Source of the DNA: an uncultured Flavobacteriaceae bacterium
GTDB taxonomy: Bacteria > Bacteroidota > Bacteroidia > Flavobacteriales > Flavobacteriaceae
Assembly: GCA_947494325.1 (NCBI GenBank)
Contig: CANLUS010000002.1
Span: 372,001-436,000, forward strand
DNA: 64,000 nt
Direction: 5' to 3'
Of the stretch, positions 1 to 64,000 are shown in pieces. Every line of letters begins with the position of its first letter. The stretch's first letter is position 1. Under the pieces are notes generated by a model. The model saw only the letters and a list, made by a program, of their open reading frames with translations. It had not been told where the DNA came from and ran no database searches. The position numbers were made by a program, and so were the translations under genes.

Positions 1-702
1 AATTATGACTTCAGCATTCTCATTTGCTACAGCTTCTTTTACACGATCAACATATGCATTACCATTTTTTGCAGAAGCTTCGTCAACATTACAAACATAC
101 AATACGGGTTTGTCTGTTATAAGTTGCATTGGCTGTACAAATTCTAGATCTTTTTCTGAGAACGTCATAGATCTAACAGAGTTTCCACTTTCTAGAGTTT
201 GCTGCATTCTTAACAGTACTTCTAATTCAGTTTGCGCTAGTTTATCACCAGTTTTTGCCGTTCGTTTTACACGTTCTAAACGTTTTTCAACAGATTCTAA
301 ATCTTTCAACTGCAATTCCATGTCGATGGTTTCTTTATCCCTTACTGGATCAACAGAAGTGTCGACATGTACAATATTATCATTATCAAAACAACGTAGC
401 ACGTGAATGATAGCATCTGTTTCTCTAATATTTGCTAAGAACTTATTTCCTAGACCTTCGCCCTTACTTGCTCCTTTTACCAATCCTGCAATATCGACAA
501 TCTCAACGGTAGCAGGTTGCACCTTTTCAGGATTGACCAACTCTTCTAGTTTCTCAAGACGTGCGTCAGGTACGTTGACAACACCAATATTTGGCTCAAT
601 TGTACAAAAGGGAAAGTTTGCACTTTGCGCCTTTGCATTTGATAAACAGTTAAATAAGGTTGATTTTCCTACATTTGGCAATCCAACAATTCCAGCTTTC
701 AT
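1..702 (-). CDS. ychF: YchF/OLA1-family ribosome-binding ATPase, partial (C-terminus outside window)
   Basis: The minus-strand reading frame starts at the ATG at 702 and stays open to base 1, giving 234 residues of a protein usually about 360 long. It begins MKAGIVGLPNVGKS, the P-loop of the YchF subfamily of Obg GTPases (G7-S14), followed by FPFCTIEPN (switch I/G2), DIAGLVKGASKGEGLGN (G3, diagnostic for YchF) and NVDE in place of the usual NKxD, the change that makes this family prefer ATP. A coiled-coil segment lies between G3 and NVDE. The protein is cytosolic, binds ribosomes and is linked to translation and stress responses. The TGS domain would be beyond base 1. It is transcribed alone here, with a promoter-like box just upstream. 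Confidence 0.95.
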   Translation of the reverse strand, partial: MKAGIVGLPNVGKSTLFNCLSNAKAQSANFPFCTIEPNIGVVNVPDARLEKLEELVNPEKVQPATVEIVDIAGLVKGASKGEGLGNKFLANIRETDAIIHVLRCFDNDNIVHVDTSVDPVRDKETIDMELQLKDLESVEKRLERVKRTAKTGDKLAQTELEVLLRMQQTLESGNSVRSMTFSEKDLEFVQPMQLITDKPVLYVCNVDEASAKNGNAYVDRVKEAVANENAEVII

Positions 703-732
703 ATACTATAAAGATCTAAAAAATTCGAGGTG

Positions 733-740
733 CAAATATA
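733..740 (-). promoter_or_regulatory. Bacteroidota-type -7 box upstream of ychF
   Basis: On the minus strand the bases read TATATTTG, an exact match to the TANNTTTG -7 box of Bacteroidota sigma factor promoters, about 30 nt before the ychF start. I found no clear TTG at the expected upstream distance, so this is a half-supported promoter. Confidence 0.4.
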
Positions 741-845
741 CTGTCTTTCTATATAAAAAAACAGAAATTATAGAAATGAAATAAAATTACTTTGATATGA
801 ACATTTAGTTTCTTAAAATTGTTTAATCAAATGTAATTATACCCT

Positions 846-2402
846 ATGACGCTCAGAAAAAACTTACTTACCTTTCTTGTTACCTGTTGCTTTCTTTTTT
901 CACTTAGTATACCAGCTCAAGAAAATGATAAAATATCGATTGAGTTTGGAAACGTATTTAAAAATGACGAACGAGAAATTCCAACTGATATACTAGGAAG
1001 TGATGACACTGGTTATTATTTGCTGTATGCGGGAGGTCGTTTTGGACGAGGTAAAAAATCAGTACGAAAATTCTCCTTAGAACTGTTACCTACTGGAGAA
1101 GAAATCTTATTGGGAGGAGATAAAAATGCTACGCAGCGTTCATTAGGGGTAGCCAAGGTGAATGATAAAATCATACACATTTGGTCAAGTATGGATGATT
1201 CTGGTAAGAAGTATTTTTTTCAAACAATTGATTTAAAAACTTTTTCGTCGGGTCCAACTAAGTTTATTGCTGAAATTAAAAACGACACGAGAAAAGCTTC
1301 TAGATCAATGAGCAGATTTATGATTTCGGATGATGAAAAAACTATTGCTCTTTTTTATACAGTTCCGAATAAAAACAAGGAATTACAAAAAATTAGAGTT
1401 CAAAAATTTGACACTGATTTTAACGTACTGGAAACGGGAGAATTTGAGTTTAACTATCAGAATAAAGTACTTGCTATTCAAGACGTTCTTCTCGATAGAG
1501 ATAATAATTTCGTCATAGTTACTAAGAAATATAATAGTACTAAAATTGTAAAAGAAGAATTAAATCACAAATACGAATTTCAATTTTATAGAATTAAGAA
1601 CGATGAATTGAAATTGGTACACACCATCATTCCAAATGATGTGCATCTTCGGAGTCTAAAACCAATTATTGATAAAAATAATAATCTGTTCGTTTCTGGT
1701 ATCATTTCCAAAGTGAATTTATATGCCATGACCGGTGTATATGCGGCCAAAATAAATCTAGATAATGGTACGGAAATATTTGAAACATATTCTCATTTTG
1801 ATGCTAATTACATCACTTTATTATTGGAAGACGGAAAACGAAAAGAGCGAATCTTGAAAAGAATTGCCAAAGGAAAACATGAAGATCCAAATTACATCTT
1901 AAGGCATGTAATGCTAAATGAAAATGGAGAACAAACGATGATCGCGGAGCAAATACATAGTTATACGTACAACTATGCAACAACTTTTTACCATCAAAAT
2001 TTAGCACTAATAAAACTCAATGATAAAGGAGATGTGATTTGGTCAACAAAAATTGGAAAAAATCAGACCAAACCTAACGTAGCGATTTACTCATCATATT
2101 ATCCGGTAACCAAAGATGATGATTTGATACTCTTATATAATTGTCATGAAAGTAACTTGTCACATACAAAAGGTACCACTGCAAATCCTTTTCTTGGCGC
2201 GGGTAAAATATTTATTGCCACAAGCATCACAATGAATACTGGAGCATATACAAGGCAAAAGCTAGCTAACAAAGAGCAATTAGACGGTATTACGATAAGA
2301 CCGTCTTTATATAATTGGATTGATGATAGTACACTTCTAATGTTCGGACAAGATATCGATAACCTAAAAAATCAAGGTTTCGTGAAGTTAAAATTTGAAT
2401 AA
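846..2402 (+). CDS. Secreted protein of unknown function, possible beta-propeller
   Basis: This 518-residue protein has a signal peptide (about residues 1-25, ending SIPAQ) and no membrane segments after it, so it is probably periplasmic or surface-exposed. The remainder is rich in short beta-strand-like stretches separated by D/N/G turns, for example DRDNNFVIVTKK and DKNNNLFVSGI, which is how irregular beta-propellers often look. I recognise no named family and no catalytic motif. It is monocistronic: ychF is divergent and a strong hairpin terminator begins at its stop codon. A structural role or a binding role is possible, but nothing in the neighbourhood decides it. Confidence 0.75.
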   Translation: MTLRKNLLTFLVTCCFLFSLSIPAQENDKISIEFGNVFKNDEREIPTDILGSDDTGYYLLYAGGRFGRGKKSVRKFSLELLPTGEEILLGGDKNATQRSLGVAKVNDKIIHIWSSMDDSGKKYFFQTIDLKTFSSGPTKFIAEIKNDTRKASRSMSRFMISDDEKTIALFYTVPNKNKELQKIRVQKFDTDFNVLETGEFEFNYQNKVLAIQDVLLDRDNNFVIVTKKYNSTKIVKEELNHKYEFQFYRIKNDELKLVHTIIPNDVHLRSLKPIIDKNNNLFVSGIISKVNLYAMTGVYAAKINLDNGTEIFETYSHFDANYITLLLEDGKRKERILKRIAKGKHEDPNYILRHVMLNENGEQTMIAEQIHSYTYNYATTFYHQNLALIKLNDKGDVIWSTKIGKNQTKPNVAIYSSYYPVTKDDDLILLYNCHESNLSHTKGTTANPFLGAGKIFIATSITMNTGAYTRQKLANKEQLDGITIRPSLYNWIDDSTLLMFGQDIDNLKNQGFVKLKFE

Positions 2403-2433
2403 AAAAAAGCCGAGTGTATACTCGGCTTTTTTT
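2401..2433. terminator. Bidirectional rho-independent terminator
   Basis: An A-run, a perfect stem GCCGAGT/ACTCGGC with a GTAT loop (2409-2426) and a T-run form a classic hairpin that works on both strands. It sits between the converging secreted-protein gene (stop at 2402) and the ferredoxin gene (stop at 2449). Confidence 0.9.
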
Positions 2434-2448
2434 ACTTTTTTTTAAAAT

Positions 2449-2802
2449 TTAGTCTTCGGGATGCATAAAACTTTGCTTTCCAAGTAACTCTTCCTCCGTT
2501 TCTACATGATCTTCATCAGGAACACAACAATCAACTGGGCATACAGCCGCACATTGAGGCTCGTCGTGAAAGCCTTTACATTCTGTACATTTATCAGGTA
2601 CGATATAATATAATTCATCAGAAACAGGCTCTTGCACCGCATCGGCATCAACCGCATTACCATTTGGCAAAACCACATTTCCTCCTAAAGAAGTTCCATC
2701 ACTATAACGCCAGTCATCAGCACCCTCGTAAATCGCAGTATTCGGACATTCTGGTTCACAAGCCCCACAATTTATACATTCATCAGTTATTATAATTGCC
2801 AT
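2449..2802 (-). CDS. Dicluster [4Fe-4S] ferredoxin
   Basis: This 117-residue cytosolic electron carrier has two cluster-binding motifs. The first is C9-x2-C12-x2-C15-x3-C19-P. The second is C72-x2-C75-x8-C84-x3-C88-P, with extra Cys at 92 and 93. The eight-residue gap in the second motif resembles the low-potential Allochromatium-type ferredoxins. A 50-residue insertion between the two motifs and an acidic tail ([10 protein letters not shown]) are typical of the Bacteroidota version. The gene is divergent from the acyl-CoA reductase gene at 2864, with 61 bp between them, so a shared function in reductive acyl metabolism is possible but not shown. Confidence 0.93.
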
Positions 2803-2827
2803 AATTATTTTATTAAATTTGTCGCTA

Positions 2828-2860
2828 CAAAGTTACGAAAACTACAACGTAAAAAAACAA
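2828..2860 (-). promoter_or_regulatory. Promoter for the ferredoxin gene
   Basis: On the minus strand TTG (2860-2858) is followed after 22 nt by TAACTTTG (2835-2828), matching the Bacteroidota -33/-7 pattern TTG...TANNTTTG. The expected transcription start is about 20 nt before the ATG at 2802. Confidence 0.6.
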
Positions 2861-2863
2861 TAA

Positions 2864-3916
2864 ATGTTATTAGAAAACAGAATTAACACTTTTGTTGAAT
2901 TTGGCAATTTTTTAAGTCAATTTTCAAGAGATAAAATCGAGAAAAAGGAGTCTGTTCTTTTTAATGAGTTATTTTTTGAAGCTTTTGAAATGCAGTTAAC
3001 GCGAGCGAAAAATTTTAACGGTTGGTTTACCGAAGACAATTTATTATATGCTTTTGAATCATGGTCTAATTTATTGACTTTAAATAATTTAAAGTCTTGG
3101 ACTTCTACTTACAATTTTAAAAATAACGCTAAAAAAGTGGCCATTATAATGGCAGGAAATATTCCGTTGGTTGGCTTTCATGATTTTTTGTCGGTGTTGA
3201 TTGCAGGTCATTCTGTGGTTGTTAAACAATCGTCAAATGACAAACATTTCTTACCTCTTATTGCTAAATATTTAGAGCATGTAGAACCGTCTTTTAAGGG
3301 TGCAATTACGTTTACCGAAGAAAAATTAACTGATTTCGACGCCGCAATTGCGACTGGAAGTAATAATACAGCACGTTATTTTGATTATTATTTTGGTAAA
3401 TACCCCAACATTATTCGAAAAAACAGAAATAGCATTGCCGTCGTTATAGGTAATGAAACCGAAGCTGAACTCAAAGGTTTAGGAGAAGATGTTTTTCGTT
3501 ATTTTGGATTGGGCTGTCGGAGCGTTTCTAAACTATTTGTTCCAAAAGGTTACGATTTTGATCAATTATTTAAAGCAATTTTTGAGTATAGTGATATTAT
3601 CAATTATAAGAAATATCAAAATAACTATGACTACAATAAAGCTGTGTATTTAATGAGTGAGTTTGATTTGTTAGAAAACGGATTTCTAATGCTTAAAGAA
3701 GATAAGAGCTACTCCTCACCGATTGCCTCATTGTTTTATGAGTATTATGATGATGTAGACAGTTTGCAAGAAAAGCTCCGTCAAGATGAAGATGACATAC
3801 AATGTATTGTTAGCAACGGACTAGAAAATGCAGTACCTTTTGGACAAACGCAGCAACCGAGTTTAACGGATTATGCAGATGGGGTAGATACATTGGAGTT
3901 TTTGAGTAAGCTGTAA
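2864..3916 (+). CDS. LuxC-like acyl-CoA reductase
   Basis: The 350-residue protein belongs to the LuxC/acyl-CoA reductase family (aldehyde dehydrogenase fold), which reduces acyl-CoA or acyl groups to the aldehyde with NADPH. Support comes from the N-terminal cofactor-binding stretch KVAIIMAGNIPLVGFHDF (about residues 90-108), the ATGSNNTARYFDYYFG segment, and the presumed nucleophile C218 in YFGLGCRSVSK. It is a soluble protein about 100 residues shorter than LuxC of luminous bacteria, as is usual in Bacteroidota. It is divergent from a ferredoxin gene. No luciferase or LuxD/LuxE gene is present, so bioluminescence is not implied. The in vivo substrate cannot be read from the sequence. Confidence 0.85.
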   Translation: MLLENRINTFVEFGNFLSQFSRDKIEKKESVLFNELFFEAFEMQLTRAKNFNGWFTEDNLLYAFESWSNLLTLNNLKSWTSTYNFKNNAKKVAIIMAGNIPLVGFHDFLSVLIAGHSVVVKQSSNDKHFLPLIAKYLEHVEPSFKGAITFTEEKLTDFDAAIATGSNNTARYFDYYFGKYPNIIRKNRNSIAVVIGNETEAELKGLGEDVFRYFGLGCRSVSKLFVPKGYDFDQLFKAIFEYSDIINYKKYQNNYDYNKAVYLMSEFDLLENGFLMLKEDKSYSSPIASLFYEYYDDVDSLQEKLRQDEDDIQCIVSNGLENAVPFGQTQQPSLTDYADGVDTLEFLSKL

Positions 3917-3967
3917 AACAAAAGCTTGAACCCTTAAAGCTTCGTGAAAAACACCTCTAAAGTCACC

Positions 3968-4402
3968 TCAAGGAGTCGATTTTTTTCTAAGTACAGCAAT
4001 AAAAAGGTTTACTAAGAACAATATTTGGGTCAAAAGTACGCCGAAAGCACTTACTAAAACAATCTCATTCATATTTACAAGAGATAGCCTATTCTTAATC
4101 ATTGGAATGAAAAATAGTAAACTTAAACCAACAAGTGTAAGTAACGCATGAACAACAGATAATATAGGTACAGGTTTAAAGCGACTGCTGTTATAAAAGA
4201 TGTAATAGATAAATCCAACTATAAAAAGGAGTACAGATTGAAAAGTCAACACATGAACAGAACTAATAATGAAATAGGTGTCATGAATAATGAAATCTAG
4301 TGTAGATTGTGACATATTGATCCGGCCATAAATTCCGTAAACCAAAGAAACTAGGGCAAATCCCCAAAATAGCCAATGAATGTCTTTTAAAATTTTATCC
4401 AT
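3968..4402 (-). CDS. Small four-helix membrane protein with heme-copper-oxidase-like motif
   Basis: This 144-residue protein has four predicted membrane segments (about residues 8-27, 46-68, 79-100 and 112-138). The second begins DFIIHDTYFIISSVHVL. It resembles helix X of cytochrome oxidase subunit I, where HDTYYVVAHFHYVL carries the ligands of heme a3 and heme a. Here the second His is kept (residue 50) and the first is replaced by Ser. The full oxidase subunit is about 500 residues and its other ligand helices are absent. It may be a stand-alone relative of that helix pair; function unknown. It lies alone between the acyl-CoA reductase and folE genes. Confidence 0.7.
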   Translation of the reverse strand: MDKILKDIHWLFWGFALVSLVYGIYGRINMSQSTLDFIIHDTYFIISSVHVLTFQSVLLFIVGFIYYIFYNSSRFKPVPILSVVHALLTLVGLSLLFFIPMIKNRLSLVNMNEIVLVSAFGVLLTQILFLVNLFIAVLRKKSTP

Positions 4403-4476
4403 AACTAGATTCCTGATTTCACAGGAATAACAAGATACTTATACATTCTAGGTGTTTTCCTAAAATATTAGAATAC

Positions 4477-5163
4477 TTAATCGTTAAAATCGGTATCCAT
4501 TTTGATATAATCTAAAAACTCACGTTTTACCGAATCATTTTTAAATTTACCACCAAATTCAGACGTTACTGTACTACTGGCTACATCACGAATTCCTCTT
4601 GAATTCACGCATAAATGCTTTGCATCAATCACACAGGCCACATCTTCGGTGCCCAAGGCTTGTTGTAATTCTTGCACTACTTGCATTGTTAAACGCTCTT
4701 GTACCTGTGGACGTTTTGCATAAAAATCTACAATACGATTCATTTTAGAAAGGCCAATGACATTGCCATTTGAAATATAGGCAACATGTGCTTTTCCTAC
4801 AATTGGTAATAAATGATGTTCGCAAGTAGAATATACAGTGATATTCTTCTCCACTAACATCTCGCCATATTTGTAATTGTTATCGAAAGTAGATGCCTTA
4901 GGTTTTCTTTTAGGATTTAAACCTCCAAAAATCTCTTTTACAAACATCTTCGCCACACGTCTTGGTGTTCCTTTGATGCTGTCATCGGTTAAATCCATAC
5001 CCAATGTTTGCAGTATATTGGCTACGTCGCCTTCAATTGACTTTATTTTCTCATCATCAGACAATTCAAATGCATCCTCTCGTAAAGGTGTTTTTGCTGA
5101 TGTAAATATATGATCATCTCCTATTTCTTCTATCATATCTTTTCCTGATTTCCCTTCAAACAT
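4477..5163 (-). CDS. folE: GTP cyclohydrolase I
   Basis: FolE converts GTP to 7,8-dihydroneopterin triphosphate, the first step of tetrahydrofolate (and biopterin) synthesis, as a cytosolic homodecamer. The 228-residue protein has the zinc-binding CEHHLLP motif (Cys and His ligands, about residues 113-116) and the third ligand in KHLCVNSRG, together with the conserved GLSKMNRIVDFYAKRPQVQERL segment. The N-terminal 40 residues are variable and polar. It follows hisS on the same strand, separated by 21 bp, and has its own promoter-like boxes overlapping the hisS 3' end. Confidence 0.97.
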   Translation of the reverse strand: MFEGKSGKDMIEEIGDDHIFTSAKTPLREDAFELSDDEKIKSIEGDVANILQTLGMDLTDDSIKGTPRRVAKMFVKEIFGGLNPKRKPKASTFDNNYKYGEMLVEKNITVYSTCEHHLLPIVGKAHVAYISNGNVIGLSKMNRIVDFYAKRPQVQERLTMQVVQELQQALGTEDVACVIDAKHLCVNSRGIRDVASSTVTSEFGGKFKNDSVKREFLDYIKMDTDFND

Positions 5164-5179
5164 TCTCCTAAATTTTAAG

Positions 5180-5211
5180 CAAAATTACGAATTTTGTACT
5201 GCTTTGAGCAA
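5180..5211 (-). promoter_or_regulatory. Candidate promoter for folE inside the hisS 3' end
   Basis: The minus strand shows TTG (5211-5209), 21 nt of spacer and TAATTTTG (5187-5180), matching TTG...TANNTTTG. The -7 box lies 17 nt before the folE ATG, so the leader would be very short. Confidence 0.5.
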
Positions 5212-6858
5212 TTCTTCCAAGTTATAGGTAGTTTGCTCACCAGTATTCATATTTTTTAATGTGTATGTATTATTTTCTAATTCATTCGAACCTACCATTA
5301 CCACGAACTCAATAGCACGTTTATTGGCATAGTTCATCTGTTTTTTTAGTTTGGCACTATCTGGATAAAGTTCAGTTTTTATATCGCTTTCGCGGAAGCT
5401 TTTTACTGCTTTCAAACAGTATGCTGCTTCATCGGCGCCAAAGTTTAAAAACAACACTTTTGGTGTTGGCAAGATTACTTTTTCAAACAGGTCTAACTCT
5501 TCCAAGACCAAATAAATTCGATCCAATCCAAACGAAATACCAATCCCACTCATATTATTCAATCCGAAAATTCCTGTTAGGTCATCATATCTTCCACCTC
5601 CGCCAATAGAACCTAACTTCACGTCATTCGCTGAAACTTCAAATATAGCTCCTGTATAATAATTAAGTCCTCGAGCCAAGGTCACATCTAAAGCTAAATT
5701 AGCTGATTTCAAACCTAATTTCATTATATTTTCTAATACAAATTGTAAATCTTCTATACCTTGAGTTCCTTCGTCGGAACCTGATAATAGAACTTTCAAT
5801 TGATCTAGTTTTTCTTGATTCGTACCATTTAGATTGAACAATGGTTGAACTTTTTCAATTGCCGTTTCGGTAATCCCCTTAGCAAGCATTTCTTTTACAA
5901 CGCCTTCTTTACCTATTTTATCTAACTTATCTAAGGCAACCGTAAAATCGATCAGTTTATCACTGGCACCAATAATTTCGGCAATTCCAGATAAGATCTT
6001 TCTATTATTTAGTTTGATGGTAGTTGTAATTCCTAAATCAGTAAATATGGCATCGTATAACTGAATAAATTCTACTTCTTGAAAAAGTGATTTACTCCCA
6101 ACAACATCAGCATCACACTGATAAAATTCTCTGTAACGTCCTTTTTGAGGTCTATCAGCGCGCCAAACGGGCTGCATCTGAAAACGTTTAAACGGAAATA
6201 CAATATCATTTTGATGTTGCACGACGTAACGCGCAAAGGGAACAGTAAGATCGTAACGAAGGGCTTTTTCAGAAAATTTTGAAGTTTTTTTATAAAAATC
6301 TTTCTTTAAATATGCAGAAAAACATTTTGCTACTAAATTATTCATAAAATAATCCCCCATACTTTTGTTAATCTCACTAAAATTTATAATTTGGGCATAT
6401 CTAGTCAGCGAATACCATAACTCTTGCTTGGATATACTAAGTAATTCGTACTGTTCATCAGAAAAGGAATATAAACCTTTATACCAAGAACTTTGAAATC
6501 TGCTATCCTTTACATCCATCTTAAACAACATAGAATCAGGTGAAATCCTTTCTTTCATTTCTATATAGCCATTCAATAACAGATTTTTAATATCATCAAC
6601 AACTCCAGCATAAGAAATGTCTTTATCAATATCTTTAAGATAATCCCCAGAATTTAAAATTTTAAAAATGAGACGATCTCCTTCTTCACCGTATTTCCCC
6701 ATCAAGGTCGAAGAATTTTCAAAACTTGGCGTTTCGATAGCCTGAAAGCCATACAATTCGAATGATCGTTGAATAGTATTGAATATGTACTTTCGTTTTG
6801 CTACTTCGGTAGGTGAGAAATCTCTAGTTCCTTTAGGGATGCCGGGTTTTTGTGCCAT
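5185..6858 (-). CDS. hisS: Histidine--tRNA ligase with a long insertion
   Basis: This class II aminoacyl-tRNA synthetase charges tRNA-His. It has motif 1 ([11 protein letters not shown] and following), motif 2 ([23 protein letters not shown]), the histidine-specific [15 protein letters not shown] segment, motif 3 ([12 protein letters not shown]) and a C-terminal anticodon-binding domain. At 557 residues it is about 90 longer than its usual flavobacterial size of about 460. The excess lies between GD72 and the SEKALRYDL block at 196. There an aromatic, helix-rich stretch replaces the usual short loop. The frame is intact throughout, so the gene is likely functional. The folE gene follows on the same strand. 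Confidence 0.95.
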
Positions 6859-6900
6859 TCATTCGTTTAATAAGCTGCAAATATCCGAAATTAATAAAAA

Positions 6901-7368
6901 TTATAGCTTATCCAGCTCCGATTTTTCTTTCATAGTTAACGTAAAGGCATTTTTAAACTTTTCTTTCGAAGGAAACTGTAAATACATGAGTACCAACATC
7001 AACAATGAAACCAAGAGAAAGGCAGCATTACTCGTGATAAACGTCGCTACAATTGCCAAAAATGCAGGTACCTCTAAACACGCTATTCTCACTAAGATTG
7101 CCGATTGATATCTTGTTAGTTTCGAAGTTAAAGTACTATTCTTAGTACTTTTTCTCACTAAGGAGTTAAAAACTAAATTACCCAGCATATAACCGGCTAA
7201 TGCCACTACAGGTATCGCTATTAAAAAGGTACTATCTCCTTCAATACCAAACGTTGGGTTTCCTGAAAGTGTATATCCTAATACTGTAAAAATGAACACT
7301 CCAAACAAAAGCGCTGTGTATATAATTTTTATTGTTTTAAAAATATTTTTTGAAGAAGAATTATCCAT
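6901..7368 (-). CDS. Membrane protein of unknown function downstream of DUF4126 gene
   Basis: From the ATG at 7368 this gene encodes 155 residues beginning MDNSSSKNIFKTIK. I preferred this ATG because it overlaps the stop of the DUF4126 gene by only 8 nt; an ATG at 7380 would add four residues (MKRP). Four hydrophobic segments are visible (about residues 16-35, 48-68, 92-112 and 115-135), followed by a charged C-terminal tail. It is probably translationally coupled to the DUF4126 gene. I recognise no family; the two are likely to act in the same membrane process. Confidence 0.65.
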   Translation of the reverse strand: MDNSSSKNIFKTIKIIYTALLFGVFIFTVLGYTLSGNPTFGIEGDSTFLIAIPVVALAGYMLGNLVFNSLVRKSTKNSTLTSKLTRYQSAILVRIACLEVPAFLAIVATFITSNAAFLLVSLLMLVLMYLQFPSKEKFKNAFTLTMKEKSELDKL

Positions 7369-7945
7369 TGGTCGTTTCATTTTGTTTTTTTGGTTTGAAC
7401 CACTTAAACACCTTAAACATGAGCCATAATACGAGTATAACAAGTATAATAGCAAGAACAGGCGCAACAAATGCCAAAATTGCCATAATAATTGAAGAAC
7501 CTGTCTCAACTGTAGAAACTATTGGATTTGCGATTCCACCAGTTGTTGCTGTAGACGCCAATCGGGTGGTTGAAGTAGATGCCTTGATTGCCGATGCCGT
7601 TCCGCCACCTGCTATTATTGCCAATGACCACGTAATTAAAGGTTCTAAGTCGGCTGCTGTCGATAACATCACAGCGGTTCCAGCCAATGCGGCTAACGGC
7701 ACTGCTATTGTATCTAACAAATTATCAAGCCAAGGAATTAAATACGCTATAATTTCAACGAAGGTTGCAATACCTAAGGTTATCAATGCTGGTATTCCAC
7801 TGATCCATTGCCAATTTTCGTTTAATGGAATTACACCATAGTACGAGGAAATACTCAGTGCAAATAGTGGAACAAAGATTCTGAAACCAACAGAGGCTGC
7901 CAGGCCAATTCCGAGTAAAATACTAAATGTAGTTGAAGCATCCAT
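7361..7945 (-). CDS. DUF4126 family membrane protein
   Basis: The 194-residue protein has the features of the DUF4126 family: an N-terminal hydrophobic segment with GLAASVGFRIFVPLFALS, a WISGIPALITLGIATFVEIIAYLIPWLDNLLD block, a small-residue-rich stretch (GTAVMLSTAADLEPLITWSLA, GGGTASAIKASTSTTR), and a C-terminal membrane helix followed by a Lys-rich cytosolic tail. About five membrane segments are predicted. The family function is unknown. It is the first gene of a two-gene unit with the downstream membrane protein gene. Confidence 0.85.
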   Translation of the reverse strand: MDASTTFSILLGIGLAASVGFRIFVPLFALSISSYYGVIPLNENWQWISGIPALITLGIATFVEIIAYLIPWLDNLLDTIAVPLAALAGTAVMLSTAADLEPLITWSLAIIAGGGTASAIKASTSTTRLASTATTGGIANPIVSTVETGSSIIMAILAFVAPVLAIILVILVLWLMFKVFKWFKPKKQNETTNG

Positions 7946-8084
7946 GATCTAAATATTTGCTAAATATATAACTAAAATTTCAGGCTATACTAAGGTCCTT
8001 TTTACAAAATAGGAAAAACCCCTTTTCGATACAGGATTTTTCCTGTATTTCACTAATCAGCTTTCAATTCATACCCTGTAGCAT

Positions 8085-8092
8085 TATCTTTG
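8085..8092 (+). promoter_or_regulatory. -7 box upstream of the 51-residue membrane protein gene
   Basis: TATCTTTG matches TANNTTTG exactly and lies 47 nt before the ATG at 8140. A TTTC rather than a TTG is found where the -33 element should be. Confidence 0.4.
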
Positions 8093-8139
8093 AGGTATTA
8101 AATTTATAAAGATCAACAGTTAACCATTAAACTGAAGTT

Positions 8140-8295
8140 ATGTACCATGATTATCATGATCCCAACAAAAGGGATAAGCATATATTTGATAAATCACCTG
8201 AATTTTGGGATTTGGTGGTTAAGGTATTATTCCTCTTTGGAGTGTCAATATTGCTTTTAGCTTTAGTTTTAAAATGGTTAGGTTATTTTGGTTAA
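8140..8295 (+). CDS. Small single-pass membrane protein (51 residues)
   Basis: This short gene encodes a polar N-terminus rich in His, Asp and Lys (MYHDYHDPNKRDKHIF), then a Trp-containing interface and one membrane helix (about residues 27-48, LVVKVLFLFGVSILLLALVL), ending KWLGYFG. A -7 box lies upstream and a terminator downstream, so it forms its own transcription unit. No family is recognised. The His/Asp-rich head could bind metal, but that is only a guess. Confidence 0.6.
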   Translation: MYHDYHDPNKRDKHIFDKSPEFWDLVVKVLFLFGVSILLLALVLKWLGYFG

Positions 8296-8348
8296 CAGTA
8301 TCTTTTTGATTTGATAAATTATAGTTAGCCTCTCATGCAAACTATAAG

Positions 8349-8375
8349 AAACCCACAATATGCATTGTGGGTTTT
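8349..8375 (+). terminator. Rho-independent terminator
   Basis: A perfect stem ACCCACAAT/ATTGTGGGT with loop ATGC is followed by TTTT. It lies about 55 nt downstream of the small membrane protein gene and separates it from the cyclase gene. Confidence 0.85.
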
Positions 8376-8451
8376 GCTTTTACTCTAAGATTCGTTTCTA
8401 AATTCGCTTTTACGTAACTTTAGCCCATTAAACCATACTTCAGCAAGCTAT

Positions 8452-9501
8452 ATGAACTTTAAAAACAGACGAAGACTCAAAACGATTGCTACATATGCTC
8501 TTGGGTGGACTGCTGCCTTCGTCTTTTTGAGTATCATTAGAGGCATTGGTGCTACAGAAGATGGTGCTTTAGACATTGACTTTTCGACGAGTACACTCTA
8601 CTCTTTTACGATGGGGCCAATTTTTGGAGCAATCTCAGGTTTTGCACAAATAGTAACCGACGAACACCTGTACAAAAGAACTTCGGCGGGAAAATTAATC
8701 GCAATTAGGTTAAGTATCTCTTTTATTTTTTTATTCCTGCTTATTGTCATTTCCTATCTTGTAGTTCCCCCACTAATGAATGTAGAAATTGATTTTGTCG
8801 ATTTCATTTTTGATAAAGGCAGTTTTCCTGTATATTTCTATATTTTATCTATTGATATTTTCATGGTTGCCTTATGGCAGGTAAATTTATTATTAGGGAG
8901 TAACAATTTATGGAAAATTTTAACTGGGAAATTTTATACGCCACGTGAAGAGGTTAGAATTTTCATGTTTCTGGATCTCCATTCGTCTACAGAATATGCC
9001 GAAAAATTAGGCCATGTTCAGTATAGCAAACTTATTCAAGATTGTTTTGATGATTTAGGGGTGGTTATAGAAAGTGAAGCCGAAATTTATCAATATGTTG
9101 GTGATGGCGTTATTTTAACGTGGCGATTAGAAAACGGACTTAGAAAATTAAACTGCCTTACCGCTTATTATACCTTTAAAGATCGCTTAGAGAAGAAACA
9201 GTCATACTATCAAAAGAAATATAATTGTATTCCGTTTTTTAAAGCTGGGCTAAATGAAGGACTTATTACAGTTACAGAAGTAGGGAAATATAAACGTGAA
9301 ATTGCATATCACGGTGATACCATCAATACGGCCGCTCGGATTCAAGGCAAATGCAATGAATTTGATCAAGAACTTCTAATTTCTGAAAACTTAAAATCAA
9401 AACTATCCCCTACGTCATATCGTTTCGAACCTTTGGGAAGTATTCCTTTAAAGGGCAAAGAAGAAAAGGTGAAAATTTATGCTGTTTTACAGGAAATATA
9501 A
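8452..9501 (+). CDS. Membrane-anchored class III adenylate/guanylate cyclase-like protein
   Basis: The 349-residue protein has an N-terminal membrane part with about four helices (residues 10-30, 50-68, 80-106 and 125-148), then a class III nucleotide cyclase domain (about 165-349). Both metal-binding Asp are present: D175 in FLDLHSST and D218 in YVGDGV. The transition-state residues N292 and R296 are also present in HGDTINTAAR. The base-recognising Lys and Asp of adenylate cyclases appear as Q214 and A285, so the product cannot be predicted. It resembles Bacteroidota membrane cyclases without a HAMP domain. Its last 92 nt overlap the 3' end of the convergent stress-protein gene. Confidence 0.85.
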   Translation: MNFKNRRRLKTIATYALGWTAAFVFLSIIRGIGATEDGALDIDFSTSTLYSFTMGPIFGAISGFAQIVTDEHLYKRTSAGKLIAIRLSISFIFLFLLIVISYLVVPPLMNVEIDFVDFIFDKGSFPVYFYILSIDIFMVALWQVNLLLGSNNLWKILTGKFYTPREEVRIFMFLDLHSSTEYAEKLGHVQYSKLIQDCFDDLGVVIESEAEIYQYVGDGVILTWRLENGLRKLNCLTAYYTFKDRLEKKQSYYQKKYNCIPFFKAGLNEGLITVTEVGKYKREIAYHGDTINTAARIQGKCNEFDQELLISENLKSKLSPTSYRFEPLGSIPLKGKEEKVKIYAVLQEI

Positions 9502-10315
9502 TGTGTTTGAAGATGCCTTTTTGAATTACTGGTTCATGAGTAAGTTTTTCTATAAAACTATGTTCGTAATTAGCTAAACATATCAAATTTGCTTTCTTCA
9601 TTTCTGCAAATGTCGTGATTGCCTTAGATACAAGTGCGTCACTTTCAATTTCTTCAAAGTTTATAGCATCTTTGTTAAAATACTTTTCTAGGTCTCTTCG
9701 ATTTGATTCTTGCAACTCAGACAACATTGACTCCTTTTTAACATGTACAAAACGAATCCTAAAATTATGAATTTGTTGTAACTCCATCAGGCTGCTTAAT
9801 GCTTGTTTATCAAAACGTTTTTTATAATCAGTTGCAAAAATCAATTGCTCTAATTCTTTGTACGGATATTCCTCAGGCACGCAGATCATAGGGCAATTCT
9901 CAACGTGTTTAATTACTTTTACAGTATTGGTACCCATAAAAACTTCTTTCAAACCTGTCGCGCCCTTACTGCCCATAACTATTAAATCTATACGCTCTTT
10001 TTCAACAATGTTGGCTATCGTTGGTATGAGTGCTCCAAGCTTCGATATAGTTTTATAGGTGTGTTTATCATTCAACATATTATCTTTTAAATGTTGAAGT
10101 ATTGCAAATAGTTTATCTTCAGACTCTTTACGCAAGATTTCAGAAATTTTCCTTGCGGCGAATTGATGCAGTGTATTGGGCATTCGTGCTGGATTGCTTT
10201 CATAGGTATGTAGAATGTAAAAGGTACAAGGAATGTCGTCATACAATCGTATTGCATATGTTAGAGCGTCCCAAGCATTATCTGAAAAATCTGTCGGTAT
10301 TAATACATGTGTCAT
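9410..10315 (-). CDS. Two-domain universal stress protein (UspA family)
   Basis: Two tandem Usp domains are visible. The first (residues 1-145) begins MTHVLIPTDFSDNAWDAL and ends with the nucleotide-binding signature MGSKGATG...NTVKVIKHVENCPMICVP. The second (about 150-285) is more degenerate, with LIFATDYKKRFDKQALSSL and HSFIEKL but no intact G-x2-G-x9-GS motif. The protein is cytosolic and stress-related. Its C-terminus is unusual: where Usp proteins normally stop after a short beta-strand, this one continues for about 25 residues into the antisense of the cyclase gene. Either the stop has been lost or the tail is genuine. Confidence 0.88.
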   Translation of the reverse strand: MTHVLIPTDFSDNAWDALTYAIRLYDDIPCTFYILHTYESNPARMPNTLHQFAARKISEILRKESEDKLFAILQHLKDNMLNDKHTYKTISKLGALIPTIANIVEKERIDLIVMGSKGATGLKEVFMGTNTVKVIKHVENCPMICVPEEYPYKELEQLIFATDYKKRFDKQALSSLMELQQIHNFRIRFVHVKKESMLSELQESNRRDLEKYFNKDAINFEEIESDALVSKAITTFAEMKKANLICLANYEHSFIEKLTHEPVIQKGIFKHIIFPVKQHKFSPFLLCPLKEYFPKVRNDMT

Positions 10316-10434
10316 CTTAGGTAGATTTAAAAATTCAACACAATAAAGTTAAAGAGTCATAAAGGAAAAAATCATGATATTCATCATTTAAAACCAATTG
10401 AAAAATTGATAGTTTAGTTGTATCAGAATTACAA

Positions 10435-10845
10435 ATGATAATGCAACATCCTGAAAGATATAGTATCCGTTTCTATCAAGAATTAGGGAAACTATTTTAT
10501 GCCATCGCAGCAGTAGATTCAACAATTAAACAATGTGAATATGATACACTCAAAGAAATTGTTAAGGCTGAATGGATTAAAATAGATGATTTTGAAGATG
10601 ATTTTCAAACAGATGCTGCGTACCAAATAGAAATTGTTTTCGATTGGTTATATAAACAAGAAAAATGTAACGCTATGTTCTGGTATGATGAATTTATTGA
10701 TTTCAAAGAAACACATCCACAAATGTTCAATAAGACTATTAAGAAGTTAATCTTAAAAACTGCCAATGCCATTGCTGTGGTATTTGCAGGTAAAAATAAA
10801 TCAGAATTAATAATAATTGCTCGTTTAAATTTAAACTTTAAATGA
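10435..10845 (+). CDS. TerB-like helical protein
   Basis: The 136-residue, probably cytosolic protein starts MIMQHPERYSIRFYQELGKLFYAIAAVDSTIKQCEYDTLKEIV. The helix followed by a D-x-acidic loop recalls the TerB/tellurite-resistance-like helical fold used by many small Bacteroidota proteins. The central part is rich in acidic and aromatic residues (DDFEDDFQTDAAYQ, FDWLYKQEKCNAMFWYDEF). An alternative start is the Met at codon 3. The gene stands alone. The family assignment is tentative and the function unknown. Confidence 0.65.
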   Translation: MIMQHPERYSIRFYQELGKLFYAIAAVDSTIKQCEYDTLKEIVKAEWIKIDDFEDDFQTDAAYQIEIVFDWLYKQEKCNAMFWYDEFIDFKETHPQMFNKTIKKLILKTANAIAVVFAGKNKSELIIIARLNLNFK

Positions 10846-10873
10846 CTTCTCCATTGTATGATCATGAGAAGTC
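10844..10873. other. Inverted repeat after the TerB-like gene
   Basis: GACTTCTC and GAGAAGTC form a perfect 8-bp stem around a 14-nt interval, right after the stop codon at 10845. There is no T-run, so it is a weak terminator or a 3' stabilising structure. Confidence 0.4.
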
Positions 10874-10996
10874 CTAGAATCCTCTCAAAAAATATAAGTT
10901 CGATCATAATATTCAAGGTTCAAATATCATAAGTTAAAACAGATGTTAAACTATTGTTAAATACTGTATAACTTCTTTTATTAATAGTATTACTAT

Positions 10997-11004
10997 TATA
11001 TTTG
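10997..11004 (+). promoter_or_regulatory. -7 box upstream of the TetR regulator gene
   Basis: TATATTTG matches TANNTTTG and sits 11 nt before the ATG at 11016, implying a very short leader. No TTG is found at the -33 distance. Confidence 0.4.
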
Positions 11005-11015
11005 CAACTGAAACT

Positions 11016-11681
11016 ATGGAACAATTATCAATACATATCAATATAAGTTCAGAACTTTATACTAAGGATCCAAATTCAACCGATCTTGGAAAAAGAATTA
11101 TTTCGACTAGTATCGCAATGATCGATGAACTTGGATTCGAATCATTTACATTTAAAAAATTAGGTCAGCGAATAGGGTCCAATGAAAGTTCAATATATCG
11201 TTATTTTGAAAGTAAACACATGATTTTGTTGTATTTGAATGCTTGGTATTGGAGTTGGGTAGAATATAAACTAGTTTTCGCTACCGCCAATGTTAAATCG
11301 GTAAAGACAAAATTAGAAGAAGCTATTCATATATTGACCAAGAGAATCATCGTAGATAATTCTTTTTCATATATAAACGAAGTGGTTTTACATCGTATTA
11401 TTATCGCAGAATCTTCTAAAACCTATCATACCAAGGAGGTAGATGCTGAAAATGAAAAAGGATATTTCAAACCATATAAAAGGGTAGTACAAAGGGTAAG
11501 CGAGATAGTATTAGAGAACAATCCTACGTATAAATTTCCGCACATGTTGGTTTCCACCATTATTGAAGGCGCCCATAAGCAACGTTATTTTTCTGATCAT
11601 TTGCCGTCCTTAACGGATACCGAAAAAGGAAAAAATAATATTGTTCAGTTTTATACCGATTTAGTATTTAAAGTAATATGA
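11016..11681 (+). CDS. TetR/AcrR family transcriptional regulator
   Basis: The 221-residue protein has an N-terminal helix-turn-helix (about residues 40-68: FTFKKLGQRIGSNESSIYRYFESKHMILLYL) of TetR type, followed by a helical ligand-binding domain without recognised specificity. It is the first gene of a cluster with a small membrane protein and an ABC/HlyD/TolC exporter, so it most likely controls that exporter. It overlaps the next gene by 4 nt (ATGA), which implies translational coupling. A perfect palindrome at 12077-12090 is a candidate operator. Confidence 0.9.
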   Translation: MEQLSIHINISSELYTKDPNSTDLGKRIISTSIAMIDELGFESFTFKKLGQRIGSNESSIYRYFESKHMILLYLNAWYWSWVEYKLVFATANVKSVKTKLEEAIHILTKRIIVDNSFSYINEVVLHRIIIAESSKTYHTKEVDAENEKGYFKPYKRVVQRVSEIVLENNPTYKFPHMLVSTIIEGAHKQRYFSDHLPSLTDTEKGKNNIVQFYTDLVFKVI

Positions 11682-12010
11682 AATTAGATCATTCTAACAT
11701 ATCATCCACTTTACAAAAGGCAGTAACCATGATTTTAGTGGTTGGAATGCTTTCGTTACCTAGTATTTCAATGTTTACTTCGCATATTGATGGAAATAAA
11801 AATTTTATAGAACTTCAAGATGAAAAGGATAACGGAGAGCAAGAGAAATTAGAAGAAAATAGCAAAAACGAAAAAAAAGATATACAAGCGGATTATGCTG
11901 AATATGGTAGTTTAGATAACTTAAAATCCGCTAAGAATTATAGTCTTTACGAGATAAAACGTGACTTCATCCTCGAAATTCCCATTCCTCCACCAGATTT
12001 AGCAGCATAA
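11678..12010 (+). CDS. Small exported or membrane-anchored protein of unknown function
   Basis: This 110-residue protein has one hydrophobic segment (about residues 15-33, AVTMILVVGMLSLPSISMF), preceded by a Lys-containing N-terminus, then a long charged region (EKDNGEQEKLEENSKNEKKD) and a C-terminus ending IPIPPPDLAA. It is coupled to the TetR gene by an ATGA overlap and precedes the export operon by 109 bp. Position suggests it is a partner, modulator or cargo of the exporter, but nothing in the sequence proves that. Confidence 0.6.
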   Translation: MKLDHSNISSTLQKAVTMILVVGMLSLPSISMFTSHIDGNKNFIELQDEKDNGEQEKLEENSKNEKKDIQADYAEYGSLDNLKSAKNYSLYEIKRDFILEIPIPPPDLAA

Positions 12011-12076
12011 CTTTTCGGAATACCTATTTGTAATGTTCAAATAGTTAGTCACCTATCTTACGAGATAGATAGTGAT

Positions 12077-12090
12077 GCACATGCATGTGC
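12077..12090. promoter_or_regulatory. Perfect 14-bp palindrome, candidate TetR operator
   Basis: GCACATGCATGTGC is a perfect palindrome 29 nt upstream of the exporter start at 12120 and follows a TetR gene. An imperfect inverted repeat (CTATCT, loop TACG, AGATAG) lies just before it at about 12053-12068. TetR operators are typically palindromes of this size; assignment is inferred from position. Confidence 0.5.
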
Positions 12091-12119
12091 AATTATAATA
12101 TCAACAATAAAATTATCGA

Positions 12120-13796
12120 ATGAATTCAAAAAAATTGACTCCATGGAGACGCCTTATAGGCTTGCTTCAATTGGATAAAAAGGATATTAGACAAGTATTT
12201 TATTATGCAATTTTTGCCGGACTTGTTGCCTTGTCGCTTCCTTTAGGAATACAAGCTATTATTAACCTAATTCAGGGGGCTCAGGTATCAACATCTTGGA
12301 TCGTACTTGTAGTTCTAGTTACCTTAGGTGTAGGGTTTCAAGGTATTCTTCAACTAATGCAAATACGTATACTAGAGACTATACAACAGAAAATTTTCAC
12401 CAGATCTTCCTTTGAATTTGCCTATCGTTTTCCTAAAATAAAGATTAGTGAACTACGAAATTACTATCCACCAGAGTTGGCAAATAGATTTTTTGATACC
12501 CTCATTGTACAAAAAGGATTATCGAAAATTTTAATTGATTTTCCTGCGGCCTTATTGCAAATTATATTTGGATTGATGCTCCTCTCCTTCTATCATCCAT
12601 TTTTTATTCTTTATGGGTTATTGCTCCTACTGTTAGTTTACTTTTTATTTAAACTTACTGCTAAAAAAGGCCTTGAAACGAGTCTTGTGGAATCCAAAAA
12701 TAAATATAAAGTTGCTCACTGGATACAGGAGATAGCAAGATCTATAATAAGTTTTAAGTTATCTGGAAACACCAATTTAGCCATGACGAGAAATGACAAA
12801 CTCACAACGAAATATCTAAAAGCAAGAGAGAGTCATTTTAAAATTTTGAAGCTTCAATTTATTCAAATGATCGGCTTCAAAGTTCTTGTAACGGCAGGTC
12901 TCTTACTAATTGGAGGTTTGCTCGTATTAAATCAACAGATGAATATTGGTCAGTTTGTGGCCTCTGAAATTATTATTCTTTTAGTTATTAGTTCTGTAGA
13001 AAAATTAATTACAGGCTTAGAATCGTTCTATGACGTACTAACTTCTTTAGAGAAAATCGGACAGATCGTTGATAAAGAACTAGAGGCACAATCTGGAGAA
13101 GACCCTTTTTCAAATCAATCAAATGTGCATGTTGAATTAAATAATATCCACTATAGTTCTCCAGAAGGTCAAGAGATTTTAAAAGGAATTGATTTAAATA
13201 TTCGCACAAAGGATAGAATCCTTTTAAATGGAGCCAGTAGATCTGGAAAAACAACCTTATTAAAACTACTATCAGGATTAATTGAACCTGCAAGTGGAGC
13301 TTTTTACATCAATGATACTTCTTTTAAAGGAGTATGGCCGAGTAGATATAGAGCGAGTGTTGGACAAGTATTGCCAGATCAGACTCCGTTTGAAGGGAGT
13401 ATCCTAGAGAATATTACTTTTGGCAAAGAGGGATATTCTAGTGAATATTTACACATCATCCTTAAAAATGTTGGGCTCCTAGACTTTATTAAAGAGCAGC
13501 CTAAAGGACTACAAACCATATTGTATCCCGAAGGGCAACAGATCTCGTTAACGATATCAAAGCGAATTGTACTTGCACGCGCATTATTTCAGAATCCGAA
13601 ACTATTGATTCTTAAAGAACCTCTCGAATATTTCGAGCCCAAAGAAGCGAAAAATATTATTGATTATCTGACTTCAAAAGATCGCGATTGGGCGCTAATC
13701 ATTGTGAGCAAAAATAAATTGTGGAGAGCTAAGTGCAACCAAATTTTGGAATTGAAACAAGGAATAATAACCACCAAAAAAGATAACAATGCTTAA
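12120..13796 (+). CDS. ABC exporter subunit with degenerate ATPase motifs
   Basis: The 558-residue protein is a half-transporter of HlyB/MsbA type: six membrane segments in residues 25-300, then an ATPase domain (335-550). There is no N-terminal peptidase domain. Walker A is intact (GASRSGKT, 371-378). The LSGGQ signature is replaced by SLTIS before KRIVLARAL. Walker B reads LLILKE, with Lys499 in place of Asp and E500 kept, and the switch His is Lys531. It overlaps the HlyD gene by 8 nt and is followed by TolC, forming a type I secretion-like exporter. ATP hydrolysis is likely weak or absent unless a partner subunit supplies it. Confidence 0.9.
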   Translation: MNSKKLTPWRRLIGLLQLDKKDIRQVFYYAIFAGLVALSLPLGIQAIINLIQGAQVSTSWIVLVVLVTLGVGFQGILQLMQIRILETIQQKIFTRSSFEFAYRFPKIKISELRNYYPPELANRFFDTLIVQKGLSKILIDFPAALLQIIFGLMLLSFYHPFFILYGLLLLLLVYFLFKLTAKKGLETSLVESKNKYKVAHWIQEIARSIISFKLSGNTNLAMTRNDKLTTKYLKARESHFKILKLQFIQMIGFKVLVTAGLLLIGGLLVLNQQMNIGQFVASEIIILLVISSVEKLITGLESFYDVLTSLEKIGQIVDKELEAQSGEDPFSNQSNVHVELNNIHYSSPEGQEILKGIDLNIRTKDRILLNGASRSGKTTLLKLLSGLIEPASGAFYINDTSFKGVWPSRYRASVGQVLPDQTPFEGSILENITFGKEGYSSEYLHIILKNVGLLDFIKEQPKGLQTILYPEGQQISLTISKRIVLARALFQNPKLLILKEPLEYFEPKEAKNIIDYLTSKDRDWALIIVSKNKLWRAKCNQILELKQGIITTKKDNNA

Positions 13797-15141
13797 TATT
13801 TCTCATAACAAATTGAATAAGAAAGTTACCTTAGAAGGTTACGACGCACATACCGAAGTATTTTATTCTCAGCAGTATCGGTTATTTAACCGATTCATCG
13901 GTGCTTTTGCTATTGTTGGAGTTATCATATTATTTCTTCCATGGACGCAAAACGTATCAGGCAATGGTTATATTACTACTTTAACCCCAGATCAACGACC
14001 ACAAACAATTCAATCACCAATTCCAGGACGCATTGAAAAATGGTATGTTAAAGAAGGTGATTATGTACAGAAAGGAGATACAATTCTATTTATTTCTGAA
14101 ATAAAGAATGAATACCAAGATCCCTTATTGATTGAACGTACTACGCAACAACGAGATGCTAAGAGCAAATCTGTCGCTTCTTATCGAGGAAAAATAAAGG
14201 CGTTGAATAATCAAGTTATTGCTTTAAGCAAAGAACGTGAATTGAAGCTTTCTCAAGCAAAAAATAAACTAGCACAAGCCTATTTAAAAGTGAAAAGTGA
14301 TAGTATAGATTTTGAAGCTGCAAAAATCAATCTTGAAATTGCTAAAAAACAATTTGATAGAACGGTAACCCTCGAAAAAGAAGGGCTAAAAGCTATTAAA
14401 GATGTAGAAGGGAAACGGCTTAAATTACAAGAGGTTCAAGCGAAGTTAGTGTCTCAAGAAAACAAATTACTAGCGAGTAAAAACAATGTCATCAATGCCA
14501 CTATTGAGATTAATAGAGTATCTGCTGCATATACAGATAAAATCTCCAAATCTCAAAGTGATAAATTCACTGCACAATCTAATCAGTTTGAAGCAGAAGC
14601 GCAAGTTTCAAAACTTGAAAATCAAACAAGTAATTATGAAATAAGAAATGCCTTATATTATATTACAGCTCCACAAAATGGCTTTATAAATAAGGCCTTA
14701 AGAGCTGGGATTGGTGAAACTTTTAAGGAAGGTGAAAAATTAGTTGGTATCATGCCGTCAAATTATGACCTGGCAGTCGAAACATATGTCGATCCGATAG
14801 ATCTCCCATTAATTCATCTTGGAGAAGACGTTCGAATACAATTTGATGGATGGCCTGCGATTTTTTTTAGTGGATGGCCGAACGCCGCTTTTGGGACTTA
14901 TGCTGGGAAAGTGGTAGCCATCGAAACATTTATTAGTGAAAATGGGAAATTCAGAATACTGATCGCACCGGACATCAATGAAAATGAGTGGCCCAAAAAC
15001 GTTCGTGTTGGTTCTGGGGCTTATACTATCGCACTTTTAGAAGATGTACCAATTTGGTATGAACTTTGGCGAAAGCTCAATGGCTTCCCTCCAAACTATT
15101 ATACTCCAAAAGAAAAACAACAGCAAAAAGTAATCAAATGA
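13789..15141 (+). CDS. HlyD-family periplasmic adaptor
   Basis: The 450-residue membrane fusion protein has one N-terminal membrane segment (about 36-53) and a lipoyl-like half-motif (QSPIPGRIEKWYVKEGDYVQKGD, about 77-99). A long helical hairpin rich in Lys, Gln and Ala follows (120-290), then the second lipoyl half (YYITAPQNGFINKA) and a beta-barrel/C-terminal part. It links the inner-membrane ABC subunit to the TolC channel. The gene overlaps both neighbours (8 nt with the ABC gene, 4 nt ATGA with TolC), showing one translationally coupled operon. Confidence 0.93.
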   Translation: MLNISHNKLNKKVTLEGYDAHTEVFYSQQYRLFNRFIGAFAIVGVIILFLPWTQNVSGNGYITTLTPDQRPQTIQSPIPGRIEKWYVKEGDYVQKGDTILFISEIKNEYQDPLLIERTTQQRDAKSKSVASYRGKIKALNNQVIALSKERELKLSQAKNKLAQAYLKVKSDSIDFEAAKINLEIAKKQFDRTVTLEKEGLKAIKDVEGKRLKLQEVQAKLVSQENKLLASKNNVINATIEINRVSAAYTDKISKSQSDKFTAQSNQFEAEAQVSKLENQTSNYEIRNALYYITAPQNGFINKALRAGIGETFKEGEKLVGIMPSNYDLAVETYVDPIDLPLIHLGEDVRIQFDGWPAIFFSGWPNAAFGTYAGKVVAIETFISENGKFRILIAPDINENEWPKNVRVGSGAYTIALLEDVPIWYELWRKLNGFPPNYYTPKEKQQQKVIK

Positions 15142-16562
15142 TGCGCAACATTAAATTCATCCTGGGTCTCATAATTATTTTCTCTCCAAAAATAACACAC
15201 GCACAAACTGTATATCAAGACAGTACCCAAATACTTACATTTGAAGAATACATAGGGTATGTAAAACAGCACCATCCGCTAGTGAAACAAGCAAATCTTG
15301 TGTTGAGCACGGGTGAGGCAAATTTATTAAAGGCACGTGGTAGTTTTGATCCAAAAATCGAGATTGATTATGATCGAAAAAAATTCAAAAATACTGAATA
15401 CTATGATCAATTAAATACAACATTTAAAATTCCGACTTGGTATGGAGTCGAATTCAAGGGTAATTTCGAAGAAAATACTGGTGATTTCTTAAATCCAAAT
15501 TTAACAGTTCCAGAAGGGGGATTGTACAGTGCTGGTATTTCCTTTTCATTAGCGCAGGGTTTTCTTATCAATGACAGAATGGCCATGCTTAAAAAAGCAA
15601 GGTTTTTTAAAGAACAAACCAAGGCAGATCGTGATATACTCATTAATGATTTATTATTTGAAGCCAGTAAATCTTATTTTAAATGGTTAGAAGCCTCGAA
15701 CGAAGAACTTATTTACAAACGCTTTCTTAAAAATGCGCGCGAACGTTTCAATGGGATCCAGCGTAGTGTCTATGAAGGAGAAAATGCCGCCATCGATTCG
15801 GTAGAAGCTAAAATTCAAGTTTCGGATAGATCCCTTAGTTATGAAGCTGCTTTACTAAAAAAAAGGAAAGCCATGCTACAATTAAGTAACTATCTCTGGT
15901 TAAACGATGTTCCTATCGAATTACAAGACGAACTATTACCTGCCAAACCAAATCCAATGTTGTTCAACAAATGGTTGAATATAAATAATGACATGACTGT
16001 ACCTGATGTTTTGATGAATCATCCAAAATTGAAATCATTAGACTATAAAATTGACGGTTTATCTGTCGATACATCCTTAAAGAAAAACAAGTTATTGCCC
16101 AAAATAGAGCTCCAATATAATTTTTTATCTCAAGACTACAATCAAATAAACAGCTTCAATACAAGCAATTATAAAACCAATCTCAACATCAGTCTACCCA
16201 TATTTTTGAGAAAAGAAAGAGGCGACTTAAAGCTCGCCAACTTAAAATTAAAAGATGCTAATTTTGAACGACTCTCAACAGAGTTAACTATTCAAAATAA
16301 GGTAAATTCGGCTAACTTAGAAATTACATCGTTGGCTAAACAACATCAGCTGATTGGATCAATGGTAAAAAATTACACCGCATTGGTAAGAGCCGAAGAG
16401 CGCAAATTCTATTTAGGAGAAAGCTCTCTTTTTTTAATTAATACTAGAGAGAAAAATTTAATAAATACAGAATTGAAAGAAAACATCTTAAGCATTAAAC
16501 AATTGACCGCCAATGCAAGTCTTTATCACATCATGGGTGTTCTGATAATTGATGCGTTATAA
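15138..16562 (+). CDS. TolC-family outer-membrane efflux protein
   Basis: I place the start at the ATG at 15138, which overlaps the hlyD-like stop as ATGA and gives 474 residues with a good signal peptide (MMRNIKFILGLIIIFSPKITHAQ within the first 23). An upstream in-frame ATG at 15066 would lie inside the HlyD gene. The rest has the alternating long helices and porin-like strands of TolC, with typical repeats around SLYEGENAAIDSVEAKIQ-like and KYYLGESSLFLIN-like blocks in each half. It forms the outer-membrane channel of the export system. Confidence 0.9.
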   Translation: MMRNIKFILGLIIIFSPKITHAQTVYQDSTQILTFEEYIGYVKQHHPLVKQANLVLSTGEANLLKARGSFDPKIEIDYDRKKFKNTEYYDQLNTTFKIPTWYGVEFKGNFEENTGDFLNPNLTVPEGGLYSAGISFSLAQGFLINDRMAMLKKARFFKEQTKADRDILINDLLFEASKSYFKWLEASNEELIYKRFLKNARERFNGIQRSVYEGENAAIDSVEAKIQVSDRSLSYEAALLKKRKAMLQLSNYLWLNDVPIELQDELLPAKPNPMLFNKWLNINNDMTVPDVLMNHPKLKSLDYKIDGLSVDTSLKKNKLLPKIELQYNFLSQDYNQINSFNTSNYKTNLNISLPIFLRKERGDLKLANLKLKDANFERLSTELTIQNKVNSANLEITSLAKQHQLIGSMVKNYTALVRAEERKFYLGESSLFLINTREKNLINTELKENILSIKQLTANASLYHIMGVLIIDAL

Positions 16563-16566
16563 TAAC

Positions 16567-17259
16567 CTATTTGTCGTCATAAGGACAAGAAGTAAAATAC
16601 TCTTGAATACTAAATTTTCTATCATCAAACATTGTAGATAGAATTTTAAAATGTTTAATTCGATCTATTCTAAATGCGCGTAAATCGCCACGTAAGTGAC
16701 ACCACGCAATCAATATCCATTTGTTATTGGTTGAATACATGGCACATGGCTCAATTTTTCGAAAAGAAGTGTTAGGATCATTTGCCTTTTGATAATTGAT
16801 TTCAACAAAATTAAAATTGGTTATAGCCAACTGAATTTCCGACAAGGCATCACTAGAAAACTCTTCATATTCCCAATTAAAAACGTGAATTTTATCATTC
16901 AATAATTCGCTTTTTGCTTGTACAGAGGTTTTAAAAACCGATTTTATTTTTGTCAATGCCTCATTAAAATCATTCACAAAAGATATATCCTTTGATTGAC
17001 TAATAACGTGTTGAGCAGTAATCAATGCATTGGCTTGTTTTTCGGTAAATTGAACTGGCGCAACGGTATAATTATCCACTAAACTATAGCCTCTACCGTC
17101 AATAGTATATACTGGTATTCCGGCTTCCTCTAATTTTCTAATATCTCGATAAATGGTTCGAATACTCACATCATATTTTTGTGCAAGTTCAGGAGCCGTA
17201 AGCAGTCGCTTTGATTTTAACAGCGTTAATATCGATATGAGTCTAGATAATTGTGACAT
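16567..17259 (-). CDS. HTH-11/WYL-domain transcriptional regulator (YafY-like)
   Basis: The ATG at 17259 gives 230 residues beginning MSQLSRLISILTLLKSKRLL, the usual YafY-type start; a longer reading frame from a TTG at 17283 is unlikely. Residues 1-60 form a winged helix (LLTAPELAQKYDVSIRTIYRDIRKLEEAG). The WYL domain follows (about 130-205), with VEINYQKAND and WILIAWCHLRGDLRAFRIDRI. Such regulators sense small ligands, often nucleic-acid-related. It lies just downstream of the VOC gene, separated by a hairpin. Its target is not evident; the VOC gene is the nearest candidate. Confidence 0.92.
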   Translation of the reverse strand: MSQLSRLISILTLLKSKRLLTAPELAQKYDVSIRTIYRDIRKLEEAGIPVYTIDGRGYSLVDNYTVAPVQFTEKQANALITAQHVISQSKDISFVNDFNEALTKIKSVFKTSVQAKSELLNDKIHVFNWEYEEFSSDALSEIQLAITNFNFVEINYQKANDPNTSFRKIEPCAMYSTNNKWILIAWCHLRGDLRAFRIDRIKHFKILSTMFDDRKFSIQEYFTSCPYDDK

Positions 17260-17267
17260 AATAACAA

Positions 17268-17297
17268 AGATAGCGAACCCCAATGGGATTCGCTACC
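17268..17297 (-). terminator. Hairpin between the VOC and WYL regulator genes
   Basis: TAGCGAA/TTCGCTA with three further C-G pairs and a short AAT loop forms a strong stem (17271-17295). On the minus strand it is followed by the weak T-rich run ATCTTTG. It could terminate or attenuate transcription from the VOC gene. The same bases contain TATCTTTG, which resembles a -7 box, but it would be almost leaderless for the regulator. Confidence 0.5.
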
Positions 17298-17304
17298 TGA
17301 TAAA

Positions 17305-17682
17305 TTACTCCATAGAATGCAGTGCTACTCTATTTCCTTCTGTATCGGTAAATTGAGCAATAAATCCATTTTCTTTAATATCCATTTTAGGCATGATCAC
17401 TTTGCCTCCTGCGGCTTCTACTCTAGAAAGTGGCACATTTAAATCATCACCGCCATTTAGGTAAACAGTCGAGCCATCCATAGAAGGTTTCATCCCTTCC
17501 ATTTGCATAATTGCTCCTCCTACTTTAAGGCTTTCCATTTCATATGGGAAAATTCCATATTTCACATTTTTATCATCCATATGATGATCGATAATTTCGG
17601 TGCCTAAAACTTCTGAATAGAATTTTTTTGCTCTTTCATAATTGTTTACAGGAATTTCAAACCAGTTGATTGCATTTTTCAT
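17305..17682 (-). CDS. VOC (glyoxalase/bleomycin-resistance) family protein
   Basis: The 125-residue protein has the two beta-alpha-beta-beta-beta repeats of the vicinal oxygen chelate fold. It starts MKNAINWFEIPVNNYERAKKFYSEVLG, with a second repeat around PLSRVEAAGGKVIMPKMDI and the end IAQFTDTEGNRVALHSM. Glu residues at the usual metal positions (FEIP, EGNRVALHS) are partly kept. It resembles small PhnB/YdcG-like proteins with no assigned substrate. The gene has its own -7 box upstream and a WYL regulator downstream. Confidence 0.88.
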   Translation of the reverse strand: MKNAINWFEIPVNNYERAKKFYSEVLGTEIIDHHMDDKNVKYGIFPYEMESLKVGGAIMQMEGMKPSMDGSTVYLNGGDDLNVPLSRVEAAGGKVIMPKMDIKENGFIAQFTDTEGNRVALHSME

Positions 17683-17710
17683 ATTATAGTATTTAAAATT
17701 ATTAATACTA

Positions 17711-17718
17711 CAAAGATA
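17711..17718 (-). promoter_or_regulatory. -7 box upstream of the VOC gene
   Basis: On the minus strand the bases read TATCTTTG, an exact TANNTTTG match 29 nt before the start at 17682. No TTG lies at the -33 position. Confidence 0.4.
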
Positions 17719-17774
17719 TTTGGGCTAATGACAGATGATGTCAGAGGTCATTTTGAATTTTAAAAAATGTCTAT

Positions 17775-18371
17775 CTATTTATATTTCTGCAACATTTCTT
17801 GGTAGGCTTGTGGTGTATCGATGTCGGCTAAAATTGTCCCGCCTTCAACATATTCTACTACTTCTTTATGAGAATGGGAAATAATTTTTGCTCCCTCATC
17901 CCCTTTTAATTGCATAAGTTCTTTGGTATATACTTTGTCAAACAGCACCGGAGCCCCTGACCAGTTCGAACCAGCTTTAGAGACAATAATTTGGTCTTTA
18001 CCAGCTTGAAAAACCTGCAGCATCTTTTTAAAATGGACAGATGTTAATAGAGGTTGATCTAATAGTGAAATGAGAATTCCATCTAGGTTAGGTTGCCGTT
18101 TGAGAATCTCACTTGTTCCATGGGCGATTGAAGTTCCCATACCTTCTTGCCAATACTTATTCTGAAAAATTCGGATCGGTAACTTATCTATATGTGGTAC
18201 TATCATTTCCGCATAAGCGCCAATCACCACTGAAACTGATTTACCTGTGTCTAATAAATTCTGAATCTGATGTTCGATAAGAGTTGTTGTTCCCCAAGGC
18301 AACAACTGCTTGGGTTCTTTCATTCGCCTAGAACCGCCAGCCGCTAATAATAAAAGTGCAATATCACTCAT
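17775..18371 (-). CDS. MocA-like molybdenum cofactor cytidylyltransferase
   Basis: This 198-residue nucleotidyltransferase has the N-terminal loop LLLAAGGSRRMKEPKQLLPWG, the GxSxRMG-like and PKQLL signatures of MobA/MocA, and LISLLDQPLLTSVHF as the metal-binding DxPL block. Family members add CMP (MocA) or GMP (MobA) to molybdopterin. Because the cluster encodes an IorAB-type hydroxylase and XdhC, which use the cytosine form, MocA is the likelier role. It overlaps the 3' end of the XdhC gene by 8 nt and is cytosolic. Confidence 0.85.
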   Translation of the reverse strand: MSDIALLLLAAGGSRRMKEPKQLLPWGTTTLIEHQIQNLLDTGKSVSVVIGAYAEMIVPHIDKLPIRIFQNKYWQEGMGTSIAHGTSEILKRQPNLDGILISLLDQPLLTSVHFKKMLQVFQAGKDQIIVSKAGSNWSGAPVLFDKVYTKELMQLKGDEGAKIISHSHKEVVEYVEGGTILADIDTPQAYQEMLQKYK

Positions 18372-19380
18372 GAATATGTCCTCTTTTATCTTTCAAAAAT
18401 ATTGGTTGTTGATTCCGTATAACGGACAAAATTTCAGCCAAAATAGAGATAGCTATTTCTGAAGCACTTTCTGCCCCAATGTTTAATCCCATTGGTCCAT
18501 TTATTTTATCGAAAAATGACGATTCTAAATCCGGAACATAATTTAATAACTGCTCAAAAATTCGTTCACGTCGATGAGCGGGCCCTAAAATACCAAAATA
18601 AGCAGGTGTAATATCTTTCAACGCCATCATATACCTGATATCCTTATGAAAGCTGTGAGTCATTAAAACAACCGCGGTTTGCTCATCTAATTTTGCTGTA
18701 TCTACAGCTTCAAAGAGCGGTGTTAATAGACTTGCTGCTCCTTCAAAATAATCAAGCGATTTTGCTTCGTCAGGAGGAGCGACAATATGCACTTCCCAAC
18801 CAATTGTTGTTGCCATTCGGCAAAGCTGTACCGCGTCATGTTCTGCACCAAAAATATACAATTGAAAAATAGGTGAAAACTCTTGAGAAAAACAATCGTA
18901 ATTGGAAAGACCTTCTTGTTTCAATGAAGAAGAAAGTGGATACATTTGACCTTCTATAGATAATATAGATCCTAAACCGACATAATTGGCTTCAGAATTT
19001 TGATAGTAAGAATTACATTTAAATTGTTTTCTTTGGGATAGTATCGTTTGTAATGCATTTTCACAACTTTCAGAAATATGAATGGGTTCTAACAGAATAT
19101 ATAAGATACCTTCACACCCCAATCGATATCGACCATCATAACTCATCAACTTTGGAAATTGTGTTTCAAAAACACTTTGTGCTTGATGTGCTACTTCTTT
19201 TTCAACGCATCCCCCACTCACTGCTCCAATCCATTCGCCTTGCTCGCTTAATAACATGCGTACGCCTGGTCGTCTGTATGAAGATCCATCAAGAGCAACA
19301 ACAGTAGCTAATACCGATTTCACGCCAGTCTTTTGCCAATAAATTGCCCTTTCAATAAGTTCCTTTAGCTCGTGTGTCAT
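18364..19380 (-). CDS. XdhC/CoxI family molybdenum-cofactor sulfuration and insertion protein
   Basis: The 338-residue protein has the N-terminal XdhC_CoxI domain (about 10-75: SVLATVVALDGSSYRRPGVRMLLSEQGEWIGAVSGGCVEKEV) and a C-terminal Rossmann XdhC_C domain (about 165-320: LYIFGAEHDAVQLCRMATTIGW, AVVLMTHSFHKDIRYMMAL, YFGILGPAHRRERI). XdhC binds the sulfurated cofactor and delivers it to hydroxylases of the xanthine dehydrogenase family. The GAEHDA loop replaces the commoner GAGHVA. It sits between the hydroxylase genes and the MocA-like gene in one operon. Confidence 0.92.
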   Translation of the reverse strand: MTHELKELIERAIYWQKTGVKSVLATVVALDGSSYRRPGVRMLLSEQGEWIGAVSGGCVEKEVAHQAQSVFETQFPKLMSYDGRYRLGCEGILYILLEPIHISESCENALQTILSQRKQFKCNSYYQNSEANYVGLGSILSIEGQMYPLSSSLKQEGLSNYDCFSQEFSPIFQLYIFGAEHDAVQLCRMATTIGWEVHIVAPPDEAKSLDYFEGAASLLTPLFEAVDTAKLDEQTAVVLMTHSFHKDIRYMMALKDITPAYFGILGPAHRRERIFEQLLNYVPDLESSFFDKINGPMGLNIGAESASEIAISILAEILSVIRNQQPIFLKDKRGHIHE

Positions 19381-19470
19381 TATATAAATCTACGATAATG
19401 GTCGAAAAAGTAAGAATCGTTGATTATACTGAGGTACTATTCGTAGATACTTCTTTTTCATCACATTTAC

Positions 19471-21666
19471 TTACCCTACGATGGGCTGATTTGAGCTAAA
19501 TGGTTGCTGGTAATGACGTTTACCTGTTGCTCTGTATAATGCATTCGCTAAAGCACCGGAAGCTGGAGGCAAACCAGGTTCACCTAACCCCGTTGGTGCA
19601 ATTTCATTTTCTACAAAGAAGACTTCAATATCTTTGGGGGCTTGTGAATGGCGCATTAACTGATACGAATCAAAATTTAGTTGTTCTGGTGCTCCATTTT
19701 CAAAAGTTAATTGACTGTACATCGCATGTCCAATCCCATCTACAACACCTCCTTGAATCATATTTTTAGCCGCATCAGGATTCACTACAATTCCGCAATC
19801 GGCGGCGCACCATACTTTCTGAACTACAGGTTTTCCGTTTTCCATGACCATATCTATCACTTCAGCAACATAAGAAAAATGGCAAAAATAGGCAGCAACT
19901 CCTCGAAAAACGCCTGGTTTCTTTTCACCCCAATTTGCTTTTTCTTTTACCAATTTTAAAACACCAGCATATCGCTCAGCTTCATATTCGTATTTTTCTC
20001 CAACCGGATCGTTAATTGCTCGATCGAATAATTCTAAACGAAAGTCTATAGGATCTTTTCCAGCGAGTTCAGCGACTTCATCTAAAAATGCTTGTTCTGC
20101 TCCTGCTGTAAAATGTGATCTTGGTGCTCTCCAAGCCCCAGTCGAAATATTGGTTTGCGCTCCTATTTTTTCAGCCTTATAGTTTTCAACAGCTCCTGCC
20201 GGAAAACGATTCGGAAAAACAGGTCCTCCAGGTAAACCGGCACCTTTTACACTAAAAGCAATTAAGTTATTGTTTTCATCAAGACCTGCCTTGTACGTTG
20301 AGCGGTAGATCGGACGGTAAGTACCTTGGCCCATATCATCTTCTCTAGAATATAAGAGCTTTACTGGACCTCCGATTTTTTTCGAAATGGCTGCCGCTTC
20401 TAAACCAAAATGTACATATAGTCTTCTTCCAAATCCTCCGCCCATTCTCGTCATATTTACCGTCACTTTCTCTAACGGCATATTTAATAATTTCGCCACA
20501 GAACCTTCTAAGGCTTCTGGGGTTTGAGTAGGCCCTACTAGTTCAGCTGAATCTGCGGTTACGTTTGCGAAAAAATTCATTGGCTCCATCGTATTATGCG
20601 CCATGAATGGAGAACTATAAGTACGCTCAATTACCTTTGTGGCCTTCTTAAAAGCCGTATTAACATCTCCATCAGTTCTTGATTCTTCTACGCTACCATC
20701 AGCCAAAGCCTTGTCTAGTCTTTTCTGATGAGTATCAGAATTTTCTAGCTCACCAACAACTTCCCATTCAGCTTTTAAAGCTTTTTTCGCCTGCATTAAC
20801 TGCCATGTAGTGTCGCCTACAATTGCAATCAACTGTGGAAATGCATTGACATCGCTCCAGGTTGGCTCTGTAATTGTAGTATCAATGATAAAGGCATCGT
20901 TTATGCCGGCCATACTTTTGATTTCCTCCTGGTTAAAACTTTTGGCCTTCATTCCGAACGAAGGAGGATGCTGTATCATCGCTAGTTGCATACCTTCTCT
21001 TTGATAATCAATACCAAAAAGAGGCTTTCCTGTTACTATTTTTTTACCTTCAACGTTTTTGACACTTGTGCCGATTAGTTTGAAATCTTTTGGGTCTTTC
21101 AAATCAACTTCTTCCGGAACTTCAATTCCGACTGCCTTTCCAGCAATCTCTCCATATGTAACGCTGCGCTCACCATTAGTTTCCTTAATAACACCTTGTG
21201 ATGCTGTTACATCAGAAATTTTAAGATTCCATTCTTTAGCTGCCGCTTCTAATAACATTCTTTTCCCAGTAGCTCCTGCCATTCTGAGTGCATTCCAACT
21301 TAAACGAATTGAAAGACTTCCTCCTGCGAATTGGTTCTGGTATAAGCCAGTATTAAGCGGAGCTTGCTCTACCACAACATTTTTCCAATCAACATCCAAT
21401 TCTTCAGCAACAATCATTGGCATTGAAGTCATTACATTTTGACCGATTTCAGGATTGGGTGAATATAAAGTAACCATTCCTGTATCACCTATTTTAATAT
21501 ATCCATTGATGTCGAACCACTCATTCGGTACGGCAACCATTTCTTCTGGTTTTGTACCAGGTGCACATCCAGCTAACCAGTTAAATCCTATTAACATACC
21601 ACCACCAGCAGCGGCAGATATTTTTATAAAAGAACGACGATTGAATTGTGTTTTTATCTGTGTCAT
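19471..21666 (-). CDS. Molybdopterin-binding subunit of an IorB-like aldehyde/isoquinoline oxidoreductase
   Basis: The 731-residue protein belongs to the xanthine dehydrogenase family large subunits of the IorB type. It starts with a twin-arginine signal (FNRRSFIKI, R10-R11) and a Cys in LAGC at 34, so it is exported folded with its cofactor and may be a lipoprotein. Cofactor-binding stretches include RMGGGFGRR and GAWRAPRSH; the catalytic Glu is in GLGEPGLPPA near the C-terminus. The domain is doubled in the usual way. It partners the 2Fe-2S subunit encoded just upstream. Likely substrates are aldehydes or N-heterocycles; none can be named. Confidence 0.93.
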   Translation of the reverse strand: MTQIKTQFNRRSFIKISAAAGGGMLIGFNWLAGCAPGTKPEEMVAVPNEWFDINGYIKIGDTGMVTLYSPNPEIGQNVMTSMPMIVAEELDVDWKNVVVEQAPLNTGLYQNQFAGGSLSIRLSWNALRMAGATGKRMLLEAAAKEWNLKISDVTASQGVIKETNGERSVTYGEIAGKAVGIEVPEEVDLKDPKDFKLIGTSVKNVEGKKIVTGKPLFGIDYQREGMQLAMIQHPPSFGMKAKSFNQEEIKSMAGINDAFIIDTTITEPTWSDVNAFPQLIAIVGDTTWQLMQAKKALKAEWEVVGELENSDTHQKRLDKALADGSVEESRTDGDVNTAFKKATKVIERTYSSPFMAHNTMEPMNFFANVTADSAELVGPTQTPEALEGSVAKLLNMPLEKVTVNMTRMGGGFGRRLYVHFGLEAAAISKKIGGPVKLLYSREDDMGQGTYRPIYRSTYKAGLDENNNLIAFSVKGAGLPGGPVFPNRFPAGAVENYKAEKIGAQTNISTGAWRAPRSHFTAGAEQAFLDEVAELAGKDPIDFRLELFDRAINDPVGEKYEYEAERYAGVLKLVKEKANWGEKKPGVFRGVAAYFCHFSYVAEVIDMVMENGKPVVQKVWCAADCGIVVNPDAAKNMIQGGVVDGIGHAMYSQLTFENGAPEQLNFDSYQLMRHSQAPKDIEVFFVENEIAPTGLGEPGLPPASGALANALYRATGKRHYQQPFSSNQPIVG

Positions 21667-21677
21667 AATTCTTGGAT

Positions 21678-22133
21678 TTAAAGTTTAGAAGCCGTTTTAA
21701 TTGCCTGCTTGATTCTTACATAGGTACCACATCTACAAATATTTCCACTCATTGCGTCATCAATATCACTATCAGATGGATTAGGTGTATTTTTTAAGAG
21801 TGCTGCAGCCGACATCATTTGTCCGGCTTGACAATATCCACATTGCGGAACATCATGTTCAAGCCATGCTTTTTGAACTGGATGATCTCCATCTTTCGAT
21901 AAGCCTTCAATGGTGGTAATAGCACCATCTTCTACTACAGAGATGGGAGTCATACATGATCGAATAGCAACGCCATCTAAATGAATCGTGCAGGCACCAC
22001 ATTGCGCAATACCACAACCAAATTTGGTTCCTAATAAGTTTAAATGATCGCGAAGTACCCATAGCGTTGGGGTAGATGGGTCTACATCGATCTGATGTTT
22101 TTGTCCGTTAATGTTTAAGTTGAATGTTGCCAT
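21678..22133 (-). CDS. 2Fe-2S subunit of an IorA-like oxidoreductase
   Basis: This 151-residue subunit has the plant-type [2Fe-2S] domain with C40, C45, C48 and C60 ([17 protein letters not shown]) and the helical second-cluster domain with C98, C101, C133 and C135 ([20 protein letters not shown]). It passes electrons from the molybdenum subunit to an external acceptor. It lacks a signal peptide and presumably rides out with the Tat-exported large subunit. It is the first gene of the operon IorA-IorB-XdhC-MocA. The 215-bp upstream region holds no clear promoter match. Confidence 0.95.
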
Positions 22134-22348
22134 GTTGCAAAAATTTTCCTAAAAATAATTAATATTCATCAATAAAACTGAGAAACTTTTGAACATTTAT
22201 GTTAAAATTGAAGCATTTCATTTAACATTTCGCTACGTGGTCGGATTCAATTTTGAAGTTCTCTTTGACTAACAGTCTTCATTAAAATATTTTGTTTAAA
22301 TAATTTTAATAATAATTAAACATTATGTAATTTGCACAAACGTTTAAC

Positions 22349-22648
22349 ATGAGTGATATGACATATTCTGCGCCAACATTTGATGAGCGACAATTGGATA
22401 GAATTATTGAAATGGCTTGGGAAGATCGAACTCCATTTGAAGCCATTTTATATCAATTTGGTATTTCTGAAAAAGAGGTTATTAAACTTATGAGAAAAAC
22501 CTTAAAAAGAAAAAGTTTTAATCTTTGGAGAAAACGAGTTCAGAGTGGTCCTAGTCAAAAACATTTAAAGAAAAGAAATTCAAGTATAAACCGATTTAAA
22601 TGTTCTAGACAGCGTACTATTTCTGGTAATAAAATCAGCAAACGATAA
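22349..22648 (+). CDS. TIGR03643/DUF2805 family protein
   Basis: The 99-residue basic protein carries the TIGR03643 pattern: DERQLDRIIEMAWEDRTPFEAILYQFGISEKEVIKLMRKTL followed by FNLWRKRVQ. The middle looks like a helix-turn-helix, and the C-terminus is strongly positively charged (KRNSSINRFKCSRQR), so nucleic-acid binding is plausible. Members of this family are often found next to photolyase genes, as here: its stop overlaps the start of the next photolyase-family gene by one base. Function unknown. Confidence 0.85.
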   Translation: MSDMTYSAPTFDERQLDRIIEMAWEDRTPFEAILYQFGISEKEVIKLMRKTLKRKSFNLWRKRVQSGPSQKHLKKRNSSINRFKCSRQRTISGNKISKR

Positions 22649-23760
22649 TGGAGCAAGTATATCGTGAAAAATTAGAAATGTTTCCAACCAATCTTGATGA
22701 CATCTTGCAGCGCGTTGATCAAATCGATCCTGTCATATATGGTAGCACAAGAAATTTTATTGATGGAGCCGTTTCATATCTCTCTCCATACATTTCAAGA
22801 GGTGTTATCTCAACTCAATATGTCCTAGAAAGTTTACTAAAACGAGGTAACAATCCCGCCCAGATCGAAAAATTAATTCAGGAGCTAGCTTGGAGAGACT
22901 ATTGGCAACAGATATGGATTGAGAAAGATATCAATTCAGATATAAAAAGTCCTCAAAAAGATGTGATCAATTATGAAATTCCCGATGCTATAGTGAATGG
23001 TAAAACAGGAATTAAAGCGATAGATCATTCGATTTCTCTTTTCTATGAAACGGGCTATCTGCACAATCATCTCAGAATGTACATCGCCTCTATAGCGTGC
23101 AATGTGGCCGGATCTCACTGGAAACATCCCGCACAATGGATGTACTACCACCTTTTAGATGCAGATTGGGCAAGTAATGCACTCAGTTGGCAATGGGTAG
23201 CAGGATCTAACAGTCATAAAAAGTACTATGCGAATCAAGATAACATAAATAAGTACTGCCACACCAACCAAAAAGATACCTTTTTAGATATTGAATACAA
23301 TTCATTTAGCGACATGGCAGTTCCAACAAACCTCCAAGAGATTTCTAAAGTATCTTTGAAAACTCAATTGCCAAATTCTGATGCAATCACGATACAGAAG
23401 GTGTTGCCAACACTAATTTATAATTTTTATAATCTTGATCCTACCTGGCATCAAAATAAGGAAGTTAATAGAATTTTGTTACTAGAGCCTTCTCATTTTG
23501 ACAAGTATCCAGTCTCCAAAAAATCCATAGAATTTATGTTAAGCTTAGCTGATAATATTCCGAATATACAGGTCTACGTAGGAGAGTTTAGTGATCTTTT
23601 AGTCGAATTTGACATTGAGACAATTCGGTATAAGGAGCATCCTTTAAACTGTCATTACGAGGGATGTGAAGAATCACGAGATTGGATGTTTAGCCTTAAC
23701 GGATATTTTCCTTCATTTTTTTCATTTTGGAAAAAAGCCAAAAAAGAACTTAAGTATTAA
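22648..23760 (+). CDS. Photolyase-family protein with FAD domain first
   Basis: The 370-residue protein begins directly with a photolyase FAD-binding domain (about 25-210): SPYISRGVIS, LAWRDYWQQIW, GYLHNHLRMYIASIACN, DADWASNALSWQWVAGSNSHKKYYANQDNINKY. The N-terminal antenna domain of classical photolyases is missing. Instead the C-terminal 115 residues look alpha/beta, with RILLLEPSHFDKYPVSKKSIEFMLSLA resembling the N-terminal Rossmann part of photolyase-related proteins. Whether it repairs DNA or signals is unknown. It is coupled to the TIGR03643 gene and followed by DUF2256. Confidence 0.85.
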   Translation: MEQVYREKLEMFPTNLDDILQRVDQIDPVIYGSTRNFIDGAVSYLSPYISRGVISTQYVLESLLKRGNNPAQIEKLIQELAWRDYWQQIWIEKDINSDIKSPQKDVINYEIPDAIVNGKTGIKAIDHSISLFYETGYLHNHLRMYIASIACNVAGSHWKHPAQWMYYHLLDADWASNALSWQWVAGSNSHKKYYANQDNINKYCHTNQKDTFLDIEYNSFSDMAVPTNLQEISKVSLKTQLPNSDAITIQKVLPTLIYNFYNLDPTWHQNKEVNRILLLEPSHFDKYPVSKKSIEFMLSLADNIPNIQVYVGEFSDLLVEFDIETIRYKEHPLNCHYEGCEESRDWMFSLNGYFPSFFSFWKKAKKELKY

Positions 23761-23766
23761 TCATTA

Positions 23767-23898
23767 ATGAAAAAACAACAGCTACCGCAAAAAATATGCT
23801 TAGTTTGTCAACGCCCATTTTCTTGGCGTAAAAAATGGGAGAACAATTGGGAAGCAGTTAAATATTGCAGTGAACGTTGCAGAAGAAACAAGCATTAA
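23767..23898 (+). CDS. DUF2256 small zinc-ribbon-like protein (43 residues)
   Basis: This very short gene encodes 43 residues with C11-x2-C14 ([15 protein letters not shown]) and C34-x3-C38 ([11 protein letters not shown]), the DUF2256 pattern of a probable zinc site. It is basic and may contact nucleic acid. It fits exactly between two photolyase-family genes: 6 nt after the first and directly abutting the next start codon. DUF2256 is often found beside cryptochrome/photolyase genes, which supports it being real despite its length. Confidence 0.88.
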
Positions 23899-25380
23899 AT
23901 GAAAAGTGTACATCTCATTTTCCCTCATCAGCTATTTAGAAACTCCCCTCTTTTTGATATTTCCGGTTCAATATATCTAATAGAAGAGTATCTATTCTTT
24001 AAACAATACCCTTTCCATAAACAAAAAATTGCTTTTCATCGAGCCACCATGAAAGCTTATGAAGTCTATTTAAAATCTCTAAAATTTGAAGTTCATTATA
24101 TAGAAGCCACAGAAAGAGATGCTGATCTTAGTAAACTAATAGTTACATTAAAGCATCAAGGTGTTACTCATATAAATTATATTGATCCAACCGATTATTG
24201 GATTGAGCAGAGACTTGAAAACACTTGTAAGGCACAAGGTATATCAACAAAAGTATTCGAATCTCCTTTATTTTTGAATACAAATGAAGAGCTCTCTGTT
24301 TTCTTTAGAAAGGATAAAAAAAAATACTATCAAACAAAATTTTATACGGATGAGCGGGTAAAAAGACATATTCTTATTGATTCTCAGGGAAAACCTACAG
24401 GTGGCAAATGGACCTTCGATACTGAAAACAGAAAAAAATATCCAATAAAAAAAATACCGCCTTCAATTCAATATCCCGATGTCGACGCATTTTATGAAGA
24501 AGCAAAGCAATATGTAGCAACGCATTTCGACCATCATATAGGTAGTTTAACCACCTTGTCACTTTATCCTACTTCGTACGAAGCAACCGATTCTTGGTTC
24601 GCACAATTTCTCGAACAACGTTTTGCAGAATTTGGCACATATGAAGACGCAATTGTGGCAGAAAATTCTATACTCAATCATAGCGTTTTAACACCCATGC
24701 TCAATATTGGATTGATTACTCCTGAAGAGATTGTAACCAAAAGCTTAAATTTTGCAGAGGAGCATAAAATTCCGATAAATTCAACAGAAGGTTTTATTCG
24801 TCAGATTATAGGATGGAGAGAATTTATTCGCGGTGTTTACTGTGCACGAGGTACTGAGCAGCGTACGTCTAACTTTTGGGGTTTTCGAAAAAAAATCCCC
24901 TCCTCTTTTTATAATGGTACAACGGGTATTTATCCTGTTGATCAGACAATTAAAAAAGTATTGACAACAGCGTACTGTCATCATATTGAGCGCTTAATGG
25001 TACTTGGAAATTTCATGTTACTTTGTGAATTTGACCCAGATGAAGTGTATCGTTGGTTTATGGAATTATTTATAGACTCTTATGATTGGGTCATGGTGCC
25101 AAATGTCTATGGAATGAGTCAATTTGCAGATGGTGGATTATTATCTACAAAGCCTTACATTAGTGGGAGTAACTATCTCATGAAAATGAGTAACTATAAA
25201 AAAGGGCCATGGCAAGAAATATGGGATGGCCTTTTTTGGCGATTCATGGATACGCATCGAGCGTTTTTTCTAAAAAATCCACGACTGCGGATGCTAGTCA
25301 CAATGTTTGACAAAATGCCAGCAACAAAAAGAGTAAACCACGTCACAAACGCAGAAAAATATCTGGAACTTTTGAATTAA
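23899..25380 (+). CDS. PhrB-type bacterial cryptochrome/(6-4) photolyase lacking the Fe-S ligands
   Basis: The 493-residue protein matches the prokaryotic cryptochrome/photolyase (FeS-BCP) family. It has an N-terminal lumazine-binding-type domain starting HLIFPHQLF and the FAD-domain blocks IIGWREFIRGVY, CHHIERLMVLGNF, WVMVPNVYGMSQFADGG and STKPYISGSNYL. In characterised relatives four Cys hold a [4Fe-4S] cluster. Here the region after SNYLMKMSNY reads KKGPWQEIWDGLFW without any Cys, and the upstream Cys position is a Pro (346). The protein probably has FAD but no cluster. It is last in the operon TIGR03643-FAD protein-DUF2256-this gene. Confidence 0.9.
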   Translation: MKSVHLIFPHQLFRNSPLFDISGSIYLIEEYLFFKQYPFHKQKIAFHRATMKAYEVYLKSLKFEVHYIEATERDADLSKLIVTLKHQGVTHINYIDPTDYWIEQRLENTCKAQGISTKVFESPLFLNTNEELSVFFRKDKKKYYQTKFYTDERVKRHILIDSQGKPTGGKWTFDTENRKKYPIKKIPPSIQYPDVDAFYEEAKQYVATHFDHHIGSLTTLSLYPTSYEATDSWFAQFLEQRFAEFGTYEDAIVAENSILNHSVLTPMLNIGLITPEEIVTKSLNFAEEHKIPINSTEGFIRQIIGWREFIRGVYCARGTEQRTSNFWGFRKKIPSSFYNGTTGIYPVDQTIKKVLTTAYCHHIERLMVLGNFMLLCEFDPDEVYRWFMELFIDSYDWVMVPNVYGMSQFADGGLLSTKPYISGSNYLMKMSNYKKGPWQEIWDGLFWRFMDTHRAFFLKNPRLRMLVTMFDKMPATKRVNHVTNAEKYLELLN

Positions 25381-25383
25381 TTA

Positions 25384-25605
25384 TCAATCAATCATTCGAG
25401 GCTTTAATCTTGATTCTGCACGACGTTTTAATAATGTCAATCTCTTCATAATGTCCATTAACATTGGGTCCTTTTTCTTTTTATAAATTTCATTAATGCT
25501 CAAAATTAAACTCTTAAGCTTTAATGAGGCACGAATACGTTCGTCACGGGTTCTAAGTGATAATTTCTTACGTTCAAAATCTAATGCGTCGTTTATAATA
25601 TCCAT
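25384..25605 (-). CDS. Small basic helical protein of unknown function
   Basis: This 73-residue protein is almost entirely charged helix (DFERKKLSLRTRDERIRASLKLKSLIL; KRLTLLKRRAESRLKPRM) and has no Cys or membrane segment. It lies 22 nt after the photolyase gene on the same strand and ends 4 nt from the convergent PhrB-like gene. Its charge suggests nucleic-acid or protein binding. No family recognised. Confidence 0.6.
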   Translation of the reverse strand: MDIINDALDFERKKLSLRTRDERIRASLKLKSLILSINEIYKKKKDPMLMDIMKRLTLLKRRAESRLKPRMID

Positions 25606-25627
25606 ATAATCTACAATTTAATTGGTG

Positions 25628-27130
25628 TTATGAAAAAGAACTAGTTCTTCTTCCAATAGTATGTTTTTCAAGTATTCTAAAATTTTCCTCTCGTACCTTT
25701 TGATCTTTTTTCATTTCCCATAAAATATCGCTAGCTCTCTTTCTACTTCGTTGTAGCTCAACTATAGGATGTGGGTAGTCTTTACCCAATTCAAATTCAT
25801 GTAGAACTTGTTCTATTCTAGTCATTTTATAGGGTTCATGAGCAAAGTGGACATCTAGGTTTCTCAATTCAGGAATCCATTTTTTGATAAATACAGCATC
25901 AGGGTCATGTTCTAAACTATTTTTAACTGGATTATATATTCGTATCATATTGATACCCGTTTCACCCGCTTGCATTTGTAATTGAGGGTAATGAATACCT
26001 GGTTCAAAATCTAAAAACATTTGTGACAAGTGCTTTGTAGCATCCTGCCAAGGCTGCCACAAATTATGTGTGAAAAAAGACACGACTAAAGCGCGCATTC
26101 TAAAATTTAAGTAACCTGTTTCATTCAAACATCGCATGCAAGCATCGACTAGAGGATATCCCGTTTTACCCAGCCTCCATGCTTCTTGATATTCATCCGA
26201 AATTTCTTTCTTTAATTTATGATATCCTTTATTTAAACTCAAAAATTCCATAGTATCTTCCATCTCAAACTTTTGGATAAAATGTGACTGCCATTGCAGC
26301 CGTGAGATGAAGGCATCTAACGGTTTTTTAAACTCAGTTTGCGAACGAAATTTAAGCGCTTTTTGAAACACTTGTCTTATTGATAAATTACCCCATGCCA
26401 TATAGGGTGATAGACGACTACACCCTTTTCTCGATAGTAATGGCTTCGAAATGTGAAGCATATAATTTTTATATCTCGACTCAAAAAAAGTACGAAGATA
26501 CTTTTCGGCCATACTTGTTCCTCCTTTCTGAAAAAGCGTGTTTTCAGGAGTACTCAATGAAGGAATAATAAAGCGTTTTTCAAGTTGATTGACTTCATCA
26601 ATACTGAACAGTTGTTTTTGTGGATCCGTAAAAAATAAAATGGGATTTAACATGTAATCTTTCCACTTTAAAGCCCATCCTTTACGATTCTTTAAGCCTC
26701 TAAACACTCCATTATTGACATTCTCTTGCCACTCAATCATGTTGTTCTTACAAAAACGTTTCAATGATTGATCTCTAAAATAGGTCGACAAAATACCAGT
26801 TTCTTGATGAGAAAAAATGGATTCTATTCTATAACAATCTAGCAACTTATTAAGTACTGGTATTACTTCAGATTGTACAATCAATATCTTAGAATCATAT
26901 GTTTTTAAAGATTTATTAAGATCAGCCAAGGATTCTCTAATAAAATTAAAATGACGATCACTGTAGTGAGGATCGTTCATTAGAGACTCCTCCAATACAT
27001 ATATCAAAAGTACTCGATTCCCCGTATTCATAGCATTGGTCAAAGCTTCATTATCATGCAGCCTTAAATCACGTTTTAACCAAACTATCGTAATTTTATT
27101 GTTGTTTTTCATTGAATCATACTTCTTCAT
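25628..27130 (-). CDS. Cryptochrome/DNA photolyase family protein
   Basis: The 500-residue protein has the classical order: antenna domain (about 12-165, ITIVWLKRDLRLHDNEAL) then FAD domain (about 285-480). Signature blocks include GYPLVDACMRCLNETGYLNFRMRALVVSFFTHNLW, LDFEPGIHYPQLQMQAG and NMIRIYNPVKNS, with the flavin-proximal Asn kept in IYNP. It could be a CPD photolyase or a photoreceptor; the sequence alone does not decide. The ATG at 27112 is an alternative start, six residues shorter. A small basic protein gene follows on the same strand. Confidence 0.92.
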   Translation of the reverse strand: MKKYDSMKNNNKITIVWLKRDLRLHDNEALTNAMNTGNRVLLIYVLEESLMNDPHYSDRHFNFIRESLADLNKSLKTYDSKILIVQSEVIPVLNKLLDCYRIESIFSHQETGILSTYFRDQSLKRFCKNNMIEWQENVNNGVFRGLKNRKGWALKWKDYMLNPILFFTDPQKQLFSIDEVNQLEKRFIIPSLSTPENTLFQKGGTSMAEKYLRTFFESRYKNYMLHISKPLLSRKGCSRLSPYMAWGNLSIRQVFQKALKFRSQTEFKKPLDAFISRLQWQSHFIQKFEMEDTMEFLSLNKGYHKLKKEISDEYQEAWRLGKTGYPLVDACMRCLNETGYLNFRMRALVVSFFTHNLWQPWQDATKHLSQMFLDFEPGIHYPQLQMQAGETGINMIRIYNPVKNSLEHDPDAVFIKKWIPELRNLDVHFAHEPYKMTRIEQVLHEFELGKDYPHPIVELQRSRKRASDILWEMKKDQKVREENFRILEKHTIGRRTSSFS

Positions 27131-27308
27131 TCTGTATTGAAAATATCTCCTTTTACTTTGTAAATTTACAAAATGTTTGATTATTTTTGAAAAACATTAA
27201 ACAAAAATTTTGTTAAATATTTTACACTCTGATTCGGGTTTGATTCCTATCTTTAATATATAATCTAACTTTCTGACTAGCATCACTTCTAATCTATATT
27301 CTTAAAAA

Positions 27309-28130
27309 ATGAAATCTCTTATAAAGATCATATCCATTCTTTTTCCTAAGCTAGTGGTAAATTATGCTTATCATCAATTAACAAATCCTCAGGTAAGAAA
27401 ATTAAGAGAAAATGAACTACAAATAATTCAAAAATCTGAGGAGGAAACAATGTTTTTTAAAGGATTCTCTATTAAGACCTATCATTGGCCAGGTCAGGGT
27501 CCAACAATTCTGTTGATTCATGGTTGGGAAGGTCAAGCCGGTAATTTCTCCGACGTTATTGAAAAATTAATTACGGAAGGCTATAATGTATTTGCTTTTG
27601 ATGCCCCTTCCCATGGTTATAGCAGTACCGGAAAAACAAGTTTATTTGAGTTTACCGAACTCGTTGCAATACTTATTAAAAAATACAATGCAAGAAACTT
27701 AGTGAGTCATTCTTTTGGAGGTGTGGCGACAACTTACGCATTATATAGTAATCCTGAAATAATGATTGATTCTTACGTCCTACTGACAACCCCGGATAAG
27801 TTTTCAGAACGAATCGATGATGTCTCTCGCGAGGTAGGTATTACTGAAGCTGTAAAAAATAAATTAATTCGACGTTTAGAAAATGAGACAAATTTGAAGG
27901 TGCTTGATCTTAATGTGAGTGATTTTGTCAAGAAAATCAACGTAAAAAAATCTCTAATTATACACGATAAGAAGGACAAAGTGATTCCTATACAACGCTC
28001 AAAAAACGTTCACAAAAATTGGCCGAACAATATCTTCGAAGAAATAGATGGTACTGGTCATTTTAGAATCTTAAGAACTAAAAAAGTGATTGACAGAGTG
28101 CTAAATTTCATCAATTCAAATGCGTTTTGA
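27309..28130 (+). CDS. Alpha/beta hydrolase
   Basis: This 273-residue protein has the alpha/beta hydrolase core: the oxyanion segment ILLIHGWEGQAGNF (68-81), the nucleophile elbow with S135 in SHSFGG (first Gly of GxSxG replaced by Ser), an Asp in DKKDKVIP and the His in GTGHFRIL. A short hydrophobic N-terminus (residues 3-20) may anchor it. It is a single gene, convergent with the sugar transporter gene. It could be an esterase or thioesterase; the substrate is unknown. Confidence 0.88.
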   Translation: MKSLIKIISILFPKLVVNYAYHQLTNPQVRKLRENELQIIQKSEEETMFFKGFSIKTYHWPGQGPTILLIHGWEGQAGNFSDVIEKLITEGYNVFAFDAPSHGYSSTGKTSLFEFTELVAILIKKYNARNLVSHSFGGVATTYALYSNPEIMIDSYVLLTTPDKFSERIDDVSREVGITEAVKNKLIRRLENETNLKVLDLNVSDFVKKINVKKSLIIHDKKDKVIPIQRSKNVHKNWPNNIFEEIDGTGHFRILRTKKVIDRVLNFINSNAF

Positions 28131-28151
28131 AAAAACTAACAACTCATACAT

Positions 28152-29462
28152 TTATCGGGCAAACTTCTTAAAAACAATCAACCCATACCACGAGATATAG
28201 ATAAAGCAAAGCATCGGTAATATAAATGAAAAATTCACCTCAGAAGCTCCCAATATGGTTGTATCGGCAACACCATTGCCACCGACATCAATGATCATAC
28301 CTTGCATTTTCGGCATAAGTGCGCCTCCAACGATTGCCATTACCAAACCAGCTGATCCTACTTTTGATTGCTCTTCAGTTAAATCCTCTAAGGCAATACC
28401 ATAAATGGTCGGAAACATTAAGGACATGCAAAATGAAACACCCACTAAGCAATAAAGACCTACTAAACCTTTTATAAATATTGTACCAACAATACACAAT
28501 ACGGCCAAGAAGGCAAAATACATTAATAATTTACCAGAACTCATTGTTCTCAATAAATACGTTCCTATAGCCCTACCTATTGTAAACAAAATAAAGGCCA
28601 CCATCTGATAATATCCAGCTGTTACGGCATCCATTCCAATTCCTTCAGCATATTGATAGATGTATGTCCAACACATAATTTGCGCTCCCACATATAAAAC
28701 TTGTGCTAGGACACCCAATACATATTTTTTATTCTTGGCTAAGACGGCAAAGGTATGACCAATTGGAGGCATTCCACCCTCATCTTTTGATTGCGGCATT
28801 TTGCTAACAGCGAATACAATAAAAATCCCTACTAGTAAAAGTCCTAAAATGACATATGGATTGCGAATAACTAACAAATCGGAGGTTTTAACCAATACCT
28901 TTGCGGCCTCATCTAAGACACTAAAATCAGCTATATCATCTGATTTTAATCGTTTTAAAACGAACTGTTGTGCTACGAACAAACCGGCGATTAGACCTAT
29001 GGGATTAAATGCTTGTGCTAAATTCAACCGTTGTGTTGCAGTTTCTTTAGCACCCATTGCTAGTGCGTAGGGGTTTGCCGCAGTTTCCAAAAACGCCAAT
29101 CCAAAGGTGAGAATATATAAACCAAGGCAAAAAAACCAAAACTGTTCTGTGATAGCAGCTGGATAGAATAATAATGCACCTATGGCATACAAACCCAATC
29201 CAATAAGAATTCCAACCTTATATGAGTATTTTCTCATAAAAATTGCGGCTGGTAAGGCCATGCAAAAATAACCTCCATAAAATGCCATTTGCACCCATGC
29301 TGCCTGAGAGTTTGATAGTTCTAATACTTTTTTGAAGGATTGAACCATCGGATCGGTTACTGCATTTGCAAAACCCCAAAGCGCAAACAATGATGTCACT
29401 AAAATAAATGGAACCAATACCTCTTTAGAAACCACAGGTGGTTTATTACTTATTTTATTCAT
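28152..29462 (-). CDS. FucP-type major facilitator sugar:H+ symporter
   Basis: The 436-residue inner-membrane protein has about 12 membrane helices and FucP-subfamily blocks: LFALWGFANAVTDPMVQSFKK, QAAWVQMAFYGGYFCMALPA, FLETAANPYALAMG, LNLAQAFNPIG, and MSLMFPTIYGIALEDL. FucP/NanT-like members of Bacteroidota PULs import monosaccharides such as fucose, mannose, glucose or N-acetylglucosamine; here mannose or GlcNAc would fit. The gene is downstream of the ASPIC gene but has its own leader with a conserved 13-base element and a terminator hairpin ahead of the start codon. Confidence 0.92.
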   Translation of the reverse strand: MNKISNKPPVVSKEVLVPFILVTSLFALWGFANAVTDPMVQSFKKVLELSNSQAAWVQMAFYGGYFCMALPAAIFMRKYSYKVGILIGLGLYAIGALLFYPAAITEQFWFFCLGLYILTFGLAFLETAANPYALAMGAKETATQRLNLAQAFNPIGLIAGLFVAQQFVLKRLKSDDIADFSVLDEAAKVLVKTSDLLVIRNPYVILGLLLVGIFIVFAVSKMPQSKDEGGMPPIGHTFAVLAKNKKYVLGVLAQVLYVGAQIMCWTYIYQYAEGIGMDAVTAGYYQMVAFILFTIGRAIGTYLLRTMSSGKLLMYFAFLAVLCIVGTIFIKGLVGLYCLVGVSFCMSLMFPTIYGIALEDLTEEQSKVGSAGLVMAIVGGALMPKMQGMIIDVGGNGVADTTILGASEVNFSFILPMLCFIYISWYGLIVFKKFAR

Positions 29463-29494
29463 GCAGCAAAATTCTTTATTAAACCTTTGTATAT

Positions 29495-29524
29495 AAAAAG
29501 GAAGAGTGAGGTACCCACTCTTCC
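29495..29524 (-). terminator. Terminator hairpin ahead of the sugar transporter gene
   Basis: GGAAGAGTG and CACTCTTCC pair perfectly (29500-29524) around a 7-nt loop. On the minus strand they are followed by CTTTTTATA. It lies 138 nt after the ASPIC stop and 33 nt before the transporter ATG. It would end the SusCD-ASPIC transcript or attenuate transcription into the transporter. Confidence 0.75.
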
Positions 29525-29601
29525 TGTAATTTGAAACTAAAAAAATTCAAATAATTTATGAGTACTCAATAAACGTATAAAAAAGAAGATCTAGAAATTA
29601 G

Positions 29602-29614
29602 TTCGACCAATAAC
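29602..29614 (-). promoter_or_regulatory. Conserved PUL element, copy 1
   Basis: TTCGACCAATAAC (plus-strand reading) shares TTCGACCRATRRC with two other intergenic sites in the locus. It is 140 nt upstream of the transporter start and 24 nt before a TACGTTTA box (29577-29570, minus strand). Confidence 0.5.
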
Positions 29615-29661
29615 CTGTTTCAAGATACAAGGGTATTGTTTCATATAAAAGTATAACTACC

Positions 29662-32600
29662 TTACTTACTATTAAGCCTAAATAGCTGCACATTATCGTC
29701 GTTATTTGCGACAATTATCATTTTTTTATGGGTGCTGGTTAGCATTTTAATTTTTTTAGCGTCTTTGTTTGCAAAAAATCCACTTTCTAAGTTAGATAAG
29801 GCCCTAAAACCGTTTTTCCCATCTCCTAACAACACAACACCCGTACCCGCATCATTACGCGGGGTTTCTATTTCGGAAACAAAAAGATTACCAATTAAAA
29901 GTACATCTAAGTGTCCATCATTGTTCAGATCGTCAATCAACATATCATTTACACTTGAAAACTGGGTTTCTACGGGCAATAACTTAATGGCAAATCTACC
30001 ATTTCCTAAATTTTCTATGAATGATGTTCCAAAAGTTGTCGCTTTATAATATACGGCATCGTCTAAGTTTTCCGCACCATAGACTTCTGATAATTCCATA
30101 CTAGCAAAAGCATCATACTTTCCGATTGTTTTTTTCAATTCGGGTATTTGAGTCGAAGAGCAAGAAAAGCCTCTTAACGGATAGTGTTTTTCTGCATTAT
30201 AATAGCCTAAAACAATATCACCTTTGCCATTTCCATCAAAATCTTTGTAGTAAATATCGAACGGTTTATCTGAAGATGCTTTATATTTATAATTCAGCCC
30301 TAAATTTCCTGCGATATAGTCCATATCACCATCGTTATCGAAATCACCTTGCTCAATACTAAACCACCAACCATTACTATTCTCAAAATCGGGAATTACC
30401 TTTTTGCTGAAAGTACCTTGGTTATTCTCAACTACGGTAATCGCCATCCATTCGCCAACTACAAGCAAATCTAAATCGTTATCTGAATCATAGTCAGTCC
30501 AAATGGCATCTGTGACTAATCCCAAGGTATTCAGATCAGTAGCATTTGTAGCAGTCACATCAGTTAATTTGCCATTATTATTTTGCAACAATTTGCTTGA
30601 CGCTGGAAGTGGATATTCTCCTGGGACATGTCTACTACCTACAAAAAGATCAATGTCACCATCATTATCATAATCACATGGAACAACAACACTTCCACTG
30701 GCGTTGAAAGATTCTAATCCATTTTTAGATTTTACAAACTCTCCCTTTCCATTATTTATATATACTCTATCACGATAATTTTCATGTCCTTTTTCATATT
30801 CATTTCCTCCGCTAACAACGTACAAATCTTGATCACCATCATTATCAAGATCGAAAAATACAGCATCGATATCTTCAAATATCTTATCTTTCTCAAATAT
30901 GCTGTTCGAACTTAAAATAAAACTTCCAGAATCATCTTGAAAAAACAATTTTGAAGCATTATTAGAAGCCCCTCCTACGAAAACATCATCTCGACCATCA
31001 TTATTAACATCAGCAACGGCTAGTGAAGGACCGAACTGCGATAGCTTATGAGGTAATAAAACTTGCGACTCATAATCATCAAAATCATTCTCGACATGTC
31101 TGTATGTTAGCTTATTCTCATTCGTGATATCCGTAAAAAGATGAAATTCTTTGCTCGATTTTTCTTGATCATTGGTCTGACCATCTTCAAAAAACACTTC
31201 TATCTCTTGGTTTACCTTAATGTTTTTAAGTAATGTTTCAGAATTATTTGGCCAAACGATTTTGATTTCATCAGCAGTTTTATCGTTTGCCAATCCAAAA
31301 TGAGCCACATTTTCACTTGTAGAATAAATACCTCTTACATTGGTAGTTTCCAAGACTTGAGATGTGTTTCCATGCTTCAAGATTACTCTAGTCCCGTACA
31401 ATGGTCTATTTTTTTTGCTTTTTAAGGTCACTCGAAGGAAATTATTCTTTGTGTTATTTTGGTAAACAAAGGCCTCGTCATTGATATTATTAACAATCAG
31501 GTCTAGATCGCCATCATTATCTAAATCTGCATATGCCGATCCATTAGAAAATGATTTTTGGTCTAAGCCCCAAGAAGAAGATACTTTTTCAAAATTGAAA
31601 TTTCCATTATTCTTATAGGTATGGTTCATTAATTTTTCAGACGGCAATAATTCTAGGGTCTTTTCTAAATCTAAAATATCCCAAATGGTTACTTCGCCTC
31701 CGTTTGGATTTTCTTTTGTCCATTTCTGAGCACTAGCAACAACAAAGTCTCCTACCGCCTTAGAACCATCGGTATTTCTAATATCTCTTAATAATCCGTT
31801 GGTAATGTAGATATCCTTTTTACCATCATTGTCAAAATCTGCAATAAGATTTGACCAACTCCAATCGGTCGCCTCAATATTTGCTAACTGCGCAATATCG
31901 CTAAATGTACTATTACCATTATTTAAATGAAAGCTGTTGTACATGTACTGATAATGACCTCCATCATTCACTACTTTCCAAAAGGAAGCTGGATTCATTC
32001 CACTCATATTCGATTTGGATCTAAAATTATCCTCAGCGACCATATCAACCACAAAGATGTCTAAAAACCCATCATTATTGATATCAGATACATCAACGCC
32101 CATACTATAAAAAGACATATGATTCAGAGCTTTATCGGCCACACTCGTAAATGTACCATCCTGATTATTGAGATACATAAAATCAGGAGCATAAAAATCA
32201 TTTGCCACATACAAATCAGGCCAACCATCATTATTCAAGTCACTCGCAGAAACCGCATTCGGAAAACCTGGTTTATCTAAACCAGCCATTTTCGTCGTTC
32301 TAATGAATTTTTTACCCGCAATGTTTCTATACAGAACTGGAGCATATTGAGGTTGCAATAATTCAGTACCAGAGTACTCAGAATAACTTCCAGGGTTTGG
32401 GGGTTGATTCAAAATAAAAAGATCTAGAAAGCCATCCTTGTCATAATCTAAGAAGGTAGCATGTCGCGTTCTTTCAGAATTGGCAACACCAAATTTGTCG
32501 GCCATATCAATAAATTTTGCATCACCTTGATTTATATAGAGCTTATTCTTTCTAAGTTCAGGTTTATGATCGTACAATTCTTTCGTCACATAAATATCTA

Positions 32601-32988
32601 ATAAGCCATCATTATTAACATCAGCAACAACAACTCCTGTTGACCAACTCTCATCGTTTAAAATACCCGCAGTTTCAGTGATATCTTCAAATTTAAAATC
32701 ACCATTATTTAAATAGAGTTTGTCATCAACTAAGTTGCCTGCAAAATAAATATCTTCTAATCCGTCGTTATTAAAATCTCCAATGCCGACACCAGCACCT
32801 CCATAAAAATTTGCGTATAATAAAATATTTTTCTCTTTATCGTCTTTAATCACATTATTAAATGTAATACCCGTTTTTTTTGAAGGCATTAAACTAAATA
32901 GCGTTGTATCCTCCACTTTCTCCTTACATGATGATAACATCAACATAGAGAAAAGAACTAACAGTATGATTTTATTCAAGTATCTCAT
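29662..32988 (-). CDS. ASPIC/UnbV and FG-GAP (VCBS) repeat lipoprotein of the PUL
   Basis: The 1108-residue lipoprotein has a signal peptide with lipobox (MLMLSSC, Cys at about 21). It contains many FG-GAP/VCBS repeats, visible as recurring calcium-loop motifs (DFNNDGLEDIYFAG, DVNNDGLLDIYV, DYDNDGDIDLFVG, DLNNDGHLDVL). An ASPIC/UnbV domain sits in the middle (about 505-590). Such proteins form large surface beta-propellers and commonly accompany SusC/SusD; they are thought to bind glycans or proteins. It lies 73 nt after the SusD gene, behind a terminator hairpin that would lower its expression relative to SusCD. Confidence 0.93.
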   Translation of the reverse strand: MRYLNKIILLVLFSMLMLSSCKEKVEDTTLFSLMPSKKTGITFNNVIKDDKEKNILLYANFYGGAGVGIGDFNNDGLEDIYFAGNLVDDKLYLNNGDFKFEDITETAGILNDESWSTGVVVADVNNDGLLDIYVTKELYDHKPELRKNKLYINQGDAKFIDMADKFGVANSERTRHATFLDYDKDGFLDLFILNQPPNPGSYSEYSGTELLQPQYAPVLYRNIAGKKFIRTTKMAGLDKPGFPNAVSASDLNNDGWPDLYVANDFYAPDFMYLNNQDGTFTSVADKALNHMSFYSMGVDVSDINNDGFLDIFVVDMVAEDNFRSKSNMSGMNPASFWKVVNDGGHYQYMYNSFHLNNGNSTFSDIAQLANIEATDWSWSNLIADFDNDGKKDIYITNGLLRDIRNTDGSKAVGDFVVASAQKWTKENPNGGEVTIWDILDLEKTLELLPSEKLMNHTYKNNGNFNFEKVSSSWGLDQKSFSNGSAYADLDNDGDLDLIVNNINDEAFVYQNNTKNNFLRVTLKSKKNRPLYGTRVILKHGNTSQVLETTNVRGIYSTSENVAHFGLANDKTADEIKIVWPNNSETLLKNIKVNQEIEVFFEDGQTNDQEKSSKEFHLFTDITNENKLTYRHVENDFDDYESQVLLPHKLSQFGPSLAVADVNNDGRDDVFVGGASNNASKLFFQDDSGSFILSSNSIFEKDKIFEDIDAVFFDLDNDGDQDLYVVSGGNEYEKGHENYRDRVYINNGKGEFVKSKNGLESFNASGSVVVPCDYDNDGDIDLFVGSRHVPGEYPLPASSKLLQNNNGKLTDVTATNATDLNTLGLVTDAIWTDYDSDNDLDLLVVGEWMAITVVENNQGTFSKKVIPDFENSNGWWFSIEQGDFDNDGDMDYIAGNLGLNYKYKASSDKPFDIYYKDFDGNGKGDIVLGYYNAEKHYPLRGFSCSSTQIPELKKTIGKYDAFASMELSEVYGAENLDDAVYYKATTFGTSFIENLGNGRFAIKLLPVETQFSSVNDMLIDDLNNDGHLDVLLIGNLFVSEIETPRNDAGTGVVLLGDGKNGFRALSNLESGFFANKDAKKIKMLTSTHKKMIIVANNDDNVQLFRLNSK

Positions 32989-33001
32989 AAAAATAACAGA
33001 T

Positions 33002-33034
33002 AAAAAAAGTGAAGTTATAAAACTTCACTTTTTA
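33002..33034. terminator. Intercistronic terminator between SusD and ASPIC genes
   Basis: A perfect stem GTGAAGTT/AACTTCAC with loop ATAA is flanked by A and T runs on both sides (33002-33034). It lies between the SusD stop (33062) and the ASPIC start (32988), so only part of the transcripts would continue. Confidence 0.85.
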
Positions 33035-33061
33035 AATCAAACATAACGTAAACTAATTGTA

Positions 33062-34540
33062 CTATTGATCCCACCAAACTCTGGTGGTTAACACATCTGG
33101 ACCTTGCGCAGCAATAGCTGCAGCATAATTATCAGCATTATTTGTTGCTTCACTTTCTGTGTATGTCAATCTTCTTGGGATTGTACCGCCCGTTTCATTA
33201 CCTGGATAATTCACCGGAACTAGCACAGGGAAACCGGTACGTCTCCAGTTCGCAAACGTCTCATACTCATTTAAGAAAGTAGCCACCCAATATTGATTAT
33301 TGATTTGCTCTAGAGCATTTGCCCCATCGTATGGATTACTTGCTAGATAGGTTGTAATATCGCCTGGTGCAATAGCCGCATCAGCACTATACAATGTTAA
33401 CATATTCATTGCTGCCGTTACCCCAGCATTATAATTTGTTTCAGCATCTCCACCAATACCCCATCTTACATTCGCTTCAGCTAACATAAATCGTACCTCA
33501 GCATAAGTTTGAAAAATCATAGGAGCATCAAAACCAGCTAGTATTGCTCTATTTGGTTCTGCATACGCGTTGGTATTATCCTCTCCTGTCATAGCTAACA
33601 ACATTGCTGCATCAAGACCATTAGGAAAACCTTGTAAATCTGCTGGATCTGTACTTTGATCCCCTCGCCTTGCTGCTAAAATAGGCAATCTTGGGTCATT
33701 TCTAGACTGCATGAAATCTATAAAAGTTTTGCTCATTCTCGGGTTTCCATCGGCATCAAAAACTTCACTAATTCCGTTTCTATTTTGTGTCACTTCATGT
33801 TTCACAAAGAAGATATCATCATTAGATTCCATAACACCACCATTAATCGCTTTAGTTGCCCAAGCTTCAGCTCCCGCAGGATCTACCTTGATCAAACGCA
33901 ATCCTAAACGAAGCATCAATGAATTTGCTAATCTTTTCCATTTCGCTTGATCTCCCTGATAAATTATATCAGCGCCTCCGAAAAGAGAGGTTCCTGAGCT
34001 TAATGCCGCAGCAGACTCTTCTAATTCCTTTAACATGTCAGGGTAAATTTCACTCTGAGCATCATATTTAGGTTTTAAGATCCCTTCGGTAAAACCTTTT
34101 CCTGCTTCACTATATGGAATATCGCCATATAAATCTGTTAATCGCGAAAATGCAAACACTCTTAAAATACGGGCAATAGCCTTCATCTCATCTGGCGCAC
34201 CTTCAACATCCAATTGTACCAATAAGTCTTCCACACTTTTGATCGCATTACCATAGTAACGATCCATCAAAGATGAACAATAACCTCTATTCCAAGTATA
34301 TTTATCACCATCCCAATATCCAGCAGTAGTTGCGATATGTTGCATCATTGTAGATTGGTAAATCATACCAGCTCTCCAGTTATCGTAACGCTCACTTGAA
34401 ATAAATTTCTGTACAGCAGTTAATTTCGTTCCAGCCCCAACCTGCACTGGTTTGGTTGGATTTACGTTCAATTCCTCAAAACCTTCATCACATGAAGTAA
34501 TGACAAGTACTGATATTATTAAATAAAATATTTTTTTCAT
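33062..34540 (-). CDS. SusD/RagB-family glycan-binding lipoprotein
   Basis: I choose the ATG at 34540 (492 residues), which yields a lipoprotein signal, MKKIFYLIISVLVITSC; an ATG at 34564 adds eight residues and overlaps SusC. It has the features of the SusD-like family of about 500 residues: the N-terminal EELNVNPTKP motif, TPR-like helices around YWDGDKYTWNRGY and AIARILRVFAFSRLTDLYGDIPYSEA, and a C-terminal ITTYLAS...EQINNQYWVATFLNEYETFANWRRTGFP block. It sits on the cell surface and delivers glycan to SusC. The gene starts 10 nt after SusC ends. Confidence 0.96.
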   Translation of the reverse strand: MKKIFYLIISVLVITSCDEGFEELNVNPTKPVQVGAGTKLTAVQKFISSERYDNWRAGMIYQSTMMQHIATTAGYWDGDKYTWNRGYCSSLMDRYYGNAIKSVEDLLVQLDVEGAPDEMKAIARILRVFAFSRLTDLYGDIPYSEAGKGFTEGILKPKYDAQSEIYPDMLKELEESAAALSSGTSLFGGADIIYQGDQAKWKRLANSLMLRLGLRLIKVDPAGAEAWATKAINGGVMESNDDIFFVKHEVTQNRNGISEVFDADGNPRMSKTFIDFMQSRNDPRLPILAARRGDQSTDPADLQGFPNGLDAAMLLAMTGEDNTNAYAEPNRAILAGFDAPMIFQTYAEVRFMLAEANVRWGIGGDAETNYNAGVTAAMNMLTLYSADAAIAPGDITTYLASNPYDGANALEQINNQYWVATFLNEYETFANWRRTGFPVLVPVNYPGNETGGTIPRRLTYTESEATNNADNYAAAIAAQGPDVLTTRVWWDQ

Positions 34541-34550
34541 ATCTCTTACT

Positions 34551-37500
34551 TTAAAACTTAACATTTAAATTAAAACCATAGCTTCTCGTAGATGGAACAC
34601 CAAAGTATTCTAAACCTTGAGAATTTCCAGCATTATATGCCGATTCGGGATCTATATTATCAATACTTCTTTTGATATAAAAAAGATTGGATGCAATTAC
34701 AGAAACATTCACACTTGTTAAAAATGTCTTCTCTAAGAACTTGTTAGGTAATCTATACCCAATACTTAGTTGACGTAATTTAATAAAATCTGAATCCTCT
34801 ACAAACTCTTCAGCAATATCATTTATTTCTCCCCAGTATGTTTGTAAATTTTCTGGAGCTACTGTTGTCGTAAAAGGTTGTCCAGTTGCACCGTCAATAC
34901 CAGAAACTGTAAGACCATTTTCACGTCCTTCTACCGTATCTTGGTGCAGACCCGTACCATATAATAATGTATTGGTACCTGAGAATATTTGTCCGCCGAA
35001 TTTCCCGTCTATCAAAACATTCATTGTGAAATTCTTAAATCTAAATGAGTTTGAAAAACCCATTGTTGTTGGAGGAACTCCTTGTCCTAATATTTTACGA
35101 GCACCTTCTCTTGCTCTAGGTACACCATCTCCGTCAATATCATAAATGATCGTTCCATTAGCGTCTCTTTCATACGACACACCGAATAAGGTTCCATAAT
35201 TTTCACCAACAATCTGTGCAACTCTAATGTTTCTAGTTCTTGGTTCATCTAAAAATAATGTACCACCTGTATCATTTGTTGCTTCAACAATTCCCTTATT
35301 GTTTGAGATATTAATACTTGAATTCCATGTGAAATTTTCCGTTTTAATTGGTGTTCCAGAAATCAACAATTCAATACCCTTATTACTAATTTCACCTAAA
35401 TTCGCTAGTGCACTACTAAATCCTGAAGTTTGAGAAGCCGAAACTCCAACAATATCTCCAATAGTTTCATTTGAATAATAAGCAAAATCGAACGCCAACC
35501 TGTTGTTTAACAATCGTGCATCAAAACCTACTTCAAATTCATTCTTTTCGAATGGTGTAATATTCTCATTTGGAATCTGACCTCCATTTACTCTTCCCGT
35601 TGGTTGTCCTAAGAAACTTTGTCCAAAAATTTCATACGTTAACGATAAAGAATATGGATCTGGAGCTCCACCTGCTACCTGAGAATAACTACCTCTTAAT
35701 TTTAGGAAGTTAATTGCTGATGGCAACTCTAATGCCTCTGAGAGAATAACACTTGCATTTATCGAAGAATAAAAATCATCATTCGGAGTTGTTTTCCCTG
35801 GGAATGATAACGTTGAGAACCAGTCATTTCTACCTGTAAAAGTTAAATATGCCCATTTGTTGTATCCTAGCTCAACCGAGCCATATAACGATCCAATTTT
35901 AATTTCACTAAAACTTCTACTTCTAGACTGAGATAGCGTATTACTTAAATCTTCTAAGCCTGGCACAATAAAATCACCACCACCTAGATTCAACTGTTCA
36001 CGTTTTTGAGTATTACTATTCGCACCGACCAGTGCATTTATGGAAAAATTATCGTTAATATCTTTCTCAGCTCCCAAAATGATATCTGCATCTACTTGCG
36101 TATATCTTCGTTCTTCTTCGTTAATACTTCCGTTAGGCTGAAATCCAGTTCCAAAAGGTGTAACACCTACACTTTTTCGTGTAGAATGATCTACTCCCAT
36201 TCGACCAGTGATATACAACCAATCTAAAATATCATAACGTAACGAAGTTGATGCTACAATTCTGTTTCGCACATCTTCATTTCTGAAGTTAAATGCAGCG
36301 AAATAAGGGTTTTGTGAAAATATATTACTTGAATATCCTCTTTCACTACCATCTTCGTTGGTTGCAGGTAACAAGGTTCGAACATCTAAGTTACCCGGTA
36401 AAAGAGCAACAGTAAAGTTGGCATTACCTGGTGAATCAGATAGTCGAGGTCTATTTCTTACATTTTCTATTGAATATTTAGCATTTACAGATGTAGTCAA
36501 CTTTTTCGCCAAGACACTACTCGCGTTTAAGGAAAACGTCTTTCTATTCAATCCAGAATTAGGAAGAACATCATCATTAGAAAAATCGGATACTGAAAAA
36601 CGATAATTTGAATTTTCTGTACTATTAGATAATGCTACCGTTGTAATATAAGTTTCACCTGTTCTATAAAACGCATCTACATTATTTCCTACATATGAAT
36701 AAGGCCTTGAAACGCCATCAAATTGCACTACACTTGTTCCATCAAATCGTGGTCCCCATGAAGAAATTCCTGCATCTAAAGCCTCTTGTTGGCTGCCTGG
36801 CTTAGCTCCTCGAACACCTTGACCGTATTGGGTTTGAAAATCTTGTAATGAAGTGTCAACATTATCAAAAGTTATTTGACTGCTAATTTCAACACCAAAG
36901 CCTTTTTGAGATTTTCCTGATTTTGTTGTCACAATAATTACACCGTTAGAAGCTCTAGAACCGTATAATGCTGAAGCGGCTCCACCTTTTAAGACACTTA
37001 CAGATTCAATATCATCTGGACTCAAACTAGAGATTCCATCACCTCCGTCATTACCTCCCCAAAGACTTGCAGAACCATTGTTATCATTTCCGATTGGAAT
37101 TCCATCAACTACGTATAAAGGTTGATTCCCTCCAGCCAATGAACTCGCACCACGAATGATTACTCTACTCGAACCTCCCGCTCCAGTAGCATTTTGAGTA
37201 ATATTTACACCGGCAATTTTACCTTGTAATGAGTTTATGGCATTAGGAGTTTTAATTGCGGAAATGGCATCCCCACCAACTTGAGTCAACGAATAACCTA
37301 AAGCTTTCGTTTCCTTTTTAATACCAAGTGCGGTCACAACAACCTCATCTAGGGCTTCTGTACCTTCTTCTAAGGCCACATTGATAACAGATTCTGAGCC
37401 TACCGTAATTTCTTTTGTAATGTACCCGAGAAATGAAAACTGCAATACTGCACCTTCACCAGATACGTCTATAGAATAATTACCATCGATATCAGAAGTT

Positions 37501-37658
37501 ACTCCATTCGAAGTACCTTTTTCAAGGACCGTCACACTAGGTAGTGTGATCCCGTCATTGCTATCGGTAATAGTTCCAGTTATTGTCTTTTGGGCCATGA
37601 TGCTTTGGGCACCTAACAGCAAAACCAAAGACAATAGCTTTAGTACTTTTTGGATCAT
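34551..37658 (-). CDS. SusC-like TonB-dependent outer-membrane transporter
   Basis: The 1035-residue protein has a signal peptide, a carboxypeptidase-regulatory-like domain (about 23-105: TITGTITDSNDGITLPSVTV) and a TonB-box-like stretch DEVVVTALG. The plug domain follows (KGGAASALYGSRASNGVIIVTTKSG), then a 22-strand barrel ending NLNVKF. It has no N-terminal STN domain, so signalling through an anti-sigma factor is not indicated. It imports oligosaccharides with SusD. It is the first gene of the SusC-SusD-ASPIC unit. The 258-bp upstream region contains copy 2 of the conserved element. Confidence 0.97.
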   Translation of the reverse strand: MIQKVLKLLSLVLLLGAQSIMAQKTITGTITDSNDGITLPSVTVLEKGTSNGVTSDIDGNYSIDVSGEGAVLQFSFLGYITKEITVGSESVINVALEEGTEALDEVVVTALGIKKETKALGYSLTQVGGDAISAIKTPNAINSLQGKIAGVNITQNATGAGGSSRVIIRGASSLAGGNQPLYVVDGIPIGNDNNGSASLWGGNDGGDGISSLSPDDIESVSVLKGGAASALYGSRASNGVIIVTTKSGKSQKGFGVEISSQITFDNVDTSLQDFQTQYGQGVRGAKPGSQQEALDAGISSWGPRFDGTSVVQFDGVSRPYSYVGNNVDAFYRTGETYITTVALSNSTENSNYRFSVSDFSNDDVLPNSGLNRKTFSLNASSVLAKKLTTSVNAKYSIENVRNRPRLSDSPGNANFTVALLPGNLDVRTLLPATNEDGSERGYSSNIFSQNPYFAAFNFRNEDVRNRIVASTSLRYDILDWLYITGRMGVDHSTRKSVGVTPFGTGFQPNGSINEEERRYTQVDADIILGAEKDINDNFSINALVGANSNTQKREQLNLGGGDFIVPGLEDLSNTLSQSRSRSFSEIKIGSLYGSVELGYNKWAYLTFTGRNDWFSTLSFPGKTTPNDDFYSSINASVILSEALELPSAINFLKLRGSYSQVAGGAPDPYSLSLTYEIFGQSFLGQPTGRVNGGQIPNENITPFEKNEFEVGFDARLLNNRLAFDFAYYSNETIGDIVGVSASQTSGFSSALANLGEISNKGIELLISGTPIKTENFTWNSSINISNNKGIVEATNDTGGTLFLDEPRTRNIRVAQIVGENYGTLFGVSYERDANGTIIYDIDGDGVPRAREGARKILGQGVPPTTMGFSNSFRFKNFTMNVLIDGKFGGQIFSGTNTLLYGTGLHQDTVEGRENGLTVSGIDGATGQPFTTTVAPENLQTYWGEINDIAEEFVEDSDFIKLRQLSIGYRLPNKFLEKTFLTSVNVSVIASNLFYIKRSIDNIDPESAYNAGNSQGLEYFGVPSTRSYGFNLNVKF

Positions 37659-37723
37659 AATTTTATATGTTTAGATTAGTATTACCTAAAATAAGTGAAA
37701 AAGAAAGACATCATCTGAATAAT

Positions 37724-37736
37724 TTCGACCAATGAC
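37724..37736 (-). promoter_or_regulatory. Conserved PUL element, copy 2, upstream of SusC
   Basis: TTCGACCAATGAC (plus-strand reading) lies 66 nt upstream of the SusC start. It matches copies 1 and 3 at TTCGACCRATRRC, in the same orientation relative to the regulated gene. Confidence 0.55.
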
Positions 37737-37916
37737 ATTTCATTTACGCTAAACAACAAGCATTTAATAAATGTGTTAATGAATCTATATTTTGTTCAGT
37801 GTTTGTGGCTAATTTTAGCAATTAAACAGCTCAAAAAATGAGAAATATTTAACTATGGTTACAATTCAATAGAATGAATATTCTATTTAAACAGGAGTTC
37901 TGAAACATTCTGTGCA

Positions 37917-40148
37917 TTAGTCTGTAACAATTTTTAAGTAAGTTCCGTTTGAAATTGCTTTATGCTTTAAAAAGTAGTTCTTATGTAACTTTCCATTAAA
38001 GTACATTTTCTGAATGCGCTGATTGTTGTTCCCTTCTTTTTCAATAACAAATCTGTCACTATTGTAGTACGTATCATCGAGGGTTATGGTAATCTTATCA
38101 AATACTGGAATAGTAATCGCATATATTGGTTGTGCCGGACTAACGGGGTATATGCCCATCATTGTATACACCAACCAAGCAGACATAGTACCTGTATCAT
38201 CGTTTCCAGGTAATCCATCGGGAGTGTTTTTGAAATAGGTATTCATAAGCTCTTGCACTTTTTTTTGTGTTTTCCATTCTTGACCTTTTACGTAATTAAA
38301 TAAAAATGGATACCCAATATCAGGTTCATTCGCCATATCGAACTGATTCAAATCAAACACTTTTTCAAGTTGCTTAACATATGCCTTTTTTCCACCCATT
38401 AATTTCATCAACCCCTTTACATCATGAGCAACCATAAATGTATATTGCCACGAGTTACCTTCAATAAATCCTAAATTTTTTTGAAAATTTGCACCAGTTT
38501 CAGGGCTAAATGGCACAACCCATGAATTATCTTCGTTCTTTGGTCTTAGCAGATTGAATTCCTTGTCAAAAAGCTTTCTATATGAAACTGATCGTTTTCG
38601 ATATCGTTTTTCATCTTCTTCTTCATTTAATTCTTTAGCAAGTTGCGCAATGGCAAAGTCAGTTATATTGTATTCTTGGGTTGTGGAAACTGATCCGCTT
38701 TTTGTCGATGCAGTTGTTAAATAACCTCTTTTTATATACTCTTTGATTCCAGGTCTTAAGGCATTATTCTTTAGCTGTGTCGCACTTTTGATCATTGCTT
38801 CATACGCTTTTTCAATATCAAAGTCCCGTATTCCTCTTACATAAGTATCGGCTATGACAATCCCTGCTGGATCTCCTACCATGGTTGTTGTCTCGGTAGC
38901 ATTTAATTCCCATTTTGGTAACCAACCGCTTTCGTCATAAATCTGTAACATACTCTTAACCATATCAGATTGCTGCTTTGGATAAACAAGAGACATCAAT
39001 GCATGCAGATTCCTATAAGTATCCCAGAATGAAAAAACTGTAAATCGCTGACCTGTTGTTTTACCTCTTTCTCTCGTGGCCATTTTAGGATAGTCTCCAT
39101 TAACATCATTCAGAATATTGGGATGAATAAGTGTATGATATAAAGCAGTATAAAAAATAATTTTATCATCTTTCGAACCTCCTTCAACCTTAATTCGAGA
39201 AAGTTTATCATTCCAACTAGAACTTGTTTTATTCTCTATTTCTTGAAAGGATAAATCAGTTGTCTCCTTTTCTAAATTTTCCCTTGCGTTTTTTATACTT
39301 ACATAAGACACCCCTATTTTCACTTCTACCTCCGTTGGTACCTTAAAATTATACCTAAAGTAGCTTCCGATACTATCTCCCAATACTTCTTTATGATAAT
39401 TTTTATAGATTCGATTTTTACCATTATATCCCATCCATTGAGCTTCTACACCTTTTTCAAGTCGTGATTTCTTCCAAACTCCGAACTCATCGGCTTTATG
39501 GCTAAACTTTGCCACAAAGTAAACCGGGTAAGATTCTTCGGGCTTGTAATAACAAAAACTCCCAACATTTCTTATACCTTCTACTTCCGTATCAGACACA
39601 ATTTTAATCATCCCTCCTTGTTCGTTTGTAAGCCCTAAACCTAAATTAATAAGAATATTTGCCTCCCCTTTAGGAAATGAATATTTCGAAATTCCAACCC
39701 GCGTCGTAGCAGTAGTTTCTACTTTAACATTATATTTATCAAGAGTTGTGCTATAATATCCTGCTTTTGCAATTTCATTATGGTAAGTACTTCCATACTC
39801 TAGATGATTCGTCTTTAAATCTCCTGTTGTTGGCATCATTAGAATAACCCCTAAATCTGGACAACCAACTCCACTCAGGTTTACATGCGAGAAACCTGTC
39901 AAAAAAGTATTTTCATAAACATAGGGATTCGAAAGCCATCGACTGTCTTTTTCTAATGGTAAGTTTTGAGGTCCTGCAACGTTGAAAGGTGAAACACTAA
40001 CCATTCCTCTAGGCGCAATGGCACCTGGATTTGTTGCCCCAAAGTTAGAGGTCCCAATAAACGGATTTACAAATTCTACTGGTTCTTGTGAGAATCCTGA
40101 ACGGACAGTCATTAAAACTATAATTAAGATTAGAAAGTTTCTTTGCAT
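37917..40148 (-). CDS. GH92 alpha-mannosidase (first of three)
   Basis: The 743-residue exo-alpha-mannosidase has a signal peptide (ending SGFSQ) and no lipobox Cys, so it is probably periplasmic. It shows the GH92 blocks VNPFIGTSNFGATNPGAIAPRGMVSVSPF, FWDTYRNLHALMSL, EGNSWQYTFMVAHD and GNDDTGTMSAW (648-658). GH92 enzymes are calcium-dependent and release alpha-mannose from N-glycans or mannan. It lacks the C-terminal NWG ending seen in the other two copies. It is the last gene of the seven-gene operon that starts with the PSD1-type cytochrome gene. Confidence 0.95.
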   Translation of the reverse strand: MQRNFLILIIVLMTVRSGFSQEPVEFVNPFIGTSNFGATNPGAIAPRGMVSVSPFNVAGPQNLPLEKDSRWLSNPYVYENTFLTGFSHVNLSGVGCPDLGVILMMPTTGDLKTNHLEYGSTYHNEIAKAGYYSTTLDKYNVKVETTATTRVGISKYSFPKGEANILINLGLGLTNEQGGMIKIVSDTEVEGIRNVGSFCYYKPEESYPVYFVAKFSHKADEFGVWKKSRLEKGVEAQWMGYNGKNRIYKNYHKEVLGDSIGSYFRYNFKVPTEVEVKIGVSYVSIKNARENLEKETTDLSFQEIENKTSSSWNDKLSRIKVEGGSKDDKIIFYTALYHTLIHPNILNDVNGDYPKMATRERGKTTGQRFTVFSFWDTYRNLHALMSLVYPKQQSDMVKSMLQIYDESGWLPKWELNATETTTMVGDPAGIVIADTYVRGIRDFDIEKAYEAMIKSATQLKNNALRPGIKEYIKRGYLTTASTKSGSVSTTQEYNITDFAIAQLAKELNEEEDEKRYRKRSVSYRKLFDKEFNLLRPKNEDNSWVVPFSPETGANFQKNLGFIEGNSWQYTFMVAHDVKGLMKLMGGKKAYVKQLEKVFDLNQFDMANEPDIGYPFLFNYVKGQEWKTQKKVQELMNTYFKNTPDGLPGNDDTGTMSAWLVYTMMGIYPVSPAQPIYAITIPVFDKITITLDDTYYNSDRFVIEKEGNNNQRIQKMYFNGKLHKNYFLKHKAISNGTYLKIVTD

Positions 40149-40211
40149 AGTACGATTTTAGGTTCACTGGGTTATCCTTTGCTGAAGCTTTAGAACAATG
40201 ATTTAACAACC

Positions 40212-40231
40212 CATAAGAACGAATTCTTATG
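40212..40231 (-). other. UUCG-loop hairpin between two GH92 genes
   Basis: On the minus strand CATAAGAA, TTCG, TTCTTATG form an 8-bp stem closed by a very stable TTCG tetraloop directly after the upstream GH92 stop. There is no T-run, so it more likely protects or processes the mRNA than ends it. Confidence 0.5.
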
Positions 40232-42565
40232 TTATTTTTTAATCTCGCTAGGAGTTGAAGTACTCAACGAATACGGCACATTTTCTGGCTGACTACCCCA
40301 ATTCATATTTGGTGTTGCGGACATCTCAAACTTTAGACTTCCGCCATTTTGAATCGCATCGAAATCAATAAAAGTATGATTGTATGATGCTCCATTTAAA
40401 GAAGCTCCTTTAATATAATAATTGGACTTCAAATTGTTAATGGCACTAATTTCAAAGGTATTTCCATTTTGCAATTTTAAAGTTGCTTTATCAAACAATG
40501 GACTTCCAATTACATATTGATCTATTCCTGGGGTCACTGGATAGAAACCGAGTGCACTAAACACATACCAAGCAGAAGTTTGTCCGTTATCTTCATCTCC
40601 GCAATAACCATCTGGTGTTGCCGCATATAAATTTACTAATACATCTCTAATTTTCTCTTGAGCCTTATAAGATGCGTTCACATAATTATATAAATAAATC
40701 ATATGCTGTATGGGTTGATTTCCATGAGCATAATTACCCATATTTACAATTTGCATTTCTCTAATTTCATGAATCGTAAAGCCATAATACGAAGCATCGA
40801 AATCTGGTGACATATTAAATACCTCATCCAATTTATTTTCGAAACCTTTTTCACCTCCCATCAATTCAATAAGGCCATTGATATCATGAAATACCGACCA
40901 AGTGTAATGCAGACTATTTCCTTCCGTAAAGGCATCTCCCCATTTTAATGGATTAAAAGGTGCCTGAAAATTACCATCTTCATTTTTACCTCGCATCCAT
41001 TTGGTTTCAGGATCAAAAACCTTTTTATAGTTTAGAGATTTTTCGAAATACTTCTTGGCAATTTCTTTTTTACCCAATTTTTCTGCCATTTGAGCTATGG
41101 TAAAGTCGGCATACGCATATTCTAAAGTTCTTGCTACGTTCTCATTGACTTGAATATTATAAGGAACATACCCCAATTTATTATAATAATCTAATCCAGC
41201 TCTTCCAACAGAGTTTACCGGTCTACCTTCACTCACCGTTGCATTTTTTAGCATAGCTTCAAAGAGCACATCAGCATTTACATCACCCACTCCTTTTAAA
41301 AAAGCATCAGCAATTATCGGAGCTGAATTAGACCCGATCATACAATCTCTATGCCCTGGACTCGCCCATTCAGGTAGCCAACCGGATTCTTTATAAGTAT
41401 TCGCTAAACCTTCCATGATCTTCTCATTTAATTCGGGGTACATCATATTAAAAAATGGAAACACAGCCCTAAAAGTATCCCAAAAACCATTATCTGTAAA
41501 CATATAACCTGGTAAGACTTCTCCGTTATACGGACTATAATGCATCACTTTGTTGTTTGCGTCTAGCTCATAGAATTTTCTTGGAAACAAGAGTACTCTG
41601 TATAAACTAGAATAAAAAGTCTTAATGTTATCGCCATTGTCATCTTCAACTACAATTCTACTTAATTCTTTCTCCCAAGCTTCTTTTGCCTTTGATTTAG
41701 TCATGTCGAAAGAATCATTCCCAATTTCTCGATCTAGATTCAATTGCGCTTGCTCTGGGCTTATAAATGAAGATGCCACCTTTACATGTATGGCTTCTCC
41801 CCTTTTAGTTTTAAATCCGATGATTGCTCCTACATGTTCGCCTTCGCTCTCACTTGAATTCTCTTTGAGTTTCCAGTCATTTTCCCAGGTATGATTTAAA
41901 TCGAAATCTTTATCGAATTGTGCAACAAAATAATTGTGAAAATTCTCTGGTACACCGCCACTATTATTACGACAATACCCTATTATTTTTCGTTCCGAAG
42001 GAATTACCTTCACCATAGATCCTTTAAAAAAAGCATCTAACATGATATAGGCCTCTTCTGTTTCAGGAAACGTAAATTTAAAATGAGCAGCTCTTTCTGT
42101 AGGAGTTACTTCGGCTACAACGTCATAATCTGCCAAGTAGGTTTTGTAGTGATATGGTTTTACAGTTTCAGCTTTGTGAGAAAACCAAGAAGCTCTCTCG
42201 TCTTCTTTGAATTTAAGCTTTCCTGTAACGGCCATTAAAGAAAAGGCTGCATAGTCGTTAATCCACGGACTCGGTTGATGCGTTTGCTTAATCCCTCTGA
42301 TTTTGTTTTCATCATATTTATAGGTCCATCCATCTCCCATTTTTGAGGTCATTGGTGTCCAAAAATTCATACCCCAAGGGGTGGCAATTGCTGGATAGGT
42401 ATTGCCATTAGACAATTCAAAAGAAGAATCTGTGCCCATTAACGGATTCACATAATCTACAAGAGCCACCTCTTCTTGCGGCGTACTTTCGCTGTCACGA
42501 TTGATCTTCTTACAGGAAACAAGCATCATCGTTAACAGGATACTAAAAAATGTAATCTTCTTCAT
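40232..42565 (-). CDS. GH92 alpha-mannosidase lipoprotein (second of three)
   Basis: The 777-residue lipoprotein (signal MKKITFFSILLTMMLVSC) is a GH92 enzyme: VDYVNPLMGTDSSFELSNGNTYPAIATPWGMNFW, FWDTFRAVFPFFNMMYPE, EGNSLHYTWSVFHDINGLIELMGG and GDEDNGQTSAW (656-666). In this last motif the Asn and Cys of the common GNEDCGQMSAW are replaced by Asp and Asn, and EGN is followed by SLHY rather than AWQY. It may have different linkage specificity from its two paralogues. It is probably surface or periplasmic and sits 43 nt after the cytochrome gene in the same operon. Confidence 0.95.
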   Translation of the reverse strand: MKKITFFSILLTMMLVSCKKINRDSESTPQEEVALVDYVNPLMGTDSSFELSNGNTYPAIATPWGMNFWTPMTSKMGDGWTYKYDENKIRGIKQTHQPSPWINDYAAFSLMAVTGKLKFKEDERASWFSHKAETVKPYHYKTYLADYDVVAEVTPTERAAHFKFTFPETEEAYIMLDAFFKGSMVKVIPSERKIIGYCRNNSGGVPENFHNYFVAQFDKDFDLNHTWENDWKLKENSSESEGEHVGAIIGFKTKRGEAIHVKVASSFISPEQAQLNLDREIGNDSFDMTKSKAKEAWEKELSRIVVEDDNGDNIKTFYSSLYRVLLFPRKFYELDANNKVMHYSPYNGEVLPGYMFTDNGFWDTFRAVFPFFNMMYPELNEKIMEGLANTYKESGWLPEWASPGHRDCMIGSNSAPIIADAFLKGVGDVNADVLFEAMLKNATVSEGRPVNSVGRAGLDYYNKLGYVPYNIQVNENVARTLEYAYADFTIAQMAEKLGKKEIAKKYFEKSLNYKKVFDPETKWMRGKNEDGNFQAPFNPLKWGDAFTEGNSLHYTWSVFHDINGLIELMGGEKGFENKLDEVFNMSPDFDASYYGFTIHEIREMQIVNMGNYAHGNQPIQHMIYLYNYVNASYKAQEKIRDVLVNLYAATPDGYCGDEDNGQTSAWYVFSALGFYPVTPGIDQYVIGSPLFDKATLKLQNGNTFEISAINNLKSNYYIKGASLNGASYNHTFIDFDAIQNGGSLKFEMSATPNMNWGSQPENVPYSLSTSTPSEIKK

Positions 42566-42608
42566 ACTTTAACTTTATATCATTTAATAAGTAATACTTA
42601 CTAAAGCA

Positions 42609-44738
42609 TTACCATAAGTAAATTTCATCAACAAACATCCACGCTGCAGTACCGGCACCTGGATGCCATTTCGGTAATACTTTAAAGTTTTTGACGATTA
42701 TCTTAAAATATCGAGCTGATGTACTCGGAATTTTGAGTGTTACTTTTTTTAGTTCAGGTCCACCTCCACCTTGTCCTTTTCTAGAAATCTTAACTGCTCC
42801 TAATTTTTTGAACGTACCATTTTTATCATTTGATGCGTATACTTCAAGTGCTTTTGGAAAAAAAATGTAATTGGCAACATTCTCTAAACAGTTTATAGAT
42901 ATATTATCGACAGTCTTTTCAACTCCTAAATCAATTGTCGTATTTATATCAAATCCGAGAAAGCCAGTCCATTGACTATCTTTGAATGATAGTCCCCCTT
43001 CTTCTAAATCAAATAATTCACCAGCGTTTGGATAGCGAACATCAGGTTTATCCACTATAGTGAAACTAGGTACTGAATGTTTAATTTTGACATATTCTAC
43101 CGTTGCAGTTTCGCTAGGTAACCAACCCTTTTTAAATGCCGCAATTTTCAAGGTTTTAGAATTATTAAGAACAAGTTGATCTTTAAATAGTTGCGAAGTA
43201 GAATCTGGCTCCTCACCGTTTAGCGTATAACGCAATTCTATGTTCTTCAATTTGCTTTCTATATTTAAATTTATAGAATCAACAAACAGCGTATTTGCAG
43301 GCGTTATTATAGGTCCCTCTAACCTACTTATTTCAACAAAGCCTTCTTGAATATCATTTTGAATTTTTACCTCATATTCTGATGCTAGTCTATTTGCTGT
43401 TTCTCTATCAACTCTGGTTTTCCAAGAATAGATTTGTCGCGGTTGGATTTCTTTTAACAGTTCTTCGAGACCTATATTCGAAATTGCAGTGTTATATACG
43501 TTAAGTACTTCTAAATTTTTTAAACTTTTTAAATTCTTGAGGGATTTGTCTGTAATCTTCGAACTATTTAGGCGCAGTGATCTTAAGTTTTTAAGCTTCT
43601 TTAACACGCCTGTCATCTGATCGGTTATTTCTATATCATCAAGGTCTAGCTCTACAATTTGTTCTTTTAAGGCAGTAAGTTTGGCAATAGTATTATTTGT
43701 TGGCAATTGCTCAAGGAGTTTCACATTTAACTCAGCCTTTCCTGGCACGAGCTCTAACACTCTGAAACCAGCCTCTCTTACCTCATTTATGTTGCTTCTA
43801 GATGCTTTGGAGATATTAACTTTATTAAATACCAAATAGTTATTGAGTAACTTTATTACCGTATCATTTTGTGCATTCGTAACATAATTATCAAAATCTA
43901 GACCTTCTTCGATCCATTTTTCTATGAGTTTTATCTCATCTTTAGTTAACTGTTCTTTACCTTCAGGAGGCATATGATCTTCATCAGTTATTGGTAGGAG
44001 TAACTGCTCATATAGCAAACTTTTATGCGCATTTCCTGCAAGCAATACTTCACCACTTTCGCCACCGCTCAATATGTCCATTTTAGATACTAAAGATAAG
44101 TCGCCTTTTCTTTTTGTAGTGTTATGACATTGTACACATTTTTTATCCAAAATTTTAACGATGACGTCATTGTACATTCGTAAACTGTCAACGACTTCAA
44201 TGGTGCGCTCTTTTTTAGCTGGAACCGCATATTCTGTCAAAAAATTATCGCCATGAGTAAGTACGCTTCCAAAGTGACCAGCAACACTAATACTCACAAG
44301 CGACAGTACAAATAAGGGTAGAAAGGTTTTGGACGCTTTAAAGTTTTCTTTTCGACTTAATAAAAACAACACTGTTGTCAATAATGCCGTCAATATCCCA
44401 GTATAAAAATGAAGATCCAAGGTTTCTTCCTGATAGCCACCTTCTAAGGATAGAAAATAACCCAAAACACTCGTGATGATTGAAAAAAACGCTGAAAATC
44501 CCAAGATATTTCTCACTGTAGTTGCTGGGTAGTTATTTTGAAAACGACCCAGAATATCAATGAAAAAAGCAACCACTAAAGCTCCTATAGGCAAGTGCAG
44601 CAATAAAGGGTGAAAGCGTCCAAAAAACAGAATTATACGAGGTGCTTCATCCCCAGTATCCGCATGCACATAACTTGAACTTAGCACTAAAAACATGAAG
44701 AGTATAACTCTTTTGTATATCTGATTAGTTTTTTCCAT
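42609..44738 (-). CDS. Membrane cytochrome c with DUF2231, LRR, chitobiase-like and discoidin-like domains
   Basis: The 709-residue fusion has, in order: a first hydrophobic segment (11-26), a DUF2231-like membrane domain with four helices (41-155; RFHPLLLHLPIGAL, H43 and H48), a planctomycete-type cytochrome c domain with CVQCH at 201-205 and a possible Met ligand in HMPPEG (256), leucine-rich repeats (about 365-430), a chitobiase-like (CHB_HEX) beta domain (about 485-550), and a galactose-binding-like C-terminus (575-709). It would anchor a heme-carrying, sugar-binding protein in the inner membrane. Its start overlaps the stop of the next upstream gene by one base. Confidence 0.85.
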   Translation of the reverse strand: MEKTNQIYKRVILFMFLVLSSSYVHADTGDEAPRIILFFGRFHPLLLHLPIGALVVAFFIDILGRFQNNYPATTVRNILGFSAFFSIITSVLGYFLSLEGGYQEETLDLHFYTGILTALLTTVLFLLSRKENFKASKTFLPLFVLSLVSISVAGHFGSVLTHGDNFLTEYAVPAKKERTIEVVDSLRMYNDVIVKILDKKCVQCHNTTKRKGDLSLVSKMDILSGGESGEVLLAGNAHKSLLYEQLLLPITDEDHMPPEGKEQLTKDEIKLIEKWIEEGLDFDNYVTNAQNDTVIKLLNNYLVFNKVNISKASRSNINEVREAGFRVLELVPGKAELNVKLLEQLPTNNTIAKLTALKEQIVELDLDDIEITDQMTGVLKKLKNLRSLRLNSSKITDKSLKNLKSLKNLEVLNVYNTAISNIGLEELLKEIQPRQIYSWKTRVDRETANRLASEYEVKIQNDIQEGFVEISRLEGPIITPANTLFVDSINLNIESKLKNIELRYTLNGEEPDSTSQLFKDQLVLNNSKTLKIAAFKKGWLPSETATVEYVKIKHSVPSFTIVDKPDVRYPNAGELFDLEEGGLSFKDSQWTGFLGFDINTTIDLGVEKTVDNISINCLENVANYIFFPKALEVYASNDKNGTFKKLGAVKISRKGQGGGGPELKKVTLKIPSTSARYFKIIVKNFKVLPKWHPGAGTAAWMFVDEIYLW

Positions 44739-45520
44739 TATTTAAATATCCATTCATCCATAAATAACCAAGCCTTATTACCTTTTCCATCATGCCAATC
44801 TGGAATGGCATTTAGATTCATAATTTCTATGTGAATTGAATTTAATTCTTTACCAATTGGAACTTGTACATCGCGCAACGCTTTTGGTTCTTGTTGGTTT
44901 AACCTAGGAACTTCAATCTCAATGGTATCCATTTCATCGGAAGAAATGCGGACACTCGTAGGAGGAAATATCCATGAGGCCACATCGACTAAATACCCGA
45001 TATTAATCGATTCGATGAATCTTTTCTTCTTAAAATAAATATCCGCTACAGCTGTAGAATCAAAACCTACCCATTCCTTGCTTCTGAAATTTAATCCTGC
45101 TTTTTCTTGATTAATCACTGTAGAAGTACCTAATCCTTCATAGGCATTATTTGGACTCGTATGCCACTCTATGTTACTTGGAACTATCCCTTTTTTATAC
45201 AGTTTTAATATCGTTATATCACTAGACTTCCAAGAAGGATGAAAAGCCTTAAAGGTATAGATACCTTCACTCTTCGATCTAAATGGTTTCTCATACTTCA
45301 TAGATCCGATGGTTGGTTCAGAGCCGTCATCTGTGTAAAAAATTTCGACGCCGTCTAACTTTAAAGCAGCTGTAACCACAACCGACGAGTCAATGATAGC
45401 ACTTGTTGATGAAACTTTTGGTTGTGCTAAGGCAATTTCTTTTTCTTGCAACAACCTAGTCTCGGTTTTTTTGGTGCAACCCAACACAACAAAAAACGAT
45501 ATGATTAAAATTAATCTCAT
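44738..45520 (-). CDS. Lipoprotein with chitobiase-like and discoidin-like domains
   Basis: This 260-residue lipoprotein (lipobox VLGC, Cys15) has a chitobiase-like domain (about 35-110: VEIFYTDDGSEPTIGSMKYEKPF). A C-terminal beta-sandwich (about 125-260) ends IPDWHDGKGNKAWLFMDEW. Both halves are clearly related to the C-terminal half of the neighbouring 709-residue cytochrome protein, where the same positions read LPKWHPGAGTAAWMFVDEI. It probably binds carbohydrate at the cell envelope. It overlaps the propeller gene by 4 nt and the cytochrome gene by 1 nt, so the three are co-translated. Confidence 0.8.
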   Translation of the reverse strand: MRLILIISFFVVLGCTKKTETRLLQEKEIALAQPKVSSTSAIIDSSVVVTAALKLDGVEIFYTDDGSEPTIGSMKYEKPFRSKSEGIYTFKAFHPSWKSSDITILKLYKKGIVPSNIEWHTSPNNAYEGLGTSTVINQEKAGLNFRSKEWVGFDSTAVADIYFKKKRFIESINIGYLVDVASWIFPPTSVRISSDEMDTIEIEVPRLNQQEPKALRDVQVPIGKELNSIHIEIMNLNAIPDWHDGKGNKAWLFMDEWIFK

Positions 45521-46560
45521 ACTCTGGTGAGTTTAATAGGATATGTTTGTCCCGAATTCCACTGAGCTACGTACATATTTTCATCATCATCAATACATAC
45601 ATCATGCGGATGTTGAAACAGTCTCACCGTTTGATATAACTCATCCAGTTGATTGTCTTTATATAAAGGTGCAGTAGCTCCTGGACAAGAAACAACTTCG
45701 TTTTTATCATTCATAATCAAAACAAAACCCGAGTCAGAATTCGAAGCATTTTTTGATTGTAAAACTGCAAAATAAATATCTTTTTTATGAATAACGGGGC
45801 GACAAATTAATGCTCCAGGTACCTTTATTGACTCCATAAAATCACCATTCAAGTTGAATCTTTTTAACATATTCATTTCTCTCGCAGAAATTAGAAGGGA
45901 CCGATTTTTAGGATCTCTATCATCATAACATATACCGTGCGCGTTCAAAAACTGTCCATCTCCTTTTCCTCGACCTCCGAAATAATTTAGTAATTCTCCT
46001 TTGTAATTATAATGGATAATATGTTGTTTTCCATAACCATCAGCTACATAAAAATCACCATTTTCAAGCACAGCAGTTTCGGTAGGATTAAATTCTTCTT
46101 TAGATTCATATTTTCCAGTGTCTGCTGGATAATCTATTACAAAAATAACTTTACCATCAATGGTTGTCTTAATAATTTGATGACGTTCATAGTCGGTGAT
46201 TAATAAAAAATCACTTCCATTTTCTTTCACTAAGGTTAGGCCATGAGCTCCAGGATATTTTGTTCCCCAAGTTTCTAATAGCTTACCTGATTTATCATAA
46301 ATAATTACATTATTTTTCGTATGATTTGTTAACAAAACAATTCGTCCTTTCGAATCTTGAACCATTTCATGACAATCTTGAACTGGTGTTCTTAAAGGAT
46401 CTAAATTTCCCCAAGATAAATCAACTTTATATTGATGTGAATTATGACCTATGATTACATCCTCAGTTCTACTTAGGGAAAAAGCACTGCTATAAGCAGG
46501 ATAGGCAAACAAACCCAGCGCAAGGCAAGAAGACCTTTTCAAAAATTTTCTACGACTCAT
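45517..46560 (-). CDS. Tat-exported six-bladed beta-propeller resembling peptidyl-alpha-hydroxyglycine lyase (PAL)
   Basis: The 347-residue protein starts with a textbook twin-arginine signal (SRRKFLK, residues 2-8), then NHL-type propeller blades. Compared with PAL, the lyase half of peptide-amidating enzyme, it keeps GAHGL (H106), DGYGKQ (Y176), GQFLNAHGI (H208) and HPHDV (H319). These correspond to the three zinc His and the catalytic Tyr as I recall them from the mammalian enzyme. Export in folded form suits a metal protein. It may cleave a hemiaminal- or hemiacetal-like product, but no monooxygenase partner is visible. It is third in the cytochrome/DUF1501 operon. Confidence 0.8.
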   Translation of the reverse strand: MSRRKFLKRSSCLALGLFAYPAYSSAFSLSRTEDVIIGHNSHQYKVDLSWGNLDPLRTPVQDCHEMVQDSKGRIVLLTNHTKNNVIIYDKSGKLLETWGTKYPGAHGLTLVKENGSDFLLITDYERHQIIKTTIDGKVIFVIDYPADTGKYESKEEFNPTETAVLENGDFYVADGYGKQHIIHYNYKGELLNYFGGRGKGDGQFLNAHGICYDDRDPKNRSLLISAREMNMLKRFNLNGDFMESIKVPGALICRPVIHKKDIYFAVLQSKNASNSDSGFVLIMNDKNEVVSCPGATAPLYKDNQLDELYQTVRLFQHPHDVCIDDDENMYVAQWNSGQTYPIKLTRV

Positions 46561-46571
46561 ATAACAATTAA

Positions 46572-48029
46572 TTAACTTAAAATATCATGAACAACATGAC
46601 CAGAAACATCAGTTAATCGAAAACGTCTTCCTTGGTGTTTGTGTGTAAATTTAGTATGATCTACTCCCATCAAATGCATCATGGTAGCTTGTAAATCATG
46701 CACATGCATAGGGTCTTTTACAATATTATAGCCGAATTCATCTGTTTCACCGTATGTAAAACCAGGTTTAACACCACCACCGGCCATAAACATGGTAAAA
46801 CACTTTGGGTGATGATCTCTACCATAGTTTGTTTCTGTAAGGGTTCCTTGACTATAGTTCGTTCGACCGAATTCACCCCCCCAAACGACTAATGTATCTT
46901 CTAAAAGGCCTCGTTGTTTTAGGTCGGTTATTAATGCTGCTGTAGCCTGATCAATATCCTTTGCTTGTTTTTCAATTTGAGTAGGTAAATTTTCGTGCTG
47001 ATCCCATCCCATGTGATATAATTGAACAAATCGAACATCTTGCTCTACTAGTCGTCGAGCTAATAAACAATTAGCTGCATAGGTACCAGGAATTGCTGCA
47101 TTTGCTCCGTACATTTGAATGATGTGTTCGGGCTCATCGTCAATGTTCATTGTAGTTGGTACAGAAGTTTGCATACGATATGCCATTTCATATTGAGCAA
47201 TTCTACTATTTATTTCAGGATCTCCGAACTCTTCTTCTTGTTTCGCATTTAATTCGCTAATATGATCGAGCATTTTTCTTCTCTCTTTTCTACTCATCCC
47301 TTCAGGATCTTTCAAATATAGCACTGGATCTTTTCCTGAACGAAATTGTACTCCCTGATGTAAAGAACTTAAAAAACCATTTCCCCAGAGACGTGAATAC
47401 AATGGCTGAGATAGCGGTCTCCCTGTACCTCGCGAAAGTAAAACTGTGAATGTGGGTAAATTGTCATTTAGACTTCCGAGGCCATAGCTCATCCAAGAAC
47501 CAATACTAGGCCTTCCTGCTTGTTGTGATCCTGTTTGAAAAAACGTGATTGCTGGATCATGATTGATGGCTTCGGTATGCATTGATTTTACGAAACATAA
47601 TTCATCTACAATTTTAGCAGTATATGGCATCAGTTCACTCACCCAGGCTCTAGACTCTCCGTATTGATTGAATTTAAAATTACTTCCAACTAATGGGAAC
47701 GTAGCTTGACCAGAAGTCATGCCTGTTAAGCGCTGTCCTTTCCGAACAGAATCTGGTAAATCTTGCCCCCTCATCTTATTTAATAATGGTTTATAATCAA
47801 ACAACTCTAATTGAGAAGGTCCTCCACTTTGAAAAAGGTAGATAACTCTTTTTGCTTTCGGTGCGAAATGAGGTAAATTCATTCCTGCCAATGGGGAATC
47901 ATCAGCTTCAACTAAAGCCGAAAACGGATCTAACATCGACGCCGCCGCTAGTCCACCAATACCTAAACTTAGTTTTTTAAGAAAATGTCTACGATTATTA
48001 TTGAGAAAGTGTTTTGCTATTTCTTCCAT
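46572..48029 (-). CDS. DUF1501 protein, Tat-exported, alkaline-phosphatase-like fold
   Basis: The 485-residue protein has a twin-arginine signal (NNRRHFLKK, R13-R14) and the DUF1501 blocks KRVIYLFQSGGPSQLELFDYKP, FVKSMHTEAINHDPA, RFVQLYHMGWDQHENL, LVVWGGEFGRTNYSQG and GRDHHPKCFTMFMAGGGVK. DUF1501 is related to the sulfatase/alkaline phosphatase superfamily; these conserved Asp and His could bind metal. No member has a firmly known reaction. DUF1501 genes nearly always pair with PSD1-type cytochrome genes, as here, 5 nt apart. It probably acts in the periplasm. Confidence 0.92.
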   Translation of the reverse strand: MEEIAKHFLNNNRRHFLKKLSLGIGGLAAASMLDPFSALVEADDSPLAGMNLPHFAPKAKRVIYLFQSGGPSQLELFDYKPLLNKMRGQDLPDSVRKGQRLTGMTSGQATFPLVGSNFKFNQYGESRAWVSELMPYTAKIVDELCFVKSMHTEAINHDPAITFFQTGSQQAGRPSIGSWMSYGLGSLNDNLPTFTVLLSRGTGRPLSQPLYSRLWGNGFLSSLHQGVQFRSGKDPVLYLKDPEGMSRKERRKMLDHISELNAKQEEEFGDPEINSRIAQYEMAYRMQTSVPTTMNIDDEPEHIIQMYGANAAIPGTYAANCLLARRLVEQDVRFVQLYHMGWDQHENLPTQIEKQAKDIDQATAALITDLKQRGLLEDTLVVWGGEFGRTNYSQGTLTETNYGRDHHPKCFTMFMAGGGVKPGFTYGETDEFGYNIVKDPMHVHDLQATMMHLMGVDHTKFTHKHQGRRFRLTDVSGHVVHDILS

Positions 48030-48034
48030 TATTC

Positions 48035-50392
48035 TTATCCTTTTACTATTGCTTCATCTAAATTAAAAACCAAACTTGTTAGAACACTATAAGCGTATAC
48101 TTTTTTTGCTGTAGCGGAACTTTTCAAAAGACTTAGTTCAGTAGTGTCGGTTTTATTCTCAGTATAGCCTTGTTCCGTTTCTAGCAAAAATTTTAATAAA
48201 TTATCAATTTCGGTAACATCAGGATTACGAGAAGTAATCATTCTAAATATTCGTTTAACACGATCTTCATCACTTAAATTTTCGTCATTTAGCACCTTGA
48301 TAGCCAAAACATTTGCTGCTTCAATTAATTGAGGATCGTTGAGCATCACTAAAGCTTGCAAAGGTGTGCTCGTCTTTTGTCTTTGAACCGTACAATAGTC
48401 TCTAGTTGCTGCATCAAATGTCATCATTGCCGGTGGTGGAACTGTACGCTTCCAAAAAGTATAAAGACTTCTGCGGTAAAGATTTTCACCCGAATCCATA
48501 AAATATTTTGTAAGACCTTGACCCGATGTTGTTTCGGCCCATAACCCAGCAGGTTGATATGGTTTTACACTAGGACCACCCAATTTATCAACAAGTAATC
48601 CGCTAATTTTAAGAGCATTATCCCGTATCATTTCTGCTGTTAATTTATGTCTTGAACTCCTTCCTAACCATTTGTTATCTGGATCTATTTCTAAAGCGGC
48701 GTTGCTTGTTTTGGTGGTTTGTTGATATGTATAGGACATGACCATTCTTTTAATCATTTTTTTCATATCCCATCCTTCTTCTCGAAAGGTAATGGCCAAC
48801 CAATCTAATAGTTCAGGATGCGTCGGAAGAGCTCCTTGATTACCAAAATCTGAGCTTGAGGCCACTATCCCCATTCCAAATATTTGTTGCCACAATCTAT
48901 TAACAGCAACTCTAGATGTAAGTGTATTTTTCTCATCAAACAACCAATTCGCTAATCCCAATCTATTCTTTTCAAAACCGTCGTCAAACTCTAAAACTGC
49001 CGATGGCGTTCCAACGGTAACTTCATCACCATGGGCATCATAAGCACCTCTATTAAGTATAAACGTTTTTCTTTCAGGAGCATCGTCCTTCATCACCATT
49101 AGCTTCACTTCTTTAATCGTGTCTGGCATATTTATAAAAGAAAGTACACCTTCAATTTCATTTGGCGATATCTTAATATTTGGTTCTGGGATTTCATCAT
49201 ACTCTATTCTACCTTTCTCATTTACTTTATTAAAAAATCCATAAAAACTATAATATTCTTTTTGAGAAATTGGATCGTATTTATGGTCATGACATTGAGC
49301 ACATTCCATCGTTAACCCTAACATAGACTTTGATACTGTATTTGCTCTATCAAGCACATATTCAACTCTATATTCTTCGTCAATTACACCGCCCTCTTGA
49401 GTAATTTTATGATTTCTATTGAACCCTGTAGCTAATACTTGCTCGAGGGTGGCGTTTGGCAACAAATCTCCTGCCAACTGCCATCTTACAAAAGTGTCAT
49501 AAGGAATGTTTCGATTGAAAGCACTAATCACCCAATCTCTCCAAGGCCACATAACACGTTCTAAATCATCTTGATAACCATGCGTATCAGAATAGCGGGC
49601 TATATCCAACCAGCTTGAAGCCATATGCTCTCCATAAGTCGTCGATTCTAATAATTTATCGACTATTTTCTCGTACGCCTTATCACTTGTATCCGCCAAA
49701 AATGAGTCTATATCCTCTAGACTTGGCGGTAGGCCAGTGAGGTCAAAATAAGCGCGTCTAATTAATTTCTCTTTACTTGCTTTTTCAGAAGGGGATAAAC
49801 CATGTTGTTCTAATGACTTTACTATAAAATTGTCTATCTCATTCGAAATTACATTCGTGTTTGAAATTTTTGGAATTTCTTTTTTTATAGGAGGGACGAA
49901 GGCCCAATGATCTTTCCATATTGCTCCTTGCTGCACCCATTTTGTCAATACCTTCTTCTCATAATCGCTAAGACTAAGATTTGAAGTTTCTGGAGGCATT
50001 CGTTTCTCAATATCAGTATTGTTAATCCTAAAAACAAGTTGACTGGCCACAGTATCTCCCGGAACAATTGCAAATTTATCTAAATGTTCTCCAATAGCAG
50101 CATAGGCACCTTCTTTAGTATCTAGACGTAAATTTGCTTCACGTGTACCTTCATCAGGACCATGACATAAGTAACACCTATCAGATAAAATAGGTTTTAC
50201 ATCAAATATGTAATCGATAGTTTCCGGTATTTTTTGATTCCCCGAAAATGATTTCTGAGAGTCCGCAACAACCGCTGTATAGGAGTCAGTATTACCGCTC
50301 TTTACATACTTATAGAGCAGTAGCATCATAAAAGGTATCATAAAATATAGCACCCATACATACCATTTTGTATATCTTTTATCCGAGGTCAT
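48035..50392 (-). CDS. PSD1-type c-type cytochrome (PSCyt1, DUF1549, DUF1553)
   Basis: The 785-residue protein has one N-terminal membrane helix (about 11-30) and a PSCyt1 heme domain with CYLCH (73-77) and RMPPE (about 131). DUF1549 follows (about 185-390), with the second heme-like motif CAQCHDHKYDP (364-374), then DUF1553 (about 490-745; LTSRVAVNRLWQQIFGMGIV, RRSLYTFWKRTVPPPAMMTFDA). It is shorter than many planctomycete PSD1 proteins, with a small central linker and no lectin-like insert. It is presumably a periplasmic, membrane-tethered redox enzyme or electron carrier. It opens the seven-gene operon that ends with two GH92 genes. Confidence 0.92.
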   Translation of the reverse strand: MTSDKRYTKWYVWVLYFMIPFMMLLLYKYVKSGNTDSYTAVVADSQKSFSGNQKIPETIDYIFDVKPILSDRCYLCHGPDEGTREANLRLDTKEGAYAAIGEHLDKFAIVPGDTVASQLVFRINNTDIEKRMPPETSNLSLSDYEKKVLTKWVQQGAIWKDHWAFVPPIKKEIPKISNTNVISNEIDNFIVKSLEQHGLSPSEKASKEKLIRRAYFDLTGLPPSLEDIDSFLADTSDKAYEKIVDKLLESTTYGEHMASSWLDIARYSDTHGYQDDLERVMWPWRDWVISAFNRNIPYDTFVRWQLAGDLLPNATLEQVLATGFNRNHKITQEGGVIDEEYRVEYVLDRANTVSKSMLGLTMECAQCHDHKYDPISQKEYYSFYGFFNKVNEKGRIEYDEIPEPNIKISPNEIEGVLSFINMPDTIKEVKLMVMKDDAPERKTFILNRGAYDAHGDEVTVGTPSAVLEFDDGFEKNRLGLANWLFDEKNTLTSRVAVNRLWQQIFGMGIVASSSDFGNQGALPTHPELLDWLAITFREEGWDMKKMIKRMVMSYTYQQTTKTSNAALEIDPDNKWLGRSSRHKLTAEMIRDNALKISGLLVDKLGGPSVKPYQPAGLWAETTSGQGLTKYFMDSGENLYRRSLYTFWKRTVPPPAMMTFDAATRDYCTVQRQKTSTPLQALVMLNDPQLIEAANVLAIKVLNDENLSDEDRVKRIFRMITSRNPDVTEIDNLLKFLLETEQGYTENKTDTTELSLLKSSATAKKVYAYSVLTSLVFNLDEAIVKG

Positions 50393-50441
50393 AAAATATT
50401 TTATATAAATATAAATATATATGCCATACTAATTACATTTT

Positions 50442-50454
50442 TTCGACCGATAGC
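50442..50454 (-). promoter_or_regulatory. Conserved PUL element, copy 3, upstream of the PSD1 operon
   Basis: TTCGACCGATAGC (plus-strand reading) lies 50 nt upstream of the PSD1 gene start and about 150 nt upstream of the divergent GHL10 gene. TANNTTTA boxes (50419-50412 and 50413-50406, minus strand) follow 22-28 nt away. Confidence 0.55.
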
Positions 50455-50603
50455 TTATTTTAACAACTCAATGCATCAAATTTCATAAGAGTAATTAAAT
50501 TATTTCTATCTATTTTTGGAATACCTTTACATTTAGAACGACTTCTAAAAAAAATAGTCAATGTTATTCTGTTAAAAGGCACTCTTACATAAAATTAATC
50601 GTT

Positions 50604-51710
50604 ATGAAAAAAATAGTTGTATTTATAGTATTCGTGATTCTTTTTTCTTCTTGTCACAAACCATCAAAAATACCAGTATATGCATGGTTGAGTCATTCGA
50701 AATCAATGAATGATGCTGAATTAACAGCTCAATTCAAAGATCTCAAAACGAAAGGTATCGATGGTTTAATGTATTCTGCAGGTCATGATCCTGAAGTATA
50801 TAAACGAGTTGGAAAAATTGTAAAAAAAGCGGGATTAGAATTTCATACTTGGATACCAACGATGGTACAAGGAAAAAATAAGAAGCTAGATAGCACTCTT
50901 TATGCCGTGAATGGATTGGGCAAATCTGCTTATACAGATCCCGCCTATGTGCCTCATTACACCTTTTTATGTCCCAATAAGGAAAAAGTTGCAGATTTTT
51001 TAATTGGCCTTTACGGCGCTATTGCTGATATCAAAGAGGTAGACGGAATTCACTTAGATTATATCAGATTCCCCGATGTAATTTTGGCAAAAGGTTTATG
51101 GGAGAAATATGATTTGGTGATGGATAAAGAATATCCTCAATTTGACTATTGCTATTGCGATGAATGTGTCTCAGATTTTAAAACAGCATCTGGTATCGAT
51201 ATTACTGCTGTTGAAGATCCGTCGAGCAATCAAGAATGGAAACAATTTAGATATGATCTTATTACCAATATTGTCAATAGATTAGCAGATGTTGTACATG
51301 CCAAGAAGAAGAAAATAAATGCTGCAGTTTTTCCTGGACCAAATTCTGTTGCAAAAAGAATTGTGAGGCAAGAATGGGATAAATGGAATATTGACTCGTT
51401 TTATCCAATGAATTATAACGACTTCTATTTAGAAGATACCAAATGGATCGGACAAGTTATTAAAGAAGGTGTCACTGCAACGAATGGAAACAAACCTATT
51501 TACAGTGGCCTGTTCATTTGTCCGAAACCGGAAAATAAAACGAGCGAAAATGATCCAGAAAATCATGGGTTATTACCTGAAGAAATTGAAGATGCTATTG
51601 AACAATCAATGATGAATGGAGCAACAGGTATTTGTTTATTTACACCTAAAAGAATGACTGATGCCCATTGGGTTGCTTTTAAAAAGGCAATTTACAAGGA
51701 TTATAAATAA
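50604..51710 (+). CDS. GHL10-type putative glycoside hydrolase lipoprotein
   Basis: The 368-residue lipoprotein (lipobox LFSSC, Cys17) matches the glycosyl-hydrolase-like 10 (GHL10/DUF187) TIM-barrel family: IPVYAWLSH at strand 1, LKTKGIDGLMYSAG, the hallmark VDGIHLDYIRFPD (146-158), KKINAAVFPG and WNIDSFYPMNYNDFY. The Asp and Arg of HLDYIRFP are the usual conserved residues. Substrates of the family are poorly known. It is transcribed with the sialate O-acetylesterase gene 11 nt downstream. It shares its upstream region with the divergent PSD1 operon and its conserved element. Confidence 0.85.
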   Translation: MKKIVVFIVFVILFSSCHKPSKIPVYAWLSHSKSMNDAELTAQFKDLKTKGIDGLMYSAGHDPEVYKRVGKIVKKAGLEFHTWIPTMVQGKNKKLDSTLYAVNGLGKSAYTDPAYVPHYTFLCPNKEKVADFLIGLYGAIADIKEVDGIHLDYIRFPDVILAKGLWEKYDLVMDKEYPQFDYCYCDECVSDFKTASGIDITAVEDPSSNQEWKQFRYDLITNIVNRLADVVHAKKKKINAAVFPGPNSVAKRIVRQEWDKWNIDSFYPMNYNDFYLEDTKWIGQVIKEGVTATNGNKPIYSGLFICPKPENKTSENDPENHGLLPEEIEDAIEQSMMNGATGICLFTPKRMTDAHWVAFKKAIYKDYK

Positions 51711-51721
51711 ACTAAACTATA

Positions 51722-53737
51722 ATGCTCTTCAAACAAAAATTCTCCGATTTAGGTATTGCACTGGTAATTTTTATCTTGTTCTTTTCTTGTCAACCTTCTG
51801 AACAAAAGAAATTAAATGTAAATTCCCTTTTTTCAGATCATATGGTACTTCAACAGAGAGCATATACTGCATTCTGGGGAAGCTACTCTCCAAATGGCAT
51901 AGTAACAGTATCAGGAAATTGGAATAATAAGACCGTTACATCTACCGCAGATGAAAATGGAAATTGGAAAGTCCAATTAAGTACTCCAGAAGCTGGAGGA
52001 CCTTATGTAATTAATATTACAACTAAAGATGGTACAATTACCATGAAGGATGTACTCATTGGTGAAGTTTGGTTAGCCTCTGGGCAATCAAATATGCAAA
52101 TGCCGTTAAAAGGATGGCCACCGAATGACCCAATTAAAAATGCTGAACAAGAGATAGCAAATGCCAATTATCCAAACATTAGAATGTTTAATGTAACCCG
52201 AAATTATACACTAAAACCAGTTGATACAATTCATGGTCAATGGATGCAATGCTCTCCTGAATTTGCGGGAGATTTTAGTGCTACCGCCTATTTTTTTGCC
52301 AGACGTTTACATGAAGAATTAAAGGTGCCTATTGGTATTATTCATTCTAGTTGGGGAGGCACCGTTGCAGAAGCTTGGACTAATAGAAAAGCGCTCAGAG
52401 AATTGGGGGATTTTGACACAGCTATTACTGCTTTAACGGATACAATAAAATGGCAAAACACTAAAAATTGGTTCACTAAATTAGATTCTTTGAGTATACC
52501 TCAAACAGAGGAAGCCTGGAAGGTATTAAATTTTAAAGATTTAGAATTTTCTAAACATTCATTTAATTCCCAAGAGAAACCATGGAAAGAAATTACGCTA
52601 CCTGGAAGGTATGATACCTATAATGATTGGGAATTTGACGGAGCAACGTGGCTGAGAAGAGATATTGAGATAAATAATATATCAACAGATTATATGCTTT
52701 CAATAGGAAGCATTGACGATATGGATGCAATTTATTTTAATGGTGAAAAAATAGGTGGTTTGATGGGTTATGGACATCATACGACAGAGAGAACATATGA
52801 CGTGCCAAAAGAGCTTCTTAAAAAAGGGAAAAACACAATTGCCATCCGAGCAATTGATACTGGTGGTCCTGGAACGATCACAGGAACCTTAAAACTAGTT
52901 AACAAAAGTGGTACTATTATTCCGTTAGATGGGGTTTGGAAATATCAACCGATATCAGAAATTTACGAAGGTAAATTTTATATATATGATTTGGACAAAG
53001 TGGACTTGTCAGAACGTCCAGAAATCATGGTTATGGGTCCCAATTTGCCGAGTGTTCTCTATAATGCAATGGTGCATCCGTTGGCACCATATACCATAAA
53101 AGGAGCCATTTGGTACCAAGGCGAGTCAAATGTTGGAAGAGCTGAGCAATATACCCGATTGTTCCCTAAAATGATTAACAACTGGCGCAGTCTGTGGAAA
53201 GCAGATTTTCCATTTTATTTTGTTCAAATAGCTCCATATAATTATGGTACCGCAGCAGATGAAGAAGGCTCGATGGATTTAAGAGATGCTCAGCGAAAAA
53301 GTTTAAAAACAAAAAAAACCGGTATGGTCGTGACCATGGATATTGGTAACTTTATGAATATTCATCCAGCAAATAAACAAGATGTTGGTTTACGTTTGGC
53401 GGGATTAACCTTAGCCAACGATTATAATAAAGACATGATGGCCTCAGGTCCACTCTACAAAAAACTTAGTATTTTGGGAAATAAACTAATACTTGAATTT
53501 GATTTTGTTGGAACTGGATTACGGTCTAAAGATGGCAAATTATCTGGTTTTGAAATTGCCGGTGCAGATAAAAACTATGTGCGCGCAATTGCAGAAATTG
53601 TAGAAGATAAAGTTCATTTAAAAGCTTCTTCCGTTTCTAACCCGATGTATGCGCGTTATGCATGGAGTAATAATGGAAAAGCTAGTTTATTTAATAAGGA
53701 AGGGTTACCAGCTTCTTCTTTTAAAACGGAAAATTAA
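51722..53737 (+). CDS. Sialate O-acetylesterase-like (SASA) lipoprotein
   Basis: The 671-residue lipoprotein (lipobox LFFSC, Cys23) is a SASA-family SGNH esterase. Residues 30-110 form a beta domain (SLFSDHMVLQQ). The nucleophile is S123 in LASGQSNMQMP. A beta-galactosidase-type jelly roll is inserted in the middle (about 285-400: DGATWLRRDIEI, YDVPKELLKKGKNTIAIRA). The catalytic core resumes at GAIWYQGESNVGRA and includes the His in NFMNIHPANK. Family members remove O-acetyl groups from sialic acids or other glycans. In this locus a role in deacetylating the mannose-rich substrate is plausible. Confidence 0.92.
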   Translation: MLFKQKFSDLGIALVIFILFFSCQPSEQKKLNVNSLFSDHMVLQQRAYTAFWGSYSPNGIVTVSGNWNNKTVTSTADENGNWKVQLSTPEAGGPYVINITTKDGTITMKDVLIGEVWLASGQSNMQMPLKGWPPNDPIKNAEQEIANANYPNIRMFNVTRNYTLKPVDTIHGQWMQCSPEFAGDFSATAYFFARRLHEELKVPIGIIHSSWGGTVAEAWTNRKALRELGDFDTAITALTDTIKWQNTKNWFTKLDSLSIPQTEEAWKVLNFKDLEFSKHSFNSQEKPWKEITLPGRYDTYNDWEFDGATWLRRDIEINNISTDYMLSIGSIDDMDAIYFNGEKIGGLMGYGHHTTERTYDVPKELLKKGKNTIAIRAIDTGGPGTITGTLKLVNKSGTIIPLDGVWKYQPISEIYEGKFYIYDLDKVDLSERPEIMVMGPNLPSVLYNAMVHPLAPYTIKGAIWYQGESNVGRAEQYTRLFPKMINNWRSLWKADFPFYFVQIAPYNYGTAADEEGSMDLRDAQRKSLKTKKTGMVVTMDIGNFMNIHPANKQDVGLRLAGLTLANDYNKDMMASGPLYKKLSILGNKLILEFDFVGTGLRSKDGKLSGFEIAGADKNYVRAIAEIVEDKVHLKASSVSNPMYARYAWSNNGKASLFNKEGLPASSFKTEN

Positions 53738-53742
53738 GCGAT

Positions 53743-54810
53743 TCACTTTGCTATAAATTCACCATCTTTCTTTACAAGTAATGTTTTCTTACTAAAGGGA
53801 CTTTTGACGTACAAATTATATCCAAAATAATGACGCTCGAATTCTATTTTTATATCTAACTCATTAACCCGAATTGTTGGGTCGACTATTTCTTTAATTG
53901 ACGTTGGATACTTTTGATGCTTTTTAAAATATGTCTTCAATGCTCTGTGTACTCCGTATAAATGCCACTTAATTTTCTCATCGTTTGGGATCTCAAAAAC
54001 TTCAGTTTCACCTGGTTCTTTAGAAGAGAAATAAACATACCCCCACTTTTCTGGTTCATGCATATTTACCACACCTGTTGGGGACCATACCCAATTATAC
54101 TCATGTAAAAATTTACCATTAGCATTCTTTTTTCTTGAGTATTTTCCTTCGATTAGTTCAAAATCCCAATTTACTCTTGAAAAATTTATTCTCCAGAATT
54201 TATCCGCTGGGACATTCTTTTCAAAATACGATTTTTTAAAAGTAGCCCATGGAATTGCGAGCTCAACAACCCATCCGATATCGGTATCCCTTGGATTATT
54301 TATGGTGCCATTTACTTTTATCGCAGATTTTAAACCTGTTGCGGTCCAATCATTTAAAACTACATTTCCTTCTCGATATGGTTTTGTGATAAATAAGTCC
54401 CATATCGTGTTATATGCATTTAGTTCAATTTCATAATAATTGTGAGTATCACCATCAGGGTCAATAAACACCTCAAAATCATTATTGTAAAAAATAATAG
54501 TGTCACGTTGTTTCAAAGTAGCCCACACGTGTGGCTCTTCCATTTTTGCAAGAATATATATGTATTCCATATCCCAAAGCATTTTTATCTGCGTATTATA
54601 TTTTGGTTTTTTATGACCTTCTATATCTATAAATGCTTCAGACCAATCAACTTGATTCCATACCTGCTCTTTCGATTCTCCGTCAATATTTAAGGATTCA
54701 TTAGCTTTATATGCGATAAGACTTCTTGGATTGACTGATTTTTCGGATTGGCCAAATAAATTGGTTCCTAACAGTAAATAAAATCCGATAAAAACAATAT
54801 AATTCTTCAT
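53743..54810 (-). CDS. Secreted CBM9-like carbohydrate-binding protein
   Basis: The 355-residue protein has a signal peptide (to about residue 20, LFGQ) and a CBM9-like domain (about 35-245): LNIDGESKEQVWNQVDWSEAF, MLWDMEYIYILAKMEEP, FYNNDFEVFIDPDGDTHNYYEIELNAYNTIWDLF, WVVELAIPWATF and FWRINFSRVNW. The C-terminal 100 residues (HLYGVHRALKTYFKKHQKYPTSI) are specific to this family. It has no catalytic motif that I recognise. It is last in the GH92-SSS-GH130-CBM9 operon and may hold glycan at the cell envelope. Confidence 0.88.
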   Translation of the reverse strand: MKNYIVFIGFYLLLGTNLFGQSEKSVNPRSLIAYKANESLNIDGESKEQVWNQVDWSEAFIDIEGHKKPKYNTQIKMLWDMEYIYILAKMEEPHVWATLKQRDTIIFYNNDFEVFIDPDGDTHNYYEIELNAYNTIWDLFITKPYREGNVVLNDWTATGLKSAIKVNGTINNPRDTDIGWVVELAIPWATFKKSYFEKNVPADKFWRINFSRVNWDFELIEGKYSRKKNANGKFLHEYNWVWSPTGVVNMHEPEKWGYVYFSSKEPGETEVFEIPNDEKIKWHLYGVHRALKTYFKKHQKYPTSIKEIVDPTIRVNELDIKIEFERHYFGYNLYVKSPFSKKTLLVKKDGEFIAK

Positions 54811-54822
54811 CGATGCAAAATA

Positions 54823-55812
54823 CTATAAATTATTATCTTTAGTAAACTGAATCACCTCACTTAATTTTCCAAAAGCCATAGCTACCACAGTATCTGCAGC
54901 TCCATAATAAACAACTAGTTTATCCTCCTTATGGTCATGAAGTGCTGCGCAAGGAAAAACAACATTTGGCACATCTCCAACCTGCTCATACAGTGTTGTT
55001 GGAGTTAATAAATATGGTTGGGTTCTATAGCTCACTTTATCTGGTTCATTCTCATCTAACAATGCGGCTCCCATTGCATATCGAAAGCCATTACACGTAT
55101 TAATCACACCATGATACAACATTAACCATCCTTCGTCTGTTAAAATTGGAATGGGGCCAGCACCAATCTTAGTACATTGCCAAGCACTATCTTCAAAAGC
55201 CGTTGCTTTCATAACGCAACGATGTTCGCCCCAATATTTCATATCGGGACTATAACTTATATAGATATCACCAAAAGGGGTGTGCCCGTTATCACTTGGA
55301 CGGCTTAACATTGCGTAGTTACCATTTATTTTTTGCGGAAATAAAACCCCATTTCGATTAAAGGGCAAAAAAGCATTTTCGCATTGAAAAAAATCTATAA
55401 AATCAAAGGTATAGGCAATTCCGATAGTCGGCCCATGATACCCATTGCACCAAGTTATCCAATAGCGGTCATCAATAAAAACTACTCTCGGATCATATTT
55501 ATATTCAGACTCAATCATTGTCGTATTTCCTTGCTGCATTTTAATTGGGTTATGGTTAATATCCCAATCTATTCCGTTCTTACTAAAGCCTGCATATATA
55601 TTCATTTGTACCGCTTTATTATCGCATCTAAAAACTCCCGCAAACCCATCCTTAAATGGCACGACTGCACTATTGAAAATACTATTTGAACTTGGAATCT
55701 GATTTCTTTTGATAATAGGGTTCTCTGAGTACCTCCACATTACTTCATTGCAATCTTCTGGTTTTTCTTGCCAAGGAATATTACTCAGATCTTGTTTTGT
55801 TTTATTTGTCAT
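54823..55812 (-). CDS. GH130 beta-mannoside phosphorylase
   Basis: The 329-residue cytosolic protein is a five-bladed propeller of family GH130: [32 protein letters not shown], the presumed catalytic Asp in KYDPRVVF (D107), [50 protein letters not shown] and [14 protein letters not shown]130 enzymes phosphorolyse beta-1,4-mannosyl linkages, for example Man-GlcNAc from the N-glycan core, giving mannose-1-phosphate. No signal peptide is present, so the disaccharide must first be imported, which fits the SSS symporter gene 9 nt upstream. Confidence 0.93.
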
Positions 55813-55821
55813 TATCTACTG

Positions 55822-57699
55822 TTAATTTGGAAGTTTTCTAACTTTATCTAACCACGTAAATTTAAGTATGATAGATGTAGTAACAAAAACTATTAATGCA
55901 ACAATCGCTTTCGGATAATCTCGAATGATAAAATAAATAGGTAATACGATCATACTAGATTGCCAAATAACACCAATAGCACAATTGAACATATCAAACC
56001 AAAAATTACCATTCTTCACTATCAAACTGTCTGTTTTTTGAATCTCTTTGTATACTGGGCGCCACCAACCCCAAGGTTGTACACTTTTATAAAAATCTTT
56101 TAATACCTTCATATCAGTAGGTTTACTTAAAAAAGTTCCTAAAAAAGAGCCCAATAATGAAACAAAAAAGATAATCGGAAATAAATAGATTGCATGAATA
56201 CGAGATAGATCGAATAAAATTGAATCTTGAGCAAAGCTGTTTTTATGCTGATCAAGAAAAAATTGTAATGAGGCAATAATTAAACCAGCTAGCATTCCCC
56301 AAAAGTAGCCCCATCCGTTAAATCGCCACCAAATCCATTTTAAAAAGTTCGCCGCGACATAACCTCCGAAGAGAGCACTCGTAATCCATAGTGTTAAAGA
56401 GTTTATTGAATTAGCAAAAAAGCCCATAAATACGCCCAACGCTACAATAGCGACTGAGGCAATATGACTGGCTTTCACATAATGTTTGTTGGAAGCATGG
56501 CTCTTGAAATATTTTTTATAAATATCATTGACAACATATGCTGGGCCTGCATTAACAAAGGCGGAAAAGGTTGACATAAATGCTGCCAATAAAGCTGCTA
56601 GTAGCAAACCCTTAATTCCAATTGGAACATGAAAGTTAATAACTTTTGGTAGGAGTACTTCTAAATCGCCACCGTTCAAAAGTGGATTGGCATTCATTTC
56701 AGGACCCAATTTCACTAAAGCAATCACGACAATTCCAGCAATTAAAAGGTATCTTGGTATAAAGAGTATTAAATTCGTAAAACCACTCATGTATGCGGCT
56801 TCTTTCACTGACTTTGTAGATAATATTCGTTGCAAATCGTAACTAGGAACCGGTCCCGCAATACTCGCAAAAAAACCTTTAAAAAGAGTCATTCCAATCA
56901 GCGCTCCAAACATTTTATAACCTTCCGAATCAATTAAGGCATTAAACGCTTGATATTTTTCGCTCCAATGCGCTTCTAATTCCCATCCAAAAAACATATT
57001 TCTCCATTCTTCGGAAATCACAGAGGCAATTTCAATATCGCTAATTGTAAAAAAGGCATATCCTGCAATTAACAAACCAGCGAGCACCATAATACCATAT
57101 TGCAGTACTTCGGTTGCCACCACAGAAAACATCCCTCCTTTTATAGTATAAATAGTTGTTAAGGCAATAATTATGATCGCATACGACTGTTCTGAAGTAA
57201 GTAGTACGCCACCTCCCATCAATAATTCTAAGTTCCAAGGTAGTATAATCGTCATGAACTTACCCACCCCTTCAAAGAAATACGCAATAAATCCAATTGA
57301 AGAAATTACAGCAAAAATCGCCACAATTATATGTGATGCTCTACCTGCTTTTCCATCTCCGAAACGAGTTAAAATCCACTCAGAGCCTGTCATAATATTC
57401 GACCGTCGTATCCATACGGCCAAAAACATCATGATGAAAATCTGATTCCATATTGGCCACATCCACATAAACATAAAACTCTTCACACCATACAGAAAGA
57501 GTATACCTACCATCCATGCAGTACCTGACACATCAAACATACCAGAACCATTACTCAATCCTAAATAATACCATTTAATATTATTTCCTCCTAAAAAATA
57601 GGATTTTAGTCCTTTTGAAGCTCGCTTTGACACCCAAATTCCAACAACGAGGGTAATGAGAATATAAATTGCAATTATTGCTATATCAATGCTATTCAT
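55822..57699 (-). CDS. Sodium:solute symporter (SSS family), probable glycoside importer
   Basis: The 625-residue inner-membrane protein has 13 or more helices and the SSS signatures SKGLKSYFLGGNNIKWYYLGLSNGSGMFDVSGTAWM and GLLLAALLAAFMSTFSAFVNAGPAYVVNDIYKKYF, with a hydrophobic C-terminal extension (about 555-620). It uses the sodium gradient, as expected for a marine organism, to import a small sugar or glycoside. Its position between GH92 and GH130 suggests the mannosyl disaccharide or mannose as the cargo. Gene spacing is 9-12 nt on either side, so all four genes are one operon. Confidence 0.93.
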   Translation of the reverse strand: MNSIDIAIIAIYILITLVVGIWVSKRASKGLKSYFLGGNNIKWYYLGLSNGSGMFDVSGTAWMVGILFLYGVKSFMFMWMWPIWNQIFIMMFLAVWIRRSNIMTGSEWILTRFGDGKAGRASHIIVAIFAVISSIGFIAYFFEGVGKFMTIILPWNLELLMGGGVLLTSEQSYAIIIIALTTIYTIKGGMFSVVATEVLQYGIMVLAGLLIAGYAFFTISDIEIASVISEEWRNMFFGWELEAHWSEKYQAFNALIDSEGYKMFGALIGMTLFKGFFASIAGPVPSYDLQRILSTKSVKEAAYMSGFTNLILFIPRYLLIAGIVVIALVKLGPEMNANPLLNGGDLEVLLPKVINFHVPIGIKGLLLAALLAAFMSTFSAFVNAGPAYVVNDIYKKYFKSHASNKHYVKASHIASVAIVALGVFMGFFANSINSLTLWITSALFGGYVAANFLKWIWWRFNGWGYFWGMLAGLIIASLQFFLDQHKNSFAQDSILFDLSRIHAIYLFPIIFFVSLLGSFLGTFLSKPTDMKVLKDFYKSVQPWGWWRPVYKEIQKTDSLIVKNGNFWFDMFNCAIGVIWQSSMIVLPIYFIIRDYPKAIVALIVFVTTSIILKFTWLDKVRKLPN

Positions 57700-57711
57700 A
57701 AGTAGTGTGTC

Positions 57712-59964
57712 CTATCGTTGAGTTCCCCAATTTTTATTGGGTATTTTTCCCATTTTTAAATGAAGAGTTCCACCTTTAATTAATTCTGAATGTGTAATAC
57801 TTGTGCGATTAAACTTATTTCCGTTTAGCGTGGCTGATTGTATGTATCTATTCTCATCAGAAGTCTTTTCGGCAATAATTGTAAAAATCTTATTATCAGC
57901 TAATTTTAAGGTGGTTTTAGTAAATACTGGACTACCGATCTGATATTCTCCCGAAGCAGGATCAACAGCATAAAGGCCAATTGCACTTAGTACATACCAA
58001 GCTGACATTTGGCCGCAATCCTCATTGCCGCTTAACCCGTCTGGGGTATTGTTGTATTGTGTTTTTAAAATTTCACGCACCCAGTATTGCGTTCTCCATG
58101 GCTTATTGGCATAATTAAATAAGTAGGCAATATGATGACTTGGTTCATTGCCATGGGCATATTGCCCAATCAAACCCGATATATCTGGAGAAACGTCATC
58201 CCCATTAATTTCTGAAGATTCTGTAAAAAGTTGTTCTAATTTATTGGTAAAAGCCTCTTCTCCTCCGAACATATTCTTTAAGGCTAGAGGATCATGTAAT
58301 ACGAACCAACTATGCTGCCATGCATTTCCTTCAGTATAATCAGCTTGTTTCCGATGTGCCGAATGTTTGGGATCGAAGGGTTCTCGCCATGCCGTACCTT
58401 CTTTATTTTTACCTCTCATGAATCCAGTTTCTGGATCAAACAAATGCCTATATGCCTTGGATCTATTTAGAAAATAAGTATGATCTTCATCTTTTCCTAA
58501 AGCCTTAGCGATTTGCGCCACACAATAATCATTATAGGCGTATTCTAAGGTAATGGTTACAGATTCTTCTAATAGATCATGAGGAATATAACCGTACTTT
58601 TTATAATGATCAAGACCACGATCATCTTGCATCATTGTAGCCTTCATCGCCTCATAAGCCTTTTCAATATTAAACCCTTTTATTCCTTTGATATACGCTT
58701 CTGAAATTACTGGTATCGAGTGATATCCGATCATGGTATTTGTCTCATTGCCATAAAGGGTCCAGACTGGCAATTTTCCCTTAACGGAATAATACACCAA
58801 CATTGAATTTATCATATCTGGTACTTTATCTGGTGCAACTAAGGTTAACAACGGATGCGCCGCCCGAAATGTATCCCACAATGATAATGTTGAATAGGAT
58901 TCATGATTCGTTTTTACAATAGAATCATTTTCTAAGCGAAATTCACCATTTACGTCATTAAACACTACAGGAGCTACTTGCGTATGATACAACGCAGTAT
59001 AAAAAGTTGTTTTTAAATCTTCATTTGGCGTTTCAACGGTCACTTTCGACAGGAGAGCATCCCATTCATTATTTGCTGATGCTTTAATTTCATCAAAAGC
59101 GAATTTTCCACTATGAGCGTTCATATTTGCCAATGCATTTTCAACACTCACAGAAGATATGGCCACCTTTACATAAATGTTCTGTTTTGTAAGTGTATTG
59201 AAATATAGTTGGGCAGCGGTAGTTACGCCAGTAACTTCGTTATTTTTACTATAATTTGCATTTTCTACCAAAGTATAGTCGGATAAAGACTTAGAAAATT
59301 TGATGGCAAAAAACACTTTCTGATTTTTCGCCCATCCTGTGCTATGACGATACCCTACGAGCGTATGTTTATCTACAACTTTGATGTTAGAAGCTGTTGT
59401 TTTATCCCAATTAGTGGTGTATCCTAAATCCAAAACGACAGATTGAATGTCTCCTTTTTCAAAGGTATATTTATGAAACGCTGTTCTTAAATCTGATGTT
59501 AATTCAGCCCTAATATTATGATCATTTAAAAATACTGCATAATAGCCAGGACTCGCAGTTTCCTTCACATGTTCGTATGTTGACTTGTATGGTATCTGAT
59601 CACGGTTTTCAAAAGTCTGAGCGAGATTCACCTTTTTATTAATTGGCATTAATCTAATATCAGTTAAATCACCAATTCCTGTCCCACTTAAATGCAAATG
59701 ACTAAAACCTACTGTAATTGAATCAGTATAATGATATCCAGAGCACCAATCCCATCCTTGAGTTCCATTATCCGGACTCACTTGAAGCATACCGTTGGGA
59801 ACAGTTGCTCCAGGATAGGTATGACCATGTCCTCCAGTTCCAATAAATGGATCTACATAATCTGTCACGTACACCTTAGAAGGAGCTGTATTTTTTTCAG
59901 AAACATTACATGAAACTGCATGAAATAATAGCACTATAAAATAGCTTAAATAGATTGTCTTCAT
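57712..59964 (-). CDS. GH92 alpha-mannosidase lipoprotein (third of three)
   Basis: I start at the ATG at 59964 (750 residues), which gives a lipoprotein signal (MKTIYLSYFIVLLFHAVSC); the upstream in-frame codon at 59976 is a TTG. GH92 blocks are complete: VDPFIGTGGHGHTYPGATVPNGMLQVSPD, LSLWDTFRAAHPLLTL, TEGNAWQHSWFVLHDPLAL and the consensus GNEDCGQMSAWYV, followed by the C-terminal NKNWGTQR. It is the most canonical of the three copies and should release alpha-mannose at the envelope. It heads the GH92-SSS-GH130-CBM9 operon. Confidence 0.95.
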   Translation of the reverse strand: MKTIYLSYFIVLLFHAVSCNVSEKNTAPSKVYVTDYVDPFIGTGGHGHTYPGATVPNGMLQVSPDNGTQGWDWCSGYHYTDSITVGFSHLHLSGTGIGDLTDIRLMPINKKVNLAQTFENRDQIPYKSTYEHVKETASPGYYAVFLNDHNIRAELTSDLRTAFHKYTFEKGDIQSVVLDLGYTTNWDKTTASNIKVVDKHTLVGYRHSTGWAKNQKVFFAIKFSKSLSDYTLVENANYSKNNEVTGVTTAAQLYFNTLTKQNIYVKVAISSVSVENALANMNAHSGKFAFDEIKASANNEWDALLSKVTVETPNEDLKTTFYTALYHTQVAPVVFNDVNGEFRLENDSIVKTNHESYSTLSLWDTFRAAHPLLTLVAPDKVPDMINSMLVYYSVKGKLPVWTLYGNETNTMIGYHSIPVISEAYIKGIKGFNIEKAYEAMKATMMQDDRGLDHYKKYGYIPHDLLEESVTITLEYAYNDYCVAQIAKALGKDEDHTYFLNRSKAYRHLFDPETGFMRGKNKEGTAWREPFDPKHSAHRKQADYTEGNAWQHSWFVLHDPLALKNMFGGEEAFTNKLEQLFTESSEINGDDVSPDISGLIGQYAHGNEPSHHIAYLFNYANKPWRTQYWVREILKTQYNNTPDGLSGNEDCGQMSAWYVLSAIGLYAVDPASGEYQIGSPVFTKTTLKLADNKIFTIIAEKTSDENRYIQSATLNGNKFNRTSITHSELIKGGTLHLKMGKIPNKNWGTQR

Positions 59965-60047
59965 TCTGGCAAACAAGTAATTATTATATCGATAATATTA
60001 GTTATAGTTATAAATATTTATAAATTTAGCTAGTAAAAAAATTTAAT

Positions 60048-60060
60048 TAGACGAATAACA
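60048..60060 (-). promoter_or_regulatory. Weaker copy of the conserved PUL element
   Basis: TTAGACGAATAAC matches copy 1 (TTCGACCAATAAC) at 11 of 13 bases. It lies between the GH92 operon start (84 nt away) and the divergent sensor kinase gene (35 nt away). A TAAATTTA box follows on the minus strand at 60029-60022. Confidence 0.35.
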
Positions 60061-60094
60061 TCTGAACGAGGGTGTACACCAAAAAAAATAACAA

Positions 60095-61174
60095 ATGTCC
60101 TTAAAAACGAAAAAAAGATATCTAAAATCGCAAGCGGTAAGACAGATTACGCTAAGGCATCATGTTATTTTTTGGTCCATCTATTTTTTGTTTAACACCT
60201 TGCGTTGGGGAAGTTATTTTAATGATTATTCGTATTCTTTAAAAACAAATATTATAGGCTTTCCAATTCACATGATCTTGAGTTATCTAAATATTTTTGT
60301 GTTAATGCCTAGAATTTTATATAAGCGCAAATACTTTCTGTATGTGCTTTTTCTTGTAGGTTCATTGTTTCTAATGGTCCTCTTGAAATTTAATCTTACG
60401 TACTTTCTTGTGAGTAAAAATGTCTGGCCAGAAGGTCCAGAAATTATAAATACCCTAACACTGAACTATTCAATCGATATGATGATTGGCGAATTGTATG
60501 TGATCACGTTCGTTACGGCGATAAAGGTGACCATGGATTGGTTAGCCGAGCATAAGAGATTAACAGATCTCGAAAAGGTTCAATTAGAAACCGAACTCCT
60601 ATTTTTAAGAACTCAAATTTCTCCGCACTTCTTCTTTAATACTTTAAACAATATCTACTCACTGGCTATAGAAAAATCGAATAAAACCCCGAAAATTGTA
60701 TTAAAGCTCTCTGAGTTAATGAGATACTTGTTATATGAAACAAAAAATAAGCGACAAAGTTTAGAAAAAGAGATTATTTGTATTCAAAATTATTTAGATC
60801 TAGAACGAATACGACATGAAGAATTATTAGAGGTAGATATGAAAATTTCTGGCGATATAAAGCAGAAGAAAATCGCTCCAATTATCTTGTTGTCTTTTGT
60901 CGAAAATGCTTTTAAGCATGGCGTAAATAAAAATATTGGTAAAGTAAAAATTAACATTGATTTTAAAATCGAAGGAAATTTTCTTTACTTTACTATCGAC
61001 AATCCTACTCCTAAAACAACTGAGCACAAACAGCAAGTTAGCAAGTCAAGTGGCATAGGATTGAAAAATGTAAAGAAGAGATTAGCTCTTGGTTATAAAC
61101 CGGAGGAGTATGATTTACAGATTGAGAGCAACAATGAACTCTATATAGCAACTTTAAAAATTAAATTAAAATGA
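60095..61174 (+). CDS. LytS-type sensor histidine kinase
   Basis: The 359-residue kinase has four membrane helices (about 24-42, 50-70, 78-105 and 125-147) and a short coiled coil. A His_kinase domain follows, with the phospho-acceptor H178 in LRTQISPHFFFNTLNNIYSL. An HATPase domain comes last, with LLSFVENAFKHGVNKN and SGIGLKNVKKRLAL. It has no large periplasmic domain, so it probably senses the membrane or a small signal rather than a long glycan. It overlaps the response-regulator gene by 4 nt (ATGA). Its start is 35 nt from the weaker copy of the locus element. Confidence 0.95.
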   Translation: MSLKTKKRYLKSQAVRQITLRHHVIFWSIYFLFNTLRWGSYFNDYSYSLKTNIIGFPIHMILSYLNIFVLMPRILYKRKYFLYVLFLVGSLFLMVLLKFNLTYFLVSKNVWPEGPEIINTLTLNYSIDMMIGELYVITFVTAIKVTMDWLAEHKRLTDLEKVQLETELLFLRTQISPHFFFNTLNNIYSLAIEKSNKTPKIVLKLSELMRYLLYETKNKRQSLEKEIICIQNYLDLERIRHEELLEVDMKISGDIKQKKIAPIILLSFVENAFKHGVNKNIGKVKINIDFKIEGNFLYFTIDNPTPKTTEHKQQVSKSSGIGLKNVKKRLALGYKPEEYDLQIESNNELYIATLKIKLK

Positions 61175-61881
61175 ATGTAAAGTGTTTAATAATTGATGAC
61201 GAGCCTTTAGCTATTAACGTTATTAAAAATTATTTGAAGCAATTTAGTACTATTGAAATTGTCAATACATTCAATAATGCTATTGAAGGGTTAGAGTTTC
61301 TAAAGAGTAATGATGTTGACCTTATTTTTTTAGATATAAATATGCCACTATTAGATGGGTTAAATTTTATAAAAAGTTTAAAGGTAAAGCCGTTGATTAT
61401 TATTACTACTGCCTACGAAGAATATGCGGTAGAAACTTATGAGCTAGATGTACTCGATTATTTGGTTAAACCAATTTCTCTACCCCGCTTTATGATTGCC
61501 ATAAATAGGGTTTTTGAAGTCCAAAATAAACAGAATACAACGTTAAAAGAAGCCACTAAGAGGCCCTATATTTTTGTAAAAATTGACAAAAAGAAGATGA
61601 AAAAAATATATCTAGATGATATATTGGTAATTGAATCATTGCGAGATTATTTAAAAATAAGTACCACTACAAATCGATATATTATTCACCAAACATTGTG
61701 CAGTTTTACTGATCAATTACCATCAGAAAATTTCATAAGAATCCATAGATCCTATACAGTAGCTATCAATAAAATTGAGACAGTTGAAGGGAATTGTGTT
61801 GAAATTGATGGTATTCGATACGTTATCGGACGAACTTATATTGATACAGTTAAATCAAAGATTTTAAATTCGGCCATATAA
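61171..61881 (+). CDS. LytTR-family response regulator
   Basis: The 236-residue protein has a receiver domain (1-120) with D9, D10, phospho-acceptor D55 (LIFLDINMPLLDGL) and the Lys in DYLVKPISL. A LytTR DNA-binding domain follows (about 134-236): FVKIDKKKMKKIYLDDILVIESLRDYLKI and FIRIHRSYTVAINKIETVEG. It is partnered with the overlapping kinase. LytTR proteins bind short elements upstream of promoters; the locus element TTCGACC (minus strand GGTCGAA) is a candidate but not proven. It converges with the sulfatase gene, leaving 19 bp between them. Confidence 0.95.
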   Translation: MNVKCLIIDDEPLAINVIKNYLKQFSTIEIVNTFNNAIEGLEFLKSNDVDLIFLDINMPLLDGLNFIKSLKVKPLIIITTAYEEYAVETYELDVLDYLVKPISLPRFMIAINRVFEVQNKQNTTLKEATKRPYIFVKIDKKKMKKIYLDDILVIESLRDYLKISTTTNRYIIHQTLCSFTDQLPSENFIRIHRSYTVAINKIETVEGNCVEIDGIRYVIGRTYIDTVKSKILNSAI

Positions 61882-61900
61882 ATATACTTATGTGATTCGT

Positions 61901-63319
61901 TTATCGATTAATTTTACCAATCGGTCTATTTGAATTCCCAACTTTACCTGTTAAAGCGTCTCCAAGTTCAACTCTTATGTTGTTACCTAATGCCTTTATT
62001 TTAGCAACTATTTCAGGATTTTCAGAAGCGACGTTTACTGTCTCACTAATATCTGTTGATAAATCATACAATTCGATAGTTTCGATGGTATTATAATCAT
62101 AGTCAACTGGAAGGCCATCTTTACCTCCATCTCTTCCATTTAGACTTCTATATTTATGTGGATAATATAGTTTCCACTTCCCATATCGAATACCATGAAG
62201 TTCGTTCACATGGTAATAAAAGTAATATGCTTCATGAGGGGAAGTATCCGAATCGCCAGTCCAAATATCCCACACATTCCTTCCGTCGATTGTTTTCTCA
62301 GGTAATTTCGCTCCTGTAATTTTAGCAATGGTTGGCATTATATCTATGGCCATCATCGGAACATCAATCACCCTACCCGATTCAATTTTTTTCGGAAATT
62401 TGATGATGCAAGGCTCCCTTTGTCCACCTTCTAAGGCCGTACCTTTACCTTCTCTTAATGGATACGCACAACCTGCATGATCTCCATAGTTAAGCCATGG
62501 GCCGTTATCTGACGTGAAAATAACCAAGGTGTTCTCATCTATATTTTGCTCTTTTAATGCGGCCATGATCTGTCCAACTGACCAATCAATTTCCATGATC
62601 ACATCGCCGTACAAACCTCGCTCAGATTTTCCTTTGAATTTATCAGATACGGCCAAAGGTACATGAGGTTGTGGATGTGCCACATATAGGAAAAATGGGT
62701 TTGCTTTGTTTCGTTTAATAAAATCAACACTTCGCTCTGTAATCTGAGTGGTTAATGATGATTGGTTGGTTAGCGTATCAATAATGGTTTCGTTTTCGAA
62801 TAATGCCAATGGGTCAAAGTCAAAAATTGGACCTTGCTGTGGGTGAAACGGCCACATGTCATTAGAATAAGGAATTCCAAAATATTCATCAAACCCTTGT
62901 TTATTTGGCATAAATTCAGGGTGATCACCCAAGTGCCATTTTCCAAATATCCCAGTTTTATAATCGATCTCCTTAAGCATTTCTGCAATGGTAGTTTCCG
63001 ATAGATTCAATCCTTGTTTGCTACTGGGCATAAAAGCTCCATGTACTCCTATTCTGTTCGGATAACAACCGGTTAGCAACCCAGCTCTTGAAGCAGAACA
63101 TACCGCCTGTGCTGCATAAAAATCGGTCAAACGAATTCCATCTTTTGCCATTTGATCTAAATGAGGTGTCTTTATATCGGTGGCACCGAAACATCCAACA
63201 TCCTGATATCCTTGATCGTCAGTAAAAATTATAATAACATTTGGTTTCGCACTATTTATAGGTTCTTTCGTTGTACACGAAATGCAAACGACTAAAATTA
63301 AGAGTAGTATTCTATTCAT
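61901..63319 (-). CDS. Formylglycine-dependent sulfatase (S1 family) lipoprotein
   Basis: The 472-residue lipoprotein (lipobox VCISC, Cys15) is an S1 sulfatase. Metal-binding Asp residues are in IFTDDQGYQDVG (D34-D35). The formylglycine precursor is C74 in AVCSASRAGLLTG (CxAxR). GIFGKWHLG, HPQPHVPL and IFTSDNGPW complete the active site. Cys-type sulfatases need an anaerobic or aerobic maturase, which is not in this window. It implies that the glycan degraded by the locus carries sulfate esters. It follows the SGNH esterase gene by 39 nt on the same strand. Confidence 0.95.
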   Translation of the reverse strand: MNRILLLILVVCISCTTKEPINSAKPNVIIIFTDDQGYQDVGCFGATDIKTPHLDQMAKDGIRLTDFYAAQAVCSASRAGLLTGCYPNRIGVHGAFMPSSKQGLNLSETTIAEMLKEIDYKTGIFGKWHLGDHPEFMPNKQGFDEYFGIPYSNDMWPFHPQQGPIFDFDPLALFENETIIDTLTNQSSLTTQITERSVDFIKRNKANPFFLYVAHPQPHVPLAVSDKFKGKSERGLYGDVIMEIDWSVGQIMAALKEQNIDENTLVIFTSDNGPWLNYGDHAGCAYPLREGKGTALEGGQREPCIIKFPKKIESGRVIDVPMMAIDIMPTIAKITGAKLPEKTIDGRNVWDIWTGDSDTSPHEAYYFYYHVNELHGIRYGKWKLYYPHKYRSLNGRDGGKDGLPVDYDYNTIETIELYDLSTDISETVNVASENPEIVAKIKALGNNIRVELGDALTGKVGNSNRPIGKINR

Positions 63320-63358
63320 TTTATCTTTTTTAGGTGACCGATGTTTAAAAAATTTATG

Positions 63359-64000
63359 CTACCAATCAATAGTATCTTCCATAAAGGTTATTAGGCTCTT
63401 TGCCATTTTCTTTTGATCTTCAACAGATGGATGCGTAGTGGATTCTATATACGGCATAAAATGGGTGAGTATTGCTCCATCATTTGTATTCACTACTGCC
63501 TGCTTAATATAATCAATCCATTTTGACCCTTGTTTTGCCGCATCCATTCCTCCTAAAGAACAAATAATAGTAGCTTCAGGATATTGATTTCTCAAGTTTC
63601 CTAGAAATTGCTGGTACGCGTTTATGATATACTCTTCATCTGGCGCTTTAGCACCGAATCGTTTTTTAAATTCCTCATTTTCTGGATAGTTAACAATCCA
63701 CGAGTCATTTTGAAATAAATTAATAACCACGACATCGGGTTGATATAGAGAAAAATCCCATTTACTAGTTGGCTCTCTCGGATCCAATCTATCATATATT
63801 TCGGGCATGATCACAGGAATCCAGCTAACCATAATACCTATGCCGCTCCTACAAATACAATGATAATCTGCATTAAAATGTCTTGCTGTAATCGCGGCAT
63901 AACTTGCATAGTTATTAGTGTAAGTACTGTCTGGAGAATCTTTACCTGATACATCCTCAACGGCATAACCAGCAGTTATCGAATTCCCGTAAAATTCAAT
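63359..64000 (-). CDS. SGNH/CE2-like esterase, partial (N-terminus outside window)
   Basis: The minus-strand frame is open from base 64000 to the stop at 63359, giving 213 residues. It begins IEFYGNSITAGYAVED, the block I (GNSIT) of SGNH esterases. It also has SGIGIMVSW (block II), VVINLFQNDSW (block III, with Asn and Asp), and the C-terminal THPSVEDQKKMA with the catalytic His. The arrangement resembles carbohydrate esterase family 2, which removes acetyl groups from polysaccharides; its N-terminal beta-sandwich would lie beyond the window. It is upstream of the sulfatase gene in the same unit. Confidence 0.88.
   Translation of the reverse strand: MEFYGNSITAGYAVEDVSGKDSPDSTYTNNYASYAAITARHFNADYHCICRSGIGIMVSWIPVIMPEIYDRLDPREPTSKWDFSLYQPDVVVINLFQNDSWIVNYPENEEFKKRFGAKAPDEEYIINAYQQFLGNLRNQYPEATIICSLGGMDAAKQGSKWIDYIKQAVVNTNDGAILTHFMPYIESTTHPSVEDQKKMAKSLITFMEDTIDW

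Follow-up and report, generated by a model that had tools for sequence, protein, structure and literature searches.

The 64,000-nucleotide stretch of DNA analysed here (the window) encodes a six-bladed NHL propeller of the peptidyl-alpha-hydroxyglycine lyase (PAL) superfamily, which by its sequence is a branch that keeps the predicted metal site of PAL but has an altered pocket, and is distinct from PAL. The gene (45517–46560, minus strand; 347 amino acids; identified by Pfam, HHalign, AlphaFold2 and Foldseek) lies with adjacent PSD1 and DUF1501 genes, as in PSCyt/PSD1/DUF1501 cassettes, and across Bacteroidota genomes it co-occurs with PSD1. We tentatively favour the reading that the product is a Tat-exported zinc propeller acting as a hemiaminal or hemiacetal lyase, whose partner oxidase would most likely be the exported PSD1 protein. 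Export, already proposed in an earlier sequence-only reading of this DNA, would be directed by a Tat-like (twin-arginine-like) leader at the N terminus (MSRRKFLKR, with the motif SRRKFLK).

Pfam assigned NHL repeats and DUF5128 to the 347-residue protein. A single-sequence search of the PDB found PAL (3fvz, which we take to be the rat PAM chain) with an E value of 1.1e-4, ranked below TRIM-type NHL domains, and a search with the family profile found it at 7.4e-14, below five TRIM or Thin sequences. The AlphaFold2 model (80 sequences; mean pLDDT 90, pTM 0.85) is predicted to have the six-bladed NHL propeller fold of PAL, and its top Foldseek match was 3fvz (E 1.7e-15, TM 0.68/0.71). Superposition by VIA-align gave Z 30.0 and 2.8 Å over 275 residues at 20% identity; PAL was highest in identity and aligned length among the matches listed, and its Z score tied with those of TRIM/Thin NHL domains (30–31). 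This tie counts against a lyase and touches on a different role, in which a metal would be structural and the propeller would be a scaffold or electron-transfer adaptor holding PSD1, DUF1501 and a membrane cytochrome together. Propellers commonly act as scaffolds, TRIM NHL domains use the same fold and the gene recurs within a cytochrome cassette; we nonetheless regard such a role as decidedly unlikely, given the residues described below. Metal-dependent gluconolactonases have the same fold (Z about 26), and the likeness observed between SMP-30/gluconolactonase and the window propeller is one of fold.

The residues tie the family to PAL more closely. HHalign of a 98-row family profile with PAL (probability 97–98%) paired H106 with H585, Y176 with Y654, H208 with H690, R227 with R706, H319 with H786 and D320 with D787, and a mafft alignment gave the same columns (PAL letters were taken from the PDB output, with PAM numbers as chain index + 491 according to the 5wm0 row). 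We take H585, H690 and H786 to be the zinc ligands of PAL, Y654 to be catalytic and Arg706 to be a residue that does chemistry there. The corresponding minus-strand codons in the window are those of H106 (46243–46245), Y176 (46033–46035), H208 (45937–45939), R227 (45880–45882) and H319 (45604–45606), and all five residues are invariant across the 98 aligned rows, the window included; none of the remaining His, Tyr or Arg of the propeller, which has 12 His and 19 Tyr, reaches 98/98 identity. The sequence-only reading had numbered H106, Y176, H208 and H319 correctly in this open reading frame and had lined them up with PAL, staking the comparison in part on the conservation of the three His among relatives, and the alignments bear this part out. 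These rows comprise the window, 79 of 80 selected loci and 18 places in class genomes, one of them (L048) distant; the 80 loci are the best 80 of 578 relatives and therefore close to the window propeller. Selection used patterns at residues 62–69 and 83–92, so that conservation at C63/H64/E65 and N83/N84 is biased, and the five invariant residues lie outside both patterns. One locus with an internal stop (L070) was left out of the alignments; this Maribacter MAG copy (4844–5875 of that locus) carries the stop in frame. By DSSP, H106, H208 and H319 are each the second residue of a strand (105–113, 207–213 and 318–323, respectively), and in the model we take these to be the inner strands of blades 2, 4 and 6. 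As for the scaffold role, the Tyr and Arg, whose equivalents do chemistry in PAL, are as invariant as the putative ligands, which argues against it.

As a control, we took the best NHL open reading frame from each of 12 other propeller loci (L019–L030, from the class search) and aligned it with the family profile by HHalign. None of the 12 control propellers has the three His at 106/208/319; a single His occurs in two local alignments (L028 at 208, L027 at 319), Arg at 227 in 1 of 12, and Tyr at 176 in 2 of 12 (L019 and L024), so that Tyr alone is not specific. The NHL domains of TRIM2, TRIM3 and Thin place one His on the H208 column. By the same method, His-Tyr-His-Arg-His at 106/176/208/227/319 is found in 3fvz, five distant plasmid relatives, L048, L199 and Persicobacter, and Mesorhizobium has Asp in place of the Arg. 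PAL gave HHalign E values of about 1e-9 to 1e-12, which fall among those of the controls (about 1e-5 to 1e-12), so that the family is tied to PAL by its residues rather than by the score. Much better E values, 1e-16 or lower, were reached by the distant plasmid relatives with the same residues. An earlier HMMER control was weak, its matches never reaching the H319 column and spanning the H106 column in just 3 stretches. We rejected a generic NHL repeat protein as an explanation, given that the His set is found in 0 of 12 control propellers.

The identity with PAL suggested by the sequence-only reading does not hold at Arg533, which we presume to be a substrate-contacting, catalytic residue. 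The window has N79 at this position (codon 46324–46326, minus strand; HHalign and a 19-row alignment), and the column in the 98 family rows reads Asn in 89 and Asp in 9. Seven rows of the 19-row alignment are PAL and six distantly related bacterial proteins taken from plasmid records (Mesorhizobium, Bradyrhizobium, Rhodococcus, Priestia, Thioclava and Caballeronia); R533 is Arg in all seven of these and Asn, Asp, Thr, Gln or Gly in 12 of 12 family rows, whereas the His triad and Tyr are kept in 19 of 19 rows and the R706 equivalent in 18 of 19 (Asp in Mesorhizobium). S518–G519 of PAL are H64–E65 in the window propeller. An earlier profile alignment disagrees at the R533 column—among the five intermediates covered it reads Arg in two (Mesorhizobium and Thioclava) and Asn in Bradyrhizobium, Rhodococcus and Priestia—and the R533 register therefore rests on the 19-row alignment; neither mafft nor sub-profile HHalign gave a credible register for this position (PAL blade 1). 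A quick tree (thinned from 145 to 126 rows; L070 and L187 left out as too short) has a branch, supported by an SH-aLRT of 99, with PAL and the six distant relatives together on the same side; several long branches blur finer placement. Because R533 is replaced by Asn or Asp, we conclude that the propeller is not PAL itself, and a carboxylate-bearing alpha-hydroxyglycine substrate is unlikely. A true PAL acting on peptidyl-alpha-hydroxyglycine would account for the retained His triad and the Tyr654 and Arg706 equivalents, and distant relatives are named PAL family in database records; the consistent loss of R533 makes it highly improbable. A PHM partner (Cu2_monoox_C, PF03712) had no match in the window's own genome, and the 14 controls were equally without a match.

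That distant relatives are linked to PAL is already known from databases. Three such PAL-family proteins (L132, L201 and L133) are about 24–27% identical to the window propeller, share its His triad and Tyr, and have Arg706 in two of three; they differ in keeping the R533 equivalent and group with PAL across the SH-aLRT 99 branch. The first of these, on a Mesorhizobium plasmid (L132, 5980–6900), combines the R533 equivalent with Asp at Arg706 and adjoins ectoine-utilization genes. Nearer plasmid relatives (Moraxella, Acinetobacter and Catenovulum; 39.6–44.1% identical) belong to the same family as the window propeller, with the triad, Tyr and R227 in 4 of 4 aligned, and their records carry the names '6-bladed beta-propeller', 'peptidylglycine monooxygenase-like protein' or 'hypothetical protein'. 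Two Catenovulum plasmid copies lie with DUF1553, DUF1501 and cytochrome genes, one of them in a different order, whereas the Moraxella and Acinetobacter copies are found not in the cassette but by a glycyl-radical enzyme. In both of the latter (Moraxella osloensis, L129, 5507–10065; Acinetobacter towneri, L204, 4507–9065), the glycyl-radical enzyme and its activating enzyme directly precede the propeller, and transposase genes are near. These hosts are usually considered aerobic.

Another difference from PAL is the setting of the window family in a cytochrome cassette. In the window, all on the minus strand and assigned by Pfam, the genes run in the order PSD1 (48035–50392; PSCyt1, DUF1549 (PSCyt2) and DUF1553, with CxxCH at residues 73 and 364), DUF1501 (46572–48029; Tat-like leader), propeller, a small CHB_HEX_C/Fn3_assoc protein (44738–45520; lipoprotein-like start, by eye) and a membrane cytochrome (42609–44738; DUF2231, PSCyt1 with one CxxCH, Fn3 and F5/8C, with weak LRR matches), spaced by gaps of 5 and 11 bases and then overlaps of 4 bases (propeller and small protein) and 1 base. 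The two neighbouring c-type cytochromes noted in the sequence-only reading are thus PSD1 and the DUF2231 protein, on either side of the propeller. Both PSD1 CxxCH motifs are invariant in an alignment of 55 sequences, made up of the window and 54 of 67 relatives found; the second falls within DUF1549. Fold searches of the PDB with a PSD1 model matched only the cytochrome c domain (FoxE and hydrazine synthase), and the DUF1549/DUF1553 part was without clear match, which is no proof of a new fold. The cytochrome domain families of the cassette are shared with the PSCyt/PSD1 'planctomycete-specific cytochrome' genes, to which the parts of PMC5615132 available to us ascribe no known function; CBM domains and neighbouring sulfatases are described there, without mention of a PAL-like member. 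Among the papers listed in our searches of the open-licence literature, none deals with a PAL-like protein of bacteria in a cassette of this kind.

The cassette recurs among relatives of the propeller. At 98 loci of relatives, tblastn found DUF1501 at 79, PSD1 at 73, the cytochrome at 83, the small protein at 35, SusC at 11 and GH92 (query, the first GH92 gene of the window) at 16, counted within the stretches fetched, some of which end at contig ends, in a set that leans to close relatives. Gene order varies, the propeller being first at three loci (L068, L108 and L116), and the genes also occur together in two Catenovulum plasmids (Gammaproteobacteria) and one Calditrichia MAG. The window's own genome has one propeller and one PSD1, both in the cassette. 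Among 395 Bacteroidota genomes, 47 encode a close propeller relative (E ≤ 1e-30), 49 PSD1 and 140 GH92; propeller and PSD1 occur together in 38, the propeller alone in 9, PSD1 alone in 11 and neither in 337 (odds ratio 129, P 2e-34). With kinship adjusted for by genus collapse alone, the counts for 170 genera were 25, 4, 6 and 135, respectively (P 3e-20). Several observations count against the proposed lyase with PSD1 as its partner: 11 of 49 PSD1 genomes are without the propeller, PSD1 and DUF1501 are both in the fetched stretch at 21 of 53 propeller places in this sample, and four genomes whose copy was not classed as leaderless are without PSD1 (G231, G280, G630 and G297). In several genomes a single propeller accompanies at least five PSD1 matches, which might mean that one lyase serves multiple oxidases. 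The propeller gene itself is patchy: 0 of 8 other genomes of the same family in one sample have it and a genome of the same genus (G377) is without it, far families have it, and in the 395-genome sample two genomes of the same family carry it (G400 and G445).

The window also contains three GH92 genes, a GH130, SusC/D and a sulfatase, and because of these a mannose-rich glycan is probably degraded at this locus. The mannose-related cluster extends over 54823–59976 with a GH130 mannooligosaccharide phosphorylase, a sodium:solute symporter and the third GH92. The sequence-only reading had proposed an oxidation-then-cleavage reaction at an N-linked or O-linked position of the glycan. Its chemical part gains from the PSD1 co-occurrence and from leaderless copies near PhyH genes (below), but its glycan target does not: the cassette is often without GH92, as the 16 of 98 loci indicate, and odds ratios with GH92 in the 395 genomes were 2.1 for the propeller (P 0.02) and 1.6 for PSD1 (P 0.15). 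We rejected a propeller function tied to GH92 on the basis of this weak co-occurrence.

Copies without the leader occupy different neighbourhoods. Seven of 53 places were leaderless by eye (G110, G175, G145:C94, G463:C72, G304, G320 and G397), and among the other 46 the start is partial or unclear in a few (L187, L195 and L199). Genomes with leaderless copies only had PSD1 in 0 of 5, compared with 38 of 42 other propeller genomes (P 8e-5); that some copies have neither an export leader nor a PSD1 in the genome also speaks against a scaffold for the cassette. A PhyH gene lay within 5 kb on the same strand at 3 of 7 leaderless places versus 0 of 46 others, where 0.25 would be expected for the 53 places together and 0.05 for the seven leaderless ones, a comparison made after the first two cases had been noticed. 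On a Persicobacter plasmid, PhyH lies 2.6 kb from a leaderless copy on the opposite strand, and a glycyl-radical enzyme is also near. Leaderless PAL-like copies near PhyH-type dioxygenases are seen at L047 (8957–12036), L042 (8887–14932), L185 (5721–10344) and L134 (5673–9933), the second and third of which also have DHDPS-family aldolases. Among 88 proteins encoded near non-cassette copies (86 of the 101 listed, plus two PhyH-candidate genes, from L042 and L185, added deliberately), Pfam pointed to no common partner; the beta-lactamase family was counted 11 times and PhyH 3 times.

The neighbours of some relatives are glycyl-radical enzymes or trehalase, Gfo/Idh, GMC or DHDPS-family enzymes; no single reaction fits them all, which counts against the lyase reading. 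The sugar enzymes beside several relatives (trehalase, Gfo/Idh, GMC and DHDPS-family aldolases, together with a NanM-like kelch protein and AP_endonuc_2) raise the question of whether the same metal site might carry out another sugar reaction: ring opening (mutarotase-like), lactone hydrolysis or epimerization. Opening a hemiacetal ring is, as established chemistry, the same bond chemistry as hemiaminal cleavage, and the gluconolactonases of the same fold are metal-dependent. We consider such a reaction unlikely, however, since the residue set is the three His and Tyr of PAL and since, of the two partners tested, the heme protein PSD1 was strongly associated and the GH92 hydrolase weakly.

In PAL, zinc holds the substrate hydroxyl and Tyr654 acts as the base. 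Given that the window family retains the residue set of PAL except for R533, the most economical reading is that the propeller breaks the same kind of bond in a different hemiaminal or hemiacetal. For the proposed lyase, a partner oxidase would hydroxylate a carbon adjacent to N or O, the putative His3–zinc site of the propeller would bind the new hydroxyl, and Y176 would serve as the base, whereupon the C–N or C–O bond would break and a carbonyl fragment be released. The oxidase here would most likely be the PSD1 protein of the same cassette, with its two heme motifs, and electrons may exit through the PSCyt1 membrane protein. We know of no PSD1 protein established as an oxidase, and we infer this role from the co-occurrence and the heme motifs. 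A comparable division of labour is described in the parts of PMC12508155 available to us, where MgdH and MgdL, a hydroxylase followed by a dedicated hemiaminal lyase, carry out methylguanidine demethylation; these are unrelated proteins, MgdL having, according to that paper, no sequence relationship to PAL. A broader and somewhat doubtful proposal is that the PSD1/DUF1501 cassettes of Bacteroidota carry out heme-driven oxidative cleavage, in which PSD1, bearing two hemes, would hydroxylate a carbon adjacent to O or N outside the cytoplasm and the propeller would collapse the resulting hemiaminal or hemiacetal, the same lyase being re-used in the cytoplasm with PhyH-type dioxygenases.

A conserved cassette neighbour with the metal-site and catalytic residues of a well-studied lyase offers a concrete reaction type for an uncharacterized heme-protein cassette. 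PAL is the enzyme that finishes animal peptide hormones by amidation, and the proposed reaction, if true, would widen PAL-type chemistry beyond peptide amidation.
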